Assembly: GCF_009769165.1 (NCBI RefSeq)
Contig: NZ_CP043476.1
Span: 2,983,001-3,047,000 of the forward strand
Reading direction: 5' to 3'
Source: Xanthomonas hyacinthi
GTDB taxonomy: Bacteria > Pseudomonadota > Gammaproteobacteria > Xanthomonadales > Xanthomonadaceae
DNA: 64,000 nucleotides
Each line of letters begins with the position of its first letter. The stretch's first letter is position 1. The notes beneath the pieces are model-generated. The model saw nothing but the letters and a program-made list of their open reading frames with translations, made no database searches and had not been told where the DNA came from. Positions 1 through 64,000 of this stretch are shown here, piece by piece. The translations under genes were made by a program, and so were the position numbers.

Positions 1-499
1 CCTGCTGAACCGCGAAGGCGGCGCCGACCAGCCAGGGCGGAGGCATTTGCCGCTGGCGAAATGCGAAGCTGCGATCATACCAGCCGCCGCCCATGCCCAG
101 GCGGCGGCCGCCGGCGTCGAAGCCGACCAGCGGCGCCACCACCAGCGCCATCTGCTCCGGCGCCAGGGTCGCCGCGGCGGCGACCTCGGGTTCGGGAATG
201 CCGTAGCGGTTGGCGGTCAGCGGCTGCCCCGGGCGCCACGGCGCGAAACGCAGGGTCTTGCCGCTGAGCACCGGCAGGCAGTACTGCACGCTGGCCGGCA
301 GGCGCAGTTGCCAGCGGTGCAGCGCGATCTCCCCGTCCATCGCCCAATAGCCGGCGACGTGGCCGTGCTGCGGCGCGAACGGCAAGTCCAGCAAGCGCTG
401 CGCCAGCGCGTCGGCGGCGGCCAGGCGCGCGGCCGCGGGGAGCGCGCGGCGGCGCGCGCGCAGTCGCTGGCGCAGGAGGTCGCGGTCGTCGGCAGTCAT
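1..499 (-). CDS. fthC: 5-formyltetrahydrofolate cyclo-ligase, partial (3' end outside window)
   Basis: This enzyme converts 5-formyl-THF to 5,10-methenyl-THF using ATP, in the cytoplasm, as part of folate one-carbon metabolism. About 166 N-terminal residues are visible, beginning MTADDRDLLRQRLRARRRAL, and the gene runs off the left edge. The family signature GMGGGWYDR (canonical GxGGGYYDR) is present near residue 145, and VVAPLVGFD precedes it as in the family. The start is the ATG at 499, chosen because the basic N-terminal helix begins there. In many gammaproteobacteria fthC (ygfA) sits next to 6S RNA and zapA. Here the same neighbours occur, with a thioesterase gene in between. Confidence 0.93.
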   Translation of the reverse strand, partial: MTADDRDLLRQRLRARRRALPAAARLAAADALAQRLLDLPFAPQHGHVAGYWAMDGEIALHRWQLRLPASVQYCLPVLSGKTLRFAPWRPGQPLTANRYGIPEPEVAAAATLAPEQMALVVAPLVGFDAGGRRLGMGGGWYDRSFAFRQRQMPPPWLVGAAFAVQQ

Positions 500-581
500 C
501 GGGCAGGCGTGGGGGGAGACGGCGCTATTGTCGGTTCCGGCGTGCGGGCTGGCTACTGGCGTCTGTCGACGCCGTGCGGCG

Positions 582-1361
582 TCACGCATAGATCGCCACC
601 GTCTGCCGGCCCGACAGCACCAGTTGCCCGGCGGCGTCCCAGATCTGCATGTCCTGCAGCGAGTAGCCGTCGCCGGCGTGTTGGCTGGCCGAGCGCAGCA
701 GGAACCAGTCGCCGGGCGCCGCTGGCTGCGGGAACTCCAGGGTCCAGGTCATCGAGCTGACCGGCGCCGGTTCGGTGAAGCAGGTCATCGCCGCCGGCGG
801 CAGGCTGTCGCCGAGCGCGGCCAGGGCCACGCTCGGGTCCACCCCGGCACTGTCGCGATGGCGCACCCACACCATCAGCTCCGGGGTGACCGCGCCGGAC
901 ACCGGCAGCGCGCCGCCGGCCAGGCGCATCTCGAAATTGGCGACGAACGCCGGGGTGGCCGCGCTGTCGGCGATCGGCGCGGCGGCGTCGGGTCCGCACA
1001 CCACGGGCCGCGCGGGCATGAAGTGGTGGGCGATGCGGCTGGGCCGCGGTTGTGCGAACAGCAGCGCCGCGCGCAGCGCGACCTGCTCGCCGGCCAGGCA
1101 ATCGACCGCGATCGAGGTGGCGGACTTGCCCTGGCGCAGCAGCCGCGCATCGAAACGCAGCGCGGCGTCGGTCGGGCCGACGAACCAGATGTGCGCCGAC
1201 TTCAGCGGCGGCAGCGCGGACGGCGCCGCGCGCAATGCGGTCTGCAACGCCAGTGCCGCGGACAGGCCGCCGAAGGCGGTGCGGCCCTGCCGCCAGCTGG
1301 CGGGAACGTCGAACCCGGCAGTGGGGTCGAAGCGGTCGATGATCTGGGCGAGCGAGGGCAT
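582..1361 (-). CDS. TesB-like acyl-CoA thioesterase family protein
   Basis: A 259-residue protein of the acyl-CoA thioesterase (double hot-dog) type. The N-terminal hot-dog carries TAFGGLSAALALQTALR and SAHIWFVGPTD, and the C-terminal half carries WTLEFPQPAAPGDWFLLR and the end GYSLQDMQIWDAAGQLVLSGRQ, which are typical of the TesB/PF13622 family. By family it would hydrolyse acyl-CoA thioesters in the cytoplasm; the substrate cannot be read from the sequence. The reading frame stays open upstream to 1673, but that extension crosses the 6S RNA gene and its terminator. The ATG at 1361 (MPSLAQIIDRFDP) is therefore preferred. Confidence 0.85.
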   Translation of the reverse strand: MPSLAQIIDRFDPTAGFDVPASWRQGRTAFGGLSAALALQTALRAAPSALPPLKSAHIWFVGPTDAALRFDARLLRQGKSATSIAVDCLAGEQVALRAALLFAQPRPSRIAHHFMPARPVVCGPDAAAPIADSAATPAFVANFEMRLAGGALPVSGAVTPELMVWVRHRDSAGVDPSVALAALGDSLPPAAMTCFTEPAPVSSMTWTLEFPQPAAPGDWFLLRSASQHAGDGYSLQDMQIWDAAGQLVLSGRQTVAIYA

Positions 1362-1472
1362 GCGGCGTCTCCGTGGCGGGGGCGCCAGTATCCAGGGTTC
1401 CGCGCGTACTTGGTCGGCGCGTTGCGGTGCGCCACGCGACAAGCGGCGTCGCCGCGGCCGCGGACGCCGGCA

Positions 1473-1505
1473 CAAAAGGAAACGGCGCCTTGCGGCGCCG
1501 TTTCC
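1473..1505 (-). terminator. Rho-independent terminator after 6S RNA
   Basis: A perfect 12-bp stem (1478-1489 with 1494-1505, loop TTGC) is followed on the minus strand by CCTTTTGTG. It lies just after the 6S RNA 3' end and separates it from the thioesterase gene. Confidence 0.85.
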
Positions 1506-1513
1506 GGGATATT

Positions 1514-1697
1514 GCATTCTCCGCCATGACGATGCGTGCGAAACGACCTTGAACCCGGGGTTCAAGTGGGATAGCTGGGGAACCATCGGGCTTCCCGCTA
1601 CAAGGCGGACCTGCACACCCGATTCCGTCGCCATCCCGTGGTCGTAATTAAGGGACAAGGCGAATGTTTGCACACGCTGTCGTTTACAGCAGAGAAC
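1514..1697 (-). ncRNA. ssrS: 6S RNA
   Basis: 6S RNA binds sigma-70 RNA polymerase holoenzyme and mimics an open promoter in stationary phase. The minus-strand transcript of about 184 nt begins near TTCTCTGCTG and ends near GGCGGAGAATGC, so the termini pair (TTCTC with GAGAA, GCGTGTGC with GCACGC). The hallmark hairpin CTTGAACCCCGGGTTCAAG (1548-1566) matches the conserved CTTGAACC..GGTTCAAG segment of gammaproteobacterial 6S RNA. Position downstream of zapA also agrees. A -10 box lies 9 bp upstream of the inferred 5' end and a terminator follows. The ends are inferred to within a few bases. Confidence 0.9.
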
Positions 1698-1705
1698 GCA
1701 GGCGA

Positions 1706-1734
1706 AGTATAGCGCTGTCGCCGCGCTTGGCTAG
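1706..1734 (-). promoter_or_regulatory. Probable sigma-70 promoter of 6S RNA
   Basis: On the minus strand TATACT (1711-1706) lies at the right distance from the inferred 6S 5' end near 1697. The -35 is weak (CTAGCC-like about 17 bp upstream), so only the -10 is well supported. Confidence 0.55.
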
Positions 1735-1796
1735 TCCGTTGGTCGGTCGCGCGCTACGCGGCAATTCACGTTGACGATCGAAATGCGCTGGATGTG

Positions 1797-2090
1797 TCAG
1801 CGCGCGGTATCGACCACGCCGTCGAGGCGGCGATTGAGGTCCGCCAGCGCGCGCGCCATCTCACCATCGCGCCGCGCCTGCGCGTCGCGCAATTGCTGCA
1901 GTTCGTGCGCCAGGTTCAATGCGGCCAGCACCGCGACCCGGTCCACCGCGGCCATGCGGTTGCTGCCGCGCACCTCGCGCATCTTCGCGTCGAGCAGGCG
2001 CGCGGCGGCGAGCAGGCTGTCGCGCTCCTCGGCTTCGACGCCGACGGTGTATTCGCGATCGAGGATGCGGACGCCGACCGGTTCGCTCAC
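1797..2090 (-). CDS. zapA: Cell division protein ZapA
   Basis: A 97-residue FtsZ-ring stabiliser. It begins SEPVGVRILDREYTVGVEAEE, the usual ZapA N-terminal strand pattern, continues with AARLLDAKMREVRGSNRMAAVDRVAVLAALNLAHEL, and ends in a coiled coil that mediates oligomerisation. Length and layout are typical. The start is the GTG at 2090, which overlaps the stop of the upstream ZapB-like gene (GTGA), so the two are probably translationally coupled. By family, ZapA bundles FtsZ filaments at mid-cell. Confidence 0.9.
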   Translation of the reverse strand: MSEPVGVRILDREYTVGVEAEERDSLLAAARLLDAKMREVRGSNRMAAVDRVAVLAALNLAHELQQLRDAQARRDGEMARALADLNRRLDGVVDTAR

Positions 2091-2308
2091 GTGTGCTGCT
2101 CCAGCGACTTGAGCCGGGTGATCATCGCTTCGACCCGCGAGCGCGCCTGCTCGTTCTTGGTCAGCAGCTGCGAGCGCTCGCCGATCAACTGTTCCTGCTG
2201 CTGGCGCAGGCTGCGGTTCTCGTCGGTGAGGCGCTGGCAGCGCTCGACCAGCGTTTCCACGCGTGCGGCGAGGGTGCGGAGCTGGGCGAGGGCGTCGGGT
2301 GTGTCCAT
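2087..2308 (-). CDS. TIGR02449-type (ZapB-like) coiled-coil protein
   Basis: A short protein (73 residues from the ATG at 2308) that is almost entirely heptad-rich coiled coil, with LRTLAARVETLVERCQRLTD and LRQQQEQLIGERSQLLTKNE. A small coiled-coil gene directly upstream of zapA is a known arrangement (TIGR02449 family) and suggests a divisome role with ZapA, similar to ZapB. It overlaps zapA by 4 bp. An upstream in-frame ATG at 2326 would add six residues; 2308 is preferred because the coiled-coil protein begins MDTPDALAQL there. Confidence 0.8.
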   Translation of the reverse strand: MDTPDALAQLRTLAARVETLVERCQRLTDENRSLRQQQEQLIGERSQLLTKNEQARSRVEAMITRLKSLEQHT

Positions 2309-2375
2309 GGCGCCCACGATAGGCATGCGCCCGAGCGGCGGTCAAGGCGCGGCCAAACGGCGCGACGGCCGCCGC

Positions 2376-4592
2376 TCAGGCCGGCAGCAGCAGCGGCCGC
2401 TGCAACAAGTGCAGGCAGGCGTCCGGTTCCAGTGCCGGCGCGACCAGGTGGCCCTGGATCTCGTCGCAGCCATGCTGGCGCAGGAACGCCAGCTGGCCGG
2501 GCTGCTCCACGCCTTCGGCGACCACTTTCAGCGCCAGCGAATGGCCCATCGCGATGATGGTGCTGGTGATCGCCTCGTCGTCCGGATCGCGGGTCAGGTC
2601 GCCGATGAACTCCTGGTCGATCTTCAAGGTGTTGATCGGCAAGCGCTTCAGGTAGGCCAGCGACGAATAGCCAGTGCCGAAGTCGTCGATCGCCAGGGCC
2701 AGGCCCAGGGCGCGGCAGGCATGCAGGGTGGCGGCGTTCTTGCCGACCTGCGACATCACCACGCTTTCGGTGAGTTCCAGCTCGACGTTGGCGGCCGGGA
2801 CCCCGGTCTCGTCCAGGATCCGCGCCATCAGCGCCGGCAGGTCGCCGCGCTCGAGCTGGATCGCCGACACGTTCACCGACATGCACAACTCGGTCAGGCC
2901 CAGCTGGCGCCACGCGCGCAGCGTGCCGCAGGCCTGGCGCAGCACCCATTCGCCGATCTCCAGGATCAGCCCGGTCTCCTCGGCCAGGGGGATGAACTGG
3001 TTCGGCGAGACCGTGCCGAAATCGGCGCTGTGCCAGCGCAGCAGCGCTTCCACGCCGACCACGCGCTGCTCGCGCAGCGAATAGCGCGGCTGGTAGACCA
3101 GCCTCAGTTCCTGGTCGAACGGGATCTTGCGCAGGCTGCTGGCCAACGTGGCGCGATGGCGGGTGGCCTCGTCCATGCGTGCCGAATACGCCTGCACATT
3201 GCGGCGCCCGGCGGCCTTGGCCTGGTACATGGCGGTGTCGGCGTGCTTGAGCAGTTCGCTGGGCAGCAAGGCGTGCTGCGGGAACAGCGAGATGCCGATC
3301 GAGGCGGAGATCGCCACTTCGCGGCGGTCCTCCAGTTGCAGCGGCGCATCGAACGCGGCCAGCACGCGCGCGGCGACGGCTTCGGCCTCGGCCTGTCCGA
3401 CGATGTCCTCCACCACCACGGTGAATTCGTCGCCAGCCAGGCGCGCGACCGTGTGCTGCGGGCCCACCGCCTGCTGCAGGCGTTCGGCGACCGCGCGCAG
3501 CACCCGATCGCCGACCGCATGGCCGAGCGAATCGTTGATGTCCTTGAACCGGTCCAGGTCCAGGAACAGCACCGCCACCGCACTGCCCTGGCGCCGCGCC
3601 CGCACGATCGCGCGCGCCAGCCGTTCGGACAGCAGCGCGCGGTTGGGCAGGCTGGTCAGCGTGTCGTAGTTGGCCAGGTAGCGCAGTTCCTGTTCGGCGC
3701 GCTTCTGCTCGGTGATGTCTTCCAGCACCACCACATGGAAGCTGTGCCGGCCGTCGGCATCGACGACCGTGTTGCGGCGCACGTGGCAGAGGATCTCCAG
3801 GCCGTCCTTGCGCCGCTTCCAGGCTTCGCCGCGCCAGGGCCGGCCGTGGTCGTGCGACGGCGGTGCAGGAACCTCGGGCGCATGGTCGAGCAGCGCCATC
3901 GGCTGGCCCAGCACTTCGCGTTCGCTGTAGCCGGTGATGCGGGTGAAGGCCGGGTTGACCGAGATGAAGCGGAACTCTTCGTCCAGCACCGCCACCGCCT
4001 CGCTCATGCTGCGCAGCACTTCGCTGGCGATGCGCCGCTCCAGGTCGGCCTGGCGGTGCGAGGTGATGTCGCGCGCGGTGCCGGCGAGCCGGCGCGGCTT
4101 GCCGTCGCTGCCGTAGTCGACCACGCGGCCGCGCACCCGCGCCCACAGCCACACGCCGTCGCCGGCCAGGTCCACCCGGTACTCGGCCATGTACACCGAG
4201 GTCAATCCCTGCAGGTGCTCGCGCAGTGTGCGCTCGGCCTGCGGCATGTCGTCGGGGTGGATGCGCAGCGGGTCGTCCTCGCGGATCACCATGGTGATCT
4301 CCCGCGCATGCGGCGCCGCTTCGTCGGCGCGCATGCGGCGCAGCTTGCGCTGTTGCAGGTCGTAGTCCCAGAAGTGCTCGCCGGAGGCCCACAGCGCCAG
4401 TTTCAGGTGGTGGTCGCGCTGCTGCAGCTGCTGCTGGCGCTGCAACTGCTGCTGCATGCGCCGCCGCCAGTGCAGCGCTTGCAGCGCCGAGACCACCGTG
4501 GCCACCGCCATGACCGCGGCGGCGGCCCAGCCCCAACGCCAGTCCGTGCCGGCATGGCCGGCAATTCCCGCAGCGACGTGCTCGATCGACAT
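2376..4592 (-). CDS. Membrane PAS-GGDEF-EAL cyclic-di-GMP protein
   Basis: A 738-residue c-di-GMP turnover protein. Order: one N-terminal membrane segment (about residues 20-40), a Gln-rich coiled coil, two PAS domains (about 65-180 and 185-310), GGDEF (about 320-480) and EAL (about 495-735). The GGDEF signature reads AGDEF, a variant also seen in active cyclases. The EAL domain keeps EALLRWHS, LELTESVV, IDDFGTGYSSL, KIDQEFI and AEGVEQ, so phosphodiesterase activity looks intact. The ATG at 4592 is chosen because the membrane helix follows it. It is divergent from the UPF0149 gene. The net activity and the signal sensed cannot be told. Confidence 0.9.
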   Translation of the reverse strand: MSIEHVAAGIAGHAGTDWRWGWAAAAVMAVATVVSALQALHWRRRMQQQLQRQQQLQQRDHHLKLALWASGEHFWDYDLQQRKLRRMRADEAAPHAREITMVIREDDPLRIHPDDMPQAERTLREHLQGLTSVYMAEYRVDLAGDGVWLWARVRGRVVDYGSDGKPRRLAGTARDITSHRQADLERRIASEVLRSMSEAVAVLDEEFRFISVNPAFTRITGYSEREVLGQPMALLDHAPEVPAPPSHDHGRPWRGEAWKRRKDGLEILCHVRRNTVVDADGRHSFHVVVLEDITEQKRAEQELRYLANYDTLTSLPNRALLSERLARAIVRARRQGSAVAVLFLDLDRFKDINDSLGHAVGDRVLRAVAERLQQAVGPQHTVARLAGDEFTVVVEDIVGQAEAEAVAARVLAAFDAPLQLEDRREVAISASIGISLFPQHALLPSELLKHADTAMYQAKAAGRRNVQAYSARMDEATRHRATLASSLRKIPFDQELRLVYQPRYSLREQRVVGVEALLRWHSADFGTVSPNQFIPLAEETGLILEIGEWVLRQACGTLRAWRQLGLTELCMSVNVSAIQLERGDLPALMARILDETGVPAANVELELTESVVMSQVGKNAATLHACRALGLALAIDDFGTGYSSLAYLKRLPINTLKIDQEFIGDLTRDPDDEAITSTIIAMGHSLALKVVAEGVEQPGQLAFLRQHGCDEIQGHLVAPALEPDACLHLLQRPLLLPA

Positions 4593-4752
4593 GGCGGGAG
4601 GAGGGCTTCGGTCAGGAAAGGGGGTGGTGGAGTGTAGGCGCCCGCCGGAAGCCTTCACAAGCAGCGCGGCACATGCGGATTGCTACACTGTGCAGTCCCG
4701 CTCCGCCGCTGGCCCCGACTCCCGTGGCGAGCGCCCAACAGGCCTTGCGTCC

Positions 4753-5298
4753 ATGATCGAACTTCCCAGCGCCGACGACGTCGCCCAGGCCAGCCGGCAG
4801 CTGGGCCTGGCCGCGTCGGCGGCCGAACTCCACGGTGCGTTGTGCGGCTGGCTGGCCGGCGCCGGCGCCGACCTGGCGGCGTGGCCGGCGGCAGTGCTGG
4901 CCGATGCCAGCATCGCCGCGCCGCGCCGCGGCGACGTGCTGGACCGGCTGCGCGAGGCCACCGCCGCGCAGCTGGAGGACCGCGACTTCACCTTCGACCT
5001 GGTGCTGGCCGATGCCGGCGCGCCGCTGTCCGAGCGCGCCGACGCGCTGTTCGACTGGTGCCGCGGCTTTCTCGGCGGCTTCGGCCTGGCCGCCGGTGCC
5101 AAGCCGCCGTTGTCGGAGGAAGGCGCAGAGTCGCTGCAGGACCTGGCGCGGCTGGCGCAGGCCAGCACCGACGATTTCGACAGCGCCGACGAGGACGAGG
5201 ACGCGCTGGCCGAGATCGAGGAGTTCGTGCGCGTGGCGGCCTTGCTGCTGCACAGCGACTGCGTGCTCGGCCCGCGCCATCGGCAACGCCTGAACTAA
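4753..5298 (+). CDS. UPF0149 (YgfB/YecA-type) family protein
   Basis: A 181-residue all-helical protein of the UPF0149 family. Characteristic pieces are ELHGALCGWLAG near residue 30, FDWCRGFLGGFGLA near residue 100, and an acidic segment (DSADEDEDALAEIEEFVRVAALLL) at the C-terminus. It lies 4 bp before pepP, as in many gammaproteobacteria where ygfB precedes pepP. The biochemical role is not evident from the sequence. Confidence 0.88.
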   Translation: MIELPSADDVAQASRQLGLAASAAELHGALCGWLAGAGADLAAWPAAVLADASIAAPRRGDVLDRLREATAAQLEDRDFTFDLVLADAGAPLSERADALFDWCRGFLGGFGLAAGAKPPLSEEGAESLQDLARLAQASTDDFDSADEDEDALAEIEEFVRVAALLLHSDCVLGPRHRQRLN

Positions 5299-5302
5299 AG
5301 CG

Positions 5303-6634
5303 ATGAAGCGACTCACCGGCATCGGCGCGGGTGAATACGCGCGTCGGCGCAAACACTTGATGGACATGGCCGGCGAACACGCCATCCTGGTACTGCCGAG
5401 CGCGCCGGAGCGGGTGCGCAGCCACGACACGCATTACCCGTACCGGCAGGATTCGGATTTCTGGTACCTGTGCGGTTTCCCCGAACCGGAGGCGGTGCTG
5501 GTGCTGGTGCCGGGCCGCAAGCACGGCGAGGCGCTGCTGTTCTGCCGCGAGCGCGATCCCGAGCGCGAGGCCTGGGACGGGCCGCGCGCCGGCCAGGAAG
5601 GCGCGGTGGAACGCTACGGCATGGACGATGCGTATCCGATCGAGGACCTGGACGAAATCCTGCCGGGCCTGCTGGAAGGCCGTTCGCGGGTGTACTACCA
5701 CTTCGGCCGCGACGTCGATTTCGACCTCAAGCTGATCGGCTGGGTCAAGCGCGTGCGCGAACAGGTGCGGCATGGCGCGCAGCCGCCGCACGAGTTCCTG
5801 GAACTGGGCCACCTGCTGCACGAGCAGCGCCTGTTCAAGTCGCGCGACGAGATCGCGTTGATGCAGGTGGCCGCCGACCTCAGCGTGGCCGCGCATCGCG
5901 CGGCGATGCGGCTGGCGCGGCCGGGCATCCACGAGTACCAGTTGCAGGCCGAGATCGAACGCGAGTTCCGCGCTGGCGACGCCTGGCCGGCGTACGGCAG
6001 CATCGTCGGCAGCGGCGCCAACGCCTGCGTGCTGCATTACCGCGCCAACGCCGCACGCCTGCGCGACGGCGAGCTGGTGCTGATCGACGCCGGCGCCGAG
6101 TACCGCGGCTATGCCGCCGACATCACCCGCACCTTCCCGGTCGGCGGCCGCTTCAGTCCCGAGCAGCGCGCGCTGCACGACCTGGTCGGCGCGGCGCACG
6201 CCGCGGCGCTGGCGCAGGCGCGGCCGGGCCTGGCCTACGAGGCCGGGCACCTGGCCGCCGTGCAGACCCTCACCGAAGGCCTGCTGCGGCTGGGCCTGCT
6301 CAGCGGCACGCTGGAACAGAACCTGGCCGATGGCGACTACCGGCGTTTCTACCGGCACAAGACCGGGCACTGGCTCGGCCTGGACGTGCACGACGTCGGC
6401 GACTACAAGCTGGCCGGCGCCTCGCGCCTGCTGGAGTCGGGCATGGTCTTCACCATCGAGCCGGGCCTGTACATCGCCGCCGACGACAGGCGTGTGGAGC
6501 CGCGCTGGCGCGGCATCGGCATCCGCACCGAGGACGACGTGCTGATCACCGACGACGGCCACCGCGTGCTGACCGCGGCGTTGGCGCGCAGCGCCGAGGA
6601 GATCGAGGCCCTGATGGCTGGGAAACGGGAATAG
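5303..6634 (+). CDS. pepP: Xaa-Pro aminopeptidase PepP
   Basis: A 443-residue dimetal M24B aminopeptidase that removes N-terminal residues preceding proline. The N-terminal AMP_N domain (MKRLTGIGAGEYARRR..., HYPYRQDSDFWYLCGF) is followed by the pita-bread fold with metal ligands in LIDAGAEYRGYAADITRTF (two Asp), HKTGHWLGLDVHDVG (His), FTIEPGLYI (Glu) and GIRTEDDVLIT (Glu). It follows the UPF0149 gene by 4 bp and is probably cotranscribed. The last codons and the TAG stop (GGGAATAGGGAATC) lie inside a heptamer repeat array, so the C-terminus seems partly repeat-derived. Confidence 0.95.
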   Translation: MKRLTGIGAGEYARRRKHLMDMAGEHAILVLPSAPERVRSHDTHYPYRQDSDFWYLCGFPEPEAVLVLVPGRKHGEALLFCRERDPEREAWDGPRAGQEGAVERYGMDDAYPIEDLDEILPGLLEGRSRVYYHFGRDVDFDLKLIGWVKRVREQVRHGAQPPHEFLELGHLLHEQRLFKSRDEIALMQVAADLSVAAHRAAMRLARPGIHEYQLQAEIEREFRAGDAWPAYGSIVGSGANACVLHYRANAARLRDGELVLIDAGAEYRGYAADITRTFPVGGRFSPEQRALHDLVGAAHAAALAQARPGLAYEAGHLAAVQTLTEGLLRLGLLSGTLEQNLADGDYRRFYRHKTGHWLGLDVHDVGDYKLAGASRLLESGMVFTIEPGLYIAADDRRVEPRWRGIGIRTEDDVLITDDGHRVLTAALARSAEEIEALMAGKRE

Positions 6635-6841
6635 GGAATCGGGAATGGGTAAAGCGGCAGGTCGCGCGTGATATGGACGGTCGCAAGCGGAAACGGCTGG
6701 GAATGGGGAGTCGGGAATGGAGAATGGGAAAAACGGAAGGCCGCGTGTCAGATAGGCGGTCGCAAACAAGGCCTTAGGTGATCGCTTTTAAGCTTTTGCT
6801 GTTGCGATTTCCCATTCTCGATTCTCGATTCCCCATTCCCG
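6619..6841. repeat. GGGAATC/GGGAATG heptamer arrays, inverted pair
   Basis: Imperfect heptamer arrays (GGGAATC, GGGAATG) start inside the pepP stop region, recur at about 6700-6735, and reappear in the opposite orientation at about 6808-6841 (ATTCCCCATTCCC). The block sits between the converging ends of pepP and pepQ, and two copies of GCGGTCGCAA-like sequence lie between the arms. The inverted arms could form a long hairpin and might act in termination. Confidence 0.75.
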
Positions 6842-6848
6842 GCGGCCG

Positions 6849-8177
6849 TCAGGCCGCCACAGCAAACGCCGGCCGGGTCAGGTTCTCCGGAGCGCCGTCA
6901 GTGCAGGCCACTTCGTCCTCGATGCGGATGCCGCCGTAGGGCGTGAACTGCGCCACGCGGGCCCAGTCCACGCTGGCGGTGTGGCCGGACTGCTTCACTT
7001 CGTCCAGCAGCATGTCGATGAAGTACACGCCCGGTTCGATCGTCACCACCATGCCGGGTTCGAGCACGCGGGTCATGCGCAGGTAGGGATGGCCGGCGGG
7101 GCGCTCGATGCGGCCGCCGCGGTCGCTGGCGGCGAAGCCGGCCACGTCGTGCACCTGCAGGCCGATCGGATGGCCGAGGCCGTGCGGGAAGAACGCGGCG
7201 CTGACGCCGCTGGCCAGCGCGGCTTCCGGCGACACGGTGATCAGGCCGAAGTCCTTGAGCACGCCCATCAGCGCCAGGTGCGCGTCGAGGTGCAACTGCT
7301 TGTAATCCACGCCGGCGCGCACGCCCTGGCCCAGGCGGATCTGCGCGGCGTCGACCGCGTCGATCAGCGCCTGGAACTCGCTGCCGGGGTCGGCGGCGTA
7401 GCTGCGGGTGATATCGCTGGCGTAGCCGTGCGCGGAGGCGCCGGCATCGATCAGCAAGCTGCGCCGCTGCGCCGGCGCCTGCCGCTGCAGTGCGGTGTAG
7501 TGCAGCACCGCGCCGTGCTCGTTCAGCGCAATGATATTCCCGTACGGCAGTTCGTTGGCGTCCTGGCCCACCGCGCTGCAATACGCCATATGGATCTCGA
7601 ACTCGCTGCGGCCGTCGCGGAATGCGGCTTCGGCGGCGCTGTGGCCGCGCACCGCCAGGTGCTGCGCCTGGCGCAGCAGCACCAGTTCGTAGGCGGTCTT
7701 GTAGGCGCGGTGGTACTCCAGGTACTGCACCACCGCGTCCGGATTGTTCGGCACGTAGTCGCCCAGCGCGCTCTGCGCTTCGCCGAGGATCGCGCAGCGC
7801 GCGGCAGGCCCCGGCAGCAGCGCCAGCGCTTCTTCCGGGGTACGGATGATGTGGATGTCGCAATGCTCCACCCACCAGCCGTTCGGCGCCGCCGGCACCA
7901 CGTGCCAGTAGTCGCGCGGCTGGTGGAAGATCAGCTGCGGGCGGCGCCCCGGGGTGTAGACCAGCCAGCTGTTCGGCACCCGGGTCAGCGGCAGCCAGGC
8001 CTTGAACTGCGGGTTCACTGCATATGGGTAGTCGCGATCGTCGAACAGCTGGTAGTGCAGGCTGCCGCTGGGCACCACCAGGTGCTCGAAGCCGCCGCGC
8101 GCCAGCGCCGTGTCGGCGCGTTGCGCCAGCGTGCGCAGGTGCTCGGCATACAGGGCGCTGGGATCGTGCTGGATCAT
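6849..8177 (-). CDS. pepQ: Xaa-Pro dipeptidase (prolidase)
   Basis: A 442-residue M24B peptidase that cleaves Xaa-Pro dipeptides in the cytoplasm. Metal ligands are visible in LLIDAGASAHGYASDITRSY, FPHGLGHPIGLQVHDVAG, VTIEPGVYFID and GGIRIEDEV. The length matches bacterial PepQ (about 440). The N-terminal region includes SLHYQLFDDRDYPYAVNP, typical of PepQ, not PepP. The ATG at 8177 (MIQHDPSALYAEHL) is chosen; the frame remains open to 8336 but that part has no family-like sequence. It converges with pepP, giving two proline peptidases side by side. Confidence 0.93.
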   Translation of the reverse strand: MIQHDPSALYAEHLRTLAQRADTALARGGFEHLVVPSGSLHYQLFDDRDYPYAVNPQFKAWLPLTRVPNSWLVYTPGRRPQLIFHQPRDYWHVVPAAPNGWWVEHCDIHIIRTPEEALALLPGPAARCAILGEAQSALGDYVPNNPDAVVQYLEYHRAYKTAYELVLLRQAQHLAVRGHSAAEAAFRDGRSEFEIHMAYCSAVGQDANELPYGNIIALNEHGAVLHYTALQRQAPAQRRSLLIDAGASAHGYASDITRSYAADPGSEFQALIDAVDAAQIRLGQGVRAGVDYKQLHLDAHLALMGVLKDFGLITVSPEAALASGVSAAFFPHGLGHPIGLQVHDVAGFAASDRGGRIERPAGHPYLRMTRVLEPGMVVTIEPGVYFIDMLLDEVKQSGHTASVDWARVAQFTPYGGIRIEDEVACTDGAPENLTRPAFAVAA

Positions 8178-8369
8178 GGCGGCGGCTCGCTCGGCGATGC
8201 GGAAAGACAGGCGCCAAGTTTGCCGCAAACCGCGCGTGGCTTGTTGATGCGCCGCGCCAGGCGTCCATGCTGCGGGCGGTTGCCAGGATGCAGGCGCGGC
8301 GTGCGGCTGGGCGGTGGAGCGGTCAGGAGGCAACACATCGCCAGCGATGGAGGCGTGTCGCGAGGTGCG

Positions 8370-8711
8370 TTACCCGGCCGGCCCCGCATTGATCCACAGC
8401 CGCAGCAGCTCGCGATGCGCCGGCGCGATGGTCAGGAAACGGAAGCCGGCCCAGGCCTGGCCGGGCGCGTGCGCGCGTTCGCTCCACAGCAGGTGCACGC
8501 CGACGTCGATCTGCACCTCGCGGCCGGCGTGCGGCATCGCGAAGCGCAGCTGGTACAGCGCGTCCTCGTGCAGCGGCGCGGAGGCCAGCAGCAGCATGCC
8601 GTTCTCGGAGACGTTGCCGAGCCGGCCGACCACGGCGTCTTCCATCATGTCCAGCACCGGCACCATGTCCGGGACTTGCCGGCGCGGCGCGCGGCGGGCT
8701 TCGGCGATCAT
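8370..8711 (-). CDS. PilZ-domain protein
   Basis: A 113-residue single PilZ domain, a c-di-GMP binding fold. The arginine-rich N-terminus (RRAPRRQVPD) and NVSENGMLL about 25 residues later match the RxxxR...(D/N)xSxxG signature. It ends with AWAGFRFLTI, a usual PilZ final strand. Its ATG overlaps the stop of the DUF1631 gene (ATGA, 4 bp), which indicates translational coupling. A role in c-di-GMP-dependent control is inferred from the domain; the target is unknown, though the adjacent DUF1631 protein is an obvious candidate partner. Confidence 0.85.
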   Translation of the reverse strand: MIAEARRAPRRQVPDMVPVLDMMEDAVVGRLGNVSENGMLLLASAPLHEDALYQLRFAMPHAGREVQIDVGVHLLWSERAHAPGQAWAGFRFLTIAPAHRELLRLWINAGPAG

Positions 8712-11161
8712 GCGTCCTCCAGGGTGCCGGCGGGGGCGGGCGCACCGGCCAGGGTGCGCAGCGCGCGCATGGTGGCGTGCCAGGCGCGGTCGATCAGGCG
8801 CGCGCGGTCCTCGGTGACGATCCGCGCCTGGCTCTGCGCCAGCAGTCGCGACAGCGCATCCAGCGAGTGTTCGGCGGTCTTGTGCCCGCGCTGGTTGACG
8901 AACAGGGCGCGGTCGGTGATCGGGCTGTACCAGGACAGGCGCTGCCGTTTCAGGTCGCCCTGCTGGTTGGTGACGAATTCGAACCAGGTGCCGAACGGCA
9001 GACTGCGCAGCCGTGCATACGCGGCCTGCTCGGCCGCGTTGCGCGGCGCCGGCAGCGGCCGCTCGCCGTCCTCGCCCTGGTCGCCGAGGCGGGTGTGCGC
9101 CTTCAACTTGGCGCTGAGCTCGGTGCGCGAGGTCAGCGTGTCGCCGCCGCCCGGCGTGGACAGGCGCCGCGCGATCGCGTCGGCTTCGTCCTGGTGGTAG
9201 CCGACCTGCAGCAGGGCGCTGCGGACTTCGCCGGCCAGGTCCGGATCGGGGTCACCGCCGCTGGCGCGGCAGGTGACCTCGGCGATGCACTGGCTCAGCT
9301 GCTTGCGCTCGCGCCAGGCGTCCGAATCCTCGCCCTGGCGCAGCAGGGTCAGGGTCAGCACGTCGGACCAGGCCTGGTTCAGCAGCGCCTGCACGAACTT
9401 GGGCGGTTGCCAGGTCCGGCACAGCGCCTCCAGCGTGGCGCTGGCCAGTTGCTTGGCCATCTCCAGCCGCTCCTTGCCGCGCGCGGCCTCGATATGGCGG
9501 CGCTCGGCGATCTCGGCCTTGTGCGCCAGCGCGCGGTACTGCGCCTGGAGGTCCTGGTGGGCCTGCTCGAAGACCTGCTCGTCGCCTTCGTATTCCTCGA
9601 GCACCCGGTCCACGGTCTGGTTGAGCTTGAGCAGCAGCTGCGGATCGGTGTCCTCTTCGCTGAGCCAGGTGGCGCCGGACTCGGCGACCGCATTGAGCAG
9701 CTCGCGCGCCGGATGCCGGCTGCGCACGAAGAACGCGCGGTCCTGCAGCGCGGCGCGCACCAGCGGCACCTGCAGGCGCTCCAGCAGCCCGGCGGCCGGC
9801 GCATCGCTGCGCACTTCGCGCTCGATTTCGGCGTACAGCAGGCCGAGCAGGTCGAAGGTGTCGGCATCCTGCGCTGCCAGCGCCGCCTGCGGGCCGTGCT
9901 CGGCGCGCAGCGTGGCCAGCAGCGCCGCCTGCACGTCGCGCACCTGGCGGCGCCCGCGCAGGCCGGCCAGCGTGCTGTGCGCGGGCGGCTGCGCCTGCAG
10001 TGCGCCCAATGCCTGCAGCAGCGAGGCGGTGGGCACGGCGGTGGCGCCTGCGTGGGTGGATGCGGGCGCCACGCCGCCGGCCGCGGCGGCGTGCGGCGCG
10101 GCGGGCATGGCGGGGCGGCCTGGCGCAGGCCGCGCCGTCGCGGCGGCCGCGCCGCACGCGGAGGCAACGGCGCCGGCTGGCGTGGCGCCCGCGGCACCGG
10201 CCGCTGCCGCGGTACGGCCGCGCGCGGCAGCGAGCAGTTGGCGCAGGTCGGCCAGGTCGGCCGGTGCGTTGCCGGCAGCGCTCGCCTGTGCGGGCGCCGC
10301 GGCCACTGCGCCGCCGCCGGCGCCGCGATCCGGTGCGGACCAGCCGCTTGCCGCCGCCTGCCCGGACCAGCCGGTGGCCGAGCGCGTGGCCGGCGCCGGC
10401 CGTGCCGCACCGCGGCTGCCGGCGGCCGGATCGGGAGCGCTCGTCGGGCGCGCCAGGTAGGGCAGGTAGACCAGCCCGGGCAGCACCCCGGCATGCGCCA
10501 GCAGCACATTGGCGCGTTCCACGATCTCGCCGTAGCGGACCAGCGCCTGGCGCTCGAAGGCGCGGTACAGGGTCAGCTGCGCGTCCAGCCCCAGCTGCAG
10601 TTCCGCGCCGGCCTCGCGCAGGATCCGGCACAGCAGGTGCGGTCCCAGCGGGGTGTGCTCGGGCTCGAACGCCGGCCGCGCGGCGAGCACGCCGAAACGC
10701 TGGCCGAGCAGTTGCAGCGGGGTGCTGGCCCGCGCCGCCTCGCGCCGGGCGATATCGTGCAGCACGATGTCGCGGTCGATGTCCACGTCGGCGACCAGGG
10801 TCAGCATCTGCATCGCCGCGTTGGGCTTGTCCTGGCGCAGCAGGCCGACCGGGGCGAGCGGCAGCCGCAGCGTGGCCAGGGCCGCTTCCAGCTGCGCCTG
10901 GTAGAACGGCGCGAAGCGCGCGCGGCGCGCACGCAAACCCTGCAGTTCCTGATAGATGTCCTGCTGCAGCTGGCTGTTGCGGGCGCGCTCGGCCTGGTCG
11001 AACAGTTCGCGCTCCAGCTCGGTCAGGGTCGACTGCAGCGGGGCTTCCAGCGCCTGCCACAGCAAGGCCTTCAGCGCCTCCAGGATGTCGCGCACGCGTG
11101 CGGGCAGGGCGGCGCTGGCGAGCGTGGCCGGGCTTGCCGAGCGCGTGGCAGACAGTGGCAT
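8708..11161 (-). CDS. DUF1631 family protein
   Basis: A large (817 residues) cytoplasmic-looking protein of the DUF1631 family, sometimes misannotated as thymidine phosphorylase. N-terminal helices (about 1-240) include LERELFDQAERARNSQLQQDIYQEL. A long low-complexity Ala/Pro/Gly linker (about 240-390) follows, then a conserved C-terminal half with VDRVLEEYEGDEQVFEQ and LPFGTWFEFVTNQQGDLKR. That last segment resembles the PilZ-like end found in this family. The ATG at 11161 is chosen since upstream sequence reads through the hemW region. It overlaps the following PilZ gene by 4 bp. Function unknown. Confidence 0.85.
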   Translation of the reverse strand: MPLSATRSASPATLASAALPARVRDILEALKALLWQALEAPLQSTLTELERELFDQAERARNSQLQQDIYQELQGLRARRARFAPFYQAQLEAALATLRLPLAPVGLLRQDKPNAAMQMLTLVADVDIDRDIVLHDIARREAARASTPLQLLGQRFGVLAARPAFEPEHTPLGPHLLCRILREAGAELQLGLDAQLTLYRAFERQALVRYGEIVERANVLLAHAGVLPGLVYLPYLARPTSAPDPAAGSRGAARPAPATRSATGWSGQAAASGWSAPDRGAGGGAVAAAPAQASAAGNAPADLADLRQLLAAARGRTAAAAGAAGATPAGAVASACGAAAATARPAPGRPAMPAAPHAAAAGGVAPASTHAGATAVPTASLLQALGALQAQPPAHSTLAGLRGRRQVRDVQAALLATLRAEHGPQAALAAQDADTFDLLGLLYAEIEREVRSDAPAAGLLERLQVPLVRAALQDRAFFVRSRHPARELLNAVAESGATWLSEEDTDPQLLLKLNQTVDRVLEEYEGDEQVFEQAHQDLQAQYRALAHKAEIAERRHIEAARGKERLEMAKQLASATLEALCRTWQPPKFVQALLNQAWSDVLTLTLLRQGEDSDAWRERKQLSQCIAEVTCRASGGDPDPDLAGEVRSALLQVGYHQDEADAIARRLSTPGGGDTLTSRTELSAKLKAHTRLGDQGEDGERPLPAPRNAAEQAAYARLRSLPFGTWFEFVTNQQGDLKRQRLSWYSPITDRALFVNQRGHKTAEHSLDALSRLLAQSQARIVTEDRARLIDRAWHATMRALRTLAGAPAPAGTLEDA

Positions 11162-11247
11162 CCTGTGATCGCCGTTCGATTTCTGGTCCGGTATGTAGCA
11201 CGTTTCTGGCGGCGCAACCACGCCCGCCCGTGGCACGGCGCGGCGGT

Positions 11248-12405
11248 TCAGGGCATGAACAGGGCGACGACGTCGTTGGTGAAGCGCCGTCCCAGTTCGG
11301 TGGGAAGCGCGTGCCCGGCCTCCACCTGCAGCCAGTCGTACGCCTGCGCCTGCGCCAGGGCCGGGGCGATCGCCTCCGCCGCCAGGCCGGTGCGCGCGGC
11401 GAAGTCGCGCAGCGCGAAGCCCTGGTTCAGGCGCAGCGCATTGAGCATGTACTCGAACGGGCGCCGTTCGGCGCCGATCCACTCGTCGCCGCCGATCGCC
11501 GCCGGGGAGCCGGCGGCGGCCAGGAACGCCTGCGGATGCTTGGTCTTCCAGCGGCGCAGGATGCTTTGCTCGGCGCCGGAGCTGATCTTGCCGTGGGCGC
11601 CGGCGCCGATGCCCAGATAGTCGCCGAACTTCCAGTAGTTGAGGTTGTGCGCGCACTGGTAGCCGTCGCGGGCGTAGGCGCTGACTTCGTACTGGGCGTA
11701 GCCGGCGGCGGCCAGCAGCGCCTGGCAGCGCTCCTGCATGTCCCAGGCGGCGTCGTCCTCGGGGATGCCCTGCGGCGGCCGCGCGGCGAACACGGTGTTC
11801 GGTTCCAGGGTCAGCTGGTAATGGCTGATGTGGGTGGGCTGCAGCGCCAGCGCGCGGTCGATGTCGGTCTCCGCCCCGGCCAGGGTCTGCTGCGGCAGCG
11901 CGTACATCAGGTCCAGGTTGAGGTTGGAATACCCGGCGTCCTGCGCCAGCTTCACCGCGCGCTCGGCGTCGGCGCTGTCGTGGATGCGGCCCAGGCGCTG
12001 CAGCGCGGCGTCGTCGAAGCTCTGGATGCCGAAGCTGAGCCGGTTGACCCCGGCCGCCAGGTAGCGGTCGAAGCGGCCGTGCTCGGCGGTGCCCGGGTTG
12101 GTCTCCAGGGTGATTTCCAGGTGCGGCGCGAAGCGCAGGCGCGCGCTGGCCGCCTGCAGGAAACGGTCGATGGCCTCGGCCGGGAACAGGCTGGGGGTGC
12201 CGCCGCCGAAGAACACGGTCTGCACGGTGCGGCCCCAGACCAGCGGCAGGTCCTGGTCCAGATCGCGGATCAGCGCATCCACGTAGGCGTCGAACGGCAG
12301 CGCGCCCTTGGCCGCATGCGAATTGAAATCGCAATACGGGCATTTGCGCACGCACCAGGGCAGGTGCACGTACAGCGACAGCGGGGGCGGGATCAGCGGC
12401 GGCAT
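11248..12405 (-). CDS. hemW: Heme chaperone HemW (radical SAM)
   Basis: A 385-residue radical-SAM protein related to HemN but acting as a heme chaperone. The CxxxCxxC cluster motif is visible as CVRKCPYCDFNSH near residue 20, with the extra CxF/CDF typical of HemW, followed by FFGGGTPSL and ETNPGT. The HemW C-terminal domain is present with FEYMLNALRL and LGRRFTNDVV. The start is the ATG at 12405 (MPPLIPPPLSLYVHLPW). It is downstream of rdgB in the same direction, an arrangement seen widely (rdgB-hemW). Confidence 0.95.
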   Translation of the reverse strand: MPPLIPPPLSLYVHLPWCVRKCPYCDFNSHAAKGALPFDAYVDALIRDLDQDLPLVWGRTVQTVFFGGGTPSLFPAEAIDRFLQAASARLRFAPHLEITLETNPGTAEHGRFDRYLAAGVNRLSFGIQSFDDAALQRLGRIHDSADAERAVKLAQDAGYSNLNLDLMYALPQQTLAGAETDIDRALALQPTHISHYQLTLEPNTVFAARPPQGIPEDDAAWDMQERCQALLAAAGYAQYEVSAYARDGYQCAHNLNYWKFGDYLGIGAGAHGKISSGAEQSILRRWKTKHPQAFLAAAGSPAAIGGDEWIGAERRPFEYMLNALRLNQGFALRDFAARTGLAAEAIAPALAQAQAYDWLQVEAGHALPTELGRRFTNDVVALFMP

Positions 12406-12506
12406 GCGGACAGTGTAGGGCGGGGGCTGGAGCGGCGGCGTGCGCGCGCCGCTCTCTGGCGGGGACTGCGTCTTGGAAGCGGCCGGTGGCGCCGGCGCAG
12501 CGGCCG

Positions 12507-13097
12507 CTACAGCGACGCCAGCCGCTGCTTCAGCAACGCCAGCGCCTGGCCGCGGTGGCTGATCCGGTTCCTCAGCGGCAACGGCATCTGCGCCGCGCTC
12601 TGGCCGTGGTCGGGGTCGAAGAACACCGGGTCGTAACCGTGGCCGCCGTCGCCGGCGCGCGCGTGCAGGATGCGCCCGCGCCAGCTGCCTTGCACCAGCA
12701 GCGGCTGCGGATCTTCGGCATGCCGCAGCAGCACCAGCACGCAATGGAAATGCGCGGTGCGCTGCGCGTCGGGCACGTCGCGCAGTGCATGCAGCAGCTT
12801 GTCGATGTTGGCCGCGGCATTGCCGTGCTCGCCGGCGTAGCGCGCCGAATACAGCCCGGGCGCGCCGTGCAGCGCATCCACGCAGATCCCCGAGTCGTCG
12901 GCCAGCGCCGGCAGGCCGGTGACCTGGGCGGCGTGGCGCGCCTTCAGCAGCGCGTTCTCGACGAAGGTCAGGCCGGTCTCGTCGGCATCGCGCACGCCGA
13001 GCGTGGACTGCGCGAGCAGTTCGATGCCGGCGCCGTCGAGCAGCGCATGCAGTTCTTCGAGTTTGCCGGCATTGCTGCTGGCCAGGACCAGTTTCAT
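12507..13097 (-). CDS. rdgB: dITP/XTP pyrophosphatase RdgB
   Basis: A 196-residue Ham1/RdgB house-cleaning nucleotidase that hydrolyses dITP, XTP and ITP to the monophosphates, preventing misincorporation. The substrate-binding start [10 protein letters not shown] (S/TxNxxK), [17 protein letters not shown] and GHGYDPVFF are all present, as is the C-terminal SHRGQAL. The start ATG at 13097 overlaps the stop of the VOC gene by 4 bp. It belongs to a compact run rph - VOC - rdgB - hemW. Confidence 0.96.
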
Positions 13098-13486
13098 GGC
13101 TTGGGCTCCAGCAGGTCCCACTTGGTGCCGTACAGGTCGCGAAACACCGCGACCGTGCCATAGGGTTCCGCACGAGGGGGTTCGAGGAACTCCACGCCCT
13201 GCGCCAGCATCGCGGCGTGGTCGCGGGCGAAGTCGTCGGTGTACAGGAAATGGTCGACGCGCCCGCCGGTCTGGTCGCCGATCCGCGCCCGCTGAGCGGC
13301 GTCGCCGGGTTCGGCCAGCAGCAGCGCGGCATCGTCGCTGCCGCCCGGGCCGACCACCACCCAGCGCTTGCCGTCGCCGAGCGCCACGTCTTGCAGCAGG
13401 GCAAAGCCGAGCTTGCCGGTGTACCAGGCGATCGCCGTGTCGTAGTCGGTCACCACCAGCGTGGTCAGTGCGATCCGCCGCTTCAC
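13094..13486 (-). CDS. VOC (glyoxalase/bleomycin resistance) superfamily protein
   Basis: A 130-residue single vicinal-oxygen-chelate protein. [25 protein letters not shown] is a typical first beta-alpha-beta unit, and the end [17 protein letters not shown] is a typical last strand pair. The start is GTG at 13486, overlapping the rph stop (GTGA), and the end overlaps rdgB, so it is locked within the rph-rdgB transcript. The substrate is unknown; VOC proteins range from lyases to antibiotic-binding proteins. Confidence 0.88.
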
Positions 13487-14208
13487 CGTGCCAATGCCTC
13501 GCGCTGGGCGGCGAGCAGCTGGCCGATGCCGGTCTCGGCCAGCGCCAGCAGCGCATCCAGTTCGTCGCGGCGGAACGCATGGCCTTCGGCGGTGCCCTGG
13601 ATCTCGATGAAGCCGCCGCCGTCGTTCATCACCACGTTCATGTCGGTGTCGCAGTCGCTGTCCTCGGCGTAGTCCAGGTCCAGCACCGGGGTGCCGCGGT
13701 ACACGCCGACCGAGACCGCGGCGACCGCGCCCAGCACCACCGGCTTCTTCAGGTCGCCGCGTTTCTGCAGCCAGTTCACCGCATCCATCAGCGCCACGTA
13801 GGCGCCGGTGATGGCCGCGGTGCGGGTGCCGCCGTCGGCCTGCAGCACGTCGCAGTCCAGGGTGATGGTGCGTTCGCCCAGCGCATTGCGGTCCACGCAG
13901 GCGCGCAGCGCGCGGCCGATCAGGCGCTGGATCTCCAGCGTGCGCCCGCCCTGCTTGCCGCGCGCGGCCTCGCGGTCGGAGCGCGAGTGGGTGGCGCGCG
14001 GCAGCATGCCGTATTCGGCGGTGACCCAGCCTTCGCCCTTGCCGCGCAGGAAGCCGGGCACGCGGTTCTCGACGCTGGCGGTGCACAGCACGCGGGTGTC
14101 GCCGAAGCTGACCAGCACCGAGCCTTCGGCATGGCGGGTGAAGGCGCGTTCGATGCGCACCGGGCGCAGCTGATCGGCCGTGCGGCCACTGGGACGGGAA
14201 AAGGACAT
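13483..14208 (-). CDS. rph: Ribonuclease PH
   Basis: A 241-residue phosphorolytic 3'-5' exoribonuclease that trims tRNA and rRNA 3' ends. It starts [19 protein letters not shown] and contains [20 protein letters not shown], the phosphate-binding [16 protein letters not shown] and [17 protein letters not shown], all standard. The length is typical. It is divergent from yicC, its frequent neighbour in proteobacteria. Confidence 0.97.
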
Positions 14209-14308
14209 GGGGATCGATCCGGAGGTGGCGTGAGGGCCGGGCGCGGCATCGGCCGGGCCGGCGGGGCGCTAGGGTACCATTCGCGCTTTGCACGCACCGG
14301 AACACCGC

Positions 14309-15169
14309 ATGATCCGCAGCATGACCGCCTTCGCCGGCGCCGAGCGCATCACTGCCTGGGGCACGCTGGGCTGCGAACTGCGCTCGGTCAACCACCGCTT
14401 CCTGGAAGTGGGCGTGCGCCTGCCGGAAGAGCTGCGCGCGCTGGAGCCGCAATTGCGCGAACGCCTGGCCGCGCGGGTCAGCCGCGGCAAGCTGGACCTG
14501 ATGCTGCGCCTGCGCGCGCCCGACGCGGCGCAGTCGCTGGCGGTGAACGAGCCGCTGGTCGAACAGCTGGCGGTGCTGGCGCAGCGGCTCGGCGCGCGCT
14601 TCCCGCAACTGCAGGTGCAGTTCGCCGACCTGCTGCAGCTGCCCGGCGTGCTGCAGGGGCAGGCGGTGGATCCGGCCGCGCTGCAGGCGCAGGCGTTGGA
14701 ACTGCTGGACGAGGTGGTGGCCGAATTCGTCGCCGCGCGCGAGCGCGAAGGCGGCAAGCTGGCCGGGGCCATCGTCGAGCGCGTCGATGCGGTCGAGCGC
14801 ATCGCCGCCGAGGTCAAGGAGCTGATCCCGGCCATCCGCGAGGGCCAGCGCGCCAAGCTGGCCGCGCGCCTGGCCGACCTGCCGCACCCGGTCGATCCCG
14901 GCCGCGCCGAGCAGGAGCTGGTGCTGTGGCTGCAGAAACTCGACGTGGACGAGGAGCTGGACCGGCTCGGCAGCCACATCAAGGAAATCCGCCGCGTGCT
15001 GCGCCAGCCCGAGCCGGCCGGGCGGCGCCTGGATTTCCTGCTGCAGGAATTCAACCGCGAGGCCAACACCCTGGGTTCCAAGTCGGTGGACAGCCGCACC
15101 TCCAATGCGGCGGTGGAACTGAAGGTGCTGATCGACCAGATCCGCGAGCAGGTGCAGAACCTGGAATAG
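14309..15169 (+). CDS. yicC: YicC/YloC family endoribonuclease
   Basis: A 286-residue protein starting MIRSMTAFAGAE with SVNHRFLEVGVRLPEELR, the YicC N-terminal signature, and ending RRLDFLLQEFNREANTLGSKS...VELKVLIDQIREQVQNLE, the conserved C-terminal DUF1732 helices. The family has been shown to have endoribonuclease activity in some bacteria. The ATG at 14309 is preferred to 14288 because the conserved MIRSMT sequence begins there. Its divergence from rph matches conserved context. Confidence 0.93.
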   Translation: MIRSMTAFAGAERITAWGTLGCELRSVNHRFLEVGVRLPEELRALEPQLRERLAARVSRGKLDLMLRLRAPDAAQSLAVNEPLVEQLAVLAQRLGARFPQLQVQFADLLQLPGVLQGQAVDPAALQAQALELLDEVVAEFVAAREREGGKLAGAIVERVDAVERIAAEVKELIPAIREGQRAKLAARLADLPHPVDPGRAEQELVLWLQKLDVDEELDRLGSHIKEIRRVLRQPEPAGRRLDFLLQEFNREANTLGSKSVDSRTSNAAVELKVLIDQIREQVQNLE

Positions 15170-15223
15170 CGCGCCGCGCGCTTCGACCTGGCGCGCTCGA
15201 CCTGGTATGGCGCCGCGGCTGGG

Positions 15224-15955
15224 TCAGCGTTCGCGCAGGAAGAAGTCCACCGGCACCACCACCTGCACCGGGTCGCCGTCGATCTCCGGCGGCGGCGCCG
15301 GCAACGGGCTGGCCCGCTGCACCGTCGCCAACGTCTCGCTGTCCAGCGTGTCGTGGCCGCTGCCCTGGACGATGCGGATCGCGCTGGCATGGCCGCGCCG
15401 ATCCACGGCGAATTGGACCTGGACCACGCCTTCCTGGCGGCGCCGTTGCGCCGGCCGCGGGTAGCGCTTGTAGCGCTGCAGATGGCCCAGCACCTGCGCC
15501 TGCCAGGTGGCGCGCAGCTGTTGCGCCACGCCGGACAGCGATTGCGCCGCGGCATAGCGGCTGGCCGGCGGCGCCGCCACGCTGGGCGGGGCGCTGGCCT
15601 GCGCGGCGCTGGACGCTTGCTGTTGGTCTTGCGCCGCCGCCGCCGGCTGCGCTTCTTCCAGGTCGGCATGCAGCGGTTGCGGTGGCGGCGACGCCGGCAG
15701 CGGCGCACGCACGCGCGGTGCCTGGCGTCGCTCCTGCTGCGGTGGACCCGGCGGCACATCGGTCGGTGGCGCCGGCGGCGCGGTCGCGGCAGGTGCCAGC
15801 TCCAGCATGAGCGCCTGCGCCGGAGCAGCGGGCGGTGGCCGGTCGCGCGCCGGCCAGCACAGCAGCGCGGCGACGAGTGCCGCATGCGCCGCCAGTACGC
15901 CGCCGAGGCTGAGCAGCCAGCGACGCAGCGCCCGCGCCCGCGGCCCCGCGCTCAT
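15224..15955 (-). CDS. tonB: TonB energy-transducing protein of the heme locus
   Basis: A 243-residue periplasm-spanning TonB. One N-terminal membrane helix (about 12-35) contains a His in LGGVLAAHAALVAALL, the position that matters in TonB-ExbBD coupling. A Pro/Ala/Gln-rich periplasmic spacer (about 40-155) and a C-terminal domain (about 160-243) follow, with YKRYPRPAQRRRQEGVVQVQF, the usual YP...RxxEGxVxVxF. It overlaps exbD by 4 bp. It is the last gene of the heme operon, so it probably serves the receptor encoded 5 kb upstream. Confidence 0.92.
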   Translation of the reverse strand: MSAGPRARALRRWLLSLGGVLAAHAALVAALLCWPARDRPPPAAPAQALMLELAPAATAPPAPPTDVPPGPPQQERRQAPRVRAPLPASPPPQPLHADLEEAQPAAAAQDQQQASSAAQASAPPSVAAPPASRYAAAQSLSGVAQQLRATWQAQVLGHLQRYKRYPRPAQRRRQEGVVQVQFAVDRRGHASAIRIVQGSGHDTLDSETLATVQRASPLPAPPPEIDGDPVQVVVPVDFFLRER

Positions 15956-16380
15956 CGGTCGGCCGGCTCCAGCCCGACCAGCGCGACCTTCAGGTAGCCC
16001 GCATCGCGCAGCGCGTCCATGGTCTGCATCAGTTCGCCGTAGGCCACCGCACGGTCGGCGCGCAGGAAGATGCGCTGCGTGCGGTCGCCGCGGGTCAGTC
16101 GGTCCAGTGCCGGCTGCAGCGCATCGCGCTCGATCCGGGTATCGCCGAGGCGCAGGCTCAGGTCCTTGCCCAGGGTCAGGTAGACCGGGTCGCGGTCCCT
16201 GGGCTGCGGCGCCGCGGTACTGGCGGGCAGTTCCACCGGCACATTCACCGTGGCCAGCGGCGCGGCGACCATGAAGACGATCAGCAGCACCAGCATCACG
16301 TCGATCAGCGGGGTGACGTTGATCGCATGGTTCTCGTCCAGCGCATCGTCGTCGTCGTCTCGGTTGGTGCGGATCGCCAT
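15952..16380 (-). CDS. exbD: ExbD/TolR family biopolymer transporter
   Basis: A 142-residue inner-membrane protein with one membrane segment, INVTPLIDVMLVLLIVFMVA (about 20-39). It includes the conserved proton-channel Asp of ExbD. A periplasmic domain follows (DPVYLTLGKDLSLRLGDT..., IFLRADRAVAYGELMQTMDALRDAG). It works with ExbB to pass proton-motive force to TonB. It ends by overlapping tonB and lies 10 bp after exbB. Confidence 0.94.
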   Translation of the reverse strand: MAIRTNRDDDDDALDENHAINVTPLIDVMLVLLIVFMVAAPLATVNVPVELPASTAAPQPRDRDPVYLTLGKDLSLRLGDTRIERDALQPALDRLTRGDRTQRIFLRADRAVAYGELMQTMDALRDAGYLKVALVGLEPADR

Positions 16381-16390
16381 GCCGGTGTCC

Positions 16391-17140
16391 TCACTCCATG
16401 CCGGCCATGGACGCGCCTTGCGCAGCGGGCCTGGATGCCTGATGGCGGTCCAGGTCGCGCGACACCAATTGCTGCACGCCGGCCGACAGATCGCCCAGCT
16501 GCTGGCGCAAGCCGCCCAGCGTGCGCGCGAAATGGTTGTAGATCACCACCGCCGGGATCGCGGCGACCAGGCCCAGCGCGGTCGCGAGCAATGCCTCGGC
16601 GATGCCGGGCGCGACCACCGCCAGATTGGTGGTGTTGGCACGGGCGATCCCGACGAAGCTGTTCATGATGCCCCACACGGTGCCGAACAGGCCGACGAAC
16701 GGCGCGGTGGCGCCGATCGTGGCGAGCAGGCCGGTGCCCTTGCGCAGCTGCCGCGCATGGCCCAGTTCGATCCGCTCCAGGCGCGAGGCCAGCCGTTCCT
16801 TGATCCCGGCCGTCTCCTGCAGGCCGCTGGAGTGCCGCAGTTCGGCGCGGGCTTCGCGCAGCAACAGCTGCGCCGCAGGGACCGCCAGCGGCGGGCGGCG
16901 CTCGGCATCGGCCAGGTCCTGCGCTTGCGACAGCGCCGTGCGCGCGGCCTGCAGCGCCCGCCCGAGCCGCGCCAACTCCCAGCTCTTGGCCACCAGGACC
17001 GTCCAGGTGGCGACCGAGGCGATGGCCAGGCCGACCATCACCGCCTGCACCACCAGGTCGGCGTGCAGGAACATCTGCCAGGGCCCCAGGTCGGGTGGCA
17101 GCACGGGGGGCGGAGCGATGTCAGCGTGCATGGTCGTCAT
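16391..17140 (-). CDS. exbB: ExbB/TolQ family proton channel
   Basis: A 249-residue protein with three membrane segments: about 30-52, then two in the C-terminal half in LLATIGATAPFVGLFGTVWG and AEALLATALGLVAAIPAVVI, both signature ExbB stretches. It forms the pentameric channel around ExbD. The start at 17140 overlaps the Fur-like gene by 20 bp; an ATG at 17131 (MHADIAPPP) is an equal alternative. It is in one run with exbD and tonB and belongs to the heme-uptake locus. Confidence 0.93.
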   Translation of the reverse strand: MTTMHADIAPPPVLPPDLGPWQMFLHADLVVQAVMVGLAIASVATWTVLVAKSWELARLGRALQAARTALSQAQDLADAERRPPLAVPAAQLLLREARAELRHSSGLQETAGIKERLASRLERIELGHARQLRKGTGLLATIGATAPFVGLFGTVWGIMNSFVGIARANTTNLAVVAPGIAEALLATALGLVAAIPAVVIYNHFARTLGGLRQQLGDLSAGVQQLVSRDLDRHQASRPAAQGASMAGME

Positions 17141-17465
17141 CCAGCGGATCGGAACGGGGGGCGGGGGTGTGCGTTTGCGTCATGGCGTGGGCATGCGCCG
17201 CGTCCGGCAGCAGGCCGGCCGATTGCAGGCAGGCCAGCACCCGGTACCAGGCCGATGCCGAGATCGCGTAGCCGGCGTCGCGCGCGGCGGCGTGCAGGTG
17301 CTGCGGCGTCAGCTGGCCGTACGCGCTGAGCACTTGCGGCGCCAGCCGCACCGCCGCCAGGCGCGCGGAGGTGACGTTCAATCCAGCGCCGCGCAGCAGC
17401 GCCGAAGACGGATCGGCGCGCCTTGCATGCCGGTGGCGACGCCGCGCGCTGATCTTGCCGCGCAT
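17121..17465 (-). CDS. Fur-like winged-helix protein lacking the metal/dimerisation domain
   Basis: A 114-residue protein. Residues about 24-90 (LRGAGLNVTSARLAAVRL... then SASAWYRVLACLQSAGLL) align by eye with the Fur DNA-binding domain pattern (LKxAGLKVTxxRLxxL... TVYRVLxxFxxAGxv). Fur proteins normally have another 60 residues with His/Cys metal sites and the dimer interface. Here the protein instead ends in a short polar tail (HAMTQTHTPAPRSDPLDDD) that overlaps exbB. Its ATG overlaps the DUF454 stop (TGATG). It may be a DNA-binding regulator without metal sensing, or a decaying gene kept in register by overlaps. Confidence 0.65.
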   Translation of the reverse strand: MRGKISARRRHRHARRADPSSALLRGAGLNVTSARLAAVRLAPQVLSAYGQLTPQHLHAAARDAGYAISASAWYRVLACLQSAGLLPDAAHAHAMTQTHTPAPRSDPLDDDHAR

Positions 17466-17860
17466 CACCGCGCTCCCGGCGCATCGGCGGCGCGGTGCGG
17501 CGCGGGACGCGACAACACGTAGGCGGCGCTGCCGGCGAAGAACAGGCCCACGCCCAGCGCCAGCTTCCAGCCCGGATGCGCACCGCACCAGAACAGCACG
17601 TAGCCCACGCCCATGCCGGCACCGGCGAAGCACTTGCCGCGGCGCGTGATCGCGCCCTGTTCGCGCCACAGCCGCAATGCGGCGCCGTAGCGGGGATGCT
17701 GCAGCAACCATGCCTCCAGCCGCGGCGAGGAGTGCGAGAAGCACCATGCCGCCAGGATCAGGAAGATCGTGGTCGGCATCACCGGCAGCAATGCGCCGAT
17801 CAGGCCCAGCGCCAGCATCAGCAGGCCCAGGCAGAACCAGGCGCCGCGGCTCAGCGCCAT
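17465..17860 (-). CDS. DUF454 (YbaN family) inner-membrane protein
   Basis: A 131-residue hydrophobic protein with FCLGLLMLALGLIGALLPVMPTTIFLILAAWCFSHSSPRLEAWLL, the signature of the YbaN/DUF454 family, then a second hydrophobic block (about 90-115). In other bacteria DUF454 genes are often found with heme oxygenase or TonB-dependent uptake genes; the function is unknown. The start at 17860 is chosen because it begins just before the first helix. An ATG at 17899 would overlap hemO by 14 bp and is also possible. Confidence 0.82.
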   Translation of the reverse strand: MALSRGAWFCLGLLMLALGLIGALLPVMPTTIFLILAAWCFSHSSPRLEAWLLQHPRYGAALRLWREQGAITRRGKCFAGAGMGVGYVLFWCGAHPGWKLALGVGLFFAGSAAYVLSRPAPHRAADAPGAR

Positions 17861-17885
17861 CGCCGCGACTCCGTGCGGCACGGCG

Positions 17886-18494
17886 TCATCGCGCGCCATC
17901 CGGAAGGTAGGTGTCGACATGGGCATAGACGCGATCGAACGCGGCGCACGCCGCAGCGACCACTGCCTGCTCCTGCGCAGGATCCAGCGGCACGCTGTCG
18001 AGCGCGGCGGTGAACTGGCGCCAATGCCGCGCGCGCCCGTCGGGGTGGCCGGCGAGATGGCGCGCGCCGAACTGCTCGTGCAGTCCCAGCTTGGCGGCCA
18101 GCTTGGCCAGGATCGCCGCGCCCAGGTTGGAACCTTCTGCCACGTACAGCCAGCCCAGCGCGTCGACCTGTTTTTCGTAGTGGCGGCCGTCCGGCGCTGG
18201 CAGCGGGTGCACGGCGGGGACCGCGACGCCCAGATCGGCCAGGTCGGCCAGCAGTTGCGGCAGGCGCCGCCGCTGCGCCAGTTCGGGGACCACGCTGGCG
18301 AGCACCGGATTGCGGTACACGCTCTCCATGTCGCTGTGGAAGCAGTACTGCACCTGCACGAAGCGCGCATAGTTCGCGCGCGATGCGAAGGGTTGCGCGG
18401 CCATGATGCGCTGGTCCAGGCGCGCATGCGCCTCGTGGGTGGCGGCCTTCAGGCGCTGGCTGCGGGTGGTGGTGTCGGCGAAGCATTCGGTCAT
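17886..18494 (-). CDS. hemO: Biliverdin-producing heme oxygenase
   Basis: A 202-residue bacterial heme oxygenase that cleaves heme to biliverdin, CO and Fe2+, releasing iron in the cytoplasm. The proximal heme ligand is probably His23 in LKAATHEAHARLD (human HO-1 pattern LKEATKEVH). The distal-helix region is recognisable in ALGWLYVAEGSNLGAAIL. The length matches PigA/HemO-type enzymes. It follows the Slam gene by 75 bp and precedes DUF454 in the same direction. It supplies the final intracellular step of the heme-uptake system. Confidence 0.92.
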   Translation of the reverse strand: MTECFADTTTRSQRLKAATHEAHARLDQRIMAAQPFASRANYARFVQVQYCFHSDMESVYRNPVLASVVPELAQRRRLPQLLADLADLGVAVPAVHPLPAPDGRHYEKQVDALGWLYVAEGSNLGAAILAKLAAKLGLHEQFGARHLAGHPDGRARHWRQFTAALDSVPLDPAQEQAVVAAACAAFDRVYAHVDTYLPDGAR

Positions 18495-18569
18495 GGCGCG
18501 GGCTCGTGGTCGGTGGGGCAGGGGCGCGGGTGAGTAGCGGGCAGTGCGGAGGAGGCACGCGATCCGGAG

Positions 18570-20063
18570 TCAGAACACGCGCTCCAGCTTCAGGCTGATC
18601 GCGTTCTTGTCGTAGCCGTACAGCCAGTCCACGTTGCTGTGGACGCGGTTGTGGCGCAGGGTGAGCAGGGGCGTGAAGCCGGCGAAGGCCAGGCGCGGCG
18701 CCTTCAGCACGAAGGTGTAGTTCTGCTCGTCGTCGCGGCGGCGCGCGCCGAGCACGGCGCTGTAGGCGCTGTAGTCGCGGTGCCGATACGAGGCGAACGC
18801 GCTGCCGACGAAACCGGCCGGCCACTGCAGCGACGCGCCCAGCCGCGCGCCGCGCTGCAGGTAGCCGTTCGCGGTTTGCTGTGCATCGCTGGCCACCACG
18901 TCGATCCCGCCGAACACGGTCCAGCGCGGACCTAGGCTGCGGAAATAGGTGGCGTAGGCCGAACGCACGCCGCCGTCGTAGTTGCGCGCGTAGTCCTGGC
19001 GCCGGTAGCGCATGTCCTTGTAGTCGGCTTCCAGCTTCAGCAGCGCGTTGGGCGACAGCGTCCAGCTCCACTCCCCGTGCACGCCCCAGGCCGCGTACAG
19101 CGCGTCGTTGCCCCAGGCGTAGTACTCGAACGTCGGCGCCAGCGAAATGCCGTGGCGGCCGCTGCGGTAGCTGTAGCCGGCCTGGGTGGTCGAGGTCAGT
19201 TCGTTATAGGCGCTGTTGTCGCGATAGCCGTAGCCGAACAGCAGCGTGCGCAGGTACAGGCCATGGTGGCCGCGCAGCGGCAGGCGCTTGTCGAGGCTGG
19301 CATCGTAGTCCACGCCGCCGGCGGCGATCGCGTCGGGCAGTTGCCGGTCGATGTAGCAGAAGCCGCTGCTGTCGGCGAGCAGGCAGGTGCGGCTGGCCGA
19401 ACTGCGGTTGAGGTTGTCGTTCCAGGTCGGGCCGAACGCGAACGCGCCGCTCCAGGCGCGGCGGCCGGCCAGCGCGCGCTGGAAATTGTCCATGCTCTTG
19501 CGCACCCCGGCGGTCCTGGAATCGTCGGTATCGACGGCGGCGGCGATCGCGTCGAACAGCTCGCCCGCCTCGCGGTCCTGCTGGTCCTCGAACAGCACGC
19601 GGGCCAGCTCAAGGCGGCCGGGCAGGAAATCCGGCTTGAGCGCGAGCAGCGCGCGGTAGTGGCGCTCGGCGTCCGCATAGCGGCCATCGCGCCGCGCCAG
19701 CGCGCCCTGCGCGTAGTGCACCAGTAGCGGGTCGCGGTCGGCCAGGGTCAGGTATTCGTCCAGGAAGCGTTGCGCCGCGTCCCATTGCTTTCGCTGCAGC
19801 GACAGGTATAGCGCGCGGCCGACATCGCTGGCGGTGTGCTCGACGGTATGCGACTTGCCGTCGATGTCGAGCGTGGGCCGTGGCGCGTCGTCGTCGAGTT
19901 CGTCCTTGAGCAGCTCGCGTTCGCGCTGCAGCGCATGCCGCTCGACGCCCTGGTCGAGCATGCGGCGGGTATCGTCGCGTTCCTGCGCGGCGGCGGGGAT
20001 CGCCGGTAGCGAAGCTCCCAGGACGAGGAGGGCGGCGAGCAGCGCAGGGGAAATGGAATGCAT
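18570..20063 (-). CDS. Slam-family outer-membrane translocator (surface lipoprotein assembly modifier, type XI secretion)
   Basis: A 497-residue protein with a signal peptide (MHSISPALLAALLVLGASLP, cut after PAAAQ). A TPR-containing N-terminal domain follows (about 85-190: LSLQRKQWDAAQRFLDEYL, GRYADAERHYRALLALKPDF). The C-terminal beta-barrel (about 200-497) has alternating strands and a terminal aromatic, LKLERVF. This is the architecture of Slam proteins (DUF560/PF04575), which move TbpB-like or hemophilin substrates across the outer membrane. Its partner is encoded directly upstream. The ATG at 20063 is used since the signal peptide begins there. Confidence 0.88.
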   Translation of the reverse strand: MHSISPALLAALLVLGASLPAIPAAAQERDDTRRMLDQGVERHALQRERELLKDELDDDAPRPTLDIDGKSHTVEHTASDVGRALYLSLQRKQWDAAQRFLDEYLTLADRDPLLVHYAQGALARRDGRYADAERHYRALLALKPDFLPGRLELARVLFEDQQDREAGELFDAIAAAVDTDDSRTAGVRKSMDNFQRALAGRRAWSGAFAFGPTWNDNLNRSSASRTCLLADSSGFCYIDRQLPDAIAAGGVDYDASLDKRLPLRGHHGLYLRTLLFGYGYRDNSAYNELTSTTQAGYSYRSGRHGISLAPTFEYYAWGNDALYAAWGVHGEWSWTLSPNALLKLEADYKDMRYRRQDYARNYDGGVRSAYATYFRSLGPRWTVFGGIDVVASDAQQTANGYLQRGARLGASLQWPAGFVGSAFASYRHRDYSAYSAVLGARRRDDEQNYTFVLKAPRLAFAGFTPLLTLRHNRVHSNVDWLYGYDKNAISLKLERVF

Positions 20064-20165
20064 CGAATCGATAGGCCAGGTGGTGGGCAGGACTGGCTTG
20101 GCCTTGGCTTGTCCTACCCGGATCATCGACTGAACGGCGAAGAGCGAATGCTCAGCGCGTTGCGC

Positions 20166-20993
20166 TCAGTTCTTGGTGCCGCCGAAGGCGGTGTCGTACT
20201 GGGTGCCGCTGAAGTTGACGATGCCGGCCAGGGCGGTCTGGCCGCTGTAGAACTGGCCGGACACCGCGCCGCCGGAGGCCACCAGGCTGCCCGATTGCGT
20301 TGCCAGGGCGGTGCTGCCGGAAATGCTGGCATTGCTGTTGATGGTGGCCGACCCGATGTTCACCGTGTAGCCGCTGCCGCTGTTGGCGATGCTGCCGGTC
20401 AGTGTGCTGGTGTTGAAGTTGGCGGTGAACACGCCCGACAGCAGGTTGCCGTTGCCGGCGTTGGCCGCGGCGTTGTAGTTGTTGATGCCGACCACGTTGT
20501 AGGTGGCCGAGCCGGTGGTGGGGACGGTGGTGTCGCCGTTGTCGCCGATGTAGTAGACGGTGCGGGTGCTGTCGCCGCTGGTGCCGTACGCGGACCATTC
20601 GCCGAACCACACGTCCTGCGCGCCGACCTGGGCAAACACGAACACGCCCAGATTGTCGTGGCTGTCCGGCGCGCCGGTATACGGGAAGTTGAGCTTGTGC
20701 ACGAGCTTGGTGCCGTCGCTGGTGCCATCCTTGTTCCAGTCCACCGCGCTGTTGGTCTTGGTGCTGTAGGCGGTGAGTCCCTGGAAATCGACTTCGTTGC
20801 CCAAGCCGGTCGAGTTGACCGAAATGCCGGCCTTGCCGCTGCTGTGCGGGCCGCCGTTGACGTCGGATTCGCCGACCTGGACGTTGCCGGTATTGCTCGA
20901 GGCGCCCTTGAAATTCGCCGCCTGGCTCGCGCCGATGGTGGCCATGGCGAGCACGGACAGCGCGAGCGCGGACAGTGTGCGATGCGTCTTCAT
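20166..20993 (-). CDS. Hemophilin-like Slam-dependent secreted hemophore
   Basis: A 275-residue exported protein. The signal peptide is MKTHRTLSALALSVLAMATI with likely cleavage at SQA/ANF. There is no lipobox cysteine, so it should be released, not lipid-anchored. The N-terminal domain (about 26-170) carries DSHDNLGVFVFAQVGAQDVW and FGEWSAYG, resembling the hemophilin handle. The C-terminal part (about 170-275) is a Gly/Ser/Asn-rich beta-barrel ending AVSGQFYSGQTALAGIVNFS, like the TbpB-type barrel that Slam recognises. The RBS AAAGGAG precedes ATG 20993. Its position between a TonB-dependent receptor and Slam supports a role as a heme scavenger. Heme ligands cannot be assigned. Confidence 0.78.
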   Translation of the reverse strand: MKTHRTLSALALSVLAMATIGASQAANFKGASSNTGNVQVGESDVNGGPHSSGKAGISVNSTGLGNEVDFQGLTAYSTKTNSAVDWNKDGTSDGTKLVHKLNFPYTGAPDSHDNLGVFVFAQVGAQDVWFGEWSAYGTSGDSTRTVYYIGDNGDTTVPTTGSATYNVVGINNYNAAANAGNGNLLSGVFTANFNTSTLTGSIANSGSGYTVNIGSATINSNASISGSTALATQSGSLVASGGAVSGQFYSGQTALAGIVNFSGTQYDTAFGGTKN

Positions 20994-21088
20994 ATTGCCA
21001 ATCTCCTTTGCGGATTGAGGTACTGCAGTTGTGCGGACGTCCTGTCCTTGACGGTCACTTTCTCCAATGTCGCCAGCGGCCGCCGCGC

Positions 21089-24000
21089 TCAGAAACGCGC
21101 GGACAGGCTGAGTTTCAGGGTCCGTCCGGGTGCGGCCACCGCCGAGCGTGTGGCCGGGTCGACGTAGTACTGGTCGGTCAGGTTGGTGCCGGTCAGCTCC
21201 ACGCTCAGGTTCTCGCGCAGCTTGTAGCTGGCGTAGGCGTCGAAGATCAGGGTCTTGCCCCAGGAGAACGGCACGTTGAAGTTGTAGACCAGGCGTCCGC
21301 CGCCGCTTTGGATCGAGTGCGCGCGGTACCAGTCCAGGTCGGGGTTCTCGTATTGCTTGAAGTAGGCGGCGCGCCCGCCGATCTCCAGGCGCCGGTCGAG
21401 GAAACGCCCGCCCAGCGACCAGGTCGCCGACAGTTCCGGCGCGGCCTGGGTCAACAGGTAACCGCCGACGAAACCGTAGTCCACGCAGTTCGGCACGGCC
21501 TGGCTGCCGAGCGCATAGCCATTGCTGGTGCTCAGGATGGCGGCGGTGCTTTCGTCGCAGACCTGGTTTTCCAGGCTGTAGTTCACGCCCAGGTCGGTGA
21601 ACAGGCGGCCGCCGTCGTAGCGCGCCTGCAATTCGACGCCGCGGATCGTCTGCTTGTCGACGTTGTCGAACTTGAAGCGCGGATCGCGTTCGATCACGTC
21701 GCGGGTCTTGTTGACGTAGTAGGCCAGCTTGACGTCGGCGGTGGCGTCGGGCCCCAGCAACTGGCCAAGATCGTGGACGTAGGCCAGTTCCCAGTTGTAG
21801 GCATGCTCCGGCTTCAGCCCCCAGGGATTGATCGAGGCGGAGAACGCCAGCGTGCTTTCGAACATGCTCGGATAACGCAGCGTCTCGGCGTAGCGCAGAT
21901 AGGCGCGGCTGTAGTCGCCGAAGTCGAGCGTGGCCGAGAAGAACGGCGTCCAGCCATGGTCCTTGCGCTTGCTCGCCTGCGCGACGTAGCTGGTGCCGAC
22001 CGCGCTGGCGCGGCACAGCCCATCGACGACGTTCGCGACCCCGTCCAGCGTGCCGTTGAGGCAGGCATTGCCGGACTTGCTGTAGTTGCCGTCGGCGTCG
22101 GCTTCCCAGGGCACGCTGTGGTTCACCGTGTAGCTGGTCGGCACCGTGGCCAGCAGTTCGTTGGCGAGCTGGTCGTAGATGTCCTGGGTGATCGCGCCCA
22201 GGTCCAGCAGCATCTTGTAGACCTCCAGGCTGTCGCCGGCCATCGCCTCGCGTTGTTGCTGGGTATAGGGTTGCGTGGTGGCGTACTCCACGTTGTATCC
22301 GGTCGTCGCGCTCGCCCGTATCTGTCCGGGGTGGGCGGCAAGGAAATCGTCGTAGGCCCAGTACGACGAGTAGCGCGCGCCTGCACTCAGGCTGAGGACA
22401 TCAAGCGGCCGCCACTCGACATTGAAGTTTGCCTGCCATTCCTGGCGGCGTCCGGCGCGCGGGTACATGCGCCAGCCGTCGCTGGTGCCGAAGTAGGCAT
22501 CGTCCGAGCGCAGCTTCTCGCGCTGCCAGCTGCCGCCCAGGGTCAGGTCCAGCGTATCGCTGAAGCGGATCTTGTTGCTGAGGGTGATGCCGTTGCGCGT
22601 GTTGCTGGCGTTGGCCAGCGCGGTGTTCTTGAGGGTCGGGTCGTAGCCCCACTGCGGATCGCCCTGGGCGAAGTTGGGGAAGCCGCCGGCGGTGTAGGTG
22701 TCGCTGGCCGTGTCGGTACGCCATAGGTTGGCGTACAGGTCGATCCAGCGGCTGTCCTCGGGGCGCCACTTGTATTCCAGGTTGTAGGCCTTGGCGTCGA
22801 CCCGGCTCAGCGGCCACTGGATCGCGCCGCGGTCTTCCGAGTTCATGATCCGCGAGGGCATGATCTCGCCGTAGTGCGAGAGGCTGTCGCGGTAGCCCAG
22901 TTGCAGCGCCTGCGCGTCGTCGATGCGCCAGGTGGCCTTGAACAGCCACGATTCCATCCGGCTGGAGGTATTGGTCACCTCGTTGCCGGGTTTCCAGTAG
23001 TTCGCCATCGAGGTGATGTAGTCCTCGGCATAGGAACTGCGTTCGTCGCTGTAGTAGCCGGTGTTGTGCTTGCCGGCGTAGTAGTTGCCGCGTTCGCGGT
23101 AGGCATAGGCGGCCAGCAGGTCGAGCCGGTCGCTCGGGCGCCAGCCCAGGGCCACCCGGTAGGCGTAGTCCTCGCCGGCGAAGACGTTGTAGCCACCGCC
23201 GCCGGTCCTGGGCGTGACCCGCAGCGTCTGGTCCGCATACGGAATGGCCGGCGTGTCCTGCGGAAAGCCTTCCACCGTGCGGTAGTCCTCGCCGGTGTGC
23301 AGGGTCGGCAGCCGCGGCGAGGTCGCATTGCTGCTGCCTTCGAGCTTGACTTCGCCGCCGAAGCGCTGGCCCGGCGCGACGACGTCGTCCACGTCCAGGG
23401 TGTCGATGACCATCGCGCCGCCGACGCCGGTGGTGACGTTGCGGGTCAGCGACGGGCCCTTGAGGATCTGGATGCCGCCGATCAGGAACGGGTCGATGTA
23501 GTTGCGGTTGCTGGCGCCGTTGTAGCCGCGCCAGACCGTCAGCGCCTGCTCGGTGCCGTCGATCGTCACCGGCACGCGGCCGGGGCCCTGGATGCCGCGG
23601 ATGTTGATGTCCAGCGCGCCGCTGTTGCGGGCGTCGCCGCTGAACACGCCGGCGACGCCGTTGAGCAGGTCAGATGGAGTCGCGCCCTTGTAGCGTTCGA
23701 CCTCGCTGCGGCCGATGTAGGCGGTCGACAGGTCCAGGTCGTAGACGTCGTCGTAGCCCTGCACATCGCGCGCGCTGCCGGTGGCGTCGCCGCGCGCGGC
23801 CCCGGCAACGTTCAGCGTATCGGTAACGATCGCCGGCGCGTGCTCGCCCGGCGCAGGGTCGTTGGCCGCGGCCTCCAGCGTGACCGCATTGGCGCCGGTG
23901 CGGCGCGGCACCAAGCCGCTGCCCTGCAGCAGCCGCTGCAGGGCCTGCTCGGCGCTGTAGTCGCCCTTCACCGCTGGGGCGACGAGGGCGTAGGGCTCCT

Positions 24001-24238
24001 GTCTGCTGTACAGCACCTGCAATCCGGTTTGGGCGGACAGCTTCACCAGCGCGTCGGGCAGCGGCTGGGCGTCCAGGTCGATGGCATAGCGTGCCGGCTG
24101 CGTGCTCGCCGCAGTGGCCGGCGATTGCGCGGATGCCGTGGTCGCGGCGCCGAGCAGGGACAGCGCGATGGTGCTGGAGAGCAAGGTACGGCAGGCAGGA
24201 AAGTGGCGCCTGCGGACGGCTACGGTGTCGGTGGACAT
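21089..24238 (-). CDS. TonB-dependent receptor with signalling (STN) domain, probable heme/hemophilin receptor
   Basis: A 1049-residue outer-membrane receptor. The signal peptide is about 1-37. The STN domain (about 50-110: YAIDLDAQPLPDALVKLSAQ, then VKGDYSAEQALQRLL) signals to FecR. A plug (about 165-300: SDLLNGVAGVFSGDARNSG, DINIRGIQGPGRVPVTIDG) and a 22-strand barrel ending LKLSLSARF complete it. The barrel has AETLRYPSMFES, where heme receptors of the HasR/HemR type carry their conserved FRAP-like loop. The substrate is inferred from flanking hemophilin, Slam and heme oxygenase genes. The short distance and poor RBS before ATG 24238 leave some doubt about the exact start. Confidence 0.88.
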   Translation of the reverse strand: MSTDTVAVRRRHFPACRTLLSSTIALSLLGAATTASAQSPATAASTQPARYAIDLDAQPLPDALVKLSAQTGLQVLYSRQEPYALVAPAVKGDYSAEQALQRLLQGSGLVPRRTGANAVTLEAAANDPAPGEHAPAIVTDTLNVAGAARGDATGSARDVQGYDDVYDLDLSTAYIGRSEVERYKGATPSDLLNGVAGVFSGDARNSGALDINIRGIQGPGRVPVTIDGTEQALTVWRGYNGASNRNYIDPFLIGGIQILKGPSLTRNVTTGVGGAMVIDTLDVDDVVAPGQRFGGEVKLEGSSNATSPRLPTLHTGEDYRTVEGFPQDTPAIPYADQTLRVTPRTGGGGYNVFAGEDYAYRVALGWRPSDRLDLLAAYAYRERGNYYAGKHNTGYYSDERSSYAEDYITSMANYWKPGNEVTNTSSRMESWLFKATWRIDDAQALQLGYRDSLSHYGEIMPSRIMNSEDRGAIQWPLSRVDAKAYNLEYKWRPEDSRWIDLYANLWRTDTASDTYTAGGFPNFAQGDPQWGYDPTLKNTALANASNTRNGITLSNKIRFSDTLDLTLGGSWQREKLRSDDAYFGTSDGWRMYPRAGRRQEWQANFNVEWRPLDVLSLSAGARYSSYWAYDDFLAAHPGQIRASATTGYNVEYATTQPYTQQQREAMAGDSLEVYKMLLDLGAITQDIYDQLANELLATVPTSYTVNHSVPWEADADGNYSKSGNACLNGTLDGVANVVDGLCRASAVGTSYVAQASKRKDHGWTPFFSATLDFGDYSRAYLRYAETLRYPSMFESTLAFSASINPWGLKPEHAYNWELAYVHDLGQLLGPDATADVKLAYYVNKTRDVIERDPRFKFDNVDKQTIRGVELQARYDGGRLFTDLGVNYSLENQVCDESTAAILSTSNGYALGSQAVPNCVDYGFVGGYLLTQAAPELSATWSLGGRFLDRRLEIGGRAAYFKQYENPDLDWYRAHSIQSGGGRLVYNFNVPFSWGKTLIFDAYASYKLRENLSVELTGTNLTDQYYVDPATRSAVAAPGRTLKLSLSARF

Positions 24239-24285
24239 GGAGTCGGGTATCGGGAAGAAGAAGTTGTTATGCGAACGAAAATCAT

Positions 24286-24310
24286 TACGTTCTTCCTGAT
24301 GACACGTTCC
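24286..24310 (-). promoter_or_regulatory. Candidate ECF-sigma promoter for the receptor gene
   Basis: On the minus strand GGAAC (24310-24306) and CGTA (24289-24286) are 16 bp apart, the usual spacing and sequence type of ECF-sigma promoters. It lies about 50 bp before the receptor ATG and is a likely target of the linked FecI-type factor. A Fur-box-like stretch (24271-24290, about 12 of 19 positions by eye) overlaps the -10. Confidence 0.45.
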
Positions 24311-24377
24311 GACGCGGCCGAACTACCCAGTCGGTTTGCCGATCCCATTGCGGATCGGTGTTTTGTTTATATTCGGT

Positions 24378-25427
24378 TCACTTTTTCTGGCGGCTTGGCG
24401 TTGCCTGGGTCGCCGGCCGGTACACGACGGTCGCCCAGCCCAGGTGCACTGCGTCCAGCTGCAGGCTGTCCAGCAGCACCTGCAGGCTGGCATCCGGATC
24501 GGCGATGCTGAACGCACCGGAGACCGGCAGCGCGCGCACGTCGTCGCCGCGCAACTGGATGCTGCCGTGGCGGTAGCGCGAGAGTTCGCGGACCACTTGC
24601 GACAGCGGCGTGTTGTAGAAGACCAGTTGCCGCCGCCGCCACGCCGCCACCGCGAACGGATCGCGCCCGGCCTCGCGGCGCACCGCATGTCCCGCCAGCC
24701 ATGCGCTTTGCCCGGCGCCGAGTACCGCGCCGGTTCCTCCTGCCGGCGGGCTGACGGCGACGCGGCCTTCGACCACGCTGACCTGCGCGCGGTCGTCGTC
24801 GAGGCGGACGTTGAATGCGGTTCCCAGCACGCGTGCGCTGCCGCCGGCGCTGTCGACGACGAAGGGCCGGCGCGGGTCGCGCACGACCTGGAAGAACGCT
24901 TCGCCGCGCAGCAGCCTGACCGAACGCGTGTCCTTGCGCATGTGCACGGCGATGGCGCTGTCGGTATTGAGCGTGACGACGCTGCCGTCCTCAAGTTGCA
25001 ACTGCCGCATCGCGCCGATCCGGGTATAGGCATCGCTGCGCAGGCGATCCAGGCCGCCGCCACCGAGCCAGGTGCCGGCGCCGATCGCCAAGGCCAGCGC
25101 GGCGGCCAGTGCCTGCCAGTGCCGTCGCGCCGACCGGCGCCGCGTCGGCGCGACCGCCGTCGCCGCCGCGATTGCGTGCGAAGGCGACGGCTCGGTCTGC
25201 AGCGGATCGATGCCGAGTTCGTCGCCGACGTCGGCAGCGGGCCGCTGCAGCATGCCCAGCAGCGCGCGCGCCGCCGCCATCGCCTGCGTCCGCGCGGCGG
25301 GAGCGACGGCTAACCAGTCCCGGTAGCGCTGCAAGGCGTCGGCATCGCCGGGCGCTGCGTCCAGGCGCAGGATCCAGTGGACGGCTTGGTCGAACAGGTC
25401 GTCGTCGACGGAGGAGTTTTCGGGCAT
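24378..25427 (-). CDS. FecR-type anti-sigma/sigma regulator
   Basis: A 349-residue inner-membrane regulator. The cytoplasmic N-terminal DUF4880 domain (FDQAVHWILRLDAAPGDADALQRYRDWLA) binds sigma. A membrane helix (about 108-125: ALAAALALAIGAGTWLGG) and the periplasmic FecR domain (LEDGSVVTLNTDSAIAVHM..., LRGEAFFQV, GTAFNVR, VVEGRVAV) follow. A C-terminal part resembles the STN-binding region (YNTPLSQVVRELSRY). The ATG at 25427 (MPENSSVDDDLFDQA) starts at the conserved N-terminus. It relays receptor occupancy to the sigma factor encoded upstream. Confidence 0.92.
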   Translation of the reverse strand: MPENSSVDDDLFDQAVHWILRLDAAPGDADALQRYRDWLAVAPAARTQAMAAARALLGMLQRPAADVGDELGIDPLQTEPSPSHAIAAATAVAPTRRRSARRHWQALAAALALAIGAGTWLGGGGLDRLRSDAYTRIGAMRQLQLEDGSVVTLNTDSAIAVHMRKDTRSVRLLRGEAFFQVVRDPRRPFVVDSAGGSARVLGTAFNVRLDDDRAQVSVVEGRVAVSPPAGGTGAVLGAGQSAWLAGHAVRREAGRDPFAVAAWRRRQLVFYNTPLSQVVRELSRYRHGSIQLRGDDVRALPVSGAFSIADPDASLQVLLDSLQLDAVHLGWATVVYRPATQATPSRQKK

Positions 25428-25537
25428 CGTCTGCCTATCCGCAAGGAATGGGGTTGTCGGCCGCGATGAAGGCAATCCGCGGGTCACTCACGAGCATGAC
25501 GGGTCCAGCGCTGCCGATCCCGTAGCCGCGCGCTGGC

Positions 25538-26083
25538 TCAGCTGTCCCGGCCAGCCTCCCGCAGCCGGCGCCGGCAATGGGCGACCGCGACGGCGATGTG
25601 CTTTTCCACCGTGCGCGGCGAGATGCCCAGTTGCGCGGCGATCTGCGCCATGCTCAGGTTGCGGCCGCGGAACAGCACGAAGACCCGCCGGGCCTGGTCG
25701 GGCAGGTCGCGGATCGCTTGCAGCAGCACAGCGTATTCCTGCTGGCCCAGGGTCGCGTCGTAGGGCGATGGGCCCGCGCTGGGAACGTCTTCCGCCGCGT
25801 TCGCAGGGGCCAGAAAGCGGCCGCGCGATGCGGCCAGCCGTTGCCGGTCCAGCGCCACATTGTCGACCACGCGGCGCAGGTAGGTGACCGGATCGCGGAC
25901 GCCATGGGTGCCGGCGGCGTCGCCACCGGCCGGGCGCGATGCCAGGCGGATCCAGGCGTCGTGCACGATGTCGCCCGCGGCGCCGGCGTACTTGCGCGTT
26001 GCATAGCGGTGCAGTTCCGCGTAGCTGCTTTCCAGTTCGTCCGCCAGCGAGGCAGGCGTGGCGGGAGAGGGAGGAGTGGACAT
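25538..26083 (-). CDS. FecI-type ECF RNA polymerase sigma factor
   Basis: A 181-residue iron-starvation-type sigma factor. Region 2 is about 20-85 (ELHRYATRKYAGAAGDIVHDAWIRL, YLRRVVDNVALDR). Region 4 is about 120-175, with the helix-turn-helix MAQIAAQLGISPRTVEKHIA. FecI, FecR and an STN receptor in this order form a cell-surface signalling unit. It is first in the heme locus, and a sigma-70-like promoter overlapped by a Fur-box-like palindrome lies 34 bp before its ATG, so it is probably made when iron is short. Confidence 0.93.
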   Translation of the reverse strand: MSTPPSPATPASLADELESSYAELHRYATRKYAGAAGDIVHDAWIRLASRPAGGDAAGTHGVRDPVTYLRRVVDNVALDRQRLAASRGRFLAPANAAEDVPSAGPSPYDATLGQQEYAVLLQAIRDLPDQARRVFVLFRGRNLSMAQIAAQLGISPRTVEKHIAVAVAHCRRRLREAGRDS

Positions 26084-26116
26084 GGCATCCGTCCAGGACC
26101 ACGGAAGAGGTGTGTG

Positions 26117-26145
26117 AGTTTAGTGAGGATGAGATTTATTCTCAA
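26117..26145 (-). promoter_or_regulatory. Sigma-70-type promoter with overlapping Fur-box-like operator, upstream of the sigma factor gene
   Basis: On the minus strand TTGAGA (26145-26140), 17 bp, then TAAACT (26122-26117). The palindrome TGAGAATAAATCTCA (26144-26130) is a 7-1-7 inverted repeat with one mismatched pair, close to the Fur consensus TGATAAT-A-ATTATCA, and covers most of the -35 and half the spacer. Repressor binding there would block polymerase. Confidence 0.65.
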
Positions 26146-26486
26146 TTAAGCCGGCTTTGGTGAGCGCCTGCCGCCGCCGCATGGCGCTGGATGCGCCGCC
26201 ATGCGGATGCCGAAGGCCGCTGCGCGCCTCGCTGCGCCGCTGCGCCGCGCGCGGCCACTGTTTTGCCCGCGCACGTAGCCGCCAGCGGCGCGACGGGCAG
26301 GCCGGTACATGCGGTCGCTCGGGAAAAAGCGCTTGAGGATCATGCTGTTAAGCCGGCACGCGACGGGCGGGTGGCAAACCGGCGGCGCATTGCCCGGCAG
26401 ATGCCGGGACGCGCGGTCGCTTGCGGTCGCGGCTGGGGCTGGTATCGTGCGCCGCCCCGACTTCAATCGACGGCGAGACCTGAGCG
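26146..26486. other. Divergent intergenic region between the heme locus and gmk
   Basis: About 340 bases with no convincing gene. It must hold the gmk promoter, but no clear -35/-10 pair is visible. No repeats or strong hairpins followed by T-runs were seen. Confidence 0.5.
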
Positions 26487-27116
26487 ATGCGCGGCACTCT
26501 CTACATCGTTGCGGCGCCATCCGGCGCCGGCAAGAGCAGCATCGTCAACGCCACCCTGGCGCGCGATCCGCAGATCGCCCTGTCGATCTCCTTCACCTCG
26601 CGCGCGCCGCGGCCGGGCGAGCGCCATGCCGAGCACTACCACTTCGTGTCCGCCGATGCGTTCCAGGGCATGATCGATGCCGGCGATTTCTTCGAATACG
26701 CCCGCGTCCACGGCGACTGGAAGGGCACCGCACGGCAATCGGTGGAGCCGCAGCTGGCCGCCGGCCACGACGTGCTGCTGGAGATCGACTGGCAGGGCGC
26801 GCGCCAGGTGCGGGCCAAGGTGCCCGATGCGGTCAGCGTGTTCATCCTGCCGCCGTCGCGGGCGGCGCTGGAGCAGCGCATGCGCAAGCGCGGCCAGGAC
26901 AGCGAGGCGGTGATCGCGCAGCGGCTGGCCGCGGCGCGCGAGGAGATGTCGCACTACGCCGACTTCGACTACGTGATCGTCAACGAGGACTTCGACACCG
27001 CGGTGGACGAGATGTGCGCGATCTTCGTCGCCAGCCGCCTGCGGCGCCTGCCGCAGCAGCAGCGCCACGCCGACTTGATCGCGGCGCTGCTCGATCAGGA
27101 TCAGGCAACTGGCTGA
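26487..27116 (+). CDS. gmk: Guanylate kinase
   Basis: A 209-residue enzyme phosphorylating GMP to GDP with ATP. It starts MRGTLYIVAAPSGAGKSSIV with the P-loop (APSGAGKSS). The GMP-binding stretch SISFTSRAPRPGERHAEHYHF and DVLLEIDWQGARQV are typical. The length and start agree with Gmk. It precedes rpoZ and spoT, the conserved gmk-rpoZ-spoT order, which links GTP supply with ppGpp metabolism. Confidence 0.97.
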   Translation: MRGTLYIVAAPSGAGKSSIVNATLARDPQIALSISFTSRAPRPGERHAEHYHFVSADAFQGMIDAGDFFEYARVHGDWKGTARQSVEPQLAAGHDVLLEIDWQGARQVRAKVPDAVSVFILPPSRAALEQRMRKRGQDSEAVIAQRLAAAREEMSHYADFDYVIVNEDFDTAVDEMCAIFVASRLRRLPQQQRHADLIAALLDQDQATG

Positions 27117-27228
27117 TTCCAAAGGAAACTGAACGGCGGTTGCTTGATTTCGGCCGGTTCGCACCCTACACTCGGCGCCCTTTCCCTCATTCGAGCGCGC
27201 GGCCGTCACTGGCCCGCCGGGAGTCCGC

Positions 27229-27528
27229 ATGGCCCGCATCACCGTAGAAGATTGCCTGGAAGTCGTTAACAACCGTTTCGAGCTGGTCATGATGGCGTCC
27301 AAGCGCGCGCGCCAGCTGGCCAACGGCGTGCAGGCCACCCTCGACAACACCGAATCGGCCGACAAGCCGACGGTGCTGGCGCTGCGCGAGATCGCCGCGC
27401 GCAAGATCGACAATGCGCTGATCGACGAAGTCGAGAAGTCCGAACGCGAGCGCGCCGAGCGCGAAGCGCTGGAGTGGGCAGCGGCCGAGGTCGTCGCCGA
27501 CGAGGACATGTCCAAGAACGACGACTGA
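27229..27528 (+). CDS. rpoZ: RNA polymerase omega subunit
   Basis: A 99-residue omega subunit, beginning [20 protein letters not shown] and containing [10 protein letters not shown] and [15 protein letters not shown], all conserved. It aids assembly of beta-prime and is needed with DksA for ppGpp responses in many bacteria. A strong terminator follows at 27558-27590, before spoT. Confidence 0.97.
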
Positions 27529-27557
27529 TCTCGTCCACGTAAGGCCATGCTTCGCCG

Positions 27558-27590
27558 AACAGCCCGCGCATCTGCGGGCTGTTTTGTTTT
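27558..27590 (+). terminator. Rho-independent terminator after rpoZ
   Basis: The stem AACAGCCCGC/GCGGGCTGTT with a 6-base loop is followed by TTGTTTT, 30 bp after the rpoZ stop and before spoT. Confidence 0.85.
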
Positions 27591-27631
27591 GCGGGTTTGC
27601 CGTCCTTGCGCCGCTGGCATAGTCTTCGCGC

Positions 27632-29803
27632 ATGAACCCAGGCCCTTCCGCCCAGGTCGCCACCGCCGCGCCGTCGCCGGCCAGCGAGGCGATCCCCGAC
27701 TACGTCCTGCAACTCGAGCGCAGCGCCAGCTATCTGCCGGCCGAGCAGATCCCGCTGCTGCGGCGCGCGTGGCAAGTGGGCGCGGCCGCGCATGCCGGGC
27801 AGACCCGCAAGTCCGGCGAGCCCTACATCACCCATCCGGTGGCGGTGGCCGGCGTGCTGGCCGAGCTCGGCCTGGACGTGGAGGCGCTGATCGCCGCGAT
27901 CCTGCACGACACCATCGAAGACACGCCGCTGACCCGCGCCGAGCTGGCCGCCGAATTCGGCGAGGCGGTGGCCGAACTGGTCGATGGCGTCACCAAGCTG
28001 GACAAGCTGAAGTTCCGCGACCGCCAGGAAGCGGCGGCCGAGAGCTTCCGCAAGATGCTGCTGGCGATGTCGCGCGACCTGCGCGTGATCATGATCAAGC
28101 TCGCCGACCGCCTGCACAACATGCGCACGCTCGGCGCGCAGAGCGCCGAGGCGCGCAGCCGCATCGCCCGCGAGACGCTGGAGATCTACGCGCCGATCGC
28201 CCAGCGCCTGGGCATGAGCCTGATGAAGTCCGAGCTGCAGAACCTCGGCTTCCGCGCGCTGCATCCGTGGCGCCACGCGATCATCGAAAAGCACATCCGC
28301 AGCCAGCCGGTGGTACGCCGCGAAGCGATGGCGCAGGTGGAGGTGCAGCTGTCGCAGCGGCTGGCCAAGGAGGGGCTGGAGCACCGCCTGGTCAGCCGGA
28401 TCAAGACCCCGTGGAGCATCTACAACAAGATGCGCGACGAGAACAAATCCTTCGACCAGGTGATGGACGTGTTCGGCTTCCGCCTGGTGGTGCGCGGGGT
28501 GCCGGACTGCTACCACGCGCTGGGCGCGGTGCACGCCACGTTCAAGCCGCTGGACGCGCGCTTCCGCGATTTCATCGCCATTCCCAAGGCCAACGGCTAC
28601 CAGTCGCTGCACACGGTGCTGTTCGGCCCCTACGGCTCGCCGATCGAGGTGCAGATCCGCACCGAGGAAATGGACCTGATCGCCGAGCGCGGCGTGGCCG
28701 CGCACTGGACCTACAAGTTCGGCGGCGATTCGCCCAACAGCGCGCAGAGCCGCGCGCATGCGTGGATCGTGGAGCTGATCGAATCGCAGCGCGCCGCCGG
28801 TTCGTCGCTGGAATTCCTGGACAACGTCAAGGTCGACCTGTTCCCGGACGAGGTCTACCTGTTCACGCCGAAGGGCAAGATCCTGGCGCTGCCGCGCAAT
28901 TCCACCGCGCTGGATTTCGCCTATGCGGTGCATACCGACGTCGGCAACCGCGCGGTGGCCTCGCGGGTGGACAAGAAGCTGGTGCCGCTGCGCACCAAGC
29001 TGGTCAGCGGGCAGACCGTGGAAGTGATCACCGCGCGTTCGGCCACACCCAAGCCGCAGTGGCTGGAGTTCGTGGTCAGCAGCAAGGCGCGCACCGCGAT
29101 CCGCCACCAGCTCAAGCAGCTCGAGCACGAGGATGCGGTGCAGCTCGGCCACCGCATGCTCGACCGCGCGCTGGAGGCGATGGACAGTTCGCTGGAGCGG
29201 CTGCCGAAGGGGCGCCTGGACGCCTTCCTCAGCGAGCACCGCTATCCGCGCCTGGAGGCGCTGCTGGCCGACATCGCGCTGGGCAACTGGATGCCGAACC
29301 AGGCCGCGCAGGCGCTGATGGCCTATGCGGAACTGCGCGGCGGCGGCCACTCCAAGCATTCGCAGGAAAAGATCCTGATCAACGGCACCGAGCGCGGCGT
29401 GGTCAGCTTCGCCAACTGCTGCCAGCCGATCCCCGGCGACGAGATCATGGGCTACCACACCGCCGGCAAGGGCATTGTCGTGCACCGGCTGGATTGCCCG
29501 AACCTGGCCGAACTGCGCAAGTCGCCCGAACGCTGGGTGCCGATCGGCTGGGACACCAGCGTCATCGGCGACTACGACACCGCGCTGGTGGTGGACGTGG
29601 AGAACCGCACCGGCGTGCTGGCGCAGCTGGCCGCGGCGATCGCGCAGAGCCAGTCCAACATCGAGCGCGTGGACTACCTGGACCGCGACTTCAACGCCGC
29701 GGTGCTGCGCTTCAACATCCAGGTGCGCGACCGCAACCACCTGGCCGAGGTGATGCGCCGGCTGCGGCGGCTGACGGCGGTGCAGAGTGTGCGCCGGCAG
29801 TGA
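27632..29803 (+). CDS. spoT: Bifunctional (p)ppGpp synthetase/hydrolase SpoT
   Basis: A 723-residue RelA/SpoT homologue. The N-terminal HD hydrolase domain keeps its signature (AILHDTIEDTPL, about residue 90). The synthetase domain follows (FRDFIAIPKANGYQSLHTVL, about 320), then TGS (VYLFTPKGKILALP, about 410) and a C-terminal ACT domain (TGVLAQLAAAIAQSQSNIERV, about 660). An intact HD motif and the gmk-rpoZ context favour SpoT over RelA. The stop is followed within a few bases by a GGGATTG array. Confidence 0.96.
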   Translation: MNPGPSAQVATAAPSPASEAIPDYVLQLERSASYLPAEQIPLLRRAWQVGAAAHAGQTRKSGEPYITHPVAVAGVLAELGLDVEALIAAILHDTIEDTPLTRAELAAEFGEAVAELVDGVTKLDKLKFRDRQEAAAESFRKMLLAMSRDLRVIMIKLADRLHNMRTLGAQSAEARSRIARETLEIYAPIAQRLGMSLMKSELQNLGFRALHPWRHAIIEKHIRSQPVVRREAMAQVEVQLSQRLAKEGLEHRLVSRIKTPWSIYNKMRDENKSFDQVMDVFGFRLVVRGVPDCYHALGAVHATFKPLDARFRDFIAIPKANGYQSLHTVLFGPYGSPIEVQIRTEEMDLIAERGVAAHWTYKFGGDSPNSAQSRAHAWIVELIESQRAAGSSLEFLDNVKVDLFPDEVYLFTPKGKILALPRNSTALDFAYAVHTDVGNRAVASRVDKKLVPLRTKLVSGQTVEVITARSATPKPQWLEFVVSSKARTAIRHQLKQLEHEDAVQLGHRMLDRALEAMDSSLERLPKGRLDAFLSEHRYPRLEALLADIALGNWMPNQAAQALMAYAELRGGGHSKHSQEKILINGTERGVVSFANCCQPIPGDEIMGYHTAGKGIVVHRLDCPNLAELRKSPERWVPIGWDTSVIGDYDTALVVDVENRTGVLAQLAAAIAQSQSNIERVDYLDRDFNAAVLRFNIQVRDRNHLAEVMRRLRRLTAVQSVRRQ

Positions 29804-29807
29804 GGCC

Positions 29808-29842
29808 GGGATTGGGGATTGGGGATTGGGGATTGGGGATTT
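29808..29842 (+). repeat. GGGATTG heptamer array after spoT
   Basis: Four perfect copies of GGGATTG and a fifth ending GGGATTT, beginning 4 bp after the spoT stop. A related array follows recG. Confidence 0.85.
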
Positions 29843-29874
29843 TCGCGAGTGCGCGGCAGGTGTGCTTTTTGTGG

Positions 29875-29937
29875 GAAGGGCTTCAGCCCCGACGCGTTAC
29901 CGGTGAAGCGCCGGGGTTGAAGCCCCGCCTGCAAAGA
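29875..29937. repeat. REP-like palindromic element
   Basis: GGGCTTCAGCCCCGAC is followed about 25 bp later by GGGGTTGAAGCCCC, so the arms can pair. It is the same kind of element as those near 56.2 and 58.1 kb. It lies between spoT and ridA. Confidence 0.65.
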
Positions 29938-30084
29938 GCGTCGGGCGTTAGCTGCCCAGGTGCTGTTCGCTTCCGCGTCCATGTGGCGCTTTCCCCCTCG
30001 CATCGCCCGACAGCGATTAGTAACCGGGCAGCATCCCGATTCCCGACTAAAATACTTCCCCCTTCTTCCGTTCGGAGCCACGCC

Positions 30085-30468
30085 ATGTCCCGCCAGATCA
30101 TCCACACCGAGCAGGCGCCGGCCGCGATCGGTCCGTATTCGCAGGCGGTGCGCGCCGGCAACACGGTGTATTTCTCCGGGCAGATTCCGCTGGATCCGGC
30201 CACCGGCGAGGTCGTGCCCGGCGATGTCGGCGCGCAGGCGCGGCGCGCCTTCGACAATCTCAAGGCGGTGGCCGCGGCGGCCGGCGGTTCGCTCGACCGG
30301 ATCGTGCGCCTGGGCCTGTACCTGACCGATCTTTCCCAGTTCGCCCAGGTCAATGCGGTGATGCAGGACTATTTCCAGGCGCCGTTCCCCGCGCGTTCCA
30401 CCGTCGAAGTGTCCGCTCTGCCGAAAGGCGTCGGCTTCGAGGTCGATGCGGTGATGGTGCTCGACTGA
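30085..30468 (+). CDS. ridA: RidA family enamine/imine deaminase
   Basis: A 127-residue RidA/YjgF protein that hydrolyses reactive 2-aminoacrylate and other imines formed by PLP enzymes. It contains QAPAAIGPYSQAVRAGNTVY, FSGQIPLDPATG, VRLGLYLTDLSQF and the substrate-binding Arg in PFPARSTVEVSALPKG, with the usual end FEVDAVMVLD. It lies downstream of spoT, a conserved gammaproteobacterial arrangement, and 9 bp before the recG start. Confidence 0.95.
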   Translation: MSRQIIHTEQAPAAIGPYSQAVRAGNTVYFSGQIPLDPATGEVVPGDVGAQARRAFDNLKAVAAAAGGSLDRIVRLGLYLTDLSQFAQVNAVMQDYFQAPFPARSTVEVSALPKGVGFEVDAVMVLD

Positions 30469-30477
30469 CCGTCGCCC

Positions 30478-32634
30478 GTGCCGCGCGTGCAGGTTCCGGC
30501 GCCGGCGCTGTCGGCGGCAGGCGAGGCGCCGTTGTCGGCGCTGCCGGGCGTCGGCCCGAAGCTCGCCGAGAAGTTCGCCGCGCGCGGCCTGCTGACCCTG
30601 CAGGACCTGTGGCTGCACCTGCCGCTGCGCTATGAGGACCGCACCCGGCTGACCCCGGTGGCGGCGCTGCAGCCGGGCATCCCGGCGCAGGTCGAAGTGC
30701 GGGTGGAGGCGGTGGATCGCGGTTTCCGCTACCGGCCGATGCTGCGCGTGGCGGTGGCCGACGACTCGCGCGGCACGCTGGTGCTGCGCTTCTTCCAGTT
30801 CCGCGCTGCGCAGGTGGCGCAGTTCGCAGTGGGCGCGCGGCTGCGCGCGTTCGGCACGCCCAAGCCGGGCCAGCACGGCCTGGAGATCGTGCACCCGAGT
30901 TACCAGATCCTCGGTGGCGATGACATCGCAGGCCTGGACGACAGCCTGGACCCGGTGTATCCGGCGGTCGAGGGCATCGGCCCGGCGACGCTGCGCAAGC
31001 TGATCGGGCAGGCGCTGGACCGGCTGCCCGACGAAGCGTCGCTGGAGTTGTTGCCGGCCGCGATGCTGGCCGAGCTGGGCCTGCCGTCGCTGCGCAGCGC
31101 GCTGCTGATCGCGCACCGGCCGCCGCCGCAGGCCGACCTGGGTGCGCTCGCCGCCGGCCTGCATCCGGCGCAGCAGCGGCTGGCGCTGGAAGAGCTGCTT
31201 GCCCACCACCTGAGCCTGCGCCGTCAGCGCATCGCGCTGCAGCGGCAGCGTTCGCCGTCGCTGCGCGGGCGCGGCCTGCTGGCCAAACGCCTGCAGCAGT
31301 CGTTGCCGTTCCAGCTCACCGGTGCGCAGCAGCGGGTGTTCGCGCAGATCCGCGCCGACCTGGAAAAGCCCTCGCCGATGCTGCGCCTGGTGCAGGGCGA
31401 CGTCGGCAGCGGCAAGACCGTGGTCGCGGCGCTGGCGGCGATGCTGGCGGTGGACAAGGGCAAGCAGGCGGCGCTGGCGGCGCCGACCGAGCTGCTCGCC
31501 GAGCAGCACCTGGCGAACCTGCGCGCCTGGCTGGAGCCGCTGGGCATCCGCGTCGCCTGGCTGGCCGGCAAGGTCACCGGCAAGGCGCGCGCCGCGGTGC
31601 TGGCGCAGATCGCCTCGGGCGAGGCGCAAGTCGTGGTCGGCACGCATGCGCTGATGCAGGCCGCAGTGGCCTTCCACGACCTGGCCCTGGCCATCGTCGA
31701 CGAGCAGCACCGCTTCGGCGTGCACCAGCGCCTGGCGCTGCGCGACAAGGGCGCCAGCGGTGCCGGCGTGCCGCACCAGCTGGTGATGACCGCCACCCCG
31801 ATCCCGCGCACCCTGGCGATGGCCGCCTATGCCGACCTGGACGTGTCGGCGATCGACGAACTGCCGCCCGGGCGCACCCCGGTGCAGACCATCGTGCTCA
31901 GTGCTGAGCGCCGCCCGGAGCTGGTCCAGCGCATCCGCGTGGCCTGCGCCGAAGGCCGCCAGGCGTACTGGGTGTGCACCCTGATCGACGAAACCGAGGA
32001 AGGCGACAAGCCCGCGCCGGGGCCGGGCGCCGGGGCCGGCAACCGCATCGACGCCAGCGCCGCGCAGGCCACGTTCGAGGCCTTGTCGGCGCAGTTGCCG
32101 GAACTGAAAGTGGGCCTGGTGCACGGACGCATGAAGGGCGCCGAGAAGCAGGCGGCGATGCGCGCGTTCAAGCAGGGCGAGATCGACCTGTTGGTCGCCA
32201 CCACGGTCATCGAGGTCGGCGTCGACGTGCCCAACGCCTCGCTGATGATCATCGAGAACGCCGAGCGCCTGGGCCTGGCGCAGCTGCACCAGCTGCGCGG
32301 CCGGGTCGGACGCGGCGCGGCCGCGTCGAGCTGCGTGTTGATGTACCAGGCGCCGCTGTCGGCGATGGCGCGGCAGCGGCTGCAGACCATGCGCCAGACC
32401 AGCGACGGCTTCGTCATCGCCGAGAAGGACCTGGAACTGCGCGGCCCCGGCGAACTGCTCGGCACCCGCCAGACCGGCCTGGCCGTCTTCCGCGTCGCCG
32501 ACCTGGCGCGCGACGCCGGCCTGCTGCCGCGGGTGCACGCGCTGGCCGAACGCCTGCTGGCCGAGTCGCCGGGGCTGGCCGACCGCATCGTCGCGCGCTG
32601 GGTGGGCGGGGCGGCGCGGTTTGCGGCGGCGTAG
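30478..32634 (+). CDS. recG: ATP-dependent DNA helicase RecG
   Basis: A 718-residue superfamily 2 helicase that remodels stalled forks and Holliday junctions. The wedge/OB domain is at about 20-170 (LPGVGPKLAEKFAARGL, LRYEDRT). Helicase motifs are GDVGSGKTVVA (Walker A), DEQHRFG (motif II) and TATPIPRTLAM (motif III). Motifs V/VI read DLLVATTVIEVGVDVPNA and QLRGRVGRG, and the RecG C-terminal LRGPGELLGTRQTG is present. The GTG start at 30478 follows ridA by 9 bp. Confidence 0.96.
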   Translation: MPRVQVPAPALSAAGEAPLSALPGVGPKLAEKFAARGLLTLQDLWLHLPLRYEDRTRLTPVAALQPGIPAQVEVRVEAVDRGFRYRPMLRVAVADDSRGTLVLRFFQFRAAQVAQFAVGARLRAFGTPKPGQHGLEIVHPSYQILGGDDIAGLDDSLDPVYPAVEGIGPATLRKLIGQALDRLPDEASLELLPAAMLAELGLPSLRSALLIAHRPPPQADLGALAAGLHPAQQRLALEELLAHHLSLRRQRIALQRQRSPSLRGRGLLAKRLQQSLPFQLTGAQQRVFAQIRADLEKPSPMLRLVQGDVGSGKTVVAALAAMLAVDKGKQAALAAPTELLAEQHLANLRAWLEPLGIRVAWLAGKVTGKARAAVLAQIASGEAQVVVGTHALMQAAVAFHDLALAIVDEQHRFGVHQRLALRDKGASGAGVPHQLVMTATPIPRTLAMAAYADLDVSAIDELPPGRTPVQTIVLSAERRPELVQRIRVACAEGRQAYWVCTLIDETEEGDKPAPGPGAGAGNRIDASAAQATFEALSAQLPELKVGLVHGRMKGAEKQAAMRAFKQGEIDLLVATTVIEVGVDVPNASLMIIENAERLGLAQLHQLRGRVGRGAAASSCVLMYQAPLSAMARQRLQTMRQTSDGFVIAEKDLELRGPGELLGTRQTGLAVFRVADLARDAGLLPRVHALAERLLAESPGLADRIVARWVGGAARFAAA

Positions 32635-32646
32635 CCGTTTGACGGC

Positions 32647-32676
32647 GGGGATTGGGGGATTGGGGATTGGGGATTC
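32647..32676 (+). repeat. GGGATTG array after recG
   Basis: Three to four imperfect GGGATTG/GGGGATTG units begin about 13 bp after the recG stop, as after spoT. Confidence 0.75.
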
Positions 32677-32772
32677 GTAAAAGCCGTTCTCTGCTGATCT
32701 CCGATCCCGGCTTTCCACGGCCACGTTGCAGTGCCAGACTCGGTGGCCGAACGGACCAATGAAGAATCACGC

Positions 32773-33711
32773 ATGAGCGACAAGATTCCCCTGCTGATCG
32801 ATACCGATCCCGGCGTGGACGATGCCCTGGCCCTGCTGATGGCCTTCGCCGACGACCGCCACGACGTGGTCGGCCTGACCATCGCCGCCGGCAACGTCGG
32901 CCTGCAGCACACCGTGCGCAATGCGTTGAAGCTGTGCGAAGTCGCCGGGCGCGAGGAGGTGCCGGTGTTCGCCGGCTGCGCCGATCCGTTGCTGCATCCG
33001 GCGGTGGACGCCGCCCACGTGCACGGCCTGGACGGCTTCGGCGATGTCGGCCTGGCGCCGGCGGCGCGCGCCGCGCAGAGCGAGCACGCGGCGCTGGCGA
33101 TCCTGCGCCTGTCGCACCAGTACGCCGGCGCGCTGCTGCTGGTCGCGCTCGGGCCGTTGACCAACATCGCGCTGGCGCTGAAGCTGGATCCGACCCTGCC
33201 GCAGCGGGTGCGCCGCTTCGTGGTGATGGGCGGGGCGATCACCTGCCATGGCAACATCACCGCGGCGGCCGAGTTCAATATCGCCTTCGACCCGGAGGCG
33301 GCGCACATCGTGTTTTCCGGGTTCCCGCACATCGAGGTCGCCGACTGGGAGGCCACCGTCGCGCATGGCCTGCCGCACCGCGACGTGGAGCAGTGGCTGG
33401 CCGCGGACGCGGACACGGCGCGCTTCTACGATGCGATCTCGCGCAAGACCCGGCTGTGGTCGGAGGATTCGCGCGGTGAGCACTGGTATGCCGCCGACGC
33501 GCTGGCGATGGCCTGGGCGCTGCAGCCCGAGGGCGCGCTGGAGGTGCAGTCGCGGCCGCTGCAGGTCGAGCTGGCCGGGGTCCACAGCCGCGGCGCCACC
33601 CTGGTGGACTGGAATCGCCAGCTCGGCCTGGCCGACAACGCGGCCATGCTGATCCGCTACGACCGGGCGCGTTTTCAGGCGCTGGCGCGCGCGGCGGTCG
33701 GCGCCGGCTGA
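32773..33711 (+). CDS. Inosine-uridine preferring nucleoside hydrolase
   Basis: A 312-residue nucleoside N-ribohydrolase that releases free base from ribonucleosides (purine or pyrimidine salvage). The Ca-binding signature [13 protein letters not shown] is at the N-terminus, [12 protein letters not shown] and [20 protein letters not shown] lie mid-protein, and [12 protein letters not shown] sits near the C-terminus, where a late Asp completes the site. The ATG at 32773 gives the standard start [14 protein letters not shown]. The exact nucleoside preference is not clear. Confidence 0.93.
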
Positions 33712-33808
33712 GCCGCCGCGCGGCGGCCATCCGGGCACGGGCGGCCGCGGCTGGAGCGCTGCGCCCGCGTTCCGCACCCCGGTGGTGTGGATTTCGCGCA
33801 AGTTGTCC

Positions 33809-33838
33809 TTGCGCGAAGGCTGGGGGAGTTGCTATAGT
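33809..33838 (+). promoter_or_regulatory. Candidate promoter of rpmE2
   Basis: TTGCGC (33809-33814), 18 bp, TATAGT (33833-33838), 38 bp before the rpmE2 ATG. Confidence 0.5.
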
Positions 33839-33875
33839 TTCCCTCTTGTCCAGCAGCCCCCTACGGTGCGAGCCC

Positions 33876-34118
33876 ATGAAGGCCGACATCCATCCCAAGT
33901 ACCACAACGTCGTGTTCCACGACGTCACCTCCGATTTCAAGATCCTGACCCGTTCGACCATGTCCTCGAAGGACAAGGTCAAGTGGGAGGACGGCGAAGA
34001 ATATCCGCTGGTCAAGGTCGAAATTTCCTCGGCTTCGCACCCGTTCTATACGGGCAAGCACAAGGTCATCGACACCAGCGGCCGCATCGACAAGTTCCAG
34101 AAGCGCTACGCGCGCTGA
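33876..34118 (+). CDS. rpmE2: 50S ribosomal protein L31 type B (zinc-free form)
   Basis: An 80-residue type B L31: [40 protein letters not shown], then the basic end KFQKRYAR. The CxxC zinc-ribbon cysteines of the C+ form are absent, which is the C- paralogue usually made when zinc is low. No Zur site is obvious in front of it. A strong terminator follows. Confidence 0.95.
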
Positions 34119-34136
34119 TCGAGCGGTCGAAGTGGT

Positions 34137-34174
34137 AAAGAAGGCCGCGCCGCCCTGCGCGGCCTTCTTTATTT
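34137..34174 (+). terminator. Rho-independent terminator after rpmE2
   Basis: A 14-bp perfect stem, AAAGAAGGCCGCGC/GCGCGGCCTTCTTT (34137-34150 with 34157-34170), followed by ATTTTG. The symmetric A/T ends could serve both strands. Confidence 0.9.
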
Positions 34175-34413
34175 TGGCGTCCCCGATGCATCGATTCCCG
34201 GCAGATGGCTGTCGGCACGGATTCTCCCGTCCTGGCGGCGGCGAGGATGCAACGCTGTGTCGCCGCCACGCCCGCGCTCTGCGACTGCAGTACGAGCGAC
34301 TACTCAAATGTTGCTGTGCAATAATGCTGCGATCCGTGGTAATTGCCGTGGACTTCCTTCACGCGTCTGTTCGCAAAGCACGGGCAGGCGCCTTCCACTG
34401 AGGAGCGCACACT

Positions 34414-35703
34414 GTGTCCGATCTTGATCAGGTCACGCTGAATGCCGGCGACAAGTCGGTCGTTCTGCCGGTACTCAAACCCACCTTGGGCAACGATTGC
34501 GTCGACATCGCCAAGTTGACCAAAGAAACCGGTCTGTTCACCTACGACTCGGGCTTCACCGCGACCGCCAGCTGCAAGTCGGCGATCACCTACATCGATG
34601 GCGACAACGGCGTGCTGCTGTACCGCGGCTACCCGATCGAGCAGCTGGCCGAGAAGTCCAACTTCCTGGAAGTGGCCTACCTGCTGATGAACGGCGAGCT
34701 GCCCACCGCCGATGAATTCAAGAAGTTCGACCACGAAGTGACGCATCACACGATGATGCACGAGTCGCTGAAGAACTTCCTCGGCGGCTTCCGCCACGAC
34801 GCGCACCCGATGGCGATGATGGCCGGCACCGTGGCCTCGCTGTCGGCGTTCTACCACGACACGCTGGACCTCAACGATCCGGAGCAGCGGCGCCTGGCCG
34901 CGATCCGCCTGATCGCCAAGGTGCCGACGATCGCCGCCGCGGCGCACCGCTATTCGATCGGCTGGCCGATCCGCTACCCGCGCAACAACCTCGGCTACGT
35001 CGAGCGCTTCCTGCACATGATGTTCGAGGTGCCGAGCGAGCAGCTGGAGATGAACCCGGTCGTGGCCAAGGCGCTGGACCTGCTGTTCATCCTGCATGCC
35101 GACCACGAGCAGAATGCCTCGACCTCGACCGTGCGCCTGGTCGGTTCCACCGGCGCCAATCCCTACGCCTCGGTCGCCGCCGGCATCACCGCGCTGTGGG
35201 GTCCGGCGCACGGCGGCGCCAACGAAGCCGTGCTGAAGATGCTGGAGGAGATCGGCACCGCCGACAACGTCGAGAGCGCCGTGGCCAAGGCCAAGGACAA
35301 GAACTCGAGCTTCCGCCTGATGGGCTTCGGCCACCGCGTCTACAAGAACTTCGATCCGCGCGCCAAGATCATCCGCGAGATGACCTACAAGGTGCTGGGC
35401 GAACTGGGCGTCAACGATCCGCTGCTGGAAGTGGCGCTGAAGCTGGAAGAGGCCGCGCTGAAGGACGACTACTTCGTGCAGCGCAAGCTGTACCCGAACG
35501 TGGACTTCTACTCGGGCCTGATCTACAAGGCGCTGAACATTCCGGTGGAGATGTTCACCGTGATGTTCGCCATCGCCCGCACCGCCGGCTGGGTGTCGCA
35601 TTGGCTGGAGCAGCAGGTCGATCCGGAACTGAAGATCGGCCGCCCGCGCCAGATCTACACCGGCTACGACAAGCGCGACTACAAGGGCGACGGCCAGCGT
35701 TGA
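34414..35703 (+). CDS. gltA: Citrate synthase (type II)
   Basis: A 429-residue hexameric-type citrate synthase, the first step of the TCA cycle (oxaloacetate plus acetyl-CoA). The N-terminal domain has [17 protein letters not shown] and [13 protein letters not shown]. Active-site parts are [29 protein letters not shown] (His), [15 protein letters not shown] (His, Arg) and [10 protein letters not shown] (Asp). The start is GTG at 34414, preceded by GAGGAG. The 295-bp space upstream presumably holds its promoter, but no clear box pair was identified. A terminator follows the stop. Confidence 0.97.
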
Positions 35704-35729
35704 TCGTGCTGCCGTCGGTTCGTCGCGAG

Positions 35730-35756
35730 AACGCCCCGCTGTGCGGGGCGTTTTTT
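35730..35756 (+). terminator. Rho-independent terminator after gltA
   Basis: The stem AACGCCCCGC/GCGGGGCGTT (35730-35739 with 35743-35752) runs into TTTTTT, 27 bp after the gltA stop. Confidence 0.93.
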
Positions 35757-35789
35757 ATGGGGCGCGAACCGGGGTGCGGCGGTTGGGCG

Positions 35790-35858
35790 CCGCTCGTCGC
35801 GACTGAAGTCGCTCCCACAGAAGTCGTTGCTGCAAGGGACGGCATCGTCCGCGACAGG
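35790..35858. repeat. REP-like fragment with GTCGCGACTGAAGTCGCTCC
   Basis: The segment CGTCGCGACTGAAGTCGCTCCCACAG, followed by a second GAAGTCG, has the form of the palindromic elements near 56.2 and 58.1 kb (CGGCTGAAGCCGCTC type). A related half, GATCGAAGTCGCTCTCACA, lies at about 58.0 kb. Confidence 0.5.
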
Positions 35859-35873
35859 AGCGGATCGAGCTGC

Positions 35874-36567
35874 CTACGACTCGGTCGGCGCCGCGATCTG
35901 CGCCACCAGCGCATGGCTGTCGGCGTCGTGCATGCGTGCCGCGCCGTCGAGATCGAGCAGGTAGTAGTGGCCGCGGTCGGCGCACAGGCGGCGGATCGGC
36001 TTCATGTAGCGCGGCTCGTTTTCCAGCGCTGCGGCGACGCGCGCAAGGCGATCGGGCAGGGCGGCGGCGCGGCGTTCGACCTCGGCCTGCATCTGCGCAA
36101 TCGACAGCACCACCAGCTGCGGATGCGCGCGCAGCCAGGCTGAATTGAGTGCGATCAGGTCTTCCGCTTGCGCCAGCGCGTAGAAGGCCTCGCTGTGCCG
36201 GTCGAGCGCGTCGCGCGCCGGATTGTCGCCGAAGTAGTCGCCGTCCATGAACGCCTGCAGCGTGGCGTCGTCCATCTGCTCCAAGCGCCGCATGCCGCGG
36301 CGCCCGCCCGCGCCCGACCTGGTCGAGCACCGCCGGATCGGCATTGCAGTTGTAGACGAACTGGGCGAAGCCGCCGTTTTCCACCTGCGCCACGTAGAAG
36401 TCGACGTAGTAGCTGCACATCGCATCGCTGGCGATGTCGTCCGGACGCAGCCACTGCTCGAGCTGGGCATCGATGCAACTGATGTTGGACTGGATCGGCG
36501 CGTACGCCTCGTCGCTGTCGAAGCTGCTGCGCGAGACGACGATGGCATCGGACGGAATGGCGGGCAT
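35874..36567 (-). pseudogene. DUF4375 (DMP19-type) protein gene, frameshifted
   Basis: Two frames make one protein. The first 86 or so residues (MPAIPSDAIVVSRSSFDSDE... MCSYYVDFYVAQVENGG, FAQFVYNCNADPAVLDQVG) run from the ATG at 36567. The rest (RRLEQMDDATLQAFMDGDYF, FYALAQAEDLIALNSAWLRA, LVVLSIAQMQAEVERRAAAL and the end LVAQIAAPTES) is in the next frame, ending at 35874. VENGGFxQFxxN is the family signature. The shift, equivalent to one extra base, lies near 36285-36320 in a GC-rich stretch. It may be a real mutation, a programmed shift or a sequencing error. Function of the family is unknown. Confidence 0.7.
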
Positions 36568-36626
36568 GCAGCGGGTCCGTTGGCGGCGGGTAGTGAATCG
36601 GTGCGCCGCGCGTAGCGCGAAGGCGC

Positions 36627-37274
36627 TCAGCGGCGCTGCTGGTAGTCGGCGATGTCCTGTTCGGTCAGCAGCTGCCGCAGCTGGCTTTCCGAGGCGCGCC
36701 GCATCGGCTTCTCGTCGATCTGCGACAGCGGCGCCTGGCGCAGCGCATCGTAGGGCAGCACGGTCAGGTCGAAGGTCAGCTCTTCGGCGGCGAACAGCCA
36801 CACCGGGAACTCCTCGCTGCGTTCGCGGTCCAGGCGCAGCCGGCGCGTGCGCGATTCGGCCGGGATCCGGTGTTCCTCGAGGAAGCGCGCCACCGCGTCG
36901 GCGTCGTCGCTGTGCAGGTGCAACTGCACCGGGCTGTTGGCATCGGCGGTGCCGTCGTGCACCGCGCCGACCAGGCGCGGCGCGAAGCCATGCAGGAAGT
37001 CCATCGCGCGCAACGCGGCCTCGCGGCGCAGGCGCAGGCCGCCGGCGTGGTCGGGTCCGGCGAACAGGCGCTGGTATTCGCGCAGCGCATCCTCGATCTC
37101 GCGGTTGCGCGGCAGCGAGGCGTCGTCGTGGATGCCGAGCCGGTCTGCGGCCTTGAGCTTGGCCTGGTGGAAGTCGCGGATGCCGCCTTCGGCCATCAGC
37201 CGGGCGGCTTCGTGGGCCAGCCGGCGGCGGCGTTCGTGCGTGCGGGTCTGGGCATGTTGCCGAGCGTGGTGCAT
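36627..37274 (-). CDS. Conserved hypothetical protein
   Basis: I do not recognise a family with certainty. The 215-residue protein has a basic His/Arg-rich helix at the N-terminus (MHHARQHAQTRTHERRRRLA), then MAEGGIRDFHQAKLKAADRL, DASLPRNREIEDALREYQRLF, a mid-section RLVGAVHDGTADANSPVQLH and a C-terminal alpha/beta part (FDLTVLPYDALRQAPLSQID). The middle reads like a nucleotidyltransferase-type fold, but no catalytic motif is clear. It lies between the broken DUF4375 gene and mrcA. The ATG at 37274 is chosen because upstream sequence is not protein-like. Confidence 0.7.
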   Translation of the reverse strand: MHHARQHAQTRTHERRRRLAHEAARLMAEGGIRDFHQAKLKAADRLGIHDDASLPRNREIEDALREYQRLFAGPDHAGGLRLRREAALRAMDFLHGFAPRLVGAVHDGTADANSPVQLHLHSDDADAVARFLEEHRIPAESRTRRLRLDRERSEEFPVWLFAAEELTFDLTVLPYDALRQAPLSQIDEKPMRRASESQLRQLLTEQDIADYQQRR

Positions 37275-37429
37275 GGGGCCGCCTCCCTCAAAGCCTGCCC
37301 CGACTGTACAACAGCGCCGTGAGGCCGGCATGCAGCGCGGTTTCACGCGCACCGTAGAAACCGCGCCGGCGCAGCATTGGCGCCAGTGGCGATGGCGCAG
37401 ACCATCACCCATCGCCACGGGGACTCGGC

Positions 37430-37457
37430 GAGTCCCGAGTCCCCGGTCCCGAGTCCC
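37430..37457. repeat. GAGTCCC heptamer array next to the mrcA stop
   Basis: Four units: GAGTCCC, GAGTCCC, CGGTCCC, GAGTCCC. They end 10 bp before the mrcA stop (minus-strand gene). A perfect four-copy array of the same heptamer lies 3' of the flavoprotein gene at 58183-58210. Confidence 0.85.
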
Positions 37458-37466
37458 GAGCGTCCG

Positions 37467-39899
37467 TCAGAAAATATCGAACGCCGCGTCGTCGGTCTTC
37501 TGGTCCTGCAGGCCGTAGTCGAACTCCTGGATGCGATCCATGTCCTCGACCTTGATCCATTCGGTGGCGCCGTTGAGCGTGGCCTGGACCATGCCGGCCG
37601 GCGGGTCGTTGCTGGCGATCGGCTTGTCCTTCAGCGCCACGCGCATGTAGTCGATCCAGATCGGCAGCGCCGCCTTGCCGCCGTACTCGCGGTAGCCGAG
37701 CGAGCGGAAGTCGTCGCGGCCGACCCACACCGTGGTCACGTAGGGGCCGCCGAAGCCGGAGAACCAGGCGTCGCGGTGGTCGTTGGTGGAGCCGGTCTTG
37801 CCGCCGACATCTGCGCGGCCCAGGACCTTGGCCGCGGTGCCGGTGCCGCGCTGGACCACGTCGCGCATCATCGACACCAACTGGTAGGCGGTGCGCTCGT
37901 CGATCGCACGCGGCGCCACCGTGGCCTCGGAATCGGTCGCCAGCGCGGCTTCGGCCGGGGCCGCAGGCGCGGCAGCGGTTGCCGCAGGCTTGGGCGCAGG
38001 CGGCAGCGTCGTGCCGAAGTTGAAGCCGTCGACGACCTGGCTGGCCGGGGTGGCGACACCGCCGACGCTGCCGCAGCTGCGGCAGGCGGTGGGCGGATGC
38101 TCCTGGAACAGCACGTTGCCGTCGCGGTCGGTGACCTTGTCGATGATCCAGGTGTCCACCCGCGAGCCGCCATTGGCGAACACCGCATAGCCGCGTGCCA
38201 CCGACAGCGGGGTCAGCGACGCGGTGCCCAGCGACATCGACAGGTTGGGCGGCAGCTCGGCCTCCTGGAAGCCGAACTGGCTGATGTACTTGCGCGCGAA
38301 GTCCACGCCGATGCTGTCGAGCAGGCGCACCGAGACCAGGTTGCGCGACTGCACCAGCGCCTCGCGCAGGCGCATCGGGCCGCGGAAGCCGCCGCCGTCG
38401 TTCTGCGGCGACCAGGTCTTGCCGCGGCGATCGCGGAACACCACCGGCGCGTCGAGCACGATCGAGGCCGGGTTGAAGCCCTTCTCGAACGCGGCCGCGT
38501 ACAGGAACGGCTTGAAGCTGGAACCCGGCTGGCGCCGCGCCTGGGTGGCGCGGTTGAACTTGTTGCCGGCATAGCTGAAGCCGCCGACCAGGGCGCGCAG
38601 CGCGCCGTTGTTGGCGTCCAGCGAGACCAGCGCCGACTGCCCGCGCGGCAGCTGGGTGATGTCCCACTCGCCCGGCGTGTCGCCGGCCTGGATCCGCACC
38701 AGGTCGCCGCGCTTGAGCAATGTGGCCGGGCTGCGCCCGGTCCAGCGGCTGGACGCGACCGGCAGCGCCAGTTCGGTCCTGTTGGCCAGCACCACGGTGG
38801 CGCTGCCGTCGCTGCCGGTGGCGGCGACGATGCTCGGCAGCATGCCGCCCTGCGCATCGATGCCGGCCAGGTGGCTGGCCAGCGCGGCCGCGTCGGCATC
38901 GGCGGCGACCTCGAAATGCTGCTCCACGCCGTTCCAGCCATGGCGGCGGTCGTAGATCACCAGGCCCTGGCGCACCGCATGGTTGGCCGCGGTCTGCAGC
39001 TCCGTGTCGATCGTGGTGGTGACGTGATAGCCCTTGTCGAGCACGTCGCCGCCGAAGCGCGCGATCATCTCCTGGCGCACCAGCTCGGCCACGTAGGGCG
39101 ACTCGACCTCGACCGGGCGCTCGTGCGGGACCGCATGCATCGGCACCGCCTTGGCCGCGTCGGCCTCGGCCTGGCTGACGAAGCCCAGCGCGGCCATGCG
39201 GCTGAGCACGTAGTTGTCGCGGCGCTGCTTGGCGCGCTCGGGGTTGCTGATCGGGTTGCCGCTGGACGGGAACTTGGGGATGCCGGCCAGCGAGGCCATC
39301 TCGTCCAGGCTCAGTTCGTTGAGCTTCTTGCCGTAGTAGTACTCGGCCGCGGCGGCGATGCCGTAGGCGCGGTTGCCGAAGAAGCTCTTGTTGAGGTACA
39401 GCTCGAAGATCTCGTCCTTGCTCAGCTCGGCCTCGATCTTGCGCGCCAGCAGGATCTCGGCCAGCTTGCGGGTATAGCTGTATTCCGAACTCAGGAAGAA
39501 CTGGCGGGCGACCTGCTGGGTGATGGTCGAGCCGCCCGGCACGCGTTTGTCGCTGGTGGTGGCGAGCAGCCACACCGCGCGGGCGATGCCTTTGTAGTCG
39601 ACCCCGCCGTGCTGGTAGAAGCGCGCGTCCTCGGTGGCCAGGAACGCCTGCTTCAGCCGCTCCGGCACGTCCTTCATGGTGATCGGATAGCGCCGGGTTT
39701 CGCCGAACAGGGCCATCAGCCTGCCGTCGCCGGCATAGACGTACATGGGCTCCTGCAGCTCGACCTGGCGCAGCGTCTGCACGTCGGGAAGCTTGGAGGA
39801 CACGACGTAGTACAGCCCGCCGGCGGCGGCGGCTCCGATCAGGGCGAGGACGACAAAGGTGACCAGCGCCCAGCGCAGCCAACGACGAAAACGGGGCAT
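37467..39899 (-). CDS. mrcA: Penicillin-binding protein 1A (bifunctional peptidoglycan synthase)
   Basis: An 810-residue class A PBP. It has an N-terminal membrane anchor (about 8-32), then a glycosyltransferase family 51 domain ([60 protein letters not shown]). The transpeptidase domain has SSFKPF (SxxK), SRNLVS (SxN) and GGKTGSTND (KTG). An OB-like region lies between. It polymerises and crosslinks murein at the inner-membrane surface. The start ATG 39899 leads directly into the anchor helix. It is divergent from pilM, a conserved pairing. A candidate -10 (TATACT, minus 39941-39936) lies upstream. Confidence 0.96.
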
Positions 39900-39942
39900 C
39901 GAGAGAGATTCCGATTGCAGATTTCTTGGGCGCAGAGTATAG

Positions 39943-41174
<1,232 letters not shown>

Positions 41175-41175
<1 letters not shown>

Positions 41176-41948
41176 TGGCAAAAATCAATTTGCTGCCCTG
41201 GCGGGCGGAGCGGCGCAAGCAACGCGAGCGCGAGTTCTACGCGATGCTGGGCTTCGCCGCGCTGGCCGGCGTGCTGCTGGCGTTGCTGATCTGGTTCTAC
41301 TACGACCGTCAGATCACCGGGCAGAACGAGCGCAACGCCTATCTGCAGACCGAGATCGAGAAGGTCAAGGCGCAGAACCAGGAAATCGACAAGCTTGACG
41401 AACAGAAGCGGCGCCTGCTGGCGCGCAAGCGGGTCATCGAGGAGCTGCAGGCCAAGCGCTCGCAGATGGTGCACCTGTTCGATTCGCTGGTGCGCACCAT
41501 CCCCGATGGCGTGGTGTTGACCGCGGTCAAGCAGGAAGGCGACGTCCTGACCCTGGAAGGACGCTCGCAATCCAATGCGCGGGTCAGCGCCTACATGCGC
41601 AACCTCGAAGGATCGGGCTGGATGACCAATCCGGAGCTGTCGGTGATCGAGGCCAAGGCACAGGACAAGGAGCTCAAGGGGCCGATCGTCGACGCCAAGG
41701 CCCTGCCCTACGTGTTCACCCTCAAGGTCAAGCTGCCGGTCCCGGGCGACGCCGCGGAATCGGCGCCGGGCGCTGCCGCGCCGGCACCTGGGGCGCCGCC
41801 CGCCGCGCCGCCGGCAACGGGTGCTGCCGCGCCGCCGGCACCTGCCGCTGCTCCCGCGCCTGCTGCACCGACCGCACCGACCGCACCCGCGACGCCGCCG
41901 GCGGCTGCGCCGGCCGCCACCCCAGCGCAACAGGCACCGGCGTCATGA
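41175..41948 (+). CDS. pilN: Type IV pilus inner-membrane protein PilN
   Basis: A 257-residue bitopic protein. The conserved INLLPWR, which docks to PilM, is at residues 4-10. A membrane helix (about 22-42) and a coiled coil (TEIEKVKAQNQEIDKLDEQK) follow, then a ferredoxin-like periplasmic domain (VVLTAVKQEGDVLTLEGRSQ). The last 65 or so residues are an unusually long Ala/Pro-rich tail (from AAESAPGAAAPAPG to the end). It overlaps pilO by 4 bp. Confidence 0.94.
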
Positions 41949-42619
41949 GCAAGAAAGTCAATCTGAAAGACCTGGACTTCAACAACCTCGGCAACTGGCC
42001 GCAGCAGGCCAAGATCGGCTTCTGCGTGCTGCTCACGCTGTTCATCCTGATCCTGTCGTGGTTCCTGTTGGTCAGCGACAAGCGCGACGAACTGGGATCG
42101 TTGGAGCAGAAGGAAACCGAGCTGCGCGCCTCGTTCGAGAAGGAACAGGGGCGCGCGGTCAATCTGCAGCCGTTGAAGCAGCAACTGGCGCAGATGGAGC
42201 AGGTGTTGCAGCAGATGCTGCGGCAGTTGCCGAGCAAGACCGAGATGCCGGACCTGATCATCGACATCTCGCAGACTGCGTTGTCCAGCGGCCTGGCCAA
42301 CGAACTGTTCCAGCCCGGTCCGGAGTCGCCGAAGGAGTTCTACGCGGAGAAGCCGATCGCGCTGCGCATGGTCGGCAGCTACCACCAGTTCGGCGCCTTC
42401 GTCAGCGGCGTGGCGTCGCTGCCGCGGGTGGTGATCCTGACCATGCACGACATCAATCTGAAGCCGCGGGACAAGGCGGCCGGCATCACCGCGCGCGGCG
42501 AGCTGGAACTGTCCGGCACGGTCAAGACCTATCGCTATCTCGACGACAAGGAGATGGCGGACCAGGAAAAGGCGGCGGCTGCGGCGAAAAAGGGTTCCCA
42601 GCAAGGCGGTGGCGCATGA
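41945..42619 (+). CDS. pilO: Type IV pilus inner-membrane protein PilO
   Basis: A 224-residue PilO. MSKKVNLKDLDFNNLGNWPQ is the typical PilO N-terminus, followed by a membrane helix (about 25-43), a coiled coil and a periplasmic domain with YHQFGAFVSGVASLPRVVIL. It forms heterodimers with PilN and connects to PilP. The ATG overlaps the pilN end and the stop overlaps pilP (ATGA). Confidence 0.95.
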   Translation: MSKKVNLKDLDFNNLGNWPQQAKIGFCVLLTLFILILSWFLLVSDKRDELGSLEQKETELRASFEKEQGRAVNLQPLKQQLAQMEQVLQQMLRQLPSKTEMPDLIIDISQTALSSGLANELFQPGPESPKEFYAEKPIALRMVGSYHQFGAFVSGVASLPRVVILTMHDINLKPRDKAAGITARGELELSGTVKTYRYLDDKEMADQEKAAAAAKKGSQQGGGA

Positions 42620-43155
42620 AGTGGCTGAGCATGGTATTCAGGTGCTTGGCGGGGCTGGCGCTGGTGGCGCTGCTCGGCGGTTGCGGGCGCGGGGTGAGCA
42701 GCACTCCGGGCGATGCGCCGAACCTGGAGAACTGGGTGAAGGAAGTGCGCGCGCGGCCGGCGCAGCCGCTGGAGCCGCTGCCGGTGATGCAGCAGTTCGA
42801 GACCTTCGAATATGCGGCGCAGGGCCTGCGCGATCCGTTCAGCGATGCCTGGTCGAGTCCGGACGGCAACAACGGCCTGCGCCCGGATCCGAACCGGCGC
42901 AAGGAACCGCTGGAGCAGTTCCCGCTGGACAGCCTGGACATGGTCGGCACGCTGGGCAACGGCGCGGGCCTGGTGGCGCTGGTGATGGCGCCGGACAAGG
43001 TGACCTATCGGGTCCGTCCCGGCATCTACATGGGGCAGAGCGATGGCCGCGTGACCGGGGTGCACGAGGATCGCATCGATTTGATTGAACTGGTGCCGGA
43101 TGGCGCTGGCGGTTGGCTGGAACGTCCGGCCGCCGTGGCGCTGGACGATCAATGA
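42616..43155 (+). CDS. pilP: Type IV pilus lipoprotein PilP
   Basis: A 179-residue inner-membrane lipoprotein. The signal peptide ends in the lipobox LLGGC (Cys about residue 23). An extended linker with RDPFSDA is followed by the beta-sandwich HR-type domain (LDSLDMVGTLGNGAGLVALV, YRVRPGIYMGQSDGRVTGV). It ties PilNO to the PilQ secretin. It overlaps pilO by 4 bp and ends next to pilQ. Confidence 0.95.
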   Translation: MKWLSMVFRCLAGLALVALLGGCGRGVSSTPGDAPNLENWVKEVRARPAQPLEPLPVMQQFETFEYAAQGLRDPFSDAWSSPDGNNGLRPDPNRRKEPLEQFPLDSLDMVGTLGNGAGLVALVMAPDKVTYRVRPGIYMGQSDGRVTGVHEDRIDLIELVPDGAGGWLERPAAVALDDQ

Positions 43156-43175
43156 TTGATTATGGGGATAGCACG

Positions 43176-45047
43176 ATGACTTTTTCCAAAGCCCTGAGCC
43201 TGCGTCCCATCCGGCGCCGCGCGACGGTGCGGCTACGCGCGTTGGGGTTGGCGGCGCTGCTGGGCAGTTCGGCAGCGATGGGCGCGGCGCCCGCGGCGGC
43301 TCCGACGGCTGCGGCCTCGCCGGCGCCGGCCAAGCTCACGGTGTCGAAGATCGATTTCAAGCGCGGCGACGGCGCTGCGGGGCGGCTGATCCTGCACTTC
43401 AGCGGCACCGGCGCCAGTCCCGACCTGCGTACCCAGGGCAACGGCGTGGTGGTGGATGTCGGCAATGCATCGCTGCCGGCGGAGCTGCAGCACCCGCTCA
43501 ACGTTACCGACTTCGCCACCCCGGTGCAGCGCATCGACGCCAGGCCGTACGCCGGTGGCGCGCAGCTGGTGCTGAGCACCAATGGCGCATTCGAGTCGCT
43601 GGCCTACCAGTCCGGGAACGAATACGTGGTGGAGATTTCGCCGCGGACCTCGGTGCCGGCGGTGGGCGCGGTCAGTGCGGCCACGGTCAGCCAGGCGGCG
43701 GCGCAGGTCGCCGCGCGCGGCTACAGCGGCCGCCCGGTGACGTTCAACTTCCAGGACGTGCCGGTGCGCACCGTGCTGCAGCTGATCGCCGAGGAATCCA
43801 ACCTCAACATCGTCGCCTCCGACACCGTGCAGGGCAGTGTCACCCTGCGCCTGGTCAACGTGCCGTGGGACCAGGCGCTGGACATCGTGCTGCGCGCCAA
43901 GGGCCTGGACAAGCGCCGCGACGGCGCCGTGGTCTGGGTCGCACCGCAGCAGGAGCTGGCCAAGTTCGAACAGGACAAGGAAGACGCGCGGATCGCGATC
44001 GAGAACCGCGAGGACCTGAGCACCGACTACATCCAGATCAATTACCACAGCGCCTCCACCATCTTCAAAGCGCTGACCGAGGCCAAGGGCATCGGTGGCG
44101 GCGGTGGTTCTGGCGGCGGCGGTGGTAGCGGCCAGACCGACAACGGCTTCCTGTCGCCACGCGGGCGCATCGTCGCCGACGAGCGCACCAACACGCTGAT
44201 GATCAGCGACATCCCGAAGAAGATCGCGCAGATGCGCGAGCTGATCAACGTGATCGACCGGCCGATCGACCAGGTGCTGATCGAGGGCCGCATCGTCATC
44301 GCCACCGATACCTTCGCCCGCGACCTGGGCGCCAAGTTCGGCATCGGCGGCACCAAGACCTACGGCGGCAATACGGCGACCATCGGCAGCGATGCGACCG
44401 GCGGCGGCACTGCGGCCACGCGCGGACTCAATGTCGACCTGGGCGGCAGCACCTTCACCACCGGCACCATGTCGGGCCTGGCCTATACCCTGCTGGGCAG
44501 CAACTTCAACCTGGATCTGGAACTGACGGCGCTGCAGGAAGAGGGCCGCGGCGAGGTCATCTCCAATCCGCGCATCGTGACCTCCAACCAGCGCGAAGCG
44601 GTGATCAAGCAGGGCAAGGAAATCGCCTACGTCACCATCACCGGCGGTACCGGCGGGACCGCGGCGACGCCGAACGTGCAGTTCAAGGAAGTGCTGCTGG
44701 AGCTGAAGGTCACCCCGACCATCACCGACGACAGTCGCGTGTTTCTGAACATGAACGTGAAGAAGGACGAAGTGGATCACTACGTGACGCTAGAAAACTA
44801 CGGCACCGTTCCGGAAATCAACCGCCGCGAGATCAATACCGCCGTGCTGGTGGACGATGGCCAGACCGTGGTGATCGGCGGCGTGTACGAGTTCACCGAC
44901 CGCAACAGCATTTCCAAGGTGCCGTTCCTGGGCGATATCCCGTTCCTGGGCAATCTGTTCAAGAAGCGCGGCCGCCAGAAGGACAAGGCCGAGTTGCTGA
45001 TCTTCGTGACGCCGAAGGTGATGCGCGTTGCAAAAAGGGCTTCCTGA
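43176..45047 (+). CDS. pilQ: Type IV pilus secretin PilQ
   Basis: A 623-residue outer-membrane secretin through which the pilus exits. Signal peptide about 1-40, one AMIN domain (about 50-165), an N0/STN-type domain (VTFNFQDVPVRTVLQLIAEE, about 190-260), and an N1 domain interrupted by a Gly/Ser linker (about 308-324). The secretin core has DRPIDQVLIEGRIVIATDTF, RGEVISNPRIVTSNQ and VPFLGDIPFLGNLFKKR. The start ATG 43176 has GGGGAT upstream. ATG 43152, overlapping the pilP stop, is an alternative that would add eight residues. Confidence 0.95.
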   Translation: MTFSKALSLRPIRRRATVRLRALGLAALLGSSAAMGAAPAAAPTAAASPAPAKLTVSKIDFKRGDGAAGRLILHFSGTGASPDLRTQGNGVVVDVGNASLPAELQHPLNVTDFATPVQRIDARPYAGGAQLVLSTNGAFESLAYQSGNEYVVEISPRTSVPAVGAVSAATVSQAAAQVAARGYSGRPVTFNFQDVPVRTVLQLIAEESNLNIVASDTVQGSVTLRLVNVPWDQALDIVLRAKGLDKRRDGAVVWVAPQQELAKFEQDKEDARIAIENREDLSTDYIQINYHSASTIFKALTEAKGIGGGGGSGGGGGSGQTDNGFLSPRGRIVADERTNTLMISDIPKKIAQMRELINVIDRPIDQVLIEGRIVIATDTFARDLGAKFGIGGTKTYGGNTATIGSDATGGGTAATRGLNVDLGGSTFTTGTMSGLAYTLLGSNFNLDLELTALQEEGRGEVISNPRIVTSNQREAVIKQGKEIAYVTITGGTGGTAATPNVQFKEVLLELKVTPTITDDSRVFLNMNVKKDEVDHYVTLENYGTVPEINRREINTAVLVDDGQTVVIGGVYEFTDRNSISKVPFLGDIPFLGNLFKKRGRQKDKAELLIFVTPKVMRVAKRAS

Positions 45048-45434
45048 AGAAAAGGTGGTGTCTGCCTAGGGAACGCCTGATCTACCAGCTCCACAGCGCC
45101 AAGGTCGCCATCGGCGCGTGCATGCACAAGTCCTTGCGATGGCTCAATGCCAACGCGCGCGATCAAGCGCCTTACGCCCCTCCGGCTGGGTGCACTGTAG
45201 GAGGGGGAATGCGGGTGCCTGGGCCTCCTCGGCAGCGATTGCCGGGATCCGGCAGCACACGTCTGCTTCCGCGCCGCCATCGGTTGCAAGGGCGCCACCA
45301 TACTGTGCCGCACTGCGGCGTTAACTTTTCCGTACCTGCTGGTATGGTCGCGACGCCCGACTCCCCACGTCGCGTACCCGTCACCGTTTCTGGCAGTTGG
45401 GCCTTCCGGTCCGGCGCCGCCTGGGAGGCAGTAC
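45048..45434. other. Intergenic region after pilQ
   Basis: About 390 bases without a convincing gene. It contains one edge of the repeat family, GGTGCACTGTAGGAGG (about 45188-45203), and an AT-rich spot (GTTAACTTTTCC, about 45320-45331) that may belong to the promoter of the following hydrolase. No clear pilQ terminator is seen. Confidence 0.5.
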
Positions 45435-47012
45435 ATGCGTACGTCCGTGTCCCGCTGCATCGCCCTGTGCGCGATGCTGTCGTTCTCCGCCGCCGCCTTC
45501 GCCGGCGGTTTCAGCAAGCACTACCAGACCATCTCCAGTTGGGACGGCACCAAGCTCGGGGCGCTGGTGCTGGTGCCGCAGGGGCAGGGGCCCGGGCCGT
45601 TCCCGCTGGTGGTGATGCCGGCCAGCTGGTCGTTGCCCAATCTGGAATACGTGGGCCGCGCCAGCGAACTGGCCAGCGACGGCTACGTCGTGGTCAGCTA
45701 CACCTCGCGCGGGTTCTGGGATTCGGCCGGGCAGATCGACATCGCCGGGGCGCCGACGGTGGAGGACGTCAGCACGGTGATCGACTGGGCGCTGGCGAAC
45801 ACGCCGGCCAATGCCGGGGCGATCGGCGTGTCCGGCATTTCCTACGGCGCCGGCACCAGCCTGCTCGCCGCCGCGCGCGATCCGCGGATCAAGGCGGTCG
45901 CCGCGCTCAGCGGCTGGGCCGACCTGCAGGCCGCGCTGTACGCGAATGCCACGGTCAGCGAACAGGGCGTGGACCTGCTGGTGGCCTCCGGCGCGATCAC
46001 CGGCCGGCCCGGGCCGGACCTGGCGCAGATCAGCGCGCGGGTCGCGCTCGGCGACTACGACGGCGCGGTGCAGGGCTTCCTGCCCAAGGCCGGCGAGCGC
46101 AGCGTGATCAACGAAGTGCAGGCGCTCAACCGCAACGGCGCGGCGGTGCTGCTGGCCAATGCGTTCAACGACGGCCTGTTTCCGCCGAACCAGTACATCG
46201 ACCTGTACAACCGCCTGAGCGTGCCCAAGCGCCTGATGCTCAGCCAGGGCGACCATGCCACCGCCGAACTGCCGGGCGCGCTCGGCCTGCCGAACCAGAT
46301 CTACGCCGAGACCACCCGCTGGTTCGACCATTACCTCAAGGGCCAGGCCAACGGCGTGGACAGCGAGCAGCCGGTGCAGTTGGCCACGCTCGACGGCACC
46401 TGGCTGCGCTACGCCGACTGGAACAGCGTGCAGGCCGGTGCGACCAAGTACGCGCTGACCCGCCCGAGCGGCCTGATCGCGACCGGGGCGCTGAGCAGCG
46501 GCGTCAGCAATGGCTGGAGCCATCGCATCGCCACCGGCATGCCGACCTGGGCCGATTCGGGCGTGCTGCTGGTCAGCGGCCTGCTGCAGGGCCTGGGCCA
46601 GCCGGTCAGCACCTCGATCCCGCTGGTGGACCGCAACGGCGCGGCGGTGTGGAGCGGGCCGGTGTACGCCAGCGCCAAGCGCCTGGCCGGCAGCCCGTCG
46701 CTGCGGGTGACGGTGACCCCGAGCCAGGCCAACGTCTCGCTGTTCGCCTACCTGTACAGCATGGACGGACTCGGCGTGGCGCAACTGCTGAGCCATGCGC
46801 CGTACTCGCTGCGCAACGCGACCCCGGGCGTGGCGACCACGATCGACCTTGCGCTGCAGGCGAGCGCCGCCGAGATCCCGGCCGGCAATCGGTTGGTGCT
46901 GGTGGTGGACACCACCGACCCGCGCTACACCTCGGCCAGCCGCTTCGGCGGCAGCGTCAGCTTCAGTTCGCCGGCGTCGGCGCCGTCGCGCCTGAGCGTG
47001 CCGCTGCACTGA
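45435..47012 (+). CDS. Secreted CocE/NonD-type alpha/beta hydrolase (S15 family-like)
   Basis: A 525-residue exported hydrolase. The signal peptide is MRTSVSRCIALCAMLSFSAA with cleavage near AFA/GG. The alpha/beta core (about 40-330) has the nucleophile elbow GVSGISYGAGTS, an acid in LLANAFNDGLFPP and the His in LSQGDHATAELPG, giving a full Ser-Asp-His triad. The C-terminal third (about 350-525) resembles the jelly-roll domain of X-Pro dipeptidyl-peptidase/CocE enzymes (LLVSGLLQGLGQPVSTSIPL). The substrate (ester or peptide) cannot be named. Confidence 0.85.
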   Translation: MRTSVSRCIALCAMLSFSAAAFAGGFSKHYQTISSWDGTKLGALVLVPQGQGPGPFPLVVMPASWSLPNLEYVGRASELASDGYVVVSYTSRGFWDSAGQIDIAGAPTVEDVSTVIDWALANTPANAGAIGVSGISYGAGTSLLAAARDPRIKAVAALSGWADLQAALYANATVSEQGVDLLVASGAITGRPGPDLAQISARVALGDYDGAVQGFLPKAGERSVINEVQALNRNGAAVLLANAFNDGLFPPNQYIDLYNRLSVPKRLMLSQGDHATAELPGALGLPNQIYAETTRWFDHYLKGQANGVDSEQPVQLATLDGTWLRYADWNSVQAGATKYALTRPSGLIATGALSSGVSNGWSHRIATGMPTWADSGVLLVSGLLQGLGQPVSTSIPLVDRNGAAVWSGPVYASAKRLAGSPSLRVTVTPSQANVSLFAYLYSMDGLGVAQLLSHAPYSLRNATPGVATTIDLALQASAAEIPAGNRLVLVVDTTDPRYTSASRFGGSVSFSSPASAPSRLSVPLH

Positions 47013-47026
47013 GGTTTCGTTCGATG

Positions 47027-47055
47027 GGAAGGCCGGTGCAAGGCCGGCCTTCCCG
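47027..47055. repeat. GC-rich hairpin after the hydrolase gene
   Basis: GGGAAGGCCGG and its complement form a strong stem separated by about six bases. It starts 14 bp after the hydrolase stop and has no T-run, so it may stabilise mRNA or terminate weakly. Confidence 0.55.
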
Positions 47056-47193
47056 GCGCCTTGCCGCTCCCGGGCGGCAGCAGAAATTACGCGGAATTTA
47101 CGCGGCCGGCGGCGTCGGCCGATAGCGACTTTACGGCCCCGCGCCGGAACATGACCAGGTCGGCGGAACGGTTCCGCCCTTGGACCTCAGCTC

Positions 47194-47922
47194 ATGTTCT
47201 CCCCGCTTTCCCGCAGCGCCCGCCGGCCCATGTCGCGCGGCGCGCTTGCGCTTTCCCTGCTGGCCGGCGCCGCCTGCGCGCACGCCGCCAGCGTCGGCGG
47301 CACGGCCACGCTGACCAGCGACTACGTCTGGCGCGGCAGCACCCAGAGCGACGGCGATCCGGCCGTCCAGGCCGGCCTGGCGCTGGCCGCCGACAATGGC
47401 GCGTACGCGTCGCTGTGGGCCTCGTCGATCAGGTTCGACAGCACCCCGCACGCCAGCACCGAAGTCGATGGCGTGCTCGGCTGGCGCGGCCAGTGGACCC
47501 CGGACTGGGCCTGGGACGCGAACCTGACCCGCTACCAATACCCCTCGGCCGCCGCGCTGAACTGGACCGAGCTGGGCGCCACCGTGACCTGGAAGCAGCG
47601 CGTGTGGGCGCAGCTGGGCTGGTCGGATGATGCGCTGGCCAGCGACAGCACCGGCACCTACGCGCAGCTCGGCGCGCGCTACCCGTTCAACGCGCGCTTC
47701 CGCGTCGAGGCGGCGGTGGGCCATTACTGGCTCGCCCGCAGCTACGCAGACAGCTACACGCATGGGCTGGTCAGCGCCGTGTTCACCCTGCCCAGCGTCC
47801 GCCAGGGCGGCCCGGGGCTGGAGCTGCGGCTGACCGCGCACGACACCGACCGCGCCGCCGAGCGGCTGTTCCCCGACATGGCCGGCGCGCGGGTCGAAGC
47901 CGCGCTGCAAGCAACATTCTGA
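47194..47922 (+). CDS. TorF-family putative porin
   Basis: A 242-residue outer-membrane beta-barrel candidate. Signal peptide about 1-32 (LALSLLAGAACAHAAS), then the family signature GGTATLTSDYVWRGSTQSDG at the start of the mature part. Alternating strands follow, and the protein ends with a C-terminal Phe (EAALQATF). Proteins of this family (TIGR02001) occur near transporter genes. Here it lies 17 bp before kdpF, so it could be expressed with the Kdp genes. The transported solute is unknown. Confidence 0.85.
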   Translation: MFSPLSRSARRPMSRGALALSLLAGAACAHAASVGGTATLTSDYVWRGSTQSDGDPAVQAGLALAADNGAYASLWASSIRFDSTPHASTEVDGVLGWRGQWTPDWAWDANLTRYQYPSAAALNWTELGATVTWKQRVWAQLGWSDDALASDSTGTYAQLGARYPFNARFRVEAAVGHYWLARSYADSYTHGLVSAVFTLPSVRQGGPGLELRLTAHDTDRAAERLFPDMAGARVEAALQATF

Positions 47923-47939
47923 TCCCGAGGAGAGATGAC

Positions 47940-48032
47940 ATGCCGACCTGGCTATCGCTGATCTGCGGCGTGGCGGTGATCGTCGCCGCCGGCTACCTGT
48001 TGTACGTGATTTTGCGTCCCGAAGATTTCTGA
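47940..48032 (+). CDS. kdpF: K+-transporting ATPase subunit KdpF
   Basis: A 30-residue single-helix peptide, MPTWLSLICGVAVIVAAGYL, ending LYVILRPEDF, the usual KdpF end (hydrophobic helix then RPE.F). It stabilises the KdpABC complex in the membrane. The RBS GAGGAG lies upstream, and it sits 16 bp before kdpA. Confidence 0.93.
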   Translation: MPTWLSLICGVAVIVAAGYLLYVILRPEDF

Positions 48033-48048
48033 GCCGAGTGCCACTTCC

Positions 48049-49890
48049 ATGATCGATACATTGCTTGTCTATGCGCTCGCGTTGCTGCTGGGTTGGCCGC
48101 TGGGTCTGTACCTGGCCAAGGTGATGCGCGGGGCGCCGATGCGCGGCGACGCGCTGTTCGGCTGGATCGAACGGCCGCTGTACCGCCTGCTCGGCACCGA
48201 CCCGGCACGCGGCATGAGCTGGCGCGGCTATGCCGGCGCGTTCCTGGCCAGCAACCTGGTGCTGGGCGTGCTGGTGTTCGCCCTGTTCGTGACCCAGGCA
48301 TGGTTGCCGCTGAATCCCGATGCGGTGCCGAACATGCGCTGGGACGTGGCCCTGCACACCATGGTCTCCTTCCTCACCAACACCGACCAGCAGCATTACT
48401 CCGGCCAGGCGCAGCTGTCGTATCTGTCGCAGGCGGTGGGCGTGGTCGGATTGCAGTTCGTCACCCCGATGATGGGCCTGGCGCTGGTGGTGGCGACGCT
48501 GCGCGCGTTGTTCGGTGGGCGACCGGTCGCACGCTCGGCCGATGCCCTATCGGCATCGGCATCGGCCGCGACCGGGAGCGCCCGGCCATGGATGGCCGGG
48601 CCGGAGGATCCGGAGCCGACGCCGTCGCGCCATGGACGGCAGCATGCGACTGCGGTCGCGGCGCTGCAGCACACCACGCTCAGTGTCGACGAAGCCGACG
48701 TCGGCAACTACTGGGCCGACGTGATCCGGCCGACGCTGCGCTTCCTGCTGCCGCTGTGCCTGTTGTGGACCGTGCTGCTGACCCAGCAGGGCGTGCCGTC
48801 CACGCTGGCCGCCGGCCCCACCGCGGCGCCGCTGGATGCCAGCGCCGGCATGGCCGCGCAGAAGATCCCGCTCGGCCCGGTCGCGGCGATGGTGGCGATC
48901 AAGCAGCTCGGCACCAACGGCGGCGGCTGGTATGGCCCCAACAGCGCGATGGCGCTGGAAAACCCGACCCCGTTCTCCAATCTGCTGGAGATGCTGGCGA
49001 TCGTGCTGATCCCGGTGGCGATCGCGTTCATGGTCGGCCCGTTCACCGGCCGCCGCAAATTCACCGTGCTGGTGTTCGGCAGCATGCTGGCGATGTCGCT
49101 GGCCTCCACCGCGGTGTCGGTGTGGTCCGAAGGCCATTCGGCCAGCACCGCGAGCGCGGCACTGATGGAAGGCAAGGAAGTGCGCTTCGGCACCGATGCG
49201 TCGGCGGCATGGTCGTCGCTGACCACGCAGACCTCCAACGGCTCGGTCAATGCGATGCACGATTCGCTGGCGCCGCTGACCGGCGGCGTGGCCATGGTCA
49301 ACATGCTGGTCAACGCGATCTGGGGCGGCATCGGCTGCGGCCTGCAGCAGTTCCTGGTGTACCTGCTGCTCAGCGTGTTCCTGGCCGGGCTGATGACCGG
49401 ACGCACGCCGGAGCTGTTCGGGCGCAAGATCGAGGCCGGCGAAGTGCGCCTGCTGGCCTTGCTGATCCTGTTGCAGCCGCTGGTGCTGCTCGGCTTCACC
49501 GCGTTGACCCTGGCCATGCCGGCGGCGGTCACCGCCACCTCCAATCCCGGCTTCCACGGCATCAGCCAGGTGTTCTACGAGTACACCTCGGCGTTCGCCA
49601 ACAACGGTTCGGGTTTCGAAGGCCTCGGCGACGGCATCCCCTGGTGGAACCTGACCTGCACGCTGGTGCTGATCCTGGGCCGCTATCCGGCGCTGATCGT
49701 GCCGCTGATCGTGGCCGCGCAGATGGCGCGCAAGCGCGTGGCGCCGGAAACCGGCGGCAGCCTGCAGGTGGAAACGCCGACCTTCGCGCTGACCCTGATC
49801 GCGGTCATCGCGGTCCTGACCGTTCTGCAATTCACGCCGGCACTGGTGTTGGGCCCGATCGCCGATCACCTGACGCTTGCCGCGCACTGA
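48049..49890 (+). CDS. kdpA: K+-transporting ATPase subunit KdpA, with an in-frame insertion
   Basis: The channel-like K+-binding subunit of the KdpFABC pump. Selectivity-filter regions are visible: [11 protein letters not shown] (about 111-121), [13 protein letters not shown], and [15 protein letters not shown]. At 613 residues it is longer than E. coli KdpA (557). The excess is a low-complexity, non-family stretch at about residues 157-212, in the cytoplasmic loop before [12 protein letters not shown], encoded by the palindromic segment around 48520-48680. Frame is kept, so the pump may still work. The ATG at 48049 is 16 bp after kdpF. Confidence 0.94.
48530..48660. repeat. Palindromic element inserted in frame in kdpA
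   Basis: The core is a perfect inverted repeat: GCCCGGCCAT (48580-48589), 2-bp loop, ATGGCCGGGC (48592-48601). Next to it are GCCGATGCC/GGCATCGGC arms (about 48539-48560) and TGCGACTGCGGTCGC (about 48645-48659). The DNA matches no conserved part of kdpA and adds about 55 codons without a stop. Confidence 0.7.
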
Positions 49891-49900
49891 GACCACGACC

Positions 49901-51961
49901 ATGAGCACCCCGCTTCCGCAAGCTTCTTCCTCCGTCCACAAGCCCGGTCTGCTCGACGGCCCCGCGTTGCGTGCGGCGCTGCGCGCCAGCGTGCTGAAAC
50001 TTTCGCCACGCCATCTGCTCGGCAGTCCGGTGATGGCGGTGGTGTTCGCCGGCACCTTGCTGTCGGCCCTGATCACCGTGGCCGGGCAGGGCGCGCCCGC
50101 GTTCGGCTGGGCGGTGACCGCGATCCTGCTGATCACCGTGCTGTTCGGCAATTTCGCCGAAGCGGTGGCCGAGGCGCGTGGCCGCGGCCAGGCCGCCTCG
50201 CTGCGGCGCGCACGCAAGGACCTGGTGGCGCGCCGGGTGAGCAGCGCGCAACTGGAGGGCGAAACCAGCCTTCCCGCCGCCGAGCTGAAGCCCGGCGATC
50301 TGGTGGTGATCTCCGCCGGCGAACTGATCCCGGCCGACGGCGAGATCGTGCACGGCGTTGCCACCATCAACGAAGCCGCGGTCACCGGCGAATCGGCGCC
50401 GGTGCTGCGCGAGGCCGGCACCGACCGTTCCGGCGTGATCGGCGGCACCAAGGTGCTGTCCGACGAGATCGTGGTGAAGGTCACCGCCGAGCCCGGCCAC
50501 AGCTTCCTGGATCGCATGATCGCGCTGGTCGAAGGCGCCAACCGGCAGAAGACCCCGAACGAGATCGCGCTGACCATGCTGCTGGCGGCGATGACCCTGA
50601 CCTTCCTGATCGTGGTCGCGACCTTGCCGGTCATCGCCGGCTTCGTCGGCGTGCGCATCGATCCGCTGCTGCTGATCGCGCTGCTGGTATGCCTGATTCC
50701 GACCACCATCGGCGGGCTGCTGCCGGCGATCGGCATCGCCGGCATGAACCGCGCGCTGTCGGCGAACGTGCTGGCCAAGTCGGGCAAGGCGGTGGAAGTG
50801 GCCGGCGACGTCGATGTGCTGCTGCTGGACAAGACCGGCACCATCACCTACGGCGACCGCCAGGCCACCGCGTTCCATGCGCTCAGCGGCGTCGATGCGG
50901 TGCAACTGCGCGAGGCGGCGATGCTGTCCTCGCTGGCCGACCCGACCCCGGAAGGCAAGTCGATCGTGCGCCTGGCGCGCGAGCAGGGCATGCCGCCGGC
51001 CGATCCGGACGGCGCCAGCTTCGTCGCCTTCACCGCGCAGACGCGCATGTCCGGCGTGGATCTGCTCGCGCAGGGGCAGCACCCGCCACGTTCGATCCGC
51101 AAGGGCGCGGCCGATGCGGTGATCCGCCACGTCACCGCGCTGGGCGGGCTGGTGCCGGCGGAACTGAAGGGCCGCGTGGAGCAGGTCGCGCGCAGCGGCG
51201 CCACGCCGCTGGTGGTGGCCGAGGGCCGCCACGTGCTCGGCGTGGTGGAGCTGTCGGACGTGGTCAAGCACGGCGTGCGCGAGAAATTCGCGCGGCTGCG
51301 CGCGATGGGCGTCAAGACGGTGATGATCACCGGCGACAACCCGCTCACCGCCGCGGCGATCGCCGCCGAGGCCGGCGTGGACGACTACATCGCCGAGGCC
51401 ACGCCGGAAGACAAGCTCGCCCGGATCCGCGCCGAGCAGGCCGGCGGGCGGCTGGTGGCGATGGTCGGCGACGGCACCAACGATGCGCCGGCACTCGCGC
51501 AGGCCGATGTCGGCCTGGCGATGAACTCGGGTACGCAGGCGGCCAAGGAAGCCGGCAACATGGTCGACCTGGATTCGGATCCGGCCAAGCTGCTGGCGGT
51601 GGTGGAAGTGGGCAAGCAGCAGCTGATCACCCGCGGCGCGCTGACCACGTTCTCGCTGGCCAACGACGTGTCCAAGTATTTCGCGATCCTGCCGGCGCTG
51701 TTCGCCGCCTCGATCCCGCAGATGGCGGCGCTGAACGTGATGCGCCTGTCCAGCCCCGCGCATGCGGTGCTGGCCGCGTTGATCTTCAACGCGCTGGTGA
51801 TTCCCGCACTGATCCCGCTGGCGCTGCGCGGGGTGCGCTTCACTCCGGCCACGGCGACCTCGCTGCTGCGCCGGAACATGCTGATCTACGGCGTCGGCGG
51901 CGTGCTGCTGCCGTTCGTCGGGATCAAGGCGATCGACCTGCTGCTGGTGGCGCTGGGCTGA
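49901..51961 (+). CDS. kdpB: K+-transporting ATPase ATP-binding subunit KdpB
   Basis: A 686-residue P-type ATPase subunit. The phosphorylation motif [11 protein letters not shown], the TGES loop ([15 protein letters not shown]), KGAADAV in the nucleotide-binding domain and [10 protein letters not shown] in the P-domain are all present. It drives K+ uptake at low external K+. The ATG at 49901 follows the kdpA stop by 10 bp. Confidence 0.97.
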
Positions 51962-52002
51962 GCCCGGCGCCGATCTTCCGCTTCCTTTCCGGACCTCCCG
52001 CG

Positions 52003-52644
52003 ATGAACGTTTCCCCGGTTTCCTCTTCCTGTCGCGAACCGCTGCGCTGGCGTGCGGCGCTGCTGCTGCCGCTGCTGGTGCTCGGCGCCGCCTTGCTGTA
52101 CTCGCTGCTCGCCACCGTGGTCGCCGGCGCGCTGTTCCCGGTGCAGGCCAACGGCAGCCTGCTGCAACGCGATGGCCGCGTGCTCGGCTCGGCGCTGGTC
52201 GCGCAGCCGTTCGCCGCGCCCGGCTATTTCCAGCCGCGCCCGTCGGCGGCCAAGTTCGACCCGATGGCCGCGGCCGGCAGCAACCAGGCGCGCAGCAATC
52301 CCGAGCTGCAAAAGCGCATCGCCGACGCGCGCGCCAGCGTGGCCGCGCGCGACGGCGTGGCCGCGGCGCAGGTGGCGGAGGACCTGCTGACCCAGTCCGG
52401 CAGCGGCCTGGACCCGGACATCAGCGTGGCCGCGGCGCAACAGCAGGTGGTGCGCGTGGCCAAGGCGCGCGAACTGCCGGTGGCGACCGTGACCGCGCTG
52501 CTCGCCGCACAGGTGCAGCCACGCCAGTTCGGCGTACTCGGCCAGCCGCGGGTGAATGTGTTGGCGCTGAACCTGGCGTTGGATGCCGAGGAAGCCGGGA
52601 ATGGGGAAAAGAGAATCGGGAATGGGGAGGAGCAAAAGCGCTAA
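52003..52644 (+). CDS. kdpC: K+-transporting ATPase subunit KdpC
   Basis: A 213-residue KdpC, with one N-terminal membrane helix (about 17-42) and a soluble domain carrying GSALVAQPFAAPGYFQPRPS, SGSGLDPDISVAAAQQQVVR and a C-terminal LGQPRVNVLALNLAL where the family normally ends. The last 17 or so residues (AGNGEKRIGNGEEQKR) are encoded by a GGGAATG/GGGAATC array, so the repeat has moved the stop codon downstream. Confidence 0.95.
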   Translation: MNVSPVSSSCREPLRWRAALLLPLLVLGAALLYSLLATVVAGALFPVQANGSLLQRDGRVLGSALVAQPFAAPGYFQPRPSAAKFDPMAAAGSNQARSNPELQKRIADARASVAARDGVAAAQVAEDLLTQSGSGLDPDISVAAAQQQVVRVAKARELPVATVTALLAAQVQPRQFGVLGQPRVNVLALNLALDAEEAGNGEKRIGNGEEQKR

Positions 52645-52709
52645 AGCCTGTGGCCCGACCATGTAGGCTTTGCGATTCCCCATTCCCCATTCCCCATTCC
52701 CCATTCCCA
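52597..52709. repeat. Inverted heptamer arrays spanning the kdpC stop and kdpC-kdpD gap
   Basis: The left arm (52597-52627) has GGGAATG/GGGAATC units inside kdpC. The right arm (52672-52709) has ATTCCCC units ending 9 bp before the kdpD ATG. Between them AAAGCCT (52643-52649) pairs with AGGCTTT (52665-52671). Together they could fold into a long hairpin around the kdpD ribosome binding region. Confidence 0.8.
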
Positions 52710-52717
52710 GCCCTCAA

Positions 52718-55408
52718 ATGCCCGATCCCCGCACCCAACAGGCCGACGCCCTGATCGGCGCACTCCAGCGCGAACGCGGCGGGCGCCTGACCGTGTTCCT
52801 GGGCGCGGCGCCCGGGGTCGGCAAGACCTACGCGATGCTGTCGCGCGCGCGCCAGCTGCAGCAGCAGGGCAGCGAGGTGGTGGTCGGCGTGGTCGAGACC
52901 CACGGCCGCGCCGAGACCGCGGCGTTGCTGGACGGGCTGACCATGCAGCCGCGGCGGCGCGTGGAGTACCGCGGCCGCACGCTCGAGGAAATGGACCTGG
53001 ACGCGCTGCTGGCGCGGCGCCCGCCGCTGGTGCTGGTCGATGAGCTCGCCCACCGCAACGCGCCCGGCAGCCGCCACGAGCGGCGCTGGCAGGACGTGCA
53101 GGAACTGCTCGACGCCGGCATCGACGTCTACAGCACGGTCAACATCCAGCACCTGGAAAGCCTCAACGACGTGGTCCATCGCATCACCGGCATCCGCGTC
53201 GGCGAGACCGTGCCCGATGCGATCTTCGACCGCCTGCGCGACATCGTGCTGGTCGACCTGCCGCCGCGCGAGCTGATCGAACGCCTGCAGCAGGGAAAGG
53301 TGTATCTGCCCGAGCAGGCGGGGCAGGCGCTGCAGGCGTTCTTCTCGCCGTCGAACCTGGCGGCGCTGCGCGAACTGGCGATGCAGACCGCGGCCGACCG
53401 CGTCGACAACGACCTGCGCGACGTGCAGGCCGCGCAGGGCCGCACCGGCGTGGCGCTGCGGCGGCGGGTGCTGGTGGCGATCGACGGGCGCGGCCAGTCC
53501 GACTACCTGGTGCGGGTGGCGCGGCGCCTGGCCGAGCGCCGCGGCGCGCCGTGGAGCGTGGTCACCGTGCAGACCCAGGCGCAGCCGGAGGAAGCCTGGC
53601 AGCTGGAGGTCGATCGCGCCTTCGCGCTGGCGCGGCGGCTCGGCGGCGACGCCGCGCTGCTGCACGGCGCCAGCGTGGCCGATGCGCTGCTCGATCATGC
53701 CGCGCACAACGGCGTGTCCACGCTGCTGCTCGGCCGCACCCGCGAGCGGCCGCTGGCGCGGATGATCAACCGCACCCTGACCCAGCAACTGCTGCAGCGC
53801 GGCGCGCACTACGAACTGGTCATCATCAGCTCGCCGGAGGCGCGCGCACGCGCGCGGCGGCGCTGGCGCAGCCCCGGGCACTGGCTGTCGCGCGACGACC
53901 TGGTGTTCGCCACGGTGGCCTCGCTGCTGGCGGTGGCGGTGGGCTGGATCGCCGAGCGCTGGGTCGGCATCGACGACCTGTCGATGGTGTTCATCGTCGC
54001 GGTGGTGATGGTCGCGGCGAAGACGCGCATGGCCGCGGCGGTGCTGTCGGCGCTGCTGAGCTTCTTCGCCTACAACTTCTTCTTCATCGAACCGCGCTAC
54101 ACGCTGCACATCGGCGCGCGCCAGGGCGTGGTCACGGTATTGCTGTTCCTGGTCGCCGCGCTGGTCGCCGGACGCCTGGCGTCGCGGCTGCGCACGCAGG
54201 TGCTGGCGCTGCGCGCGGCCAACGCGCAGACCACCGCGCTGCAGCGGCTGGGCCGCGAACTGACCAGCGCCGCCGACCTCGGCCAGGTGCTGGAGGCCGG
54301 GCGCCGCGCGCTGGCCGCCACGCTCGAGGCCGAGGCCTGGGTGCGGCTGCAAACGCTGGAGGCGGCGCACGCCGCAGCGCAGGACGGCACGCACGACTAC
54401 GCGCCATCGATGGCGGCGGTGGACCGCAGCGCCGCCGACTGGGCGCAGCGCCACGGCCAGGCCACTGGCCGCTTCACCGACACCCTGGCCGGCGCCAGTT
54501 GGTGGTTCCTGCCGGTGCGCCACGAACGCGGCGCGATCGGCGTGGTCGGGCTGAAATTCGCTGCCGGCGTGCAGCGCCCCGGGCTGGAGCAGCAGCGCCT
54601 GGCCGAGGCCATGGTCGAGGACATCGGCCAGGCCGCGCTGCGCACGCGCCTGGTCGCCGACCTGGAAAGCGCGCGGGTCAGCGGCGAGACCGAACGCCTG
54701 CGCTCGGCGCTGCTGTCGTCGGTCTCGCACGACCTGCGTTCGCCGCTGGCGGCGATGATCGGCGCGGCCAGCAGCCTGGCCAGCTACGGCCAGGCGATGG
54801 ACGCCGAGGACCGCCGCAGCCTGCTGGAGACGATCCAGCTGGAAGGCGAGCGCCTGGACCGCTACATCCAGAACCTGCTCGACATGACCCGGCTCGGCCA
54901 CACCGGGCTGACCTTGAACCGCGACTGGATCGACGTGGACGAACTGATCGGTTCGGCCGCGCGGCGGCTGCAGCGCTACCAGCCGCAGGTGCGTCTGGAC
55001 ATCGCCCTGGCGGCCGGGCTGCCGACGCTGTGGGTGCACCCGGCGCTGGTCGAGCAGGCGATCTTCAACGTGCTGGAGAACGCGGCGAAATTTTCGCCGG
55101 AGGGCGAGGCGATCCGGGTCGCCGCGGCGATGGTCGACGGACGCCTGCGCATCGACATCGGCGACCGCGGCCCGGGTATTCCGGAGGACGAACGCGCGCG
55201 CATCTTCGACATGTTCTACAGCGTCGAGCGCGGCGACCGCGGCCGCCACGGCACCGGCCTGGGCCTGACCATCTGCCAGGGCATGATCGGCGCGCACGGC
55301 GGCAGCGTCGAGGCGCTGCCCGGCGCCGATGGCCGCGGCACCACGATCCGCATTACCCTGCCGTTGATCGAACCCGCCGCCCCGCCGCCCCGCCCCGATG
55401 CCGACTGA
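52718..55408 (+). CDS. kdpD: Osmosensitive K+ sensor histidine kinase KdpD
   Basis: An 896-residue sensor kinase. The KdpD N-terminal domain (about 20-230) has Walker A GAAPGVGKTYAML and VLVDELAHRNAPGSRHERRW. A universal-stress-type domain (about 250-370), four membrane helices (about 395-500) and a GAF-like region (about 520-650) follow. The kinase core has SSVSHDLRSPLAAMIGAASS (phospho-His), FNVLENAAKFSPEG and GLGLTICQGM. It reads K+/turgor and phosphorylates KdpE. It overlaps kdpE by 11 bp. The start ATG 52718 is just beyond a repeat arm. Confidence 0.96.
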   Translation: MPDPRTQQADALIGALQRERGGRLTVFLGAAPGVGKTYAMLSRARQLQQQGSEVVVGVVETHGRAETAALLDGLTMQPRRRVEYRGRTLEEMDLDALLARRPPLVLVDELAHRNAPGSRHERRWQDVQELLDAGIDVYSTVNIQHLESLNDVVHRITGIRVGETVPDAIFDRLRDIVLVDLPPRELIERLQQGKVYLPEQAGQALQAFFSPSNLAALRELAMQTAADRVDNDLRDVQAAQGRTGVALRRRVLVAIDGRGQSDYLVRVARRLAERRGAPWSVVTVQTQAQPEEAWQLEVDRAFALARRLGGDAALLHGASVADALLDHAAHNGVSTLLLGRTRERPLARMINRTLTQQLLQRGAHYELVIISSPEARARARRRWRSPGHWLSRDDLVFATVASLLAVAVGWIAERWVGIDDLSMVFIVAVVMVAAKTRMAAAVLSALLSFFAYNFFFIEPRYTLHIGARQGVVTVLLFLVAALVAGRLASRLRTQVLALRAANAQTTALQRLGRELTSAADLGQVLEAGRRALAATLEAEAWVRLQTLEAAHAAAQDGTHDYAPSMAAVDRSAADWAQRHGQATGRFTDTLAGASWWFLPVRHERGAIGVVGLKFAAGVQRPGLEQQRLAEAMVEDIGQAALRTRLVADLESARVSGETERLRSALLSSVSHDLRSPLAAMIGAASSLASYGQAMDAEDRRSLLETIQLEGERLDRYIQNLLDMTRLGHTGLTLNRDWIDVDELIGSAARRLQRYQPQVRLDIALAAGLPTLWVHPALVEQAIFNVLENAAKFSPEGEAIRVAAAMVDGRLRIDIGDRGPGIPEDERARIFDMFYSVERGDRGRHGTGLGLTICQGMIGAHGGSVEALPGADGRGTTIRITLPLIEPAAPPPRPDAD

Positions 55409-56126
55409 GTCCCACGCCGATCCGATTCCGCCGCCGCGCGTGCTGGTCATCGACGACGAGCCGCAGATCCGGCGTTTCCTGGACATCAGCCTGCGCGCGC
55501 AGGGCTACCGCGTGCTGCAGGCCGCCACCGGCGGCGACGGCCTGGCGCAGCTGGCCGCGCACGGCGCCGAACTGGTGGTGCTGGACGTGGGCCTGCCCGA
55601 CCAGGACGGGCACAGCGTGCTGCGCGAACTGCGGCAATGGTCCGCGGTGCCGGTGATCATGCTCACCGTGCGCGCCGGCGAGGCGGAGAAGGTGCAGGCG
55701 CTGGACGCCGGCGCCAACGACTACGTGACCAAGCCGTTCGGCGTACAGGAACTGATGGCGCGCATCCGCGTGCTGCTGCGCATGCAACCGGCCGCCGGCG
55801 AGGCCGAGCCGGTGTTCGACGACGGCCACCTGCACATCCACCTCGGCCTGCGCGAAGTGCGCCTGGACGGCGAGCCGCTGCCGCTGAGCCGCAAGGAATA
55901 CGCGCTGCTGGCGCTGCTGCTGCGCCACAGCGGACGCGTGCTCACCCAGCCGCAACTGCTGCGCGAAGTGTGGGGGCCGACCCATCAGGAAGACACCCAC
56001 TACCTGCGCATCCTGGTCGGCAAACTGCGGCAGAAACTCGGCGACAGCGCGGTGGCGCCGCGCTACATCGCCACCGAACCGGGCGTGGGGTTGCGCTTTA
56101 TCGGCGTGAGCGAACGCAGCGCCTGA
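55398..56126 (+). CDS. kdpE: Response regulator KdpE
   Basis: A 242-residue OmpR-type regulator. The receiver domain (about 13-125) has VLVIDDEPQIRRFLD, the phospho-acceptor Asp in VVLDVGLPDQDG, T in MLTVRAGEAEK and K in VTKPFG. The winged helix (about 140-240) has LPLSRKEYALLALLLRHSGR, REVWGPTHQEDTHYLRILVG and YIATEPGVGLRF. It activates kdpFABC when K+ is low. It ends the Kdp operon, just before a REP-like repeat. Confidence 0.97.
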   Translation: MPTESHADPIPPPRVLVIDDEPQIRRFLDISLRAQGYRVLQAATGGDGLAQLAAHGAELVVLDVGLPDQDGHSVLRELRQWSAVPVIMLTVRAGEAEKVQALDAGANDYVTKPFGVQELMARIRVLLRMQPAAGEAEPVFDDGHLHIHLGLREVRLDGEPLPLSRKEYALLALLLRHSGRVLTQPQLLREVWGPTHQEDTHYLRILVGKLRQKLGDSAVAPRYIATEPGVGLRFIGVSERSA

Positions 56127-56147
56127 CGCGCTCCTGCAAGGTGGTTG

Positions 56148-56242
56148 GTGCACTGTAGGAGGGCTTCAGCCCCGACAGGTTCCAAAGCAGGTCAGCCTTG
56201 CCTGCTTCGTTCGCCACGGCTGAAGCCGCTCTTGCTTGCTTG
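56148..56242. repeat. REP-like palindromic element with edge GGTGCACTGTAGGAG
   Basis: The edge GGTGCACTGTAGGAGGGCTT leads into GGGCTTCAGCCCCGACAG. The far arm is CACGGCTGAAGCCGCTC. The copy at 58046-58137 shares both parts, and a lone edge is at about 45188. Confidence 0.75.
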
Positions 56243-56298
56243 CACAGGCAGAAACATTTCAATAAATTCAGCCGCATCGTAGGACGCAGGCCGTGCAT

Positions 56299-56913
56299 AT
56301 GGGCAATTGGGCCATGAGATGCTGGACGCCAATCTCGCCAATCTCGCCAATCTCGCCAATCTCGCCAGGCCAACGGCATCGTGGTTGGTTGTTGGGCGTC
56401 GCGATTGCTTGCATGCTCCCGGCCGCCTGTGCGCAGGTCCATCGAGACGCTGCTTCCAGTGCGGCGACGTCCGCGGTACCTAGCGTAGCCAGCAGAGGAA
56501 ATATGATGGAACGCATCAAGCAAAGCGTGGATCGCCTGGCTGGTACCGGGTTCGACGATATTGCAGCGGTCAACGCACAGTTGCATGCGCAGTTGGGTCC
56601 AGCGCAGCCGAGGGATGGTTTCGACGTTCGCGTGAGCGACAGCGGTGTACTGGGCGGGATCCTGGTCAGCGACATTGAGTTGCGCAGCGCCACGGACGAT
56701 GCGTCGCACGCCACCTTGCTGCTGCGATTTCCTTCGCCAGGGGTGCCGATCGAGGAGGTGCCATGGCCGAACGCGGTGTTGTATCCGCCGCGGCCCGATG
56801 CCGCCGATTCGGCAGCCTACTGGTCCGTGGACGTGGCGAACGACACGCAAGTGATCCTGGGTCTTTCCCCGGATCAGACGCGTCTGACTCAGATGACGAT
56901 CCGCAAGAACTGA
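56299..56913 (+). CDS. Lipoprotein of unknown function, candidate immunity protein
   Basis: About 204 residues from the ATG at 56299; a GTG at 56293 and an ATG at 56314 are also in frame. A hydrophobic helix (WLLGVAIACMLPAACA) ends in the lipobox LPAAC, so the mature protein should be a periplasmic lipoprotein of about 160 residues. It contains DDIAAVNAQLHAQLGPAQPR and IEEVPWPNAVLYPPRPDAAD. No known domain is recognised. It lies 40 bp before a predicted metallopeptidase effector, as lipoprotein immunity genes lie before effector genes of the Xanthomonas killing system. That role is inferred. Confidence 0.6.
   Translation: MGNWAMRCWTPISPISPISPISPGQRHRGWLLGVAIACMLPAACAQVHRDAASSAATSAVPSVASRGNMMERIKQSVDRLAGTGFDDIAAVNAQLHAQLGPAQPRDGFDVRVSDSGVLGGILVSDIELRSATDDASHATLLLRFPSPGVPIEEVPWPNAVLYPPRPDAADSAAYWSVDVANDTQVILGLSPDQTRLTQMTIRKN
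56331..56366 (+). repeat. Four tandem copies of AATCTCGCC in the lipoprotein gene
   Basis: Four perfect 9-bp units encode repeated Ile-Ser-Pro just before the signal helix. Unit gain or loss keeps the frame. Confidence 0.9.
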
Positions 56914-56953
56914 CCGCCGCATCGCCGTTGTACAGGCAAAGGAGCTGCGTTAA

Positions 56954-57931
56954 ATGACGGGATCAATGCCAGAGCCCAATGCGTCGCAAGCGTCGGCGAG
57001 TGCACCGCCGGCACGACCGGCGACGCCATTGCAGGATCCGTCGCTACAACCCTTCCTGGAACAGTCGGCGACGCTGCGAGGCGGTTTGGCGCAACTGCGG
57101 CACGACCGTATCGATGTGATTTGGGGAAGGGCGGGTGGCGGGACCTATCTGGATCCTGGCCGCGCCATCGTCATCGACGAAAATGCGATGGGTCATGGTG
57201 GCCGGATCGCACGTTCCATTTCCCATGAAATGGGTCATCATCGATTCGCCGAGCGGCCCGACATGTCGTCGCGCGAGGCCTACGTCGCCAGCATGTTGCG
57301 TGGCGAGGCGGCGGCCACGCTGAGCAATGCGCAGGTCCGACAAGAGATACTTGCCGGTGGCGGTGCCGACATCGGCATCTCCGGTAGCGGCGACAGGCCT
57401 CGGCAGTACGCGGCCATCGCGGATCAGTATCTGGCGGGGCGGCTCGGGCGAGACGCCGCGCTCAATCAGATCGGGCAGGTGTTCAAGACCGAACAGCCAT
57501 CGGTCAGCACGCATTCGACCTACGAGCAGTACTACGGCGGATATTACGACCGGGCCATCGCGCCCAGGACGCGTCCGCACGGCACTCCGGAACCGTTCGA
57601 TGTGGCGGCTCCTCCGCAAGGACATGCCGCTTACCCGATGTATTCGGCCTTGCGCGAACAGTTCCCGGCTTCTGTCTCCGATGCCCATGTACTGCATGCG
57701 TCGGTGCTGGCTAGGGCGGAAGGAATTCGCGAGCGTGACGCGCAGGTTTTCATGAAGGATGACCAGGCTTGGGTGGCCGCATCGTTTCCTCCTGGAACGC
57801 GCATCCAGATCGATCTGAGTTCCGCTCTTCCTTCGATGTCCGACTCTTTGCAGAGAGCGGCGCAGCAGGAAACCCTCCAACAGCAGAACGCAGCGAGCCT
57901 GGCCCAAGAGCCGAGTGGGCCTTCGCGCTAG
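56954..57931 (+). CDS. HExxH metallopeptidase-like protein, candidate type IV secretion antibacterial effector
   Basis: A 325-residue protein without a signal peptide. The N-terminal half (about 40-210) has SISHEMGHHRFAERP (HExxH zinc motif, about residue 90), followed by LRGEAAATLSNAQVRQEIL, whose Glu could be the third ligand, and GGGADIGISGSG. The C-terminal part (about 220-325) begins AAYPMYSALREQFPASVSDA and has VLARAEGIRERDAQVFMKDD. It ends in a Gln-rich tail (QRAAQQETLQQQNAASLAQE), recalling the XVIPCD recruitment domain of VirD4-dependent effectors. RBS AAAGGAG precedes the ATG. It could instead be a peptidase of other use. Confidence 0.65.
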   Translation: MTGSMPEPNASQASASAPPARPATPLQDPSLQPFLEQSATLRGGLAQLRHDRIDVIWGRAGGGTYLDPGRAIVIDENAMGHGGRIARSISHEMGHHRFAERPDMSSREAYVASMLRGEAAATLSNAQVRQEILAGGGADIGISGSGDRPRQYAAIADQYLAGRLGRDAALNQIGQVFKTEQPSVSTHSTYEQYYGGYYDRAIAPRTRPHGTPEPFDVAAPPQGHAAYPMYSALREQFPASVSDAHVLHASVLARAEGIRERDAQVFMKDDQAWVAASFPPGTRIQIDLSSALPSMSDSLQRAAQQETLQQQNAASLAQEPSGPSR

Positions 57932-58045
57932 GCGTGGTTCTCTCCGCTGTTACAACTTGCGGGCGACTTGCAGTCGCGGCAGGCGTTGCCTGCAAGACCG
58001 GTCGTGATCGAAGTCGCTCTCACAAGGGCGGTCAGTGCGCTGGCC

Positions 58046-58137
58046 CGGTGCACTGTAGGAGGGGCTTCAGCCCCGACAGATTCCCAAGTCGTCAGCCTTT
58101 TCCACTTCGTTGGTCGCGGCTGAAGCCGCTCCTACAA
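58046..58137. repeat. Complete REP-like palindromic element
   Basis: GGTGCACTGTAGGAGGGGCT followed by TTCAGCCCCGACAG, a 40-bp spacer with TCGTTGGTCG, and then CGGCTGAAGCCGCTCCTAC. The ends (GTAGGAG..CTCCTAC) are complementary, so the unit is a bounded palindrome of about 90 bp. Confidence 0.8.
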
Positions 58138-58182
58138 AAAGCGGTCGCCGGTTGCTTGCACATGGTATCGGGCGATTCTTGC

Positions 58183-58210
58183 GAGTCCCGAGTCCCGAGT
58201 CCCGAGTCCC
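58183..58210. repeat. GAGTCCC heptamer array, four perfect copies
   Basis: Four perfect GAGTCCC units end 2 bp before the stop of the flavoprotein gene on the minus strand. Confidence 0.95.
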
Positions 58211-58212
58211 GC

Positions 58213-59598
58213 TCACGCATCCGGCAACACCTTCCCCGGATTGAGGATGCCGTCCGGGTCCAGCGCGCGCTTCACCGCGCGCATCGCGTCCAGCGTGGCC
58301 GCGTCGAAGGCCTGCGCCATGTAGTCGCGCTTGGCCACGCCGATGCCGTGTTCGCCCGACAGCGTGCCTTCCAGCGCCAGCACCAGCGCGAACAGGCGCG
58401 GCAGCGCGGCGTGCGCACGCGCGGTCTCGGCGGCATCGTCGGGTGCGTACATGATGTTGACGTGCAGGTTGCCGTTGCCGGCATGGCCGAAGGCGACGAT
58501 CGGCAGCTCGAATTCCGCCGCCAGCGCCTCGACTCCGGCGACCAGCTCGGGGATGCGCGACACCGGTACCACCACGTCTTCGTTGATCTTGCCCGGCTTG
58601 ATCGTGCGCAACGCCGGCGACAGCGCGCGGCGCGCGGCCCATAGCCGGTCGCGGGCGGCGCCGTCGGTGGCCACGTCCAGCGACAGCAGGCCGTCGCCCT
58701 CGGCCGCCGTGCCCAGCGCCTGCAGCGCATAGGGCAGGGTGTCGTGGTCGCCGTCGGCCTCGATCAGCAGCATCGCGCCGGCCTCGGGCACGTCGCTGCC
58801 GTTGCGGCGCAGCAGCGCGATCGCGCTGCGGTCCATGAATTCCAGCATCGCCGGCGTGGTCGGTTGCGCCATCAGCCGCGAAACCGCCGCCGCGGCGCTG
58901 CCGGCATCGCGGTAGAACGCGCGCAGCCCGGCCTGCGCCAGCGGCCGCGGCGACAGTTTCAGCGTGGCCTCGACGATCAGCGCCAGGGTGCCTTCGCTGC
59001 CGACCAGCAGGTGGGTCAGGTCGTAGCCGGTGGCGTCCTTGGTGTAGGCGCCGCCGCAGCGGATCAGCTCGCCAGCACCGGTCACCGCGACCACGCCGAG
59101 CACGTTGTCGCGGGTGGCGCCGTACTTCACCGCGCGTGGGCCGCCGGCGTTGGTCGACAGGTTGCCGCCGACGCTGCAGATCTCGGCGCTGGACGGGTCC
59201 GGCGGCCAGAACAGGCCGTGCGGCGCCAGCGCCTGTTGCAGCTCGCCGTTGAGCACGCCCGGCTCGACCACCGCGCAGCGGTCCTGCGGGCGCAGCTGCA
59301 CGATGCGGTTCATGCGCGCGAACGACAGCACCACGCCGCCGCCGAACGGCACCGCGGCGCCGGCGGTGCCGGTGCCGGCGCCGCGCGCGACGATCGGTAC
59401 GCGATGCGCACGGCAGGCGCGCACGATCGCCTGCACCTGTTCGCGGGTCTGCGGCAGCGCCACCGCGTCGGCCAGCGCCCAGCGCCGCGAATCGTCCTCG
59501 CCGTAGCTGCGCCGGCCGGCGTCGTCGGTGCGCCAGCCGTCGGTACCGAGCAGGGCGGCGAGGGTCTGGGCCAGGGAAGCGGGTAGCGGCGTGGTCAT
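58213..59598 (-). CDS. FAD-linked oxidoreductase (GlcD/D-lactate dehydrogenase type)
   Basis: A 461-residue flavoprotein. The PCMH-type FAD-binding domain (about 35-215) has VARGAGTGTAGAAVPFGGGV and SVGGNLSTNAGGPRAVKYGA, then CGGAYTKDATGYDLTHLLVG and SEGTLALIVEATLKL. The C-terminal FAD-oxidase domain has FGHAGNGNLHVNIM, GEHGIGVAKRDYM and the end DPDGILNPGKVLP. These features fit glycolate oxidase subunit GlcD and D-lactate or 2-hydroxyglutarate dehydrogenases; the substrate is uncertain. The ATG at 59598 overlaps the YdjM-like gene stop by 4 bp. Confidence 0.9.
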   Translation of the reverse strand: MTTPLPASLAQTLAALLGTDGWRTDDAGRRSYGEDDSRRWALADAVALPQTREQVQAIVRACRAHRVPIVARGAGTGTAGAAVPFGGGVVLSFARMNRIVQLRPQDRCAVVEPGVLNGELQQALAPHGLFWPPDPSSAEICSVGGNLSTNAGGPRAVKYGATRDNVLGVVAVTGAGELIRCGGAYTKDATGYDLTHLLVGSEGTLALIVEATLKLSPRPLAQAGLRAFYRDAGSAAAAVSRLMAQPTTPAMLEFMDRSAIALLRRNGSDVPEAGAMLLIEADGDHDTLPYALQALGTAAEGDGLLSLDVATDGAARDRLWAARRALSPALRTIKPGKINEDVVVPVSRIPELVAGVEALAAEFELPIVAFGHAGNGNLHVNIMYAPDDAAETARAHAALPRLFALVLALEGTLSGEHGIGVAKRDYMAQAFDAATLDAMRAVKRALDPDGILNPGKVLPDA

Positions 59599-59960
59599 GG
59601 CAGCGATCGCGAAGCGGGAGAGGGCGGCGCTTGCAGCAGTTTCCAGGCGCCGACCGCCGCCGCCAGCGGCAGCCACACCCAGCGCAGTTCGGACAACAGG
59701 GTGGCGACGCCGCGCGCGCCGAAGAAGCCGTTGGCGAACGGCGACACCTGGATCGGCCGCCACGGCGCGAACCAGCGCTGCTCGCCGCGATGGCCGAACG
59801 CATCGGCGTAGGGGATGTGCAGGGCGAACGCGACCACGTCCAGATCGGGCAGCATCGATGCACCGATGCCGGCGCCGAGCAGGCGCGTGGAAATGCGTCC
59901 GCGATCGGCGGCGGCCCATAGCGCCAGCGGGATCGCGGCGTGGGTGAAGATGCTCGGCAC
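59595..59960 (-). pseudogene. YdjM-like metal-dependent hydrolase family protein, missing its middle
   Basis: A 121-residue frame from a GTG at 59960. The start IFTHAAIPLALWAAADRG, then GASMLPDLDVVAFALHIPYA and DAFGHRG, match the N-terminal half of the LexA-binding/YdjM membrane hydrolase family. The end (RWFAPWRPIQVSPFANGFFG, LLSELRWVWLPL) matches its C-terminal part. In family members about 50-60 residues with the SHS motif and two membrane helices lie between. Here HRG joins directly to EQRWFAPWRPI, in frame. The product is likely inactive, but it overlaps the next gene (ATGA) and may be kept for coupling. Confidence 0.65.
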
Positions 59961-59961
59961 G

Positions 59962-60330
59962 TCAGCAGTCGTCGGCGCGGAATGCGTCGCGCAGCCAGGT
60001 CAGCCGCGGCGGTTCGCCTTCGGCCGCGACCACGTCGAAGCGGCACGGCCAGTCCGCGTAGTGCGGATGCGCAGCCAGGAACAATTGCGCCGCCAACACC
60101 AGCCGGCGGCGCTTGCGCAGGTCGACCGACGCGGCGCCGCCGCCGAACGCGGCGCTGCGCCGGTAGCGCACCTCGACGAACACCAGGCACTGCGCCTGCT
60201 GCATCACCAGGTCCAGTTCGCCGCCGCGATAGCGCACGTTGGCGGCGATCAACTGCAGGCCGGCGCGCTCCAGTTCGGCGCGCGCCGCCGCTTCCACGTC
60301 GTTGCCGCGTTGCTGGCGGTCAACGCCCAT
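59962..60330 (-). CDS. yraN: YraN family (UPF0102) endonuclease-like protein
   Basis: A 122-residue protein with the nuclease-like core of UPF0102: [20 protein letters not shown] followed by [20 protein letters not shown] ([12 protein letters not shown] pattern). The ATG at 60330 gives [20 protein letters not shown]. It overlaps lpoA by 11 bp. In many gammaproteobacteria rsmI, lpoA and yraN are adjacent, as here. The cellular role is unclear. Confidence 0.93.
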
Positions 60331-62047
60331 CGGGCAGCGGCGTCGCGCGCCCGCCGCTGAAGGTGGACCAGGCCGGGGTGCGCAGGATGTTGCCGAAGCC
60401 GTCCAGATGCAGCACGCCGGTGGCGCCGCGCAGGTTGGCCTCGGCGCCGGTGGCGAGCTTCTCCAGATAGGCGCTGATCTGCCAGGCGTCGTAGCCGAAC
60501 GCGAACAGGCGCGCGGCCGGGCCGCGCGCGGTCGGCAGGGTCTCGGCCACGCTGCTCGCCGCCGGCAGGCCGCCGACGCCGCGCACGTTCCACAGTTCGC
60601 TCGGGTAGGCGATGCCGTCCAGCACCAGGTCGTCCTCCGGCTTGCCGGTGCCCAGCACCAGCTGCGAGGTCGCCACCCGGCTCTTGCCGGCGAAACCGGC
60701 CAACACCAGCTGCGGCGCCAGTGCGCGCGCGGTGCCGCCCTTCACCGCCAGGAACACCGCGTCGGCGGCGCCGGCGTTGCGCAACTGCGCGCCGACATCG
60801 CCCGGCACCTCGGCCACGCTGACGCTGGCCGCGAGCTTGCCGCCGCGCTCGACGAAGCGCTCGCGGAACGCGGCCACCGCGCGGCGGCCGTTGTCGTCGT
60901 TGCTGCCGATCACCAGCGCGTTGCGGCGCTCGTGCGCCAGCAGGTACTCGGCGGCGGCGATGCCGTCGTCTTCCGGCGCCAGCGAGAAACCAGCGCTGCC
61001 GGCGGGCGGGGCGCTGGTGCCGCGGTTCAATGCCAGCAGCGGCACCGGCAGCGCGTCGCGCGCGAACAGCGCAGTGACCTCGTCGCGGCCCAGCGGGCCG
61101 ACCACGAAGTCGGCGCCGCCGTCGATCGCCTTCTGGTAGGCGGCCAGCGCCCCGGCCGCGGTGCCGGTGGTGTCGATGAAGTCGATCTCCGGGCGGCGCC
61201 GGGTCTCGCCGTAGTAGCCGGCGAGCAGGCCGTCGCGCACCGGCGCGGCCGCGGTGGCCAGGGTGCCGCTCAGCGGCAGCAGCACCGCCAGCTTGGCCGG
61301 CGGTCGGTAGCCGTCGCGCTCGGCCGGCGGCCGCTTGCCGGTGTCGAAGCCCCACTGCTCGCCGCGGTCGAACGGACGCGGCAGCGCCAGGCCGCGGCTG
61401 ATCAGCGCGCGCCCGGCGAAGTTGTACAGCGGGTCGCCGGCCGCCAGCGCGGCGGCGCGCGCCTGCAGGGTGGCGTCGTTCAACGCCGCCAGCTGGCGCA
61501 CGATGGCGCGCTGGTTGTCGCTGCGCGCCTGGCCGGTCAGGCCGATGTCGGCGCGGGCGCGTTCGTCCAGCGCCGCGGTGGCGTCGCCGGTGCCTTCCAG
61601 CGCCTGCGCGCGGGCCAGGTGCCAGCGCGCGCGCAGGTTCTGCGGCACCGCCTGCGGATCGCTGCCCAGCGCCTGCAGCGCCTGCGCCGGCTGCCGGTCG
61701 GCCAGGGCCAGCTCGGCGTTGACCAGGGCCAGCCGCACCTTGCTCAGGCCCGACAGCTGGCGCGGCTGCACCTGCGCGGCCAGGCTGCGCGCGCGCGCGA
61801 CATCGCCACCCTCGTACCAGGCGAAGGCGGCATCGGCCAGCAACTGGTTGCGCGTGCTGCCGGTGGCGGTGGCGGCCTGCGCCTCGAGCTGCTGCGCCGC
61901 TTCCCGCGGCTTGCCCTGCTCCAGCAGCGCCAGCGCCGCGGACTGGGCCGGCGACGACGCGCTCTGCGTCACGCTGGTGGTGGCGCAACCGGTGAACAGC
62001 AGCGCCAGCAGCGACAGGGCGGAAATCCTTGCGAATCGCTTGTTCAT
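60320..62047 (-). CDS. lpoA: Penicillin-binding protein activator LpoA (outer-membrane lipoprotein)
   Basis: A 575-residue lipoprotein. The signal peptide ends in the lipobox LLFTGC (Cys about residue 22). The N-terminal TPR-like domain (about 35-240) includes [17 protein letters not shown] and [18 protein letters not shown]. The C-terminal domain (about 265-575) is a periplasmic-binding-protein fold: [74 protein letters not shown]. LpoA stimulates PBP1A, and mrcA is in the same window at 37-40 kb. It is divergent from rsmI. Confidence 0.93.
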
Positions 62048-62128
62048 TTCTGGTCCATTCGGCAGGGCACGCCGAGGCGCGCCGGGGAAAACCGCTACGA
62101 TTCTACCCTTGACCATGGAAAGCCGTAG

Positions 62129-62953
62129 ATGAGCGCCCAGCCCGGAACCCTGCATGTCGTCGCCACGCCGATCGGCAATCTCGCCGACCTGACGCCGCGC
62201 GCGCAGGAGGTGCTGCGCGCGGTCGCCGCGATCTGCGCCGAGGACACCCGCCGCAGCGGCCAGCTGCTGGCGCATTTCGGCATCGACAAGCCGCTGGTCG
62301 CGCTGCACGAACACAATGAGGACGCGCTGGCGCAGCGCATCGTCGCGCGCCTGCTCGGCGGCGATTCGCTGGCCCTGGTCAGCGACGCCGGCACCCCACT
62401 GGTCAGCGACCCCGGCTACCGGCTGGTGCGCGCCGCGCGCGAGGCCGGGGTGCGGGTCAGCCCGGTGCCCGGCGCCTGCGCGGCGATCGCCGCGCTCAGC
62501 GTGGCCGGCCTGCCCAGCGACCGTTTCAGCTTCGAGGGCTTCCTGCCGGCCAAGGCCTCCGGCCGCCGCGAGCGCCTGGCGCGCCTGGCCGGCGAGCCGC
62601 GCACCCTGGTGTTCTACGAATCGGCGCACCGCATCGTCGAGTCCCTGGCCGACTGCCGCGCCGCGTTCGGCGACGCGCGCCCGGCGGTGCTGGCGCGCGA
62701 GCTGACCAAGCTGTTCGAGACCGTGCTCGACGGCAGCCTGGCCGAACTGCAGGCGCAGGTGGAAGCCGACGACAACCAGCGCAAGGGCGAGTTCGTGCTG
62801 ATCGTGCAGGGTGCCGGCGACGATGCCGACGCGCAGCTGGCCGAGGGCCGCCGCGTCTATGCCACGCTCAGCGCGCACCTGCCGCCGTCCACCGCCGCCA
62901 AGCTGGCCGCGGAGATCACCGGCGCGCCGCGCAAGGCGTTGTATGGGGGGTGA
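62129..62953 (+). CDS. rsmI: 16S rRNA (cytidine-1402-2'-O)-methyltransferase RsmI
   Basis: A 274-residue SAM-dependent methyltransferase of the tetrapyrrole-methylase fold. LHVVATPIGNLADLTPRAQE, ICAEDTRRSGQLLAHFGI, LALVSDAGTPLVSDPGYRLV and VSPVPGACAAIAALSVAGLP are diagnostic. The C-terminal part has KGEFVLIVQG and the usual GAPRKALY end. It modifies C1402 in the decoding centre. The ATG at 62129 gives the standard start. Confidence 0.96.
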   Translation: MSAQPGTLHVVATPIGNLADLTPRAQEVLRAVAAICAEDTRRSGQLLAHFGIDKPLVALHEHNEDALAQRIVARLLGGDSLALVSDAGTPLVSDPGYRLVRAAREAGVRVSPVPGACAAIAALSVAGLPSDRFSFEGFLPAKASGRRERLARLAGEPRTLVFYESAHRIVESLADCRAAFGDARPAVLARELTKLFETVLDGSLAELQAQVEADDNQRKGEFVLIVQGAGDDADAQLAEGRRVYATLSAHLPPSTAAKLAAEITGAPRKALYGG

Positions 62954-63030
62954 GGTGGCCGCATACCGAGCGCATGCCGGCCGACCTGCCGCGTGCGATC
63001 GCCAACCTGCGTTCCCAGGCAAATGCGCTA

Positions 63031-63495
63031 TCAGGCGACGGCCGAGTATCGGAACCCTGCTTGCTCGGCTTCCCATCCCAGCATCGCCAACCCGATGCTT
63101 TTGGGGACGGGCTTCTCGCCGCTTCGGTAGTAGGCCAGCATGCGCCGGCTCACGCCCAATGCCGCGGCGGCCGAATCCAGCGTCAGGTCGTGGCGATGCA
63201 TCCAGGCGATGATCTGCTGGTGTGAGTAGTCGCCTGCTTGCTCAATGGCGAGTGCCCGCAGGTTGTCACTGGCGAGCGCTAGGTCATCGTTGCCGTCGAA
63301 GATGACGCCACGTTTCCATTCATCGAGCGAGACCTTGTGGAAGACATGCGGCATCCGCGCCTTCTTCAAGGAAGGGTGCGAGGCCAGGACTTCGCTTAGA
63401 TCGACCCTGCAAGTGAAGCCGTCGGCGAAGGTCAACGCAAGTTCGCCGATATCTACGGCCTTCACCTGGGTAATGACGAATTGAGGCTGGTTCAT
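63031..63495 (-). CDS. DUF2442 protein with C-terminal helix-turn-helix, putative antitoxin
   Basis: A 154-residue protein. The N-terminal DUF2442 domain (about 1-80: ITQVKAVDIGELALTFADGF, SEVLASHPSLKKARMPHVFH, RGVIFDGNDDLALASDNLRA) is followed by a helix-turn-helix (LTLDSAAAALGVSRRMLAYY, about 105-135). DUF2442 proteins pair with DUF4160 proteins in predicted toxin-antitoxin modules. The DNA-binding tail suits an autoregulating antitoxin. Its ATG overlaps the upstream DUF4160 gene stop by 4 bp. Confidence 0.85.
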   Translation of the reverse strand: MNQPQFVITQVKAVDIGELALTFADGFTCRVDLSEVLASHPSLKKARMPHVFHKVSLDEWKRGVIFDGNDDLALASDNLRALAIEQAGDYSHQQIIAWMHRHDLTLDSAAAALGVSRRMLAYYRSGEKPVPKSIGLAMLGWEAEQAGFRYSAVA

Positions 63496-63722
63496 GGATT
63501 CAACTCCTGCCATCGGGTGACGAGGTCGGCCTTGTTCGCGGCGGCCCATTCGAGTGCCGCACTCAGCTCGCGTCGGCTTAGTCGGCCGGAGAGAACCGCA
63601 AGGGTTTCGATGACGATCAGGGCTTCTCGACCATCCTTGGTGCGGACGTGGAAATGTGGCGGAAGATGGTCGGCCGCATACATCGTGACGACGCTGTTGG
63701 CGAAACGGACGATTGTCGGCAT
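63492..63722 (-). CDS. DUF4160 protein, putative toxin
   Basis: A 76-residue protein with the DUF4160 signature: MPTIVRFANSVVTMYAADHL leading to PPHFHVRTKDGREALIVIE, then LSRRELSAALEWAAANKADL. The PPHFHV segment is the hallmark. A TTG at 63740 would add six residues, but the conserved start is MPTI at 63722. It is first of the pair and directly coupled to the DUF2442 gene. Toxin activity is inferred from pairing only. Confidence 0.83.
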   Translation of the reverse strand: MPTIVRFANSVVTMYAADHLPPHFHVRTKDGREALIVIETLAVLSGRLSRRELSAALEWAAANKADLVTRWQELNP

Positions 63723-63861
63723 GCGCCCAAAATAGTGCAATCATTGCATCGGCGCAAGGGTGAGGGCCTTGCTGTGCGCGTGGGTCAGCCTGAAAAGGTG
63801 TTTTTTCACAGCGAGGCTAAAGCCTCCAAACCCGGGAGCCGGCGCGGGAGTCTGGAGATTT

Positions 63862-63890
63862 GGAAAAAGTGGCGGAGCCGGCCGATAAGC
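63862..63890 (-). terminator. Probable rnpB terminator
   Basis: The final rnpB helix (CGGCCGGCTCCGCC) is followed on the minus strand by ACTTTTTCC (T-run at 63868-63864). Confidence 0.6.
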
Positions 63891-64000
63891 CGGGTTCTGT
63901 CGTGGACAGTCATTCTTCTAGGCGCCGCGTCACCGCGGCGCTCGAGCAACCTACCCGGACCCGACGCGGGCAGCGCCATGAGGTCCCTATTTGGTCTTGC
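63871..64000 (-). ncRNA. rnpB: RNase P RNA, 3' portion (5' end outside window)
   Basis: The minus strand reads the class A RNase P RNA end: CAAATAGGGACCTCATGGCG, then GGGTCCGGGTAGGTTGCTCGAG, AGAAGAATGACTGTCCACGACA and the terminal GAACCCGGCTTATCGGCC. The universal ACAGAACCCGGCTTA near the 3' end is intact. The catalytic RNA that matures tRNA 5' ends continues beyond the right edge. It lies downstream of rsmI, a common xanthomonad context, with the DUF4160/DUF2442 pair in between. Confidence 0.93.

Follow-up and report, generated by a model that had tools for sequence, protein, structure and literature searches.

A putative hemophilin-Slam heme-scavenging operon of mosaic appearance in Xanthomonas hyacinthi

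Hemophilin and Has-type systems

In the HasI-HasS-HasR systems of Serratia and Pseudomonas, a hemophore receptor with an STN domain is accompanied by a FecR-type anti-sigma factor and an ECF sigma factor. The locus considered here, which lies in a 64,000-nucleotide stretch of the Xanthomonas hyacinthi genome (the window), resembles these systems: by sequence, the solved protein nearest to its receptor is HasR (E 1.9e-36), and the genes for the STN-bearing receptor, FecR, and the ECF sigma factor are neighbors (Pfam), as in the FecIRA and HasISR layouts. Compared with the Has systems, a hemophilin stands in place of HasA, and Slam (type 11) in place of type 1 secretion.

The hemO cluster (heme cluster 2) of Acinetobacter baumannii, as given in the available parts of PMC8560813 and PMC10483418, combines the same ECF sigma factor, anti-sigma factor, receptor, hemophilin, Slam, TonB-related protein, and heme oxygenase in one cluster. 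The set in the gene table of PMC10483418, as far as that source is available (ECF, anti-sigma, HphR, HphA, HsmA, TonB, and heme oxygenase together), was found in the Xanthomonas locus by Pfam. Both are unevenly present at one chromosomal site. However, the Xanthomonas locus adds ExbB and ExbD as well as a DUF454 gene followed by a short Fur-derived gene (FurL), its gene order is different, and its receptor-hemophilin-Slam block looks exchanged. Identity to one Acinetobacter locus (L061) is 46% for the hemophilin, 38% for Slam, and 45% for the receptor.

Closer to home, a hemophilin structure from Stenotrophomonas maltophilia was reportedly described by Shin in 2024. The holo-HphA of this species, which belongs to the same bacterial family (8GMM, a crystal structure released in 2024), is the closest solved structure to the hemophilin of the window, with the same fold and 46% identity in the Foldseek alignment. 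By eye, the hemophilins of genus g29 (L096, L098, L114, L118) are close to the 8GMM stretch; the g29 loci have the order ECF-FecR-receptor-hemophilin-Slam, but phmmer detects no HemO, DUF454, or FurL in the 20 kb covered. FecIRA-like heme signaling in a xanthomonad is also represented by HemI-HemR-HemAD of S. maltophilia, which according to the available part of PMC12772443 is Fur-repressed and further induced by hemin. The cluster as given there consists of a short gene, a TBDT, FecR, and an ECF gene, and that part of the source mentions no Slam or hemophilin gene, so its identification with the present locus is unsupported.

An initial reading of the sequence had regarded the arrangement as little described in xanthomonads. 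This is largely wrong, because a hemophilin is known from the family (8GMM) and a statistical association of Slam-type genes with heme oxygenase (137 of 1,111), DUF454 (118 of 1,111), and TonB domains (364 of 1,111) is in print (PMC12282271, in the part available). What is new here is the yicC-gmk site, the apparently mosaic operon, the short Fur-derived gene with its decay in two close relatives, and the paired Fur-box-like sites; no description of the short Fur-derived gene or of the mosaic structure was found in the literature searched.

Gene content, setting, and putative promoters

The sequence-only reading had proposed that this Xanthomonas-type genome carries a complete hemophilin/Slam/heme oxygenase locus, including a FecI/FecR pair of its own, and the Pfam and NCBIfam searches bear this out. 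Its eleven minus-strand genes are all where it had placed them, and 10 of the 11 match families far above chance in Pfam. They are, in order, ECF sigma, FecR, the HasR-like STN receptor, hemophilin, Slam, HemO, DUF454, FurL, ExbB, ExbD, and TonB (Table 1). The lower edge of the locus stands, while the upper edge, set at 26145, should be withdrawn to the most likely ECF start, ATG 26083, giving an extent of 15224-26083. Despite its Pfam match, the HemO protein has no NCBIfam match at E <= 0.01. The locus lies between rph-yicC and gmk-rpoZ-spoT; Pfam identifies yicC, gmk, rpoZ, and rph, and the remaining gene is presumably spoT from its sequence and position.

Table 1. Features of the locus and their positions in the window
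Feature	Coordinates	Strand	Support
Putative sigma-70 promoter TTGAGA-17-TAAACT, overlapping Fur-box-like site 26125-26143 (13/19)	26117..26145	-	Consensus only
ECF sigma factor (FecI/HasI type), 181 aa	25538..26083	-	Sigma70_r4_2 E 2.4e-12; TIGR02937 over its cut-off
FecR-type anti-sigma factor, 349 aa from ATG 25427	24378..25427	-	FecR E 1.1e-24 (scanned from longer GTG start)
Second Fur-box-like site (13/19), upstream of receptor gene	24271..24289	.	Conserved in 8/8 site copies
TonB-dependent receptor, N-terminal STN domain, HphR/HasR-like, 1049 aa	21089..24238	-	STN 1.5e-8, plug 3.5e-14, barrel 1.3e-23
Candidate exchanged cassette: receptor barrel, hemophilin, Slam	18570..23290	-	DNA identity profile in 200-base steps, trees, AU tests
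Hemophilin (HphA), 275 aa, signal-peptide-like start, no Cys, predicted heme ligands H50 and H112	20166..20993	-	
Slam (T11SS outer-membrane translocon), 497 aa from ATG 20063	18570..20063	-	SlipAM 1.9e-55, TPR_Slam 1.7e-25 (scanned from longer ATG start)
Heme oxygenase (HemO), 202 aa	17886..18494	-	PF01126 E 3.3e-27
DUF454 inner-membrane-like protein, 144 aa if ATG 17899 (14-nt overlap with hemO; start chosen from sequence)	17465..17899	-	PF04304 E 5.2e-33
FurL, 114-aa Fur-derived protein, apparently only helical DNA-binding part of Fur	17121..17465	-	
ExbB	16391..17140	-	TIGR02797 301 bits, cut-off 206; Pfam 7.1e-31
ExbD	15952..16380	-	TIGR02803 186 bits, cut-off 153; Pfam 5e-26
TonB	15224..15955	-	TonB_C E 4.9e-18

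Among 20 genomes of the genus, the yicC-gmk interval holds the locus in 7, and yicC and gmk are adjacent in 10; the 8 of the 20 that encode a hemophilin are also those with Slam and a strong heme oxygenase. All 32 tabulated loci combine ECF, FecR, receptor, hemophilin, and Slam. When the window's own proteins were used in phmmer against 20 named loci, the receptor was detected in 20, ECF in 19, Slam in 19, and FecR in 17; thus, the full set is not detected everywhere at phmmer sensitivity. The Slam protein itself has the T11SS architecture, a TPR N-terminus and a SlipAM (DUF560) barrel with the cargo gene adjacent, and Slam adjoins hemophilin in other loci too.

These results indicate, with a probability of about 0.9, that the locus encodes a hemophilin-type heme-scavenging system. 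The product of 20166-20993, for which a comparison of the predicted structure with HphA had been suggested, has the hemophilin fold. Its model (mean pLDDT 81.7) has 8GMM as best solved match in Foldseek (E 9.0e-22, TM 0.71/0.84), further matches include 8GM3, 7RE4, 8GLO, and 6OM5, and the first eight rows are all hemophilins. Pfam and the model agree on an N-terminal heme clamp followed by a C-terminal 8-stranded barrel (HphA_N 2.2e-32, HphA_C 1.7e-38). By alignment (with a chain offset of 10 counted by hand), H50 and H112 correspond to H43 and H106, the axial heme ligands of A. baumannii HphA (PMC8560813). Among 27 aligned hemophilins, H112 is kept in 26 and H50 in 21. NCBIfam labels the protein 'Slam-dependent surface lipoprotein' (NF041636), and TbpB, LbpB, and fHbp barrels occur lower in the fold list of the model, so that a surface lipoprotein of other function, such as an adhesin or a host-protein binder of the TbpB/fHbp group, might be considered in place of a hemophore. 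This is very improbable. The precursor, whose N-terminus looks signal-like by eye, contains no cysteine, hence no lipobox, and would not be lipidated; the N-terminal heme-binding domain is matched and both ligands are retained, as given above, and a heme oxygenase gene and a HasR-like receptor gene lie nearby.

By analogy with HphA, HsmA, and HphR of A. baumannii, Sec would carry the hemophilin across the inner membrane, and the adjacent Slam would carry it across the outer one. Outside the cell, it would hold heme by two histidines and pass it to the STN-bearing receptor, as with HphR and Serratia HasR. TonB-ExbB-ExbD from the same operon would power import, and the heme oxygenase would open the heme ring to free iron; DUF454 and FurL may be accessories. 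Iron-loaded Fur would repress the sigma and receptor promoters, and ligand at the receptor would signal via the STN domain to FecR, releasing the ECF sigma factor, which would then boost the receptor operon.

It had also been postulated that tight gene overlaps in its distal part place the locus on one transcript. The overlaps are real, but they are confined to HemO-DUF454-FurL-ExbB and to ExbD-TonB; ExbB and ExbD are separated by 10 nt. One transcript is doubtful, since the gaps upstream of HemO are 75-139 bp and the 139-bp gap preceding the receptor gene contains a conserved element. A single promoter for the whole operon is unsupported. In the window as a whole, the two top-scoring Fur-box-like sites precede the sigma gene and the receptor gene, which suggests two promoters in the operon, although their scores are modest (13/19; 2 seen versus 0.5 on average in 10 random sequences). 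All 8 locus copies at the yicC-gmk site retain the putative promoter block before the sigma gene (1 promoter-like site found versus 0.5 expected). Upstream of the ECF gene in the hemophilin loci of G009 and G020, Fur-box scores are only 8 and 9 of 19. On the operon strand, no terminator-like site lies between genes; the sole one on that strand sits inside the receptor gene (22347-22369).

Proposed mosaic history of the operon

Comparison across genomes, in which the window's own genome is labeled G000, suggests that the operon is a mosaic: the receptor barrel, hemophilin, and Slam look to have a history different from that of the sigma/FecR/STN part and of the HemO-to-TonB part. The hemophilin of G000 is 78% identical to that of G061, a member of another genus, versus 63% to those of G007 and G013, which carry the locus at the same site. 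Receptor residues 600-760 are likewise closer to G061, whereas the signaling part shows the reverse. Over its full length, the receptor is 75% identical to that of G061 and 79/77% to those of G007/G013, so no closer to G061, and Slam is equally far (69%) from all three. In the DNA identity profile, at 200-base steps, the 5' edge of the block falls somewhere in about 23290-23790 and the 3' edge at about 18490-18690.

In AU tests, the site-mate clade, named by genomic position and nearness of flanking genes and also after the identities had been seen, is rejected for the hemophilin (p 1.1e-11), receptor 600-760 (1.7e-10), receptor 760-1049 (0.003), and Slam (3.7e-4), and weakly so for receptor 160-600 (p 0.03). 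For receptor residues 1-150, FecR, ECF, and HemO, it is the G061 clade that the tests reject. A clade of G000/G014/G015 with G061 is weakly supported in the hemophilin (81/87) and in receptor pieces (53-79% bootstrap); it is not recovered in the Slam tree, though not rejected there (p 0.37). The long-hemophilin clade was named after the identities had been seen, so its p-values are not blind. One set of trees used 15 of the 35 receptor-hemophilin rows and the other 10 to 13 rows, and the length filter of the second set dropped the long DUF454 frames of G061 (387 aa) and G345 (360 aa).

A pattern of this kind might also arise with no exchange, if diversifying selection in one lineage had driven fast divergence of the ligand-recognition parts, that is, receptor loops, hemophilin, and Slam. 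The receptor region of about residues 620-790 is indeed among the most variable between loci, and the full-length receptor and Slam identities do not favor G061. Against fast divergence speak a hemophilin and a receptor segment nearer to another genus than to site-mates while the signaling part shows the opposite, and the AU tests that reject the site-mate clade in the cassette parts and the G061 clade in receptor residues 1-150, FecR, ECF, and HemO; it is considered unlikely. Co-evolution of the hemophilin with receptor loop 620-745 by itself was also considered and dropped. Over 35 pairs, its covering windows give partial correlations of -0.08 to 0.21, and other receptor windows correlate higher (up to 0.57 at 381-430). 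It is apparently the entire barrel that travels with the cassette. The 35 pairs had been chosen in advance: G048, whose contig is too short, was omitted, as were duplicate records and the loci of Vibrio, Erwinia, Pantoea, Allopusillimonas, and Pusillimonas. Where a locus had two hemophilins, the better-scoring one was taken.

The preferred reading is that receptor barrel, hemophore, and Slam form one exchangeable specificity cassette and that, inside the operon, the resident block gave way to a foreign one. The cassette would have been swapped as a block in the G000/G014/G015 lineage, or in that of its sister, with the signaling and HemO-TonB ends retained. One crossover near the conserved plug would keep the STN domain paired with its original FecR and sigma factor; the second would lie between Slam and the heme oxygenase.

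The Fur-derived gene and what the operon may mean

Joined to cassette exchange in one combined proposal, which as a whole is favored with some reserve, is the view that FurL is a wingless Fur offshoot specific to hemO operons such as this one. The sequence-only reading had noted a shortened Fur-like gene, though not the mosaic; the 114-aa product seems to retain only the helical DNA-binding part. Its Pfam match is weak (16.7 bits, below the 23.1-bit cut-off), but a database search returned Fur proteins over 55-61% of the query (E from 2.4e-6). An alignment with four Fur proteins and an all-helical model show that the winged hairpin, the dimerization domain, and the metal sites are missing, so FurL is not classed as Fur. 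In a PDB profile search, TAL-effector repeat chains ranked above Fur; this match is short, covering about residues 38-90, and in any one chain between 0 and 3 stretches pass on their own. It was taken as local similarity summed over repeats and was set aside because the database and fold searches gave Fur proteins.

Whether FurL instead regulates the operon in response to iron or heme was also weighed. The gene is 87-90% identical in G014 and G015, is found in the hemO loci of two further genomes (G009 and G071), and belongs to a small family of 8 clusters, including the window's own, in the protein database (E < 1e-18); its best fold matches are Fur proteins, but at E-values of only 0.02 and up. 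A regulatory role nevertheless appears doubtful for a protein that lacks the wing, dimerization, and metal-binding regions. In addition, the close relatives G007 and G013 carry only frame-broken remnants, the DUF454-ExbB gaps of G012, G020, G415, and G193 are too short for the gene, and dN/dS is 0.29-0.61.

Many Xanthomonas-type bacteria live with plants. The locus places a complete hemophilin-Slam-heme oxygenase-TonB operon in such bacteria, where the source of heme is not obvious. The mosaic hints at which parts have to fit one another. Provided that the barrel, the hemophore, and Slam are transferred together and the STN domain, FecR, and sigma factor stay put, the cassette would contain the determinants of hemophore-receptor and hemophore-translocon specificity, and those of signaling specificity would lie outside it. 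Should this be true, a cassette swap would change the type of hemophore without rewiring regulation or energy supply.

Products of the locus

The reading frames, overlaps and gene order described in the sequence-only reading are all present in the window, and the ECF sigma gene most likely starts at the ATG at 26083. Ten of the eleven products named there are certain from Pfam and NCBIfam together (HemO has no NCBIfam match, but Pfam does identify it); the match of the eleventh, the Fur-like product, is weak.

The hemophilin, 275 residues long, matches both HphA domains in Pfam. In a phmmer search, it matches six distinct PDB sequences, the best being 8gmm_A (2e-43). Five of these carry the name hemophilin or haemophore; the sixth, 9us7, has a general name and is printed with the same alignment as the A. 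baumannii chain. The proposed structural likeness to HphA was borne out by an AlphaFold2 model made with 27 sequences (mean pLDDT 81.7, pTM 0.81; residues 1-24 and 81-95 poorly modelled): its top match is S. maltophilia holo-HphA (E 9.0e-22), and the first eight rows are hemophilins. The heme ligands of A. baumannii HphA are H43 and H106 according to PMC8560813. In the printed alignment, histidines 33 and 96 of the 7re4 chain (numbers counted by hand and offset by 10 from those of PMC8560813) pair with the window protein's H50 and H112; among 27 aligned hemophilins, 26 conserve H112 and 21 conserve H50. Since the protein has no cysteine, a lipid anchor is unlikely, despite its NCBIfam label of surface lipoprotein. 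The hemophilins of the window, of L047 (genome G014), of L056 (X. bonasiae) and of L057 (boreopolis) have in common about 16-21 inserted residues in their N-terminal half, a stretch with pLDDT below 50 at 81-95. Tandem hemophilin genes occur in an Acinetobacter baumannii record (L061, 10010-11658), where Q replaces the first heme ligand in the second copy, and in loci of two g29 genomes (L096 and L097).

Pfam recognises STN, plug and barrel domains in the receptor, and the FecR and ECF sigma genes lie directly upstream of its gene. Among solved structures, the closest to it in sequence is HasR, a receptor that serves a different hemophore and signals to an anti-sigma/ECF pair. Each of the 32 tabulated loci contains ECF, FecR, receptor, hemophilin and Slam; this set excludes the window's own locus, G048 (a short contig) and 20 named loci. 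When the named loci were searched with the window proteins (phmmer, E <= 1e-4), the receptor was found in 20 of 20, ECF and Slam in 19 each and FecR in 17; at that threshold, three of these four were not found in L071 (Allopusillimonas), nor FecR in L070 and L075. ExbB, ExbD and TonB were not found by phmmer in L044, the locus of G010, and in several Vibrio loci about 3-4 kb separates receptor and hemophilin.

Transcription and its control

The whole window was scanned with a 19-mer Fur-box consensus, with 10 first-order random sequences as the control. Two sites reach 13/19, compared with a mean of 0.5 in the random sequences.

Features of the locus and its flanks (window positions)
Feature	Position	Strand	Remark
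yicC	14288-15169	plus	one flank of locus
Hemophilin insertion	20700-20762		residues 78-98
Fur-box-like site before receptor gene	24271-24289		13/19 matches, joint best of window
Inverted repeat	24337-24360		FecR-receptor gap
Fur-box-like site before ECF gene	26125-26143		13/19 matches, joint best of window
gmk	26487-27116	plus	other flank of locus

Blocks at both sites are conserved in all eight copies at this genomic site, and a sigma-70-like promoter overlaps the one before the ECF gene. The two sites, their conservation and the promoter argue for two transcription units as more likely than the single transcript proposed earlier. In the stretches compared, the site upstream of ECF is stronger (17/19) in G061, a boreopolis genome of another genus, and stronger also in some other loci. 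G009 and G020 have only 8 and 9 of 19 there, and the g29 loci score at most 12 before ECF and at most 10 before the receptor, so the support for Fur control does not extend to all relatives. The inverted repeat is listed as terminator-like on the opposite strand; by eye, its letters are not kept in the aligned copies of the locus from the same genomic site.

Mosaic history

Protein identities between the window's genome (G000) and its relatives do not run parallel along the operon. Against G007/G013, which hold the locus at the same site, they are 73/84% for ECF, 72/81% for FecR, 87/89% for HemO and 84/93% for ExbB, but only 63/63% for hemophilin and 69/69% for Slam. Against G061 they are 78% for hemophilin, 69% for Slam, 27% for FecR, 23% for ECF and 65% for HemO. 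The whole receptor (79/77% versus 75%) is undiscriminating because its residues 1-150 favour the site-mates G007 and G013 and 600-760 favour G061. In 200-base steps, the DNA of G000 and G013 is 78-98% identical between the ECF gene and about 23290, except for 71-73% in two steps around the FecR-receptor gap. From about 23290 through Slam the identity is 47-88%, and from hemO on it is 88-97%, except for 60% in one step of the broken FurL stretch; G013-G007 identity across the middle block is 85-99%.

In the tree of receptor residues 1-150, G000, G014 and G015 group with G007 and G013 (support 99/99), and grouping with G061 is rejected (AU test, p 2.6e-6), as it is for FecR (4.6e-6), ECF (9e-9) and HemO (0.005). 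The same test rejects the site-mate group for hemophilin (1.1e-11), receptor residues 160-600 (0.03), 600-760 (1.7e-10) and 760-1049 (0.003), and Slam (3.7e-4). Trees of FecR, HemO, DUF454, ExbB and TonB do contain this group, at bootstrap values that are modest or low (47-82), and it is not rejected for ECF (p 0.42); the Slam tree neither recovers nor rejects the G061 group (p 0.37). The simplest account is that receptor barrel, hemophilin and Slam were replaced as one block. Of the genomes compared, G061 comes nearest, and it need not be the source of that block.

Genomic setting and the Fur-derived gene

Of 395 genomes sampled from the family, 34 (in 9 of 54 genera) have HphA_C. Eight of 20 genus genomes contain hemophilin (HphA_C), Slam and a strong HemO match (E 4.4e-22 or better); heme oxygenase matches in the other 12 are weak only (1.7e-9 or worse). 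The named loci come from Xanthomonas, [Pseudomonas] boreopolis, Pseudoxanthomonas, Acinetobacter, Vibrio, Erwinia, Pantoea, Allopusillimonas and Pusillimonas. A record labelled Xanthomonas arboricola CFBP 7645 (NZ_MIGY01000001.1; L058/L109) probably corresponds to G345, which the genome set places in genus g17 and not in the window's, and its label may be wrong.

Among the 20, yicC and gmk are adjacent in 10, separated by other DNA or distance in three (G001, G006, G016), and flank the locus, gmk beside it and yicC on the far side, in seven (G000, G007, G010, G012, G013, G014, G015); the G015 locus contains a contig break, and in G010 yicC lies about 8 kb beyond DUF454. In G009 the locus is elsewhere and the yicC-gmk site is empty, and in Pseudoxanthomonas winnipegensis it lies at the same place (L059/L115). 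The interval appears to be a hot spot for insertions. In G006 (L139) it spans about 10 kb, with genes for a Tle1-like lipase and an ECF sigma factor, and in G016 (L140) about 6 kb; in G010 (L141) about 8 kb is additional and encodes an aminotransferase-domain protein and an MmyB-like regulator. A Pfam scan of 10 of the 29 picked frames (6/12, 2/7 and 2/10, respectively) gave no match for six. In Vibrio salilacus (L066, 4090-14640) the hemophilin locus adjoins gmk-rpoZ-spoT in the same relative orientation, and phmmer found no yicC within 6 kb on its other side.

The alignment of FurL (114 residues) with Fur proteins spans the DNA-binding helices only; the wing, dimerization and metal-site regions are absent from it. 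The model is all-helical (mean pLDDT 71.4, pTM 0.50), and Fur proteins rank first in the fold search, with E-values from 0.02 upward. A protein-database search gave at least 52 hits in a capped set of 7993 scored candidates; 8 are clusters of 94-115 residues, counting that of the window, and 44 are Fur-like proteins of 140-170 residues (E 2.4e-6 or worse). FurL is intact beside hemophilin loci in G014, G015 and G009, and within a hemO-DUF454 cluster in G071, a genome in which a profile search found no HphA_C or SlipAM match; G007 and G013 retain frame-broken remnants. Its dN/dS among G000, G014 and G015 is 0.29, 0.61 and 0.60, whereas the other ten genes reach 0.47 at most. FurL could be vestigial, could serve as a coupling leader for exbB, which it overlaps by 20 nt, or could be a small regulator.

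No description of this locus or of FurL was recognised among the matches listed (titles and abstract starts) in mostly open-access literature on hemophilin, Slam, heme uptake and Xanthomonas/Stenotrophomonas, and the mostly open-access literature searched gave no paper on a Fur family without the dimerization domain. Taken together, the locus is a well-supported case of the hemophilin-Slam-hemO type; its mosaic history is unusual, and a single Fur-derived gene stands out as odd. Its function is inferred throughout.
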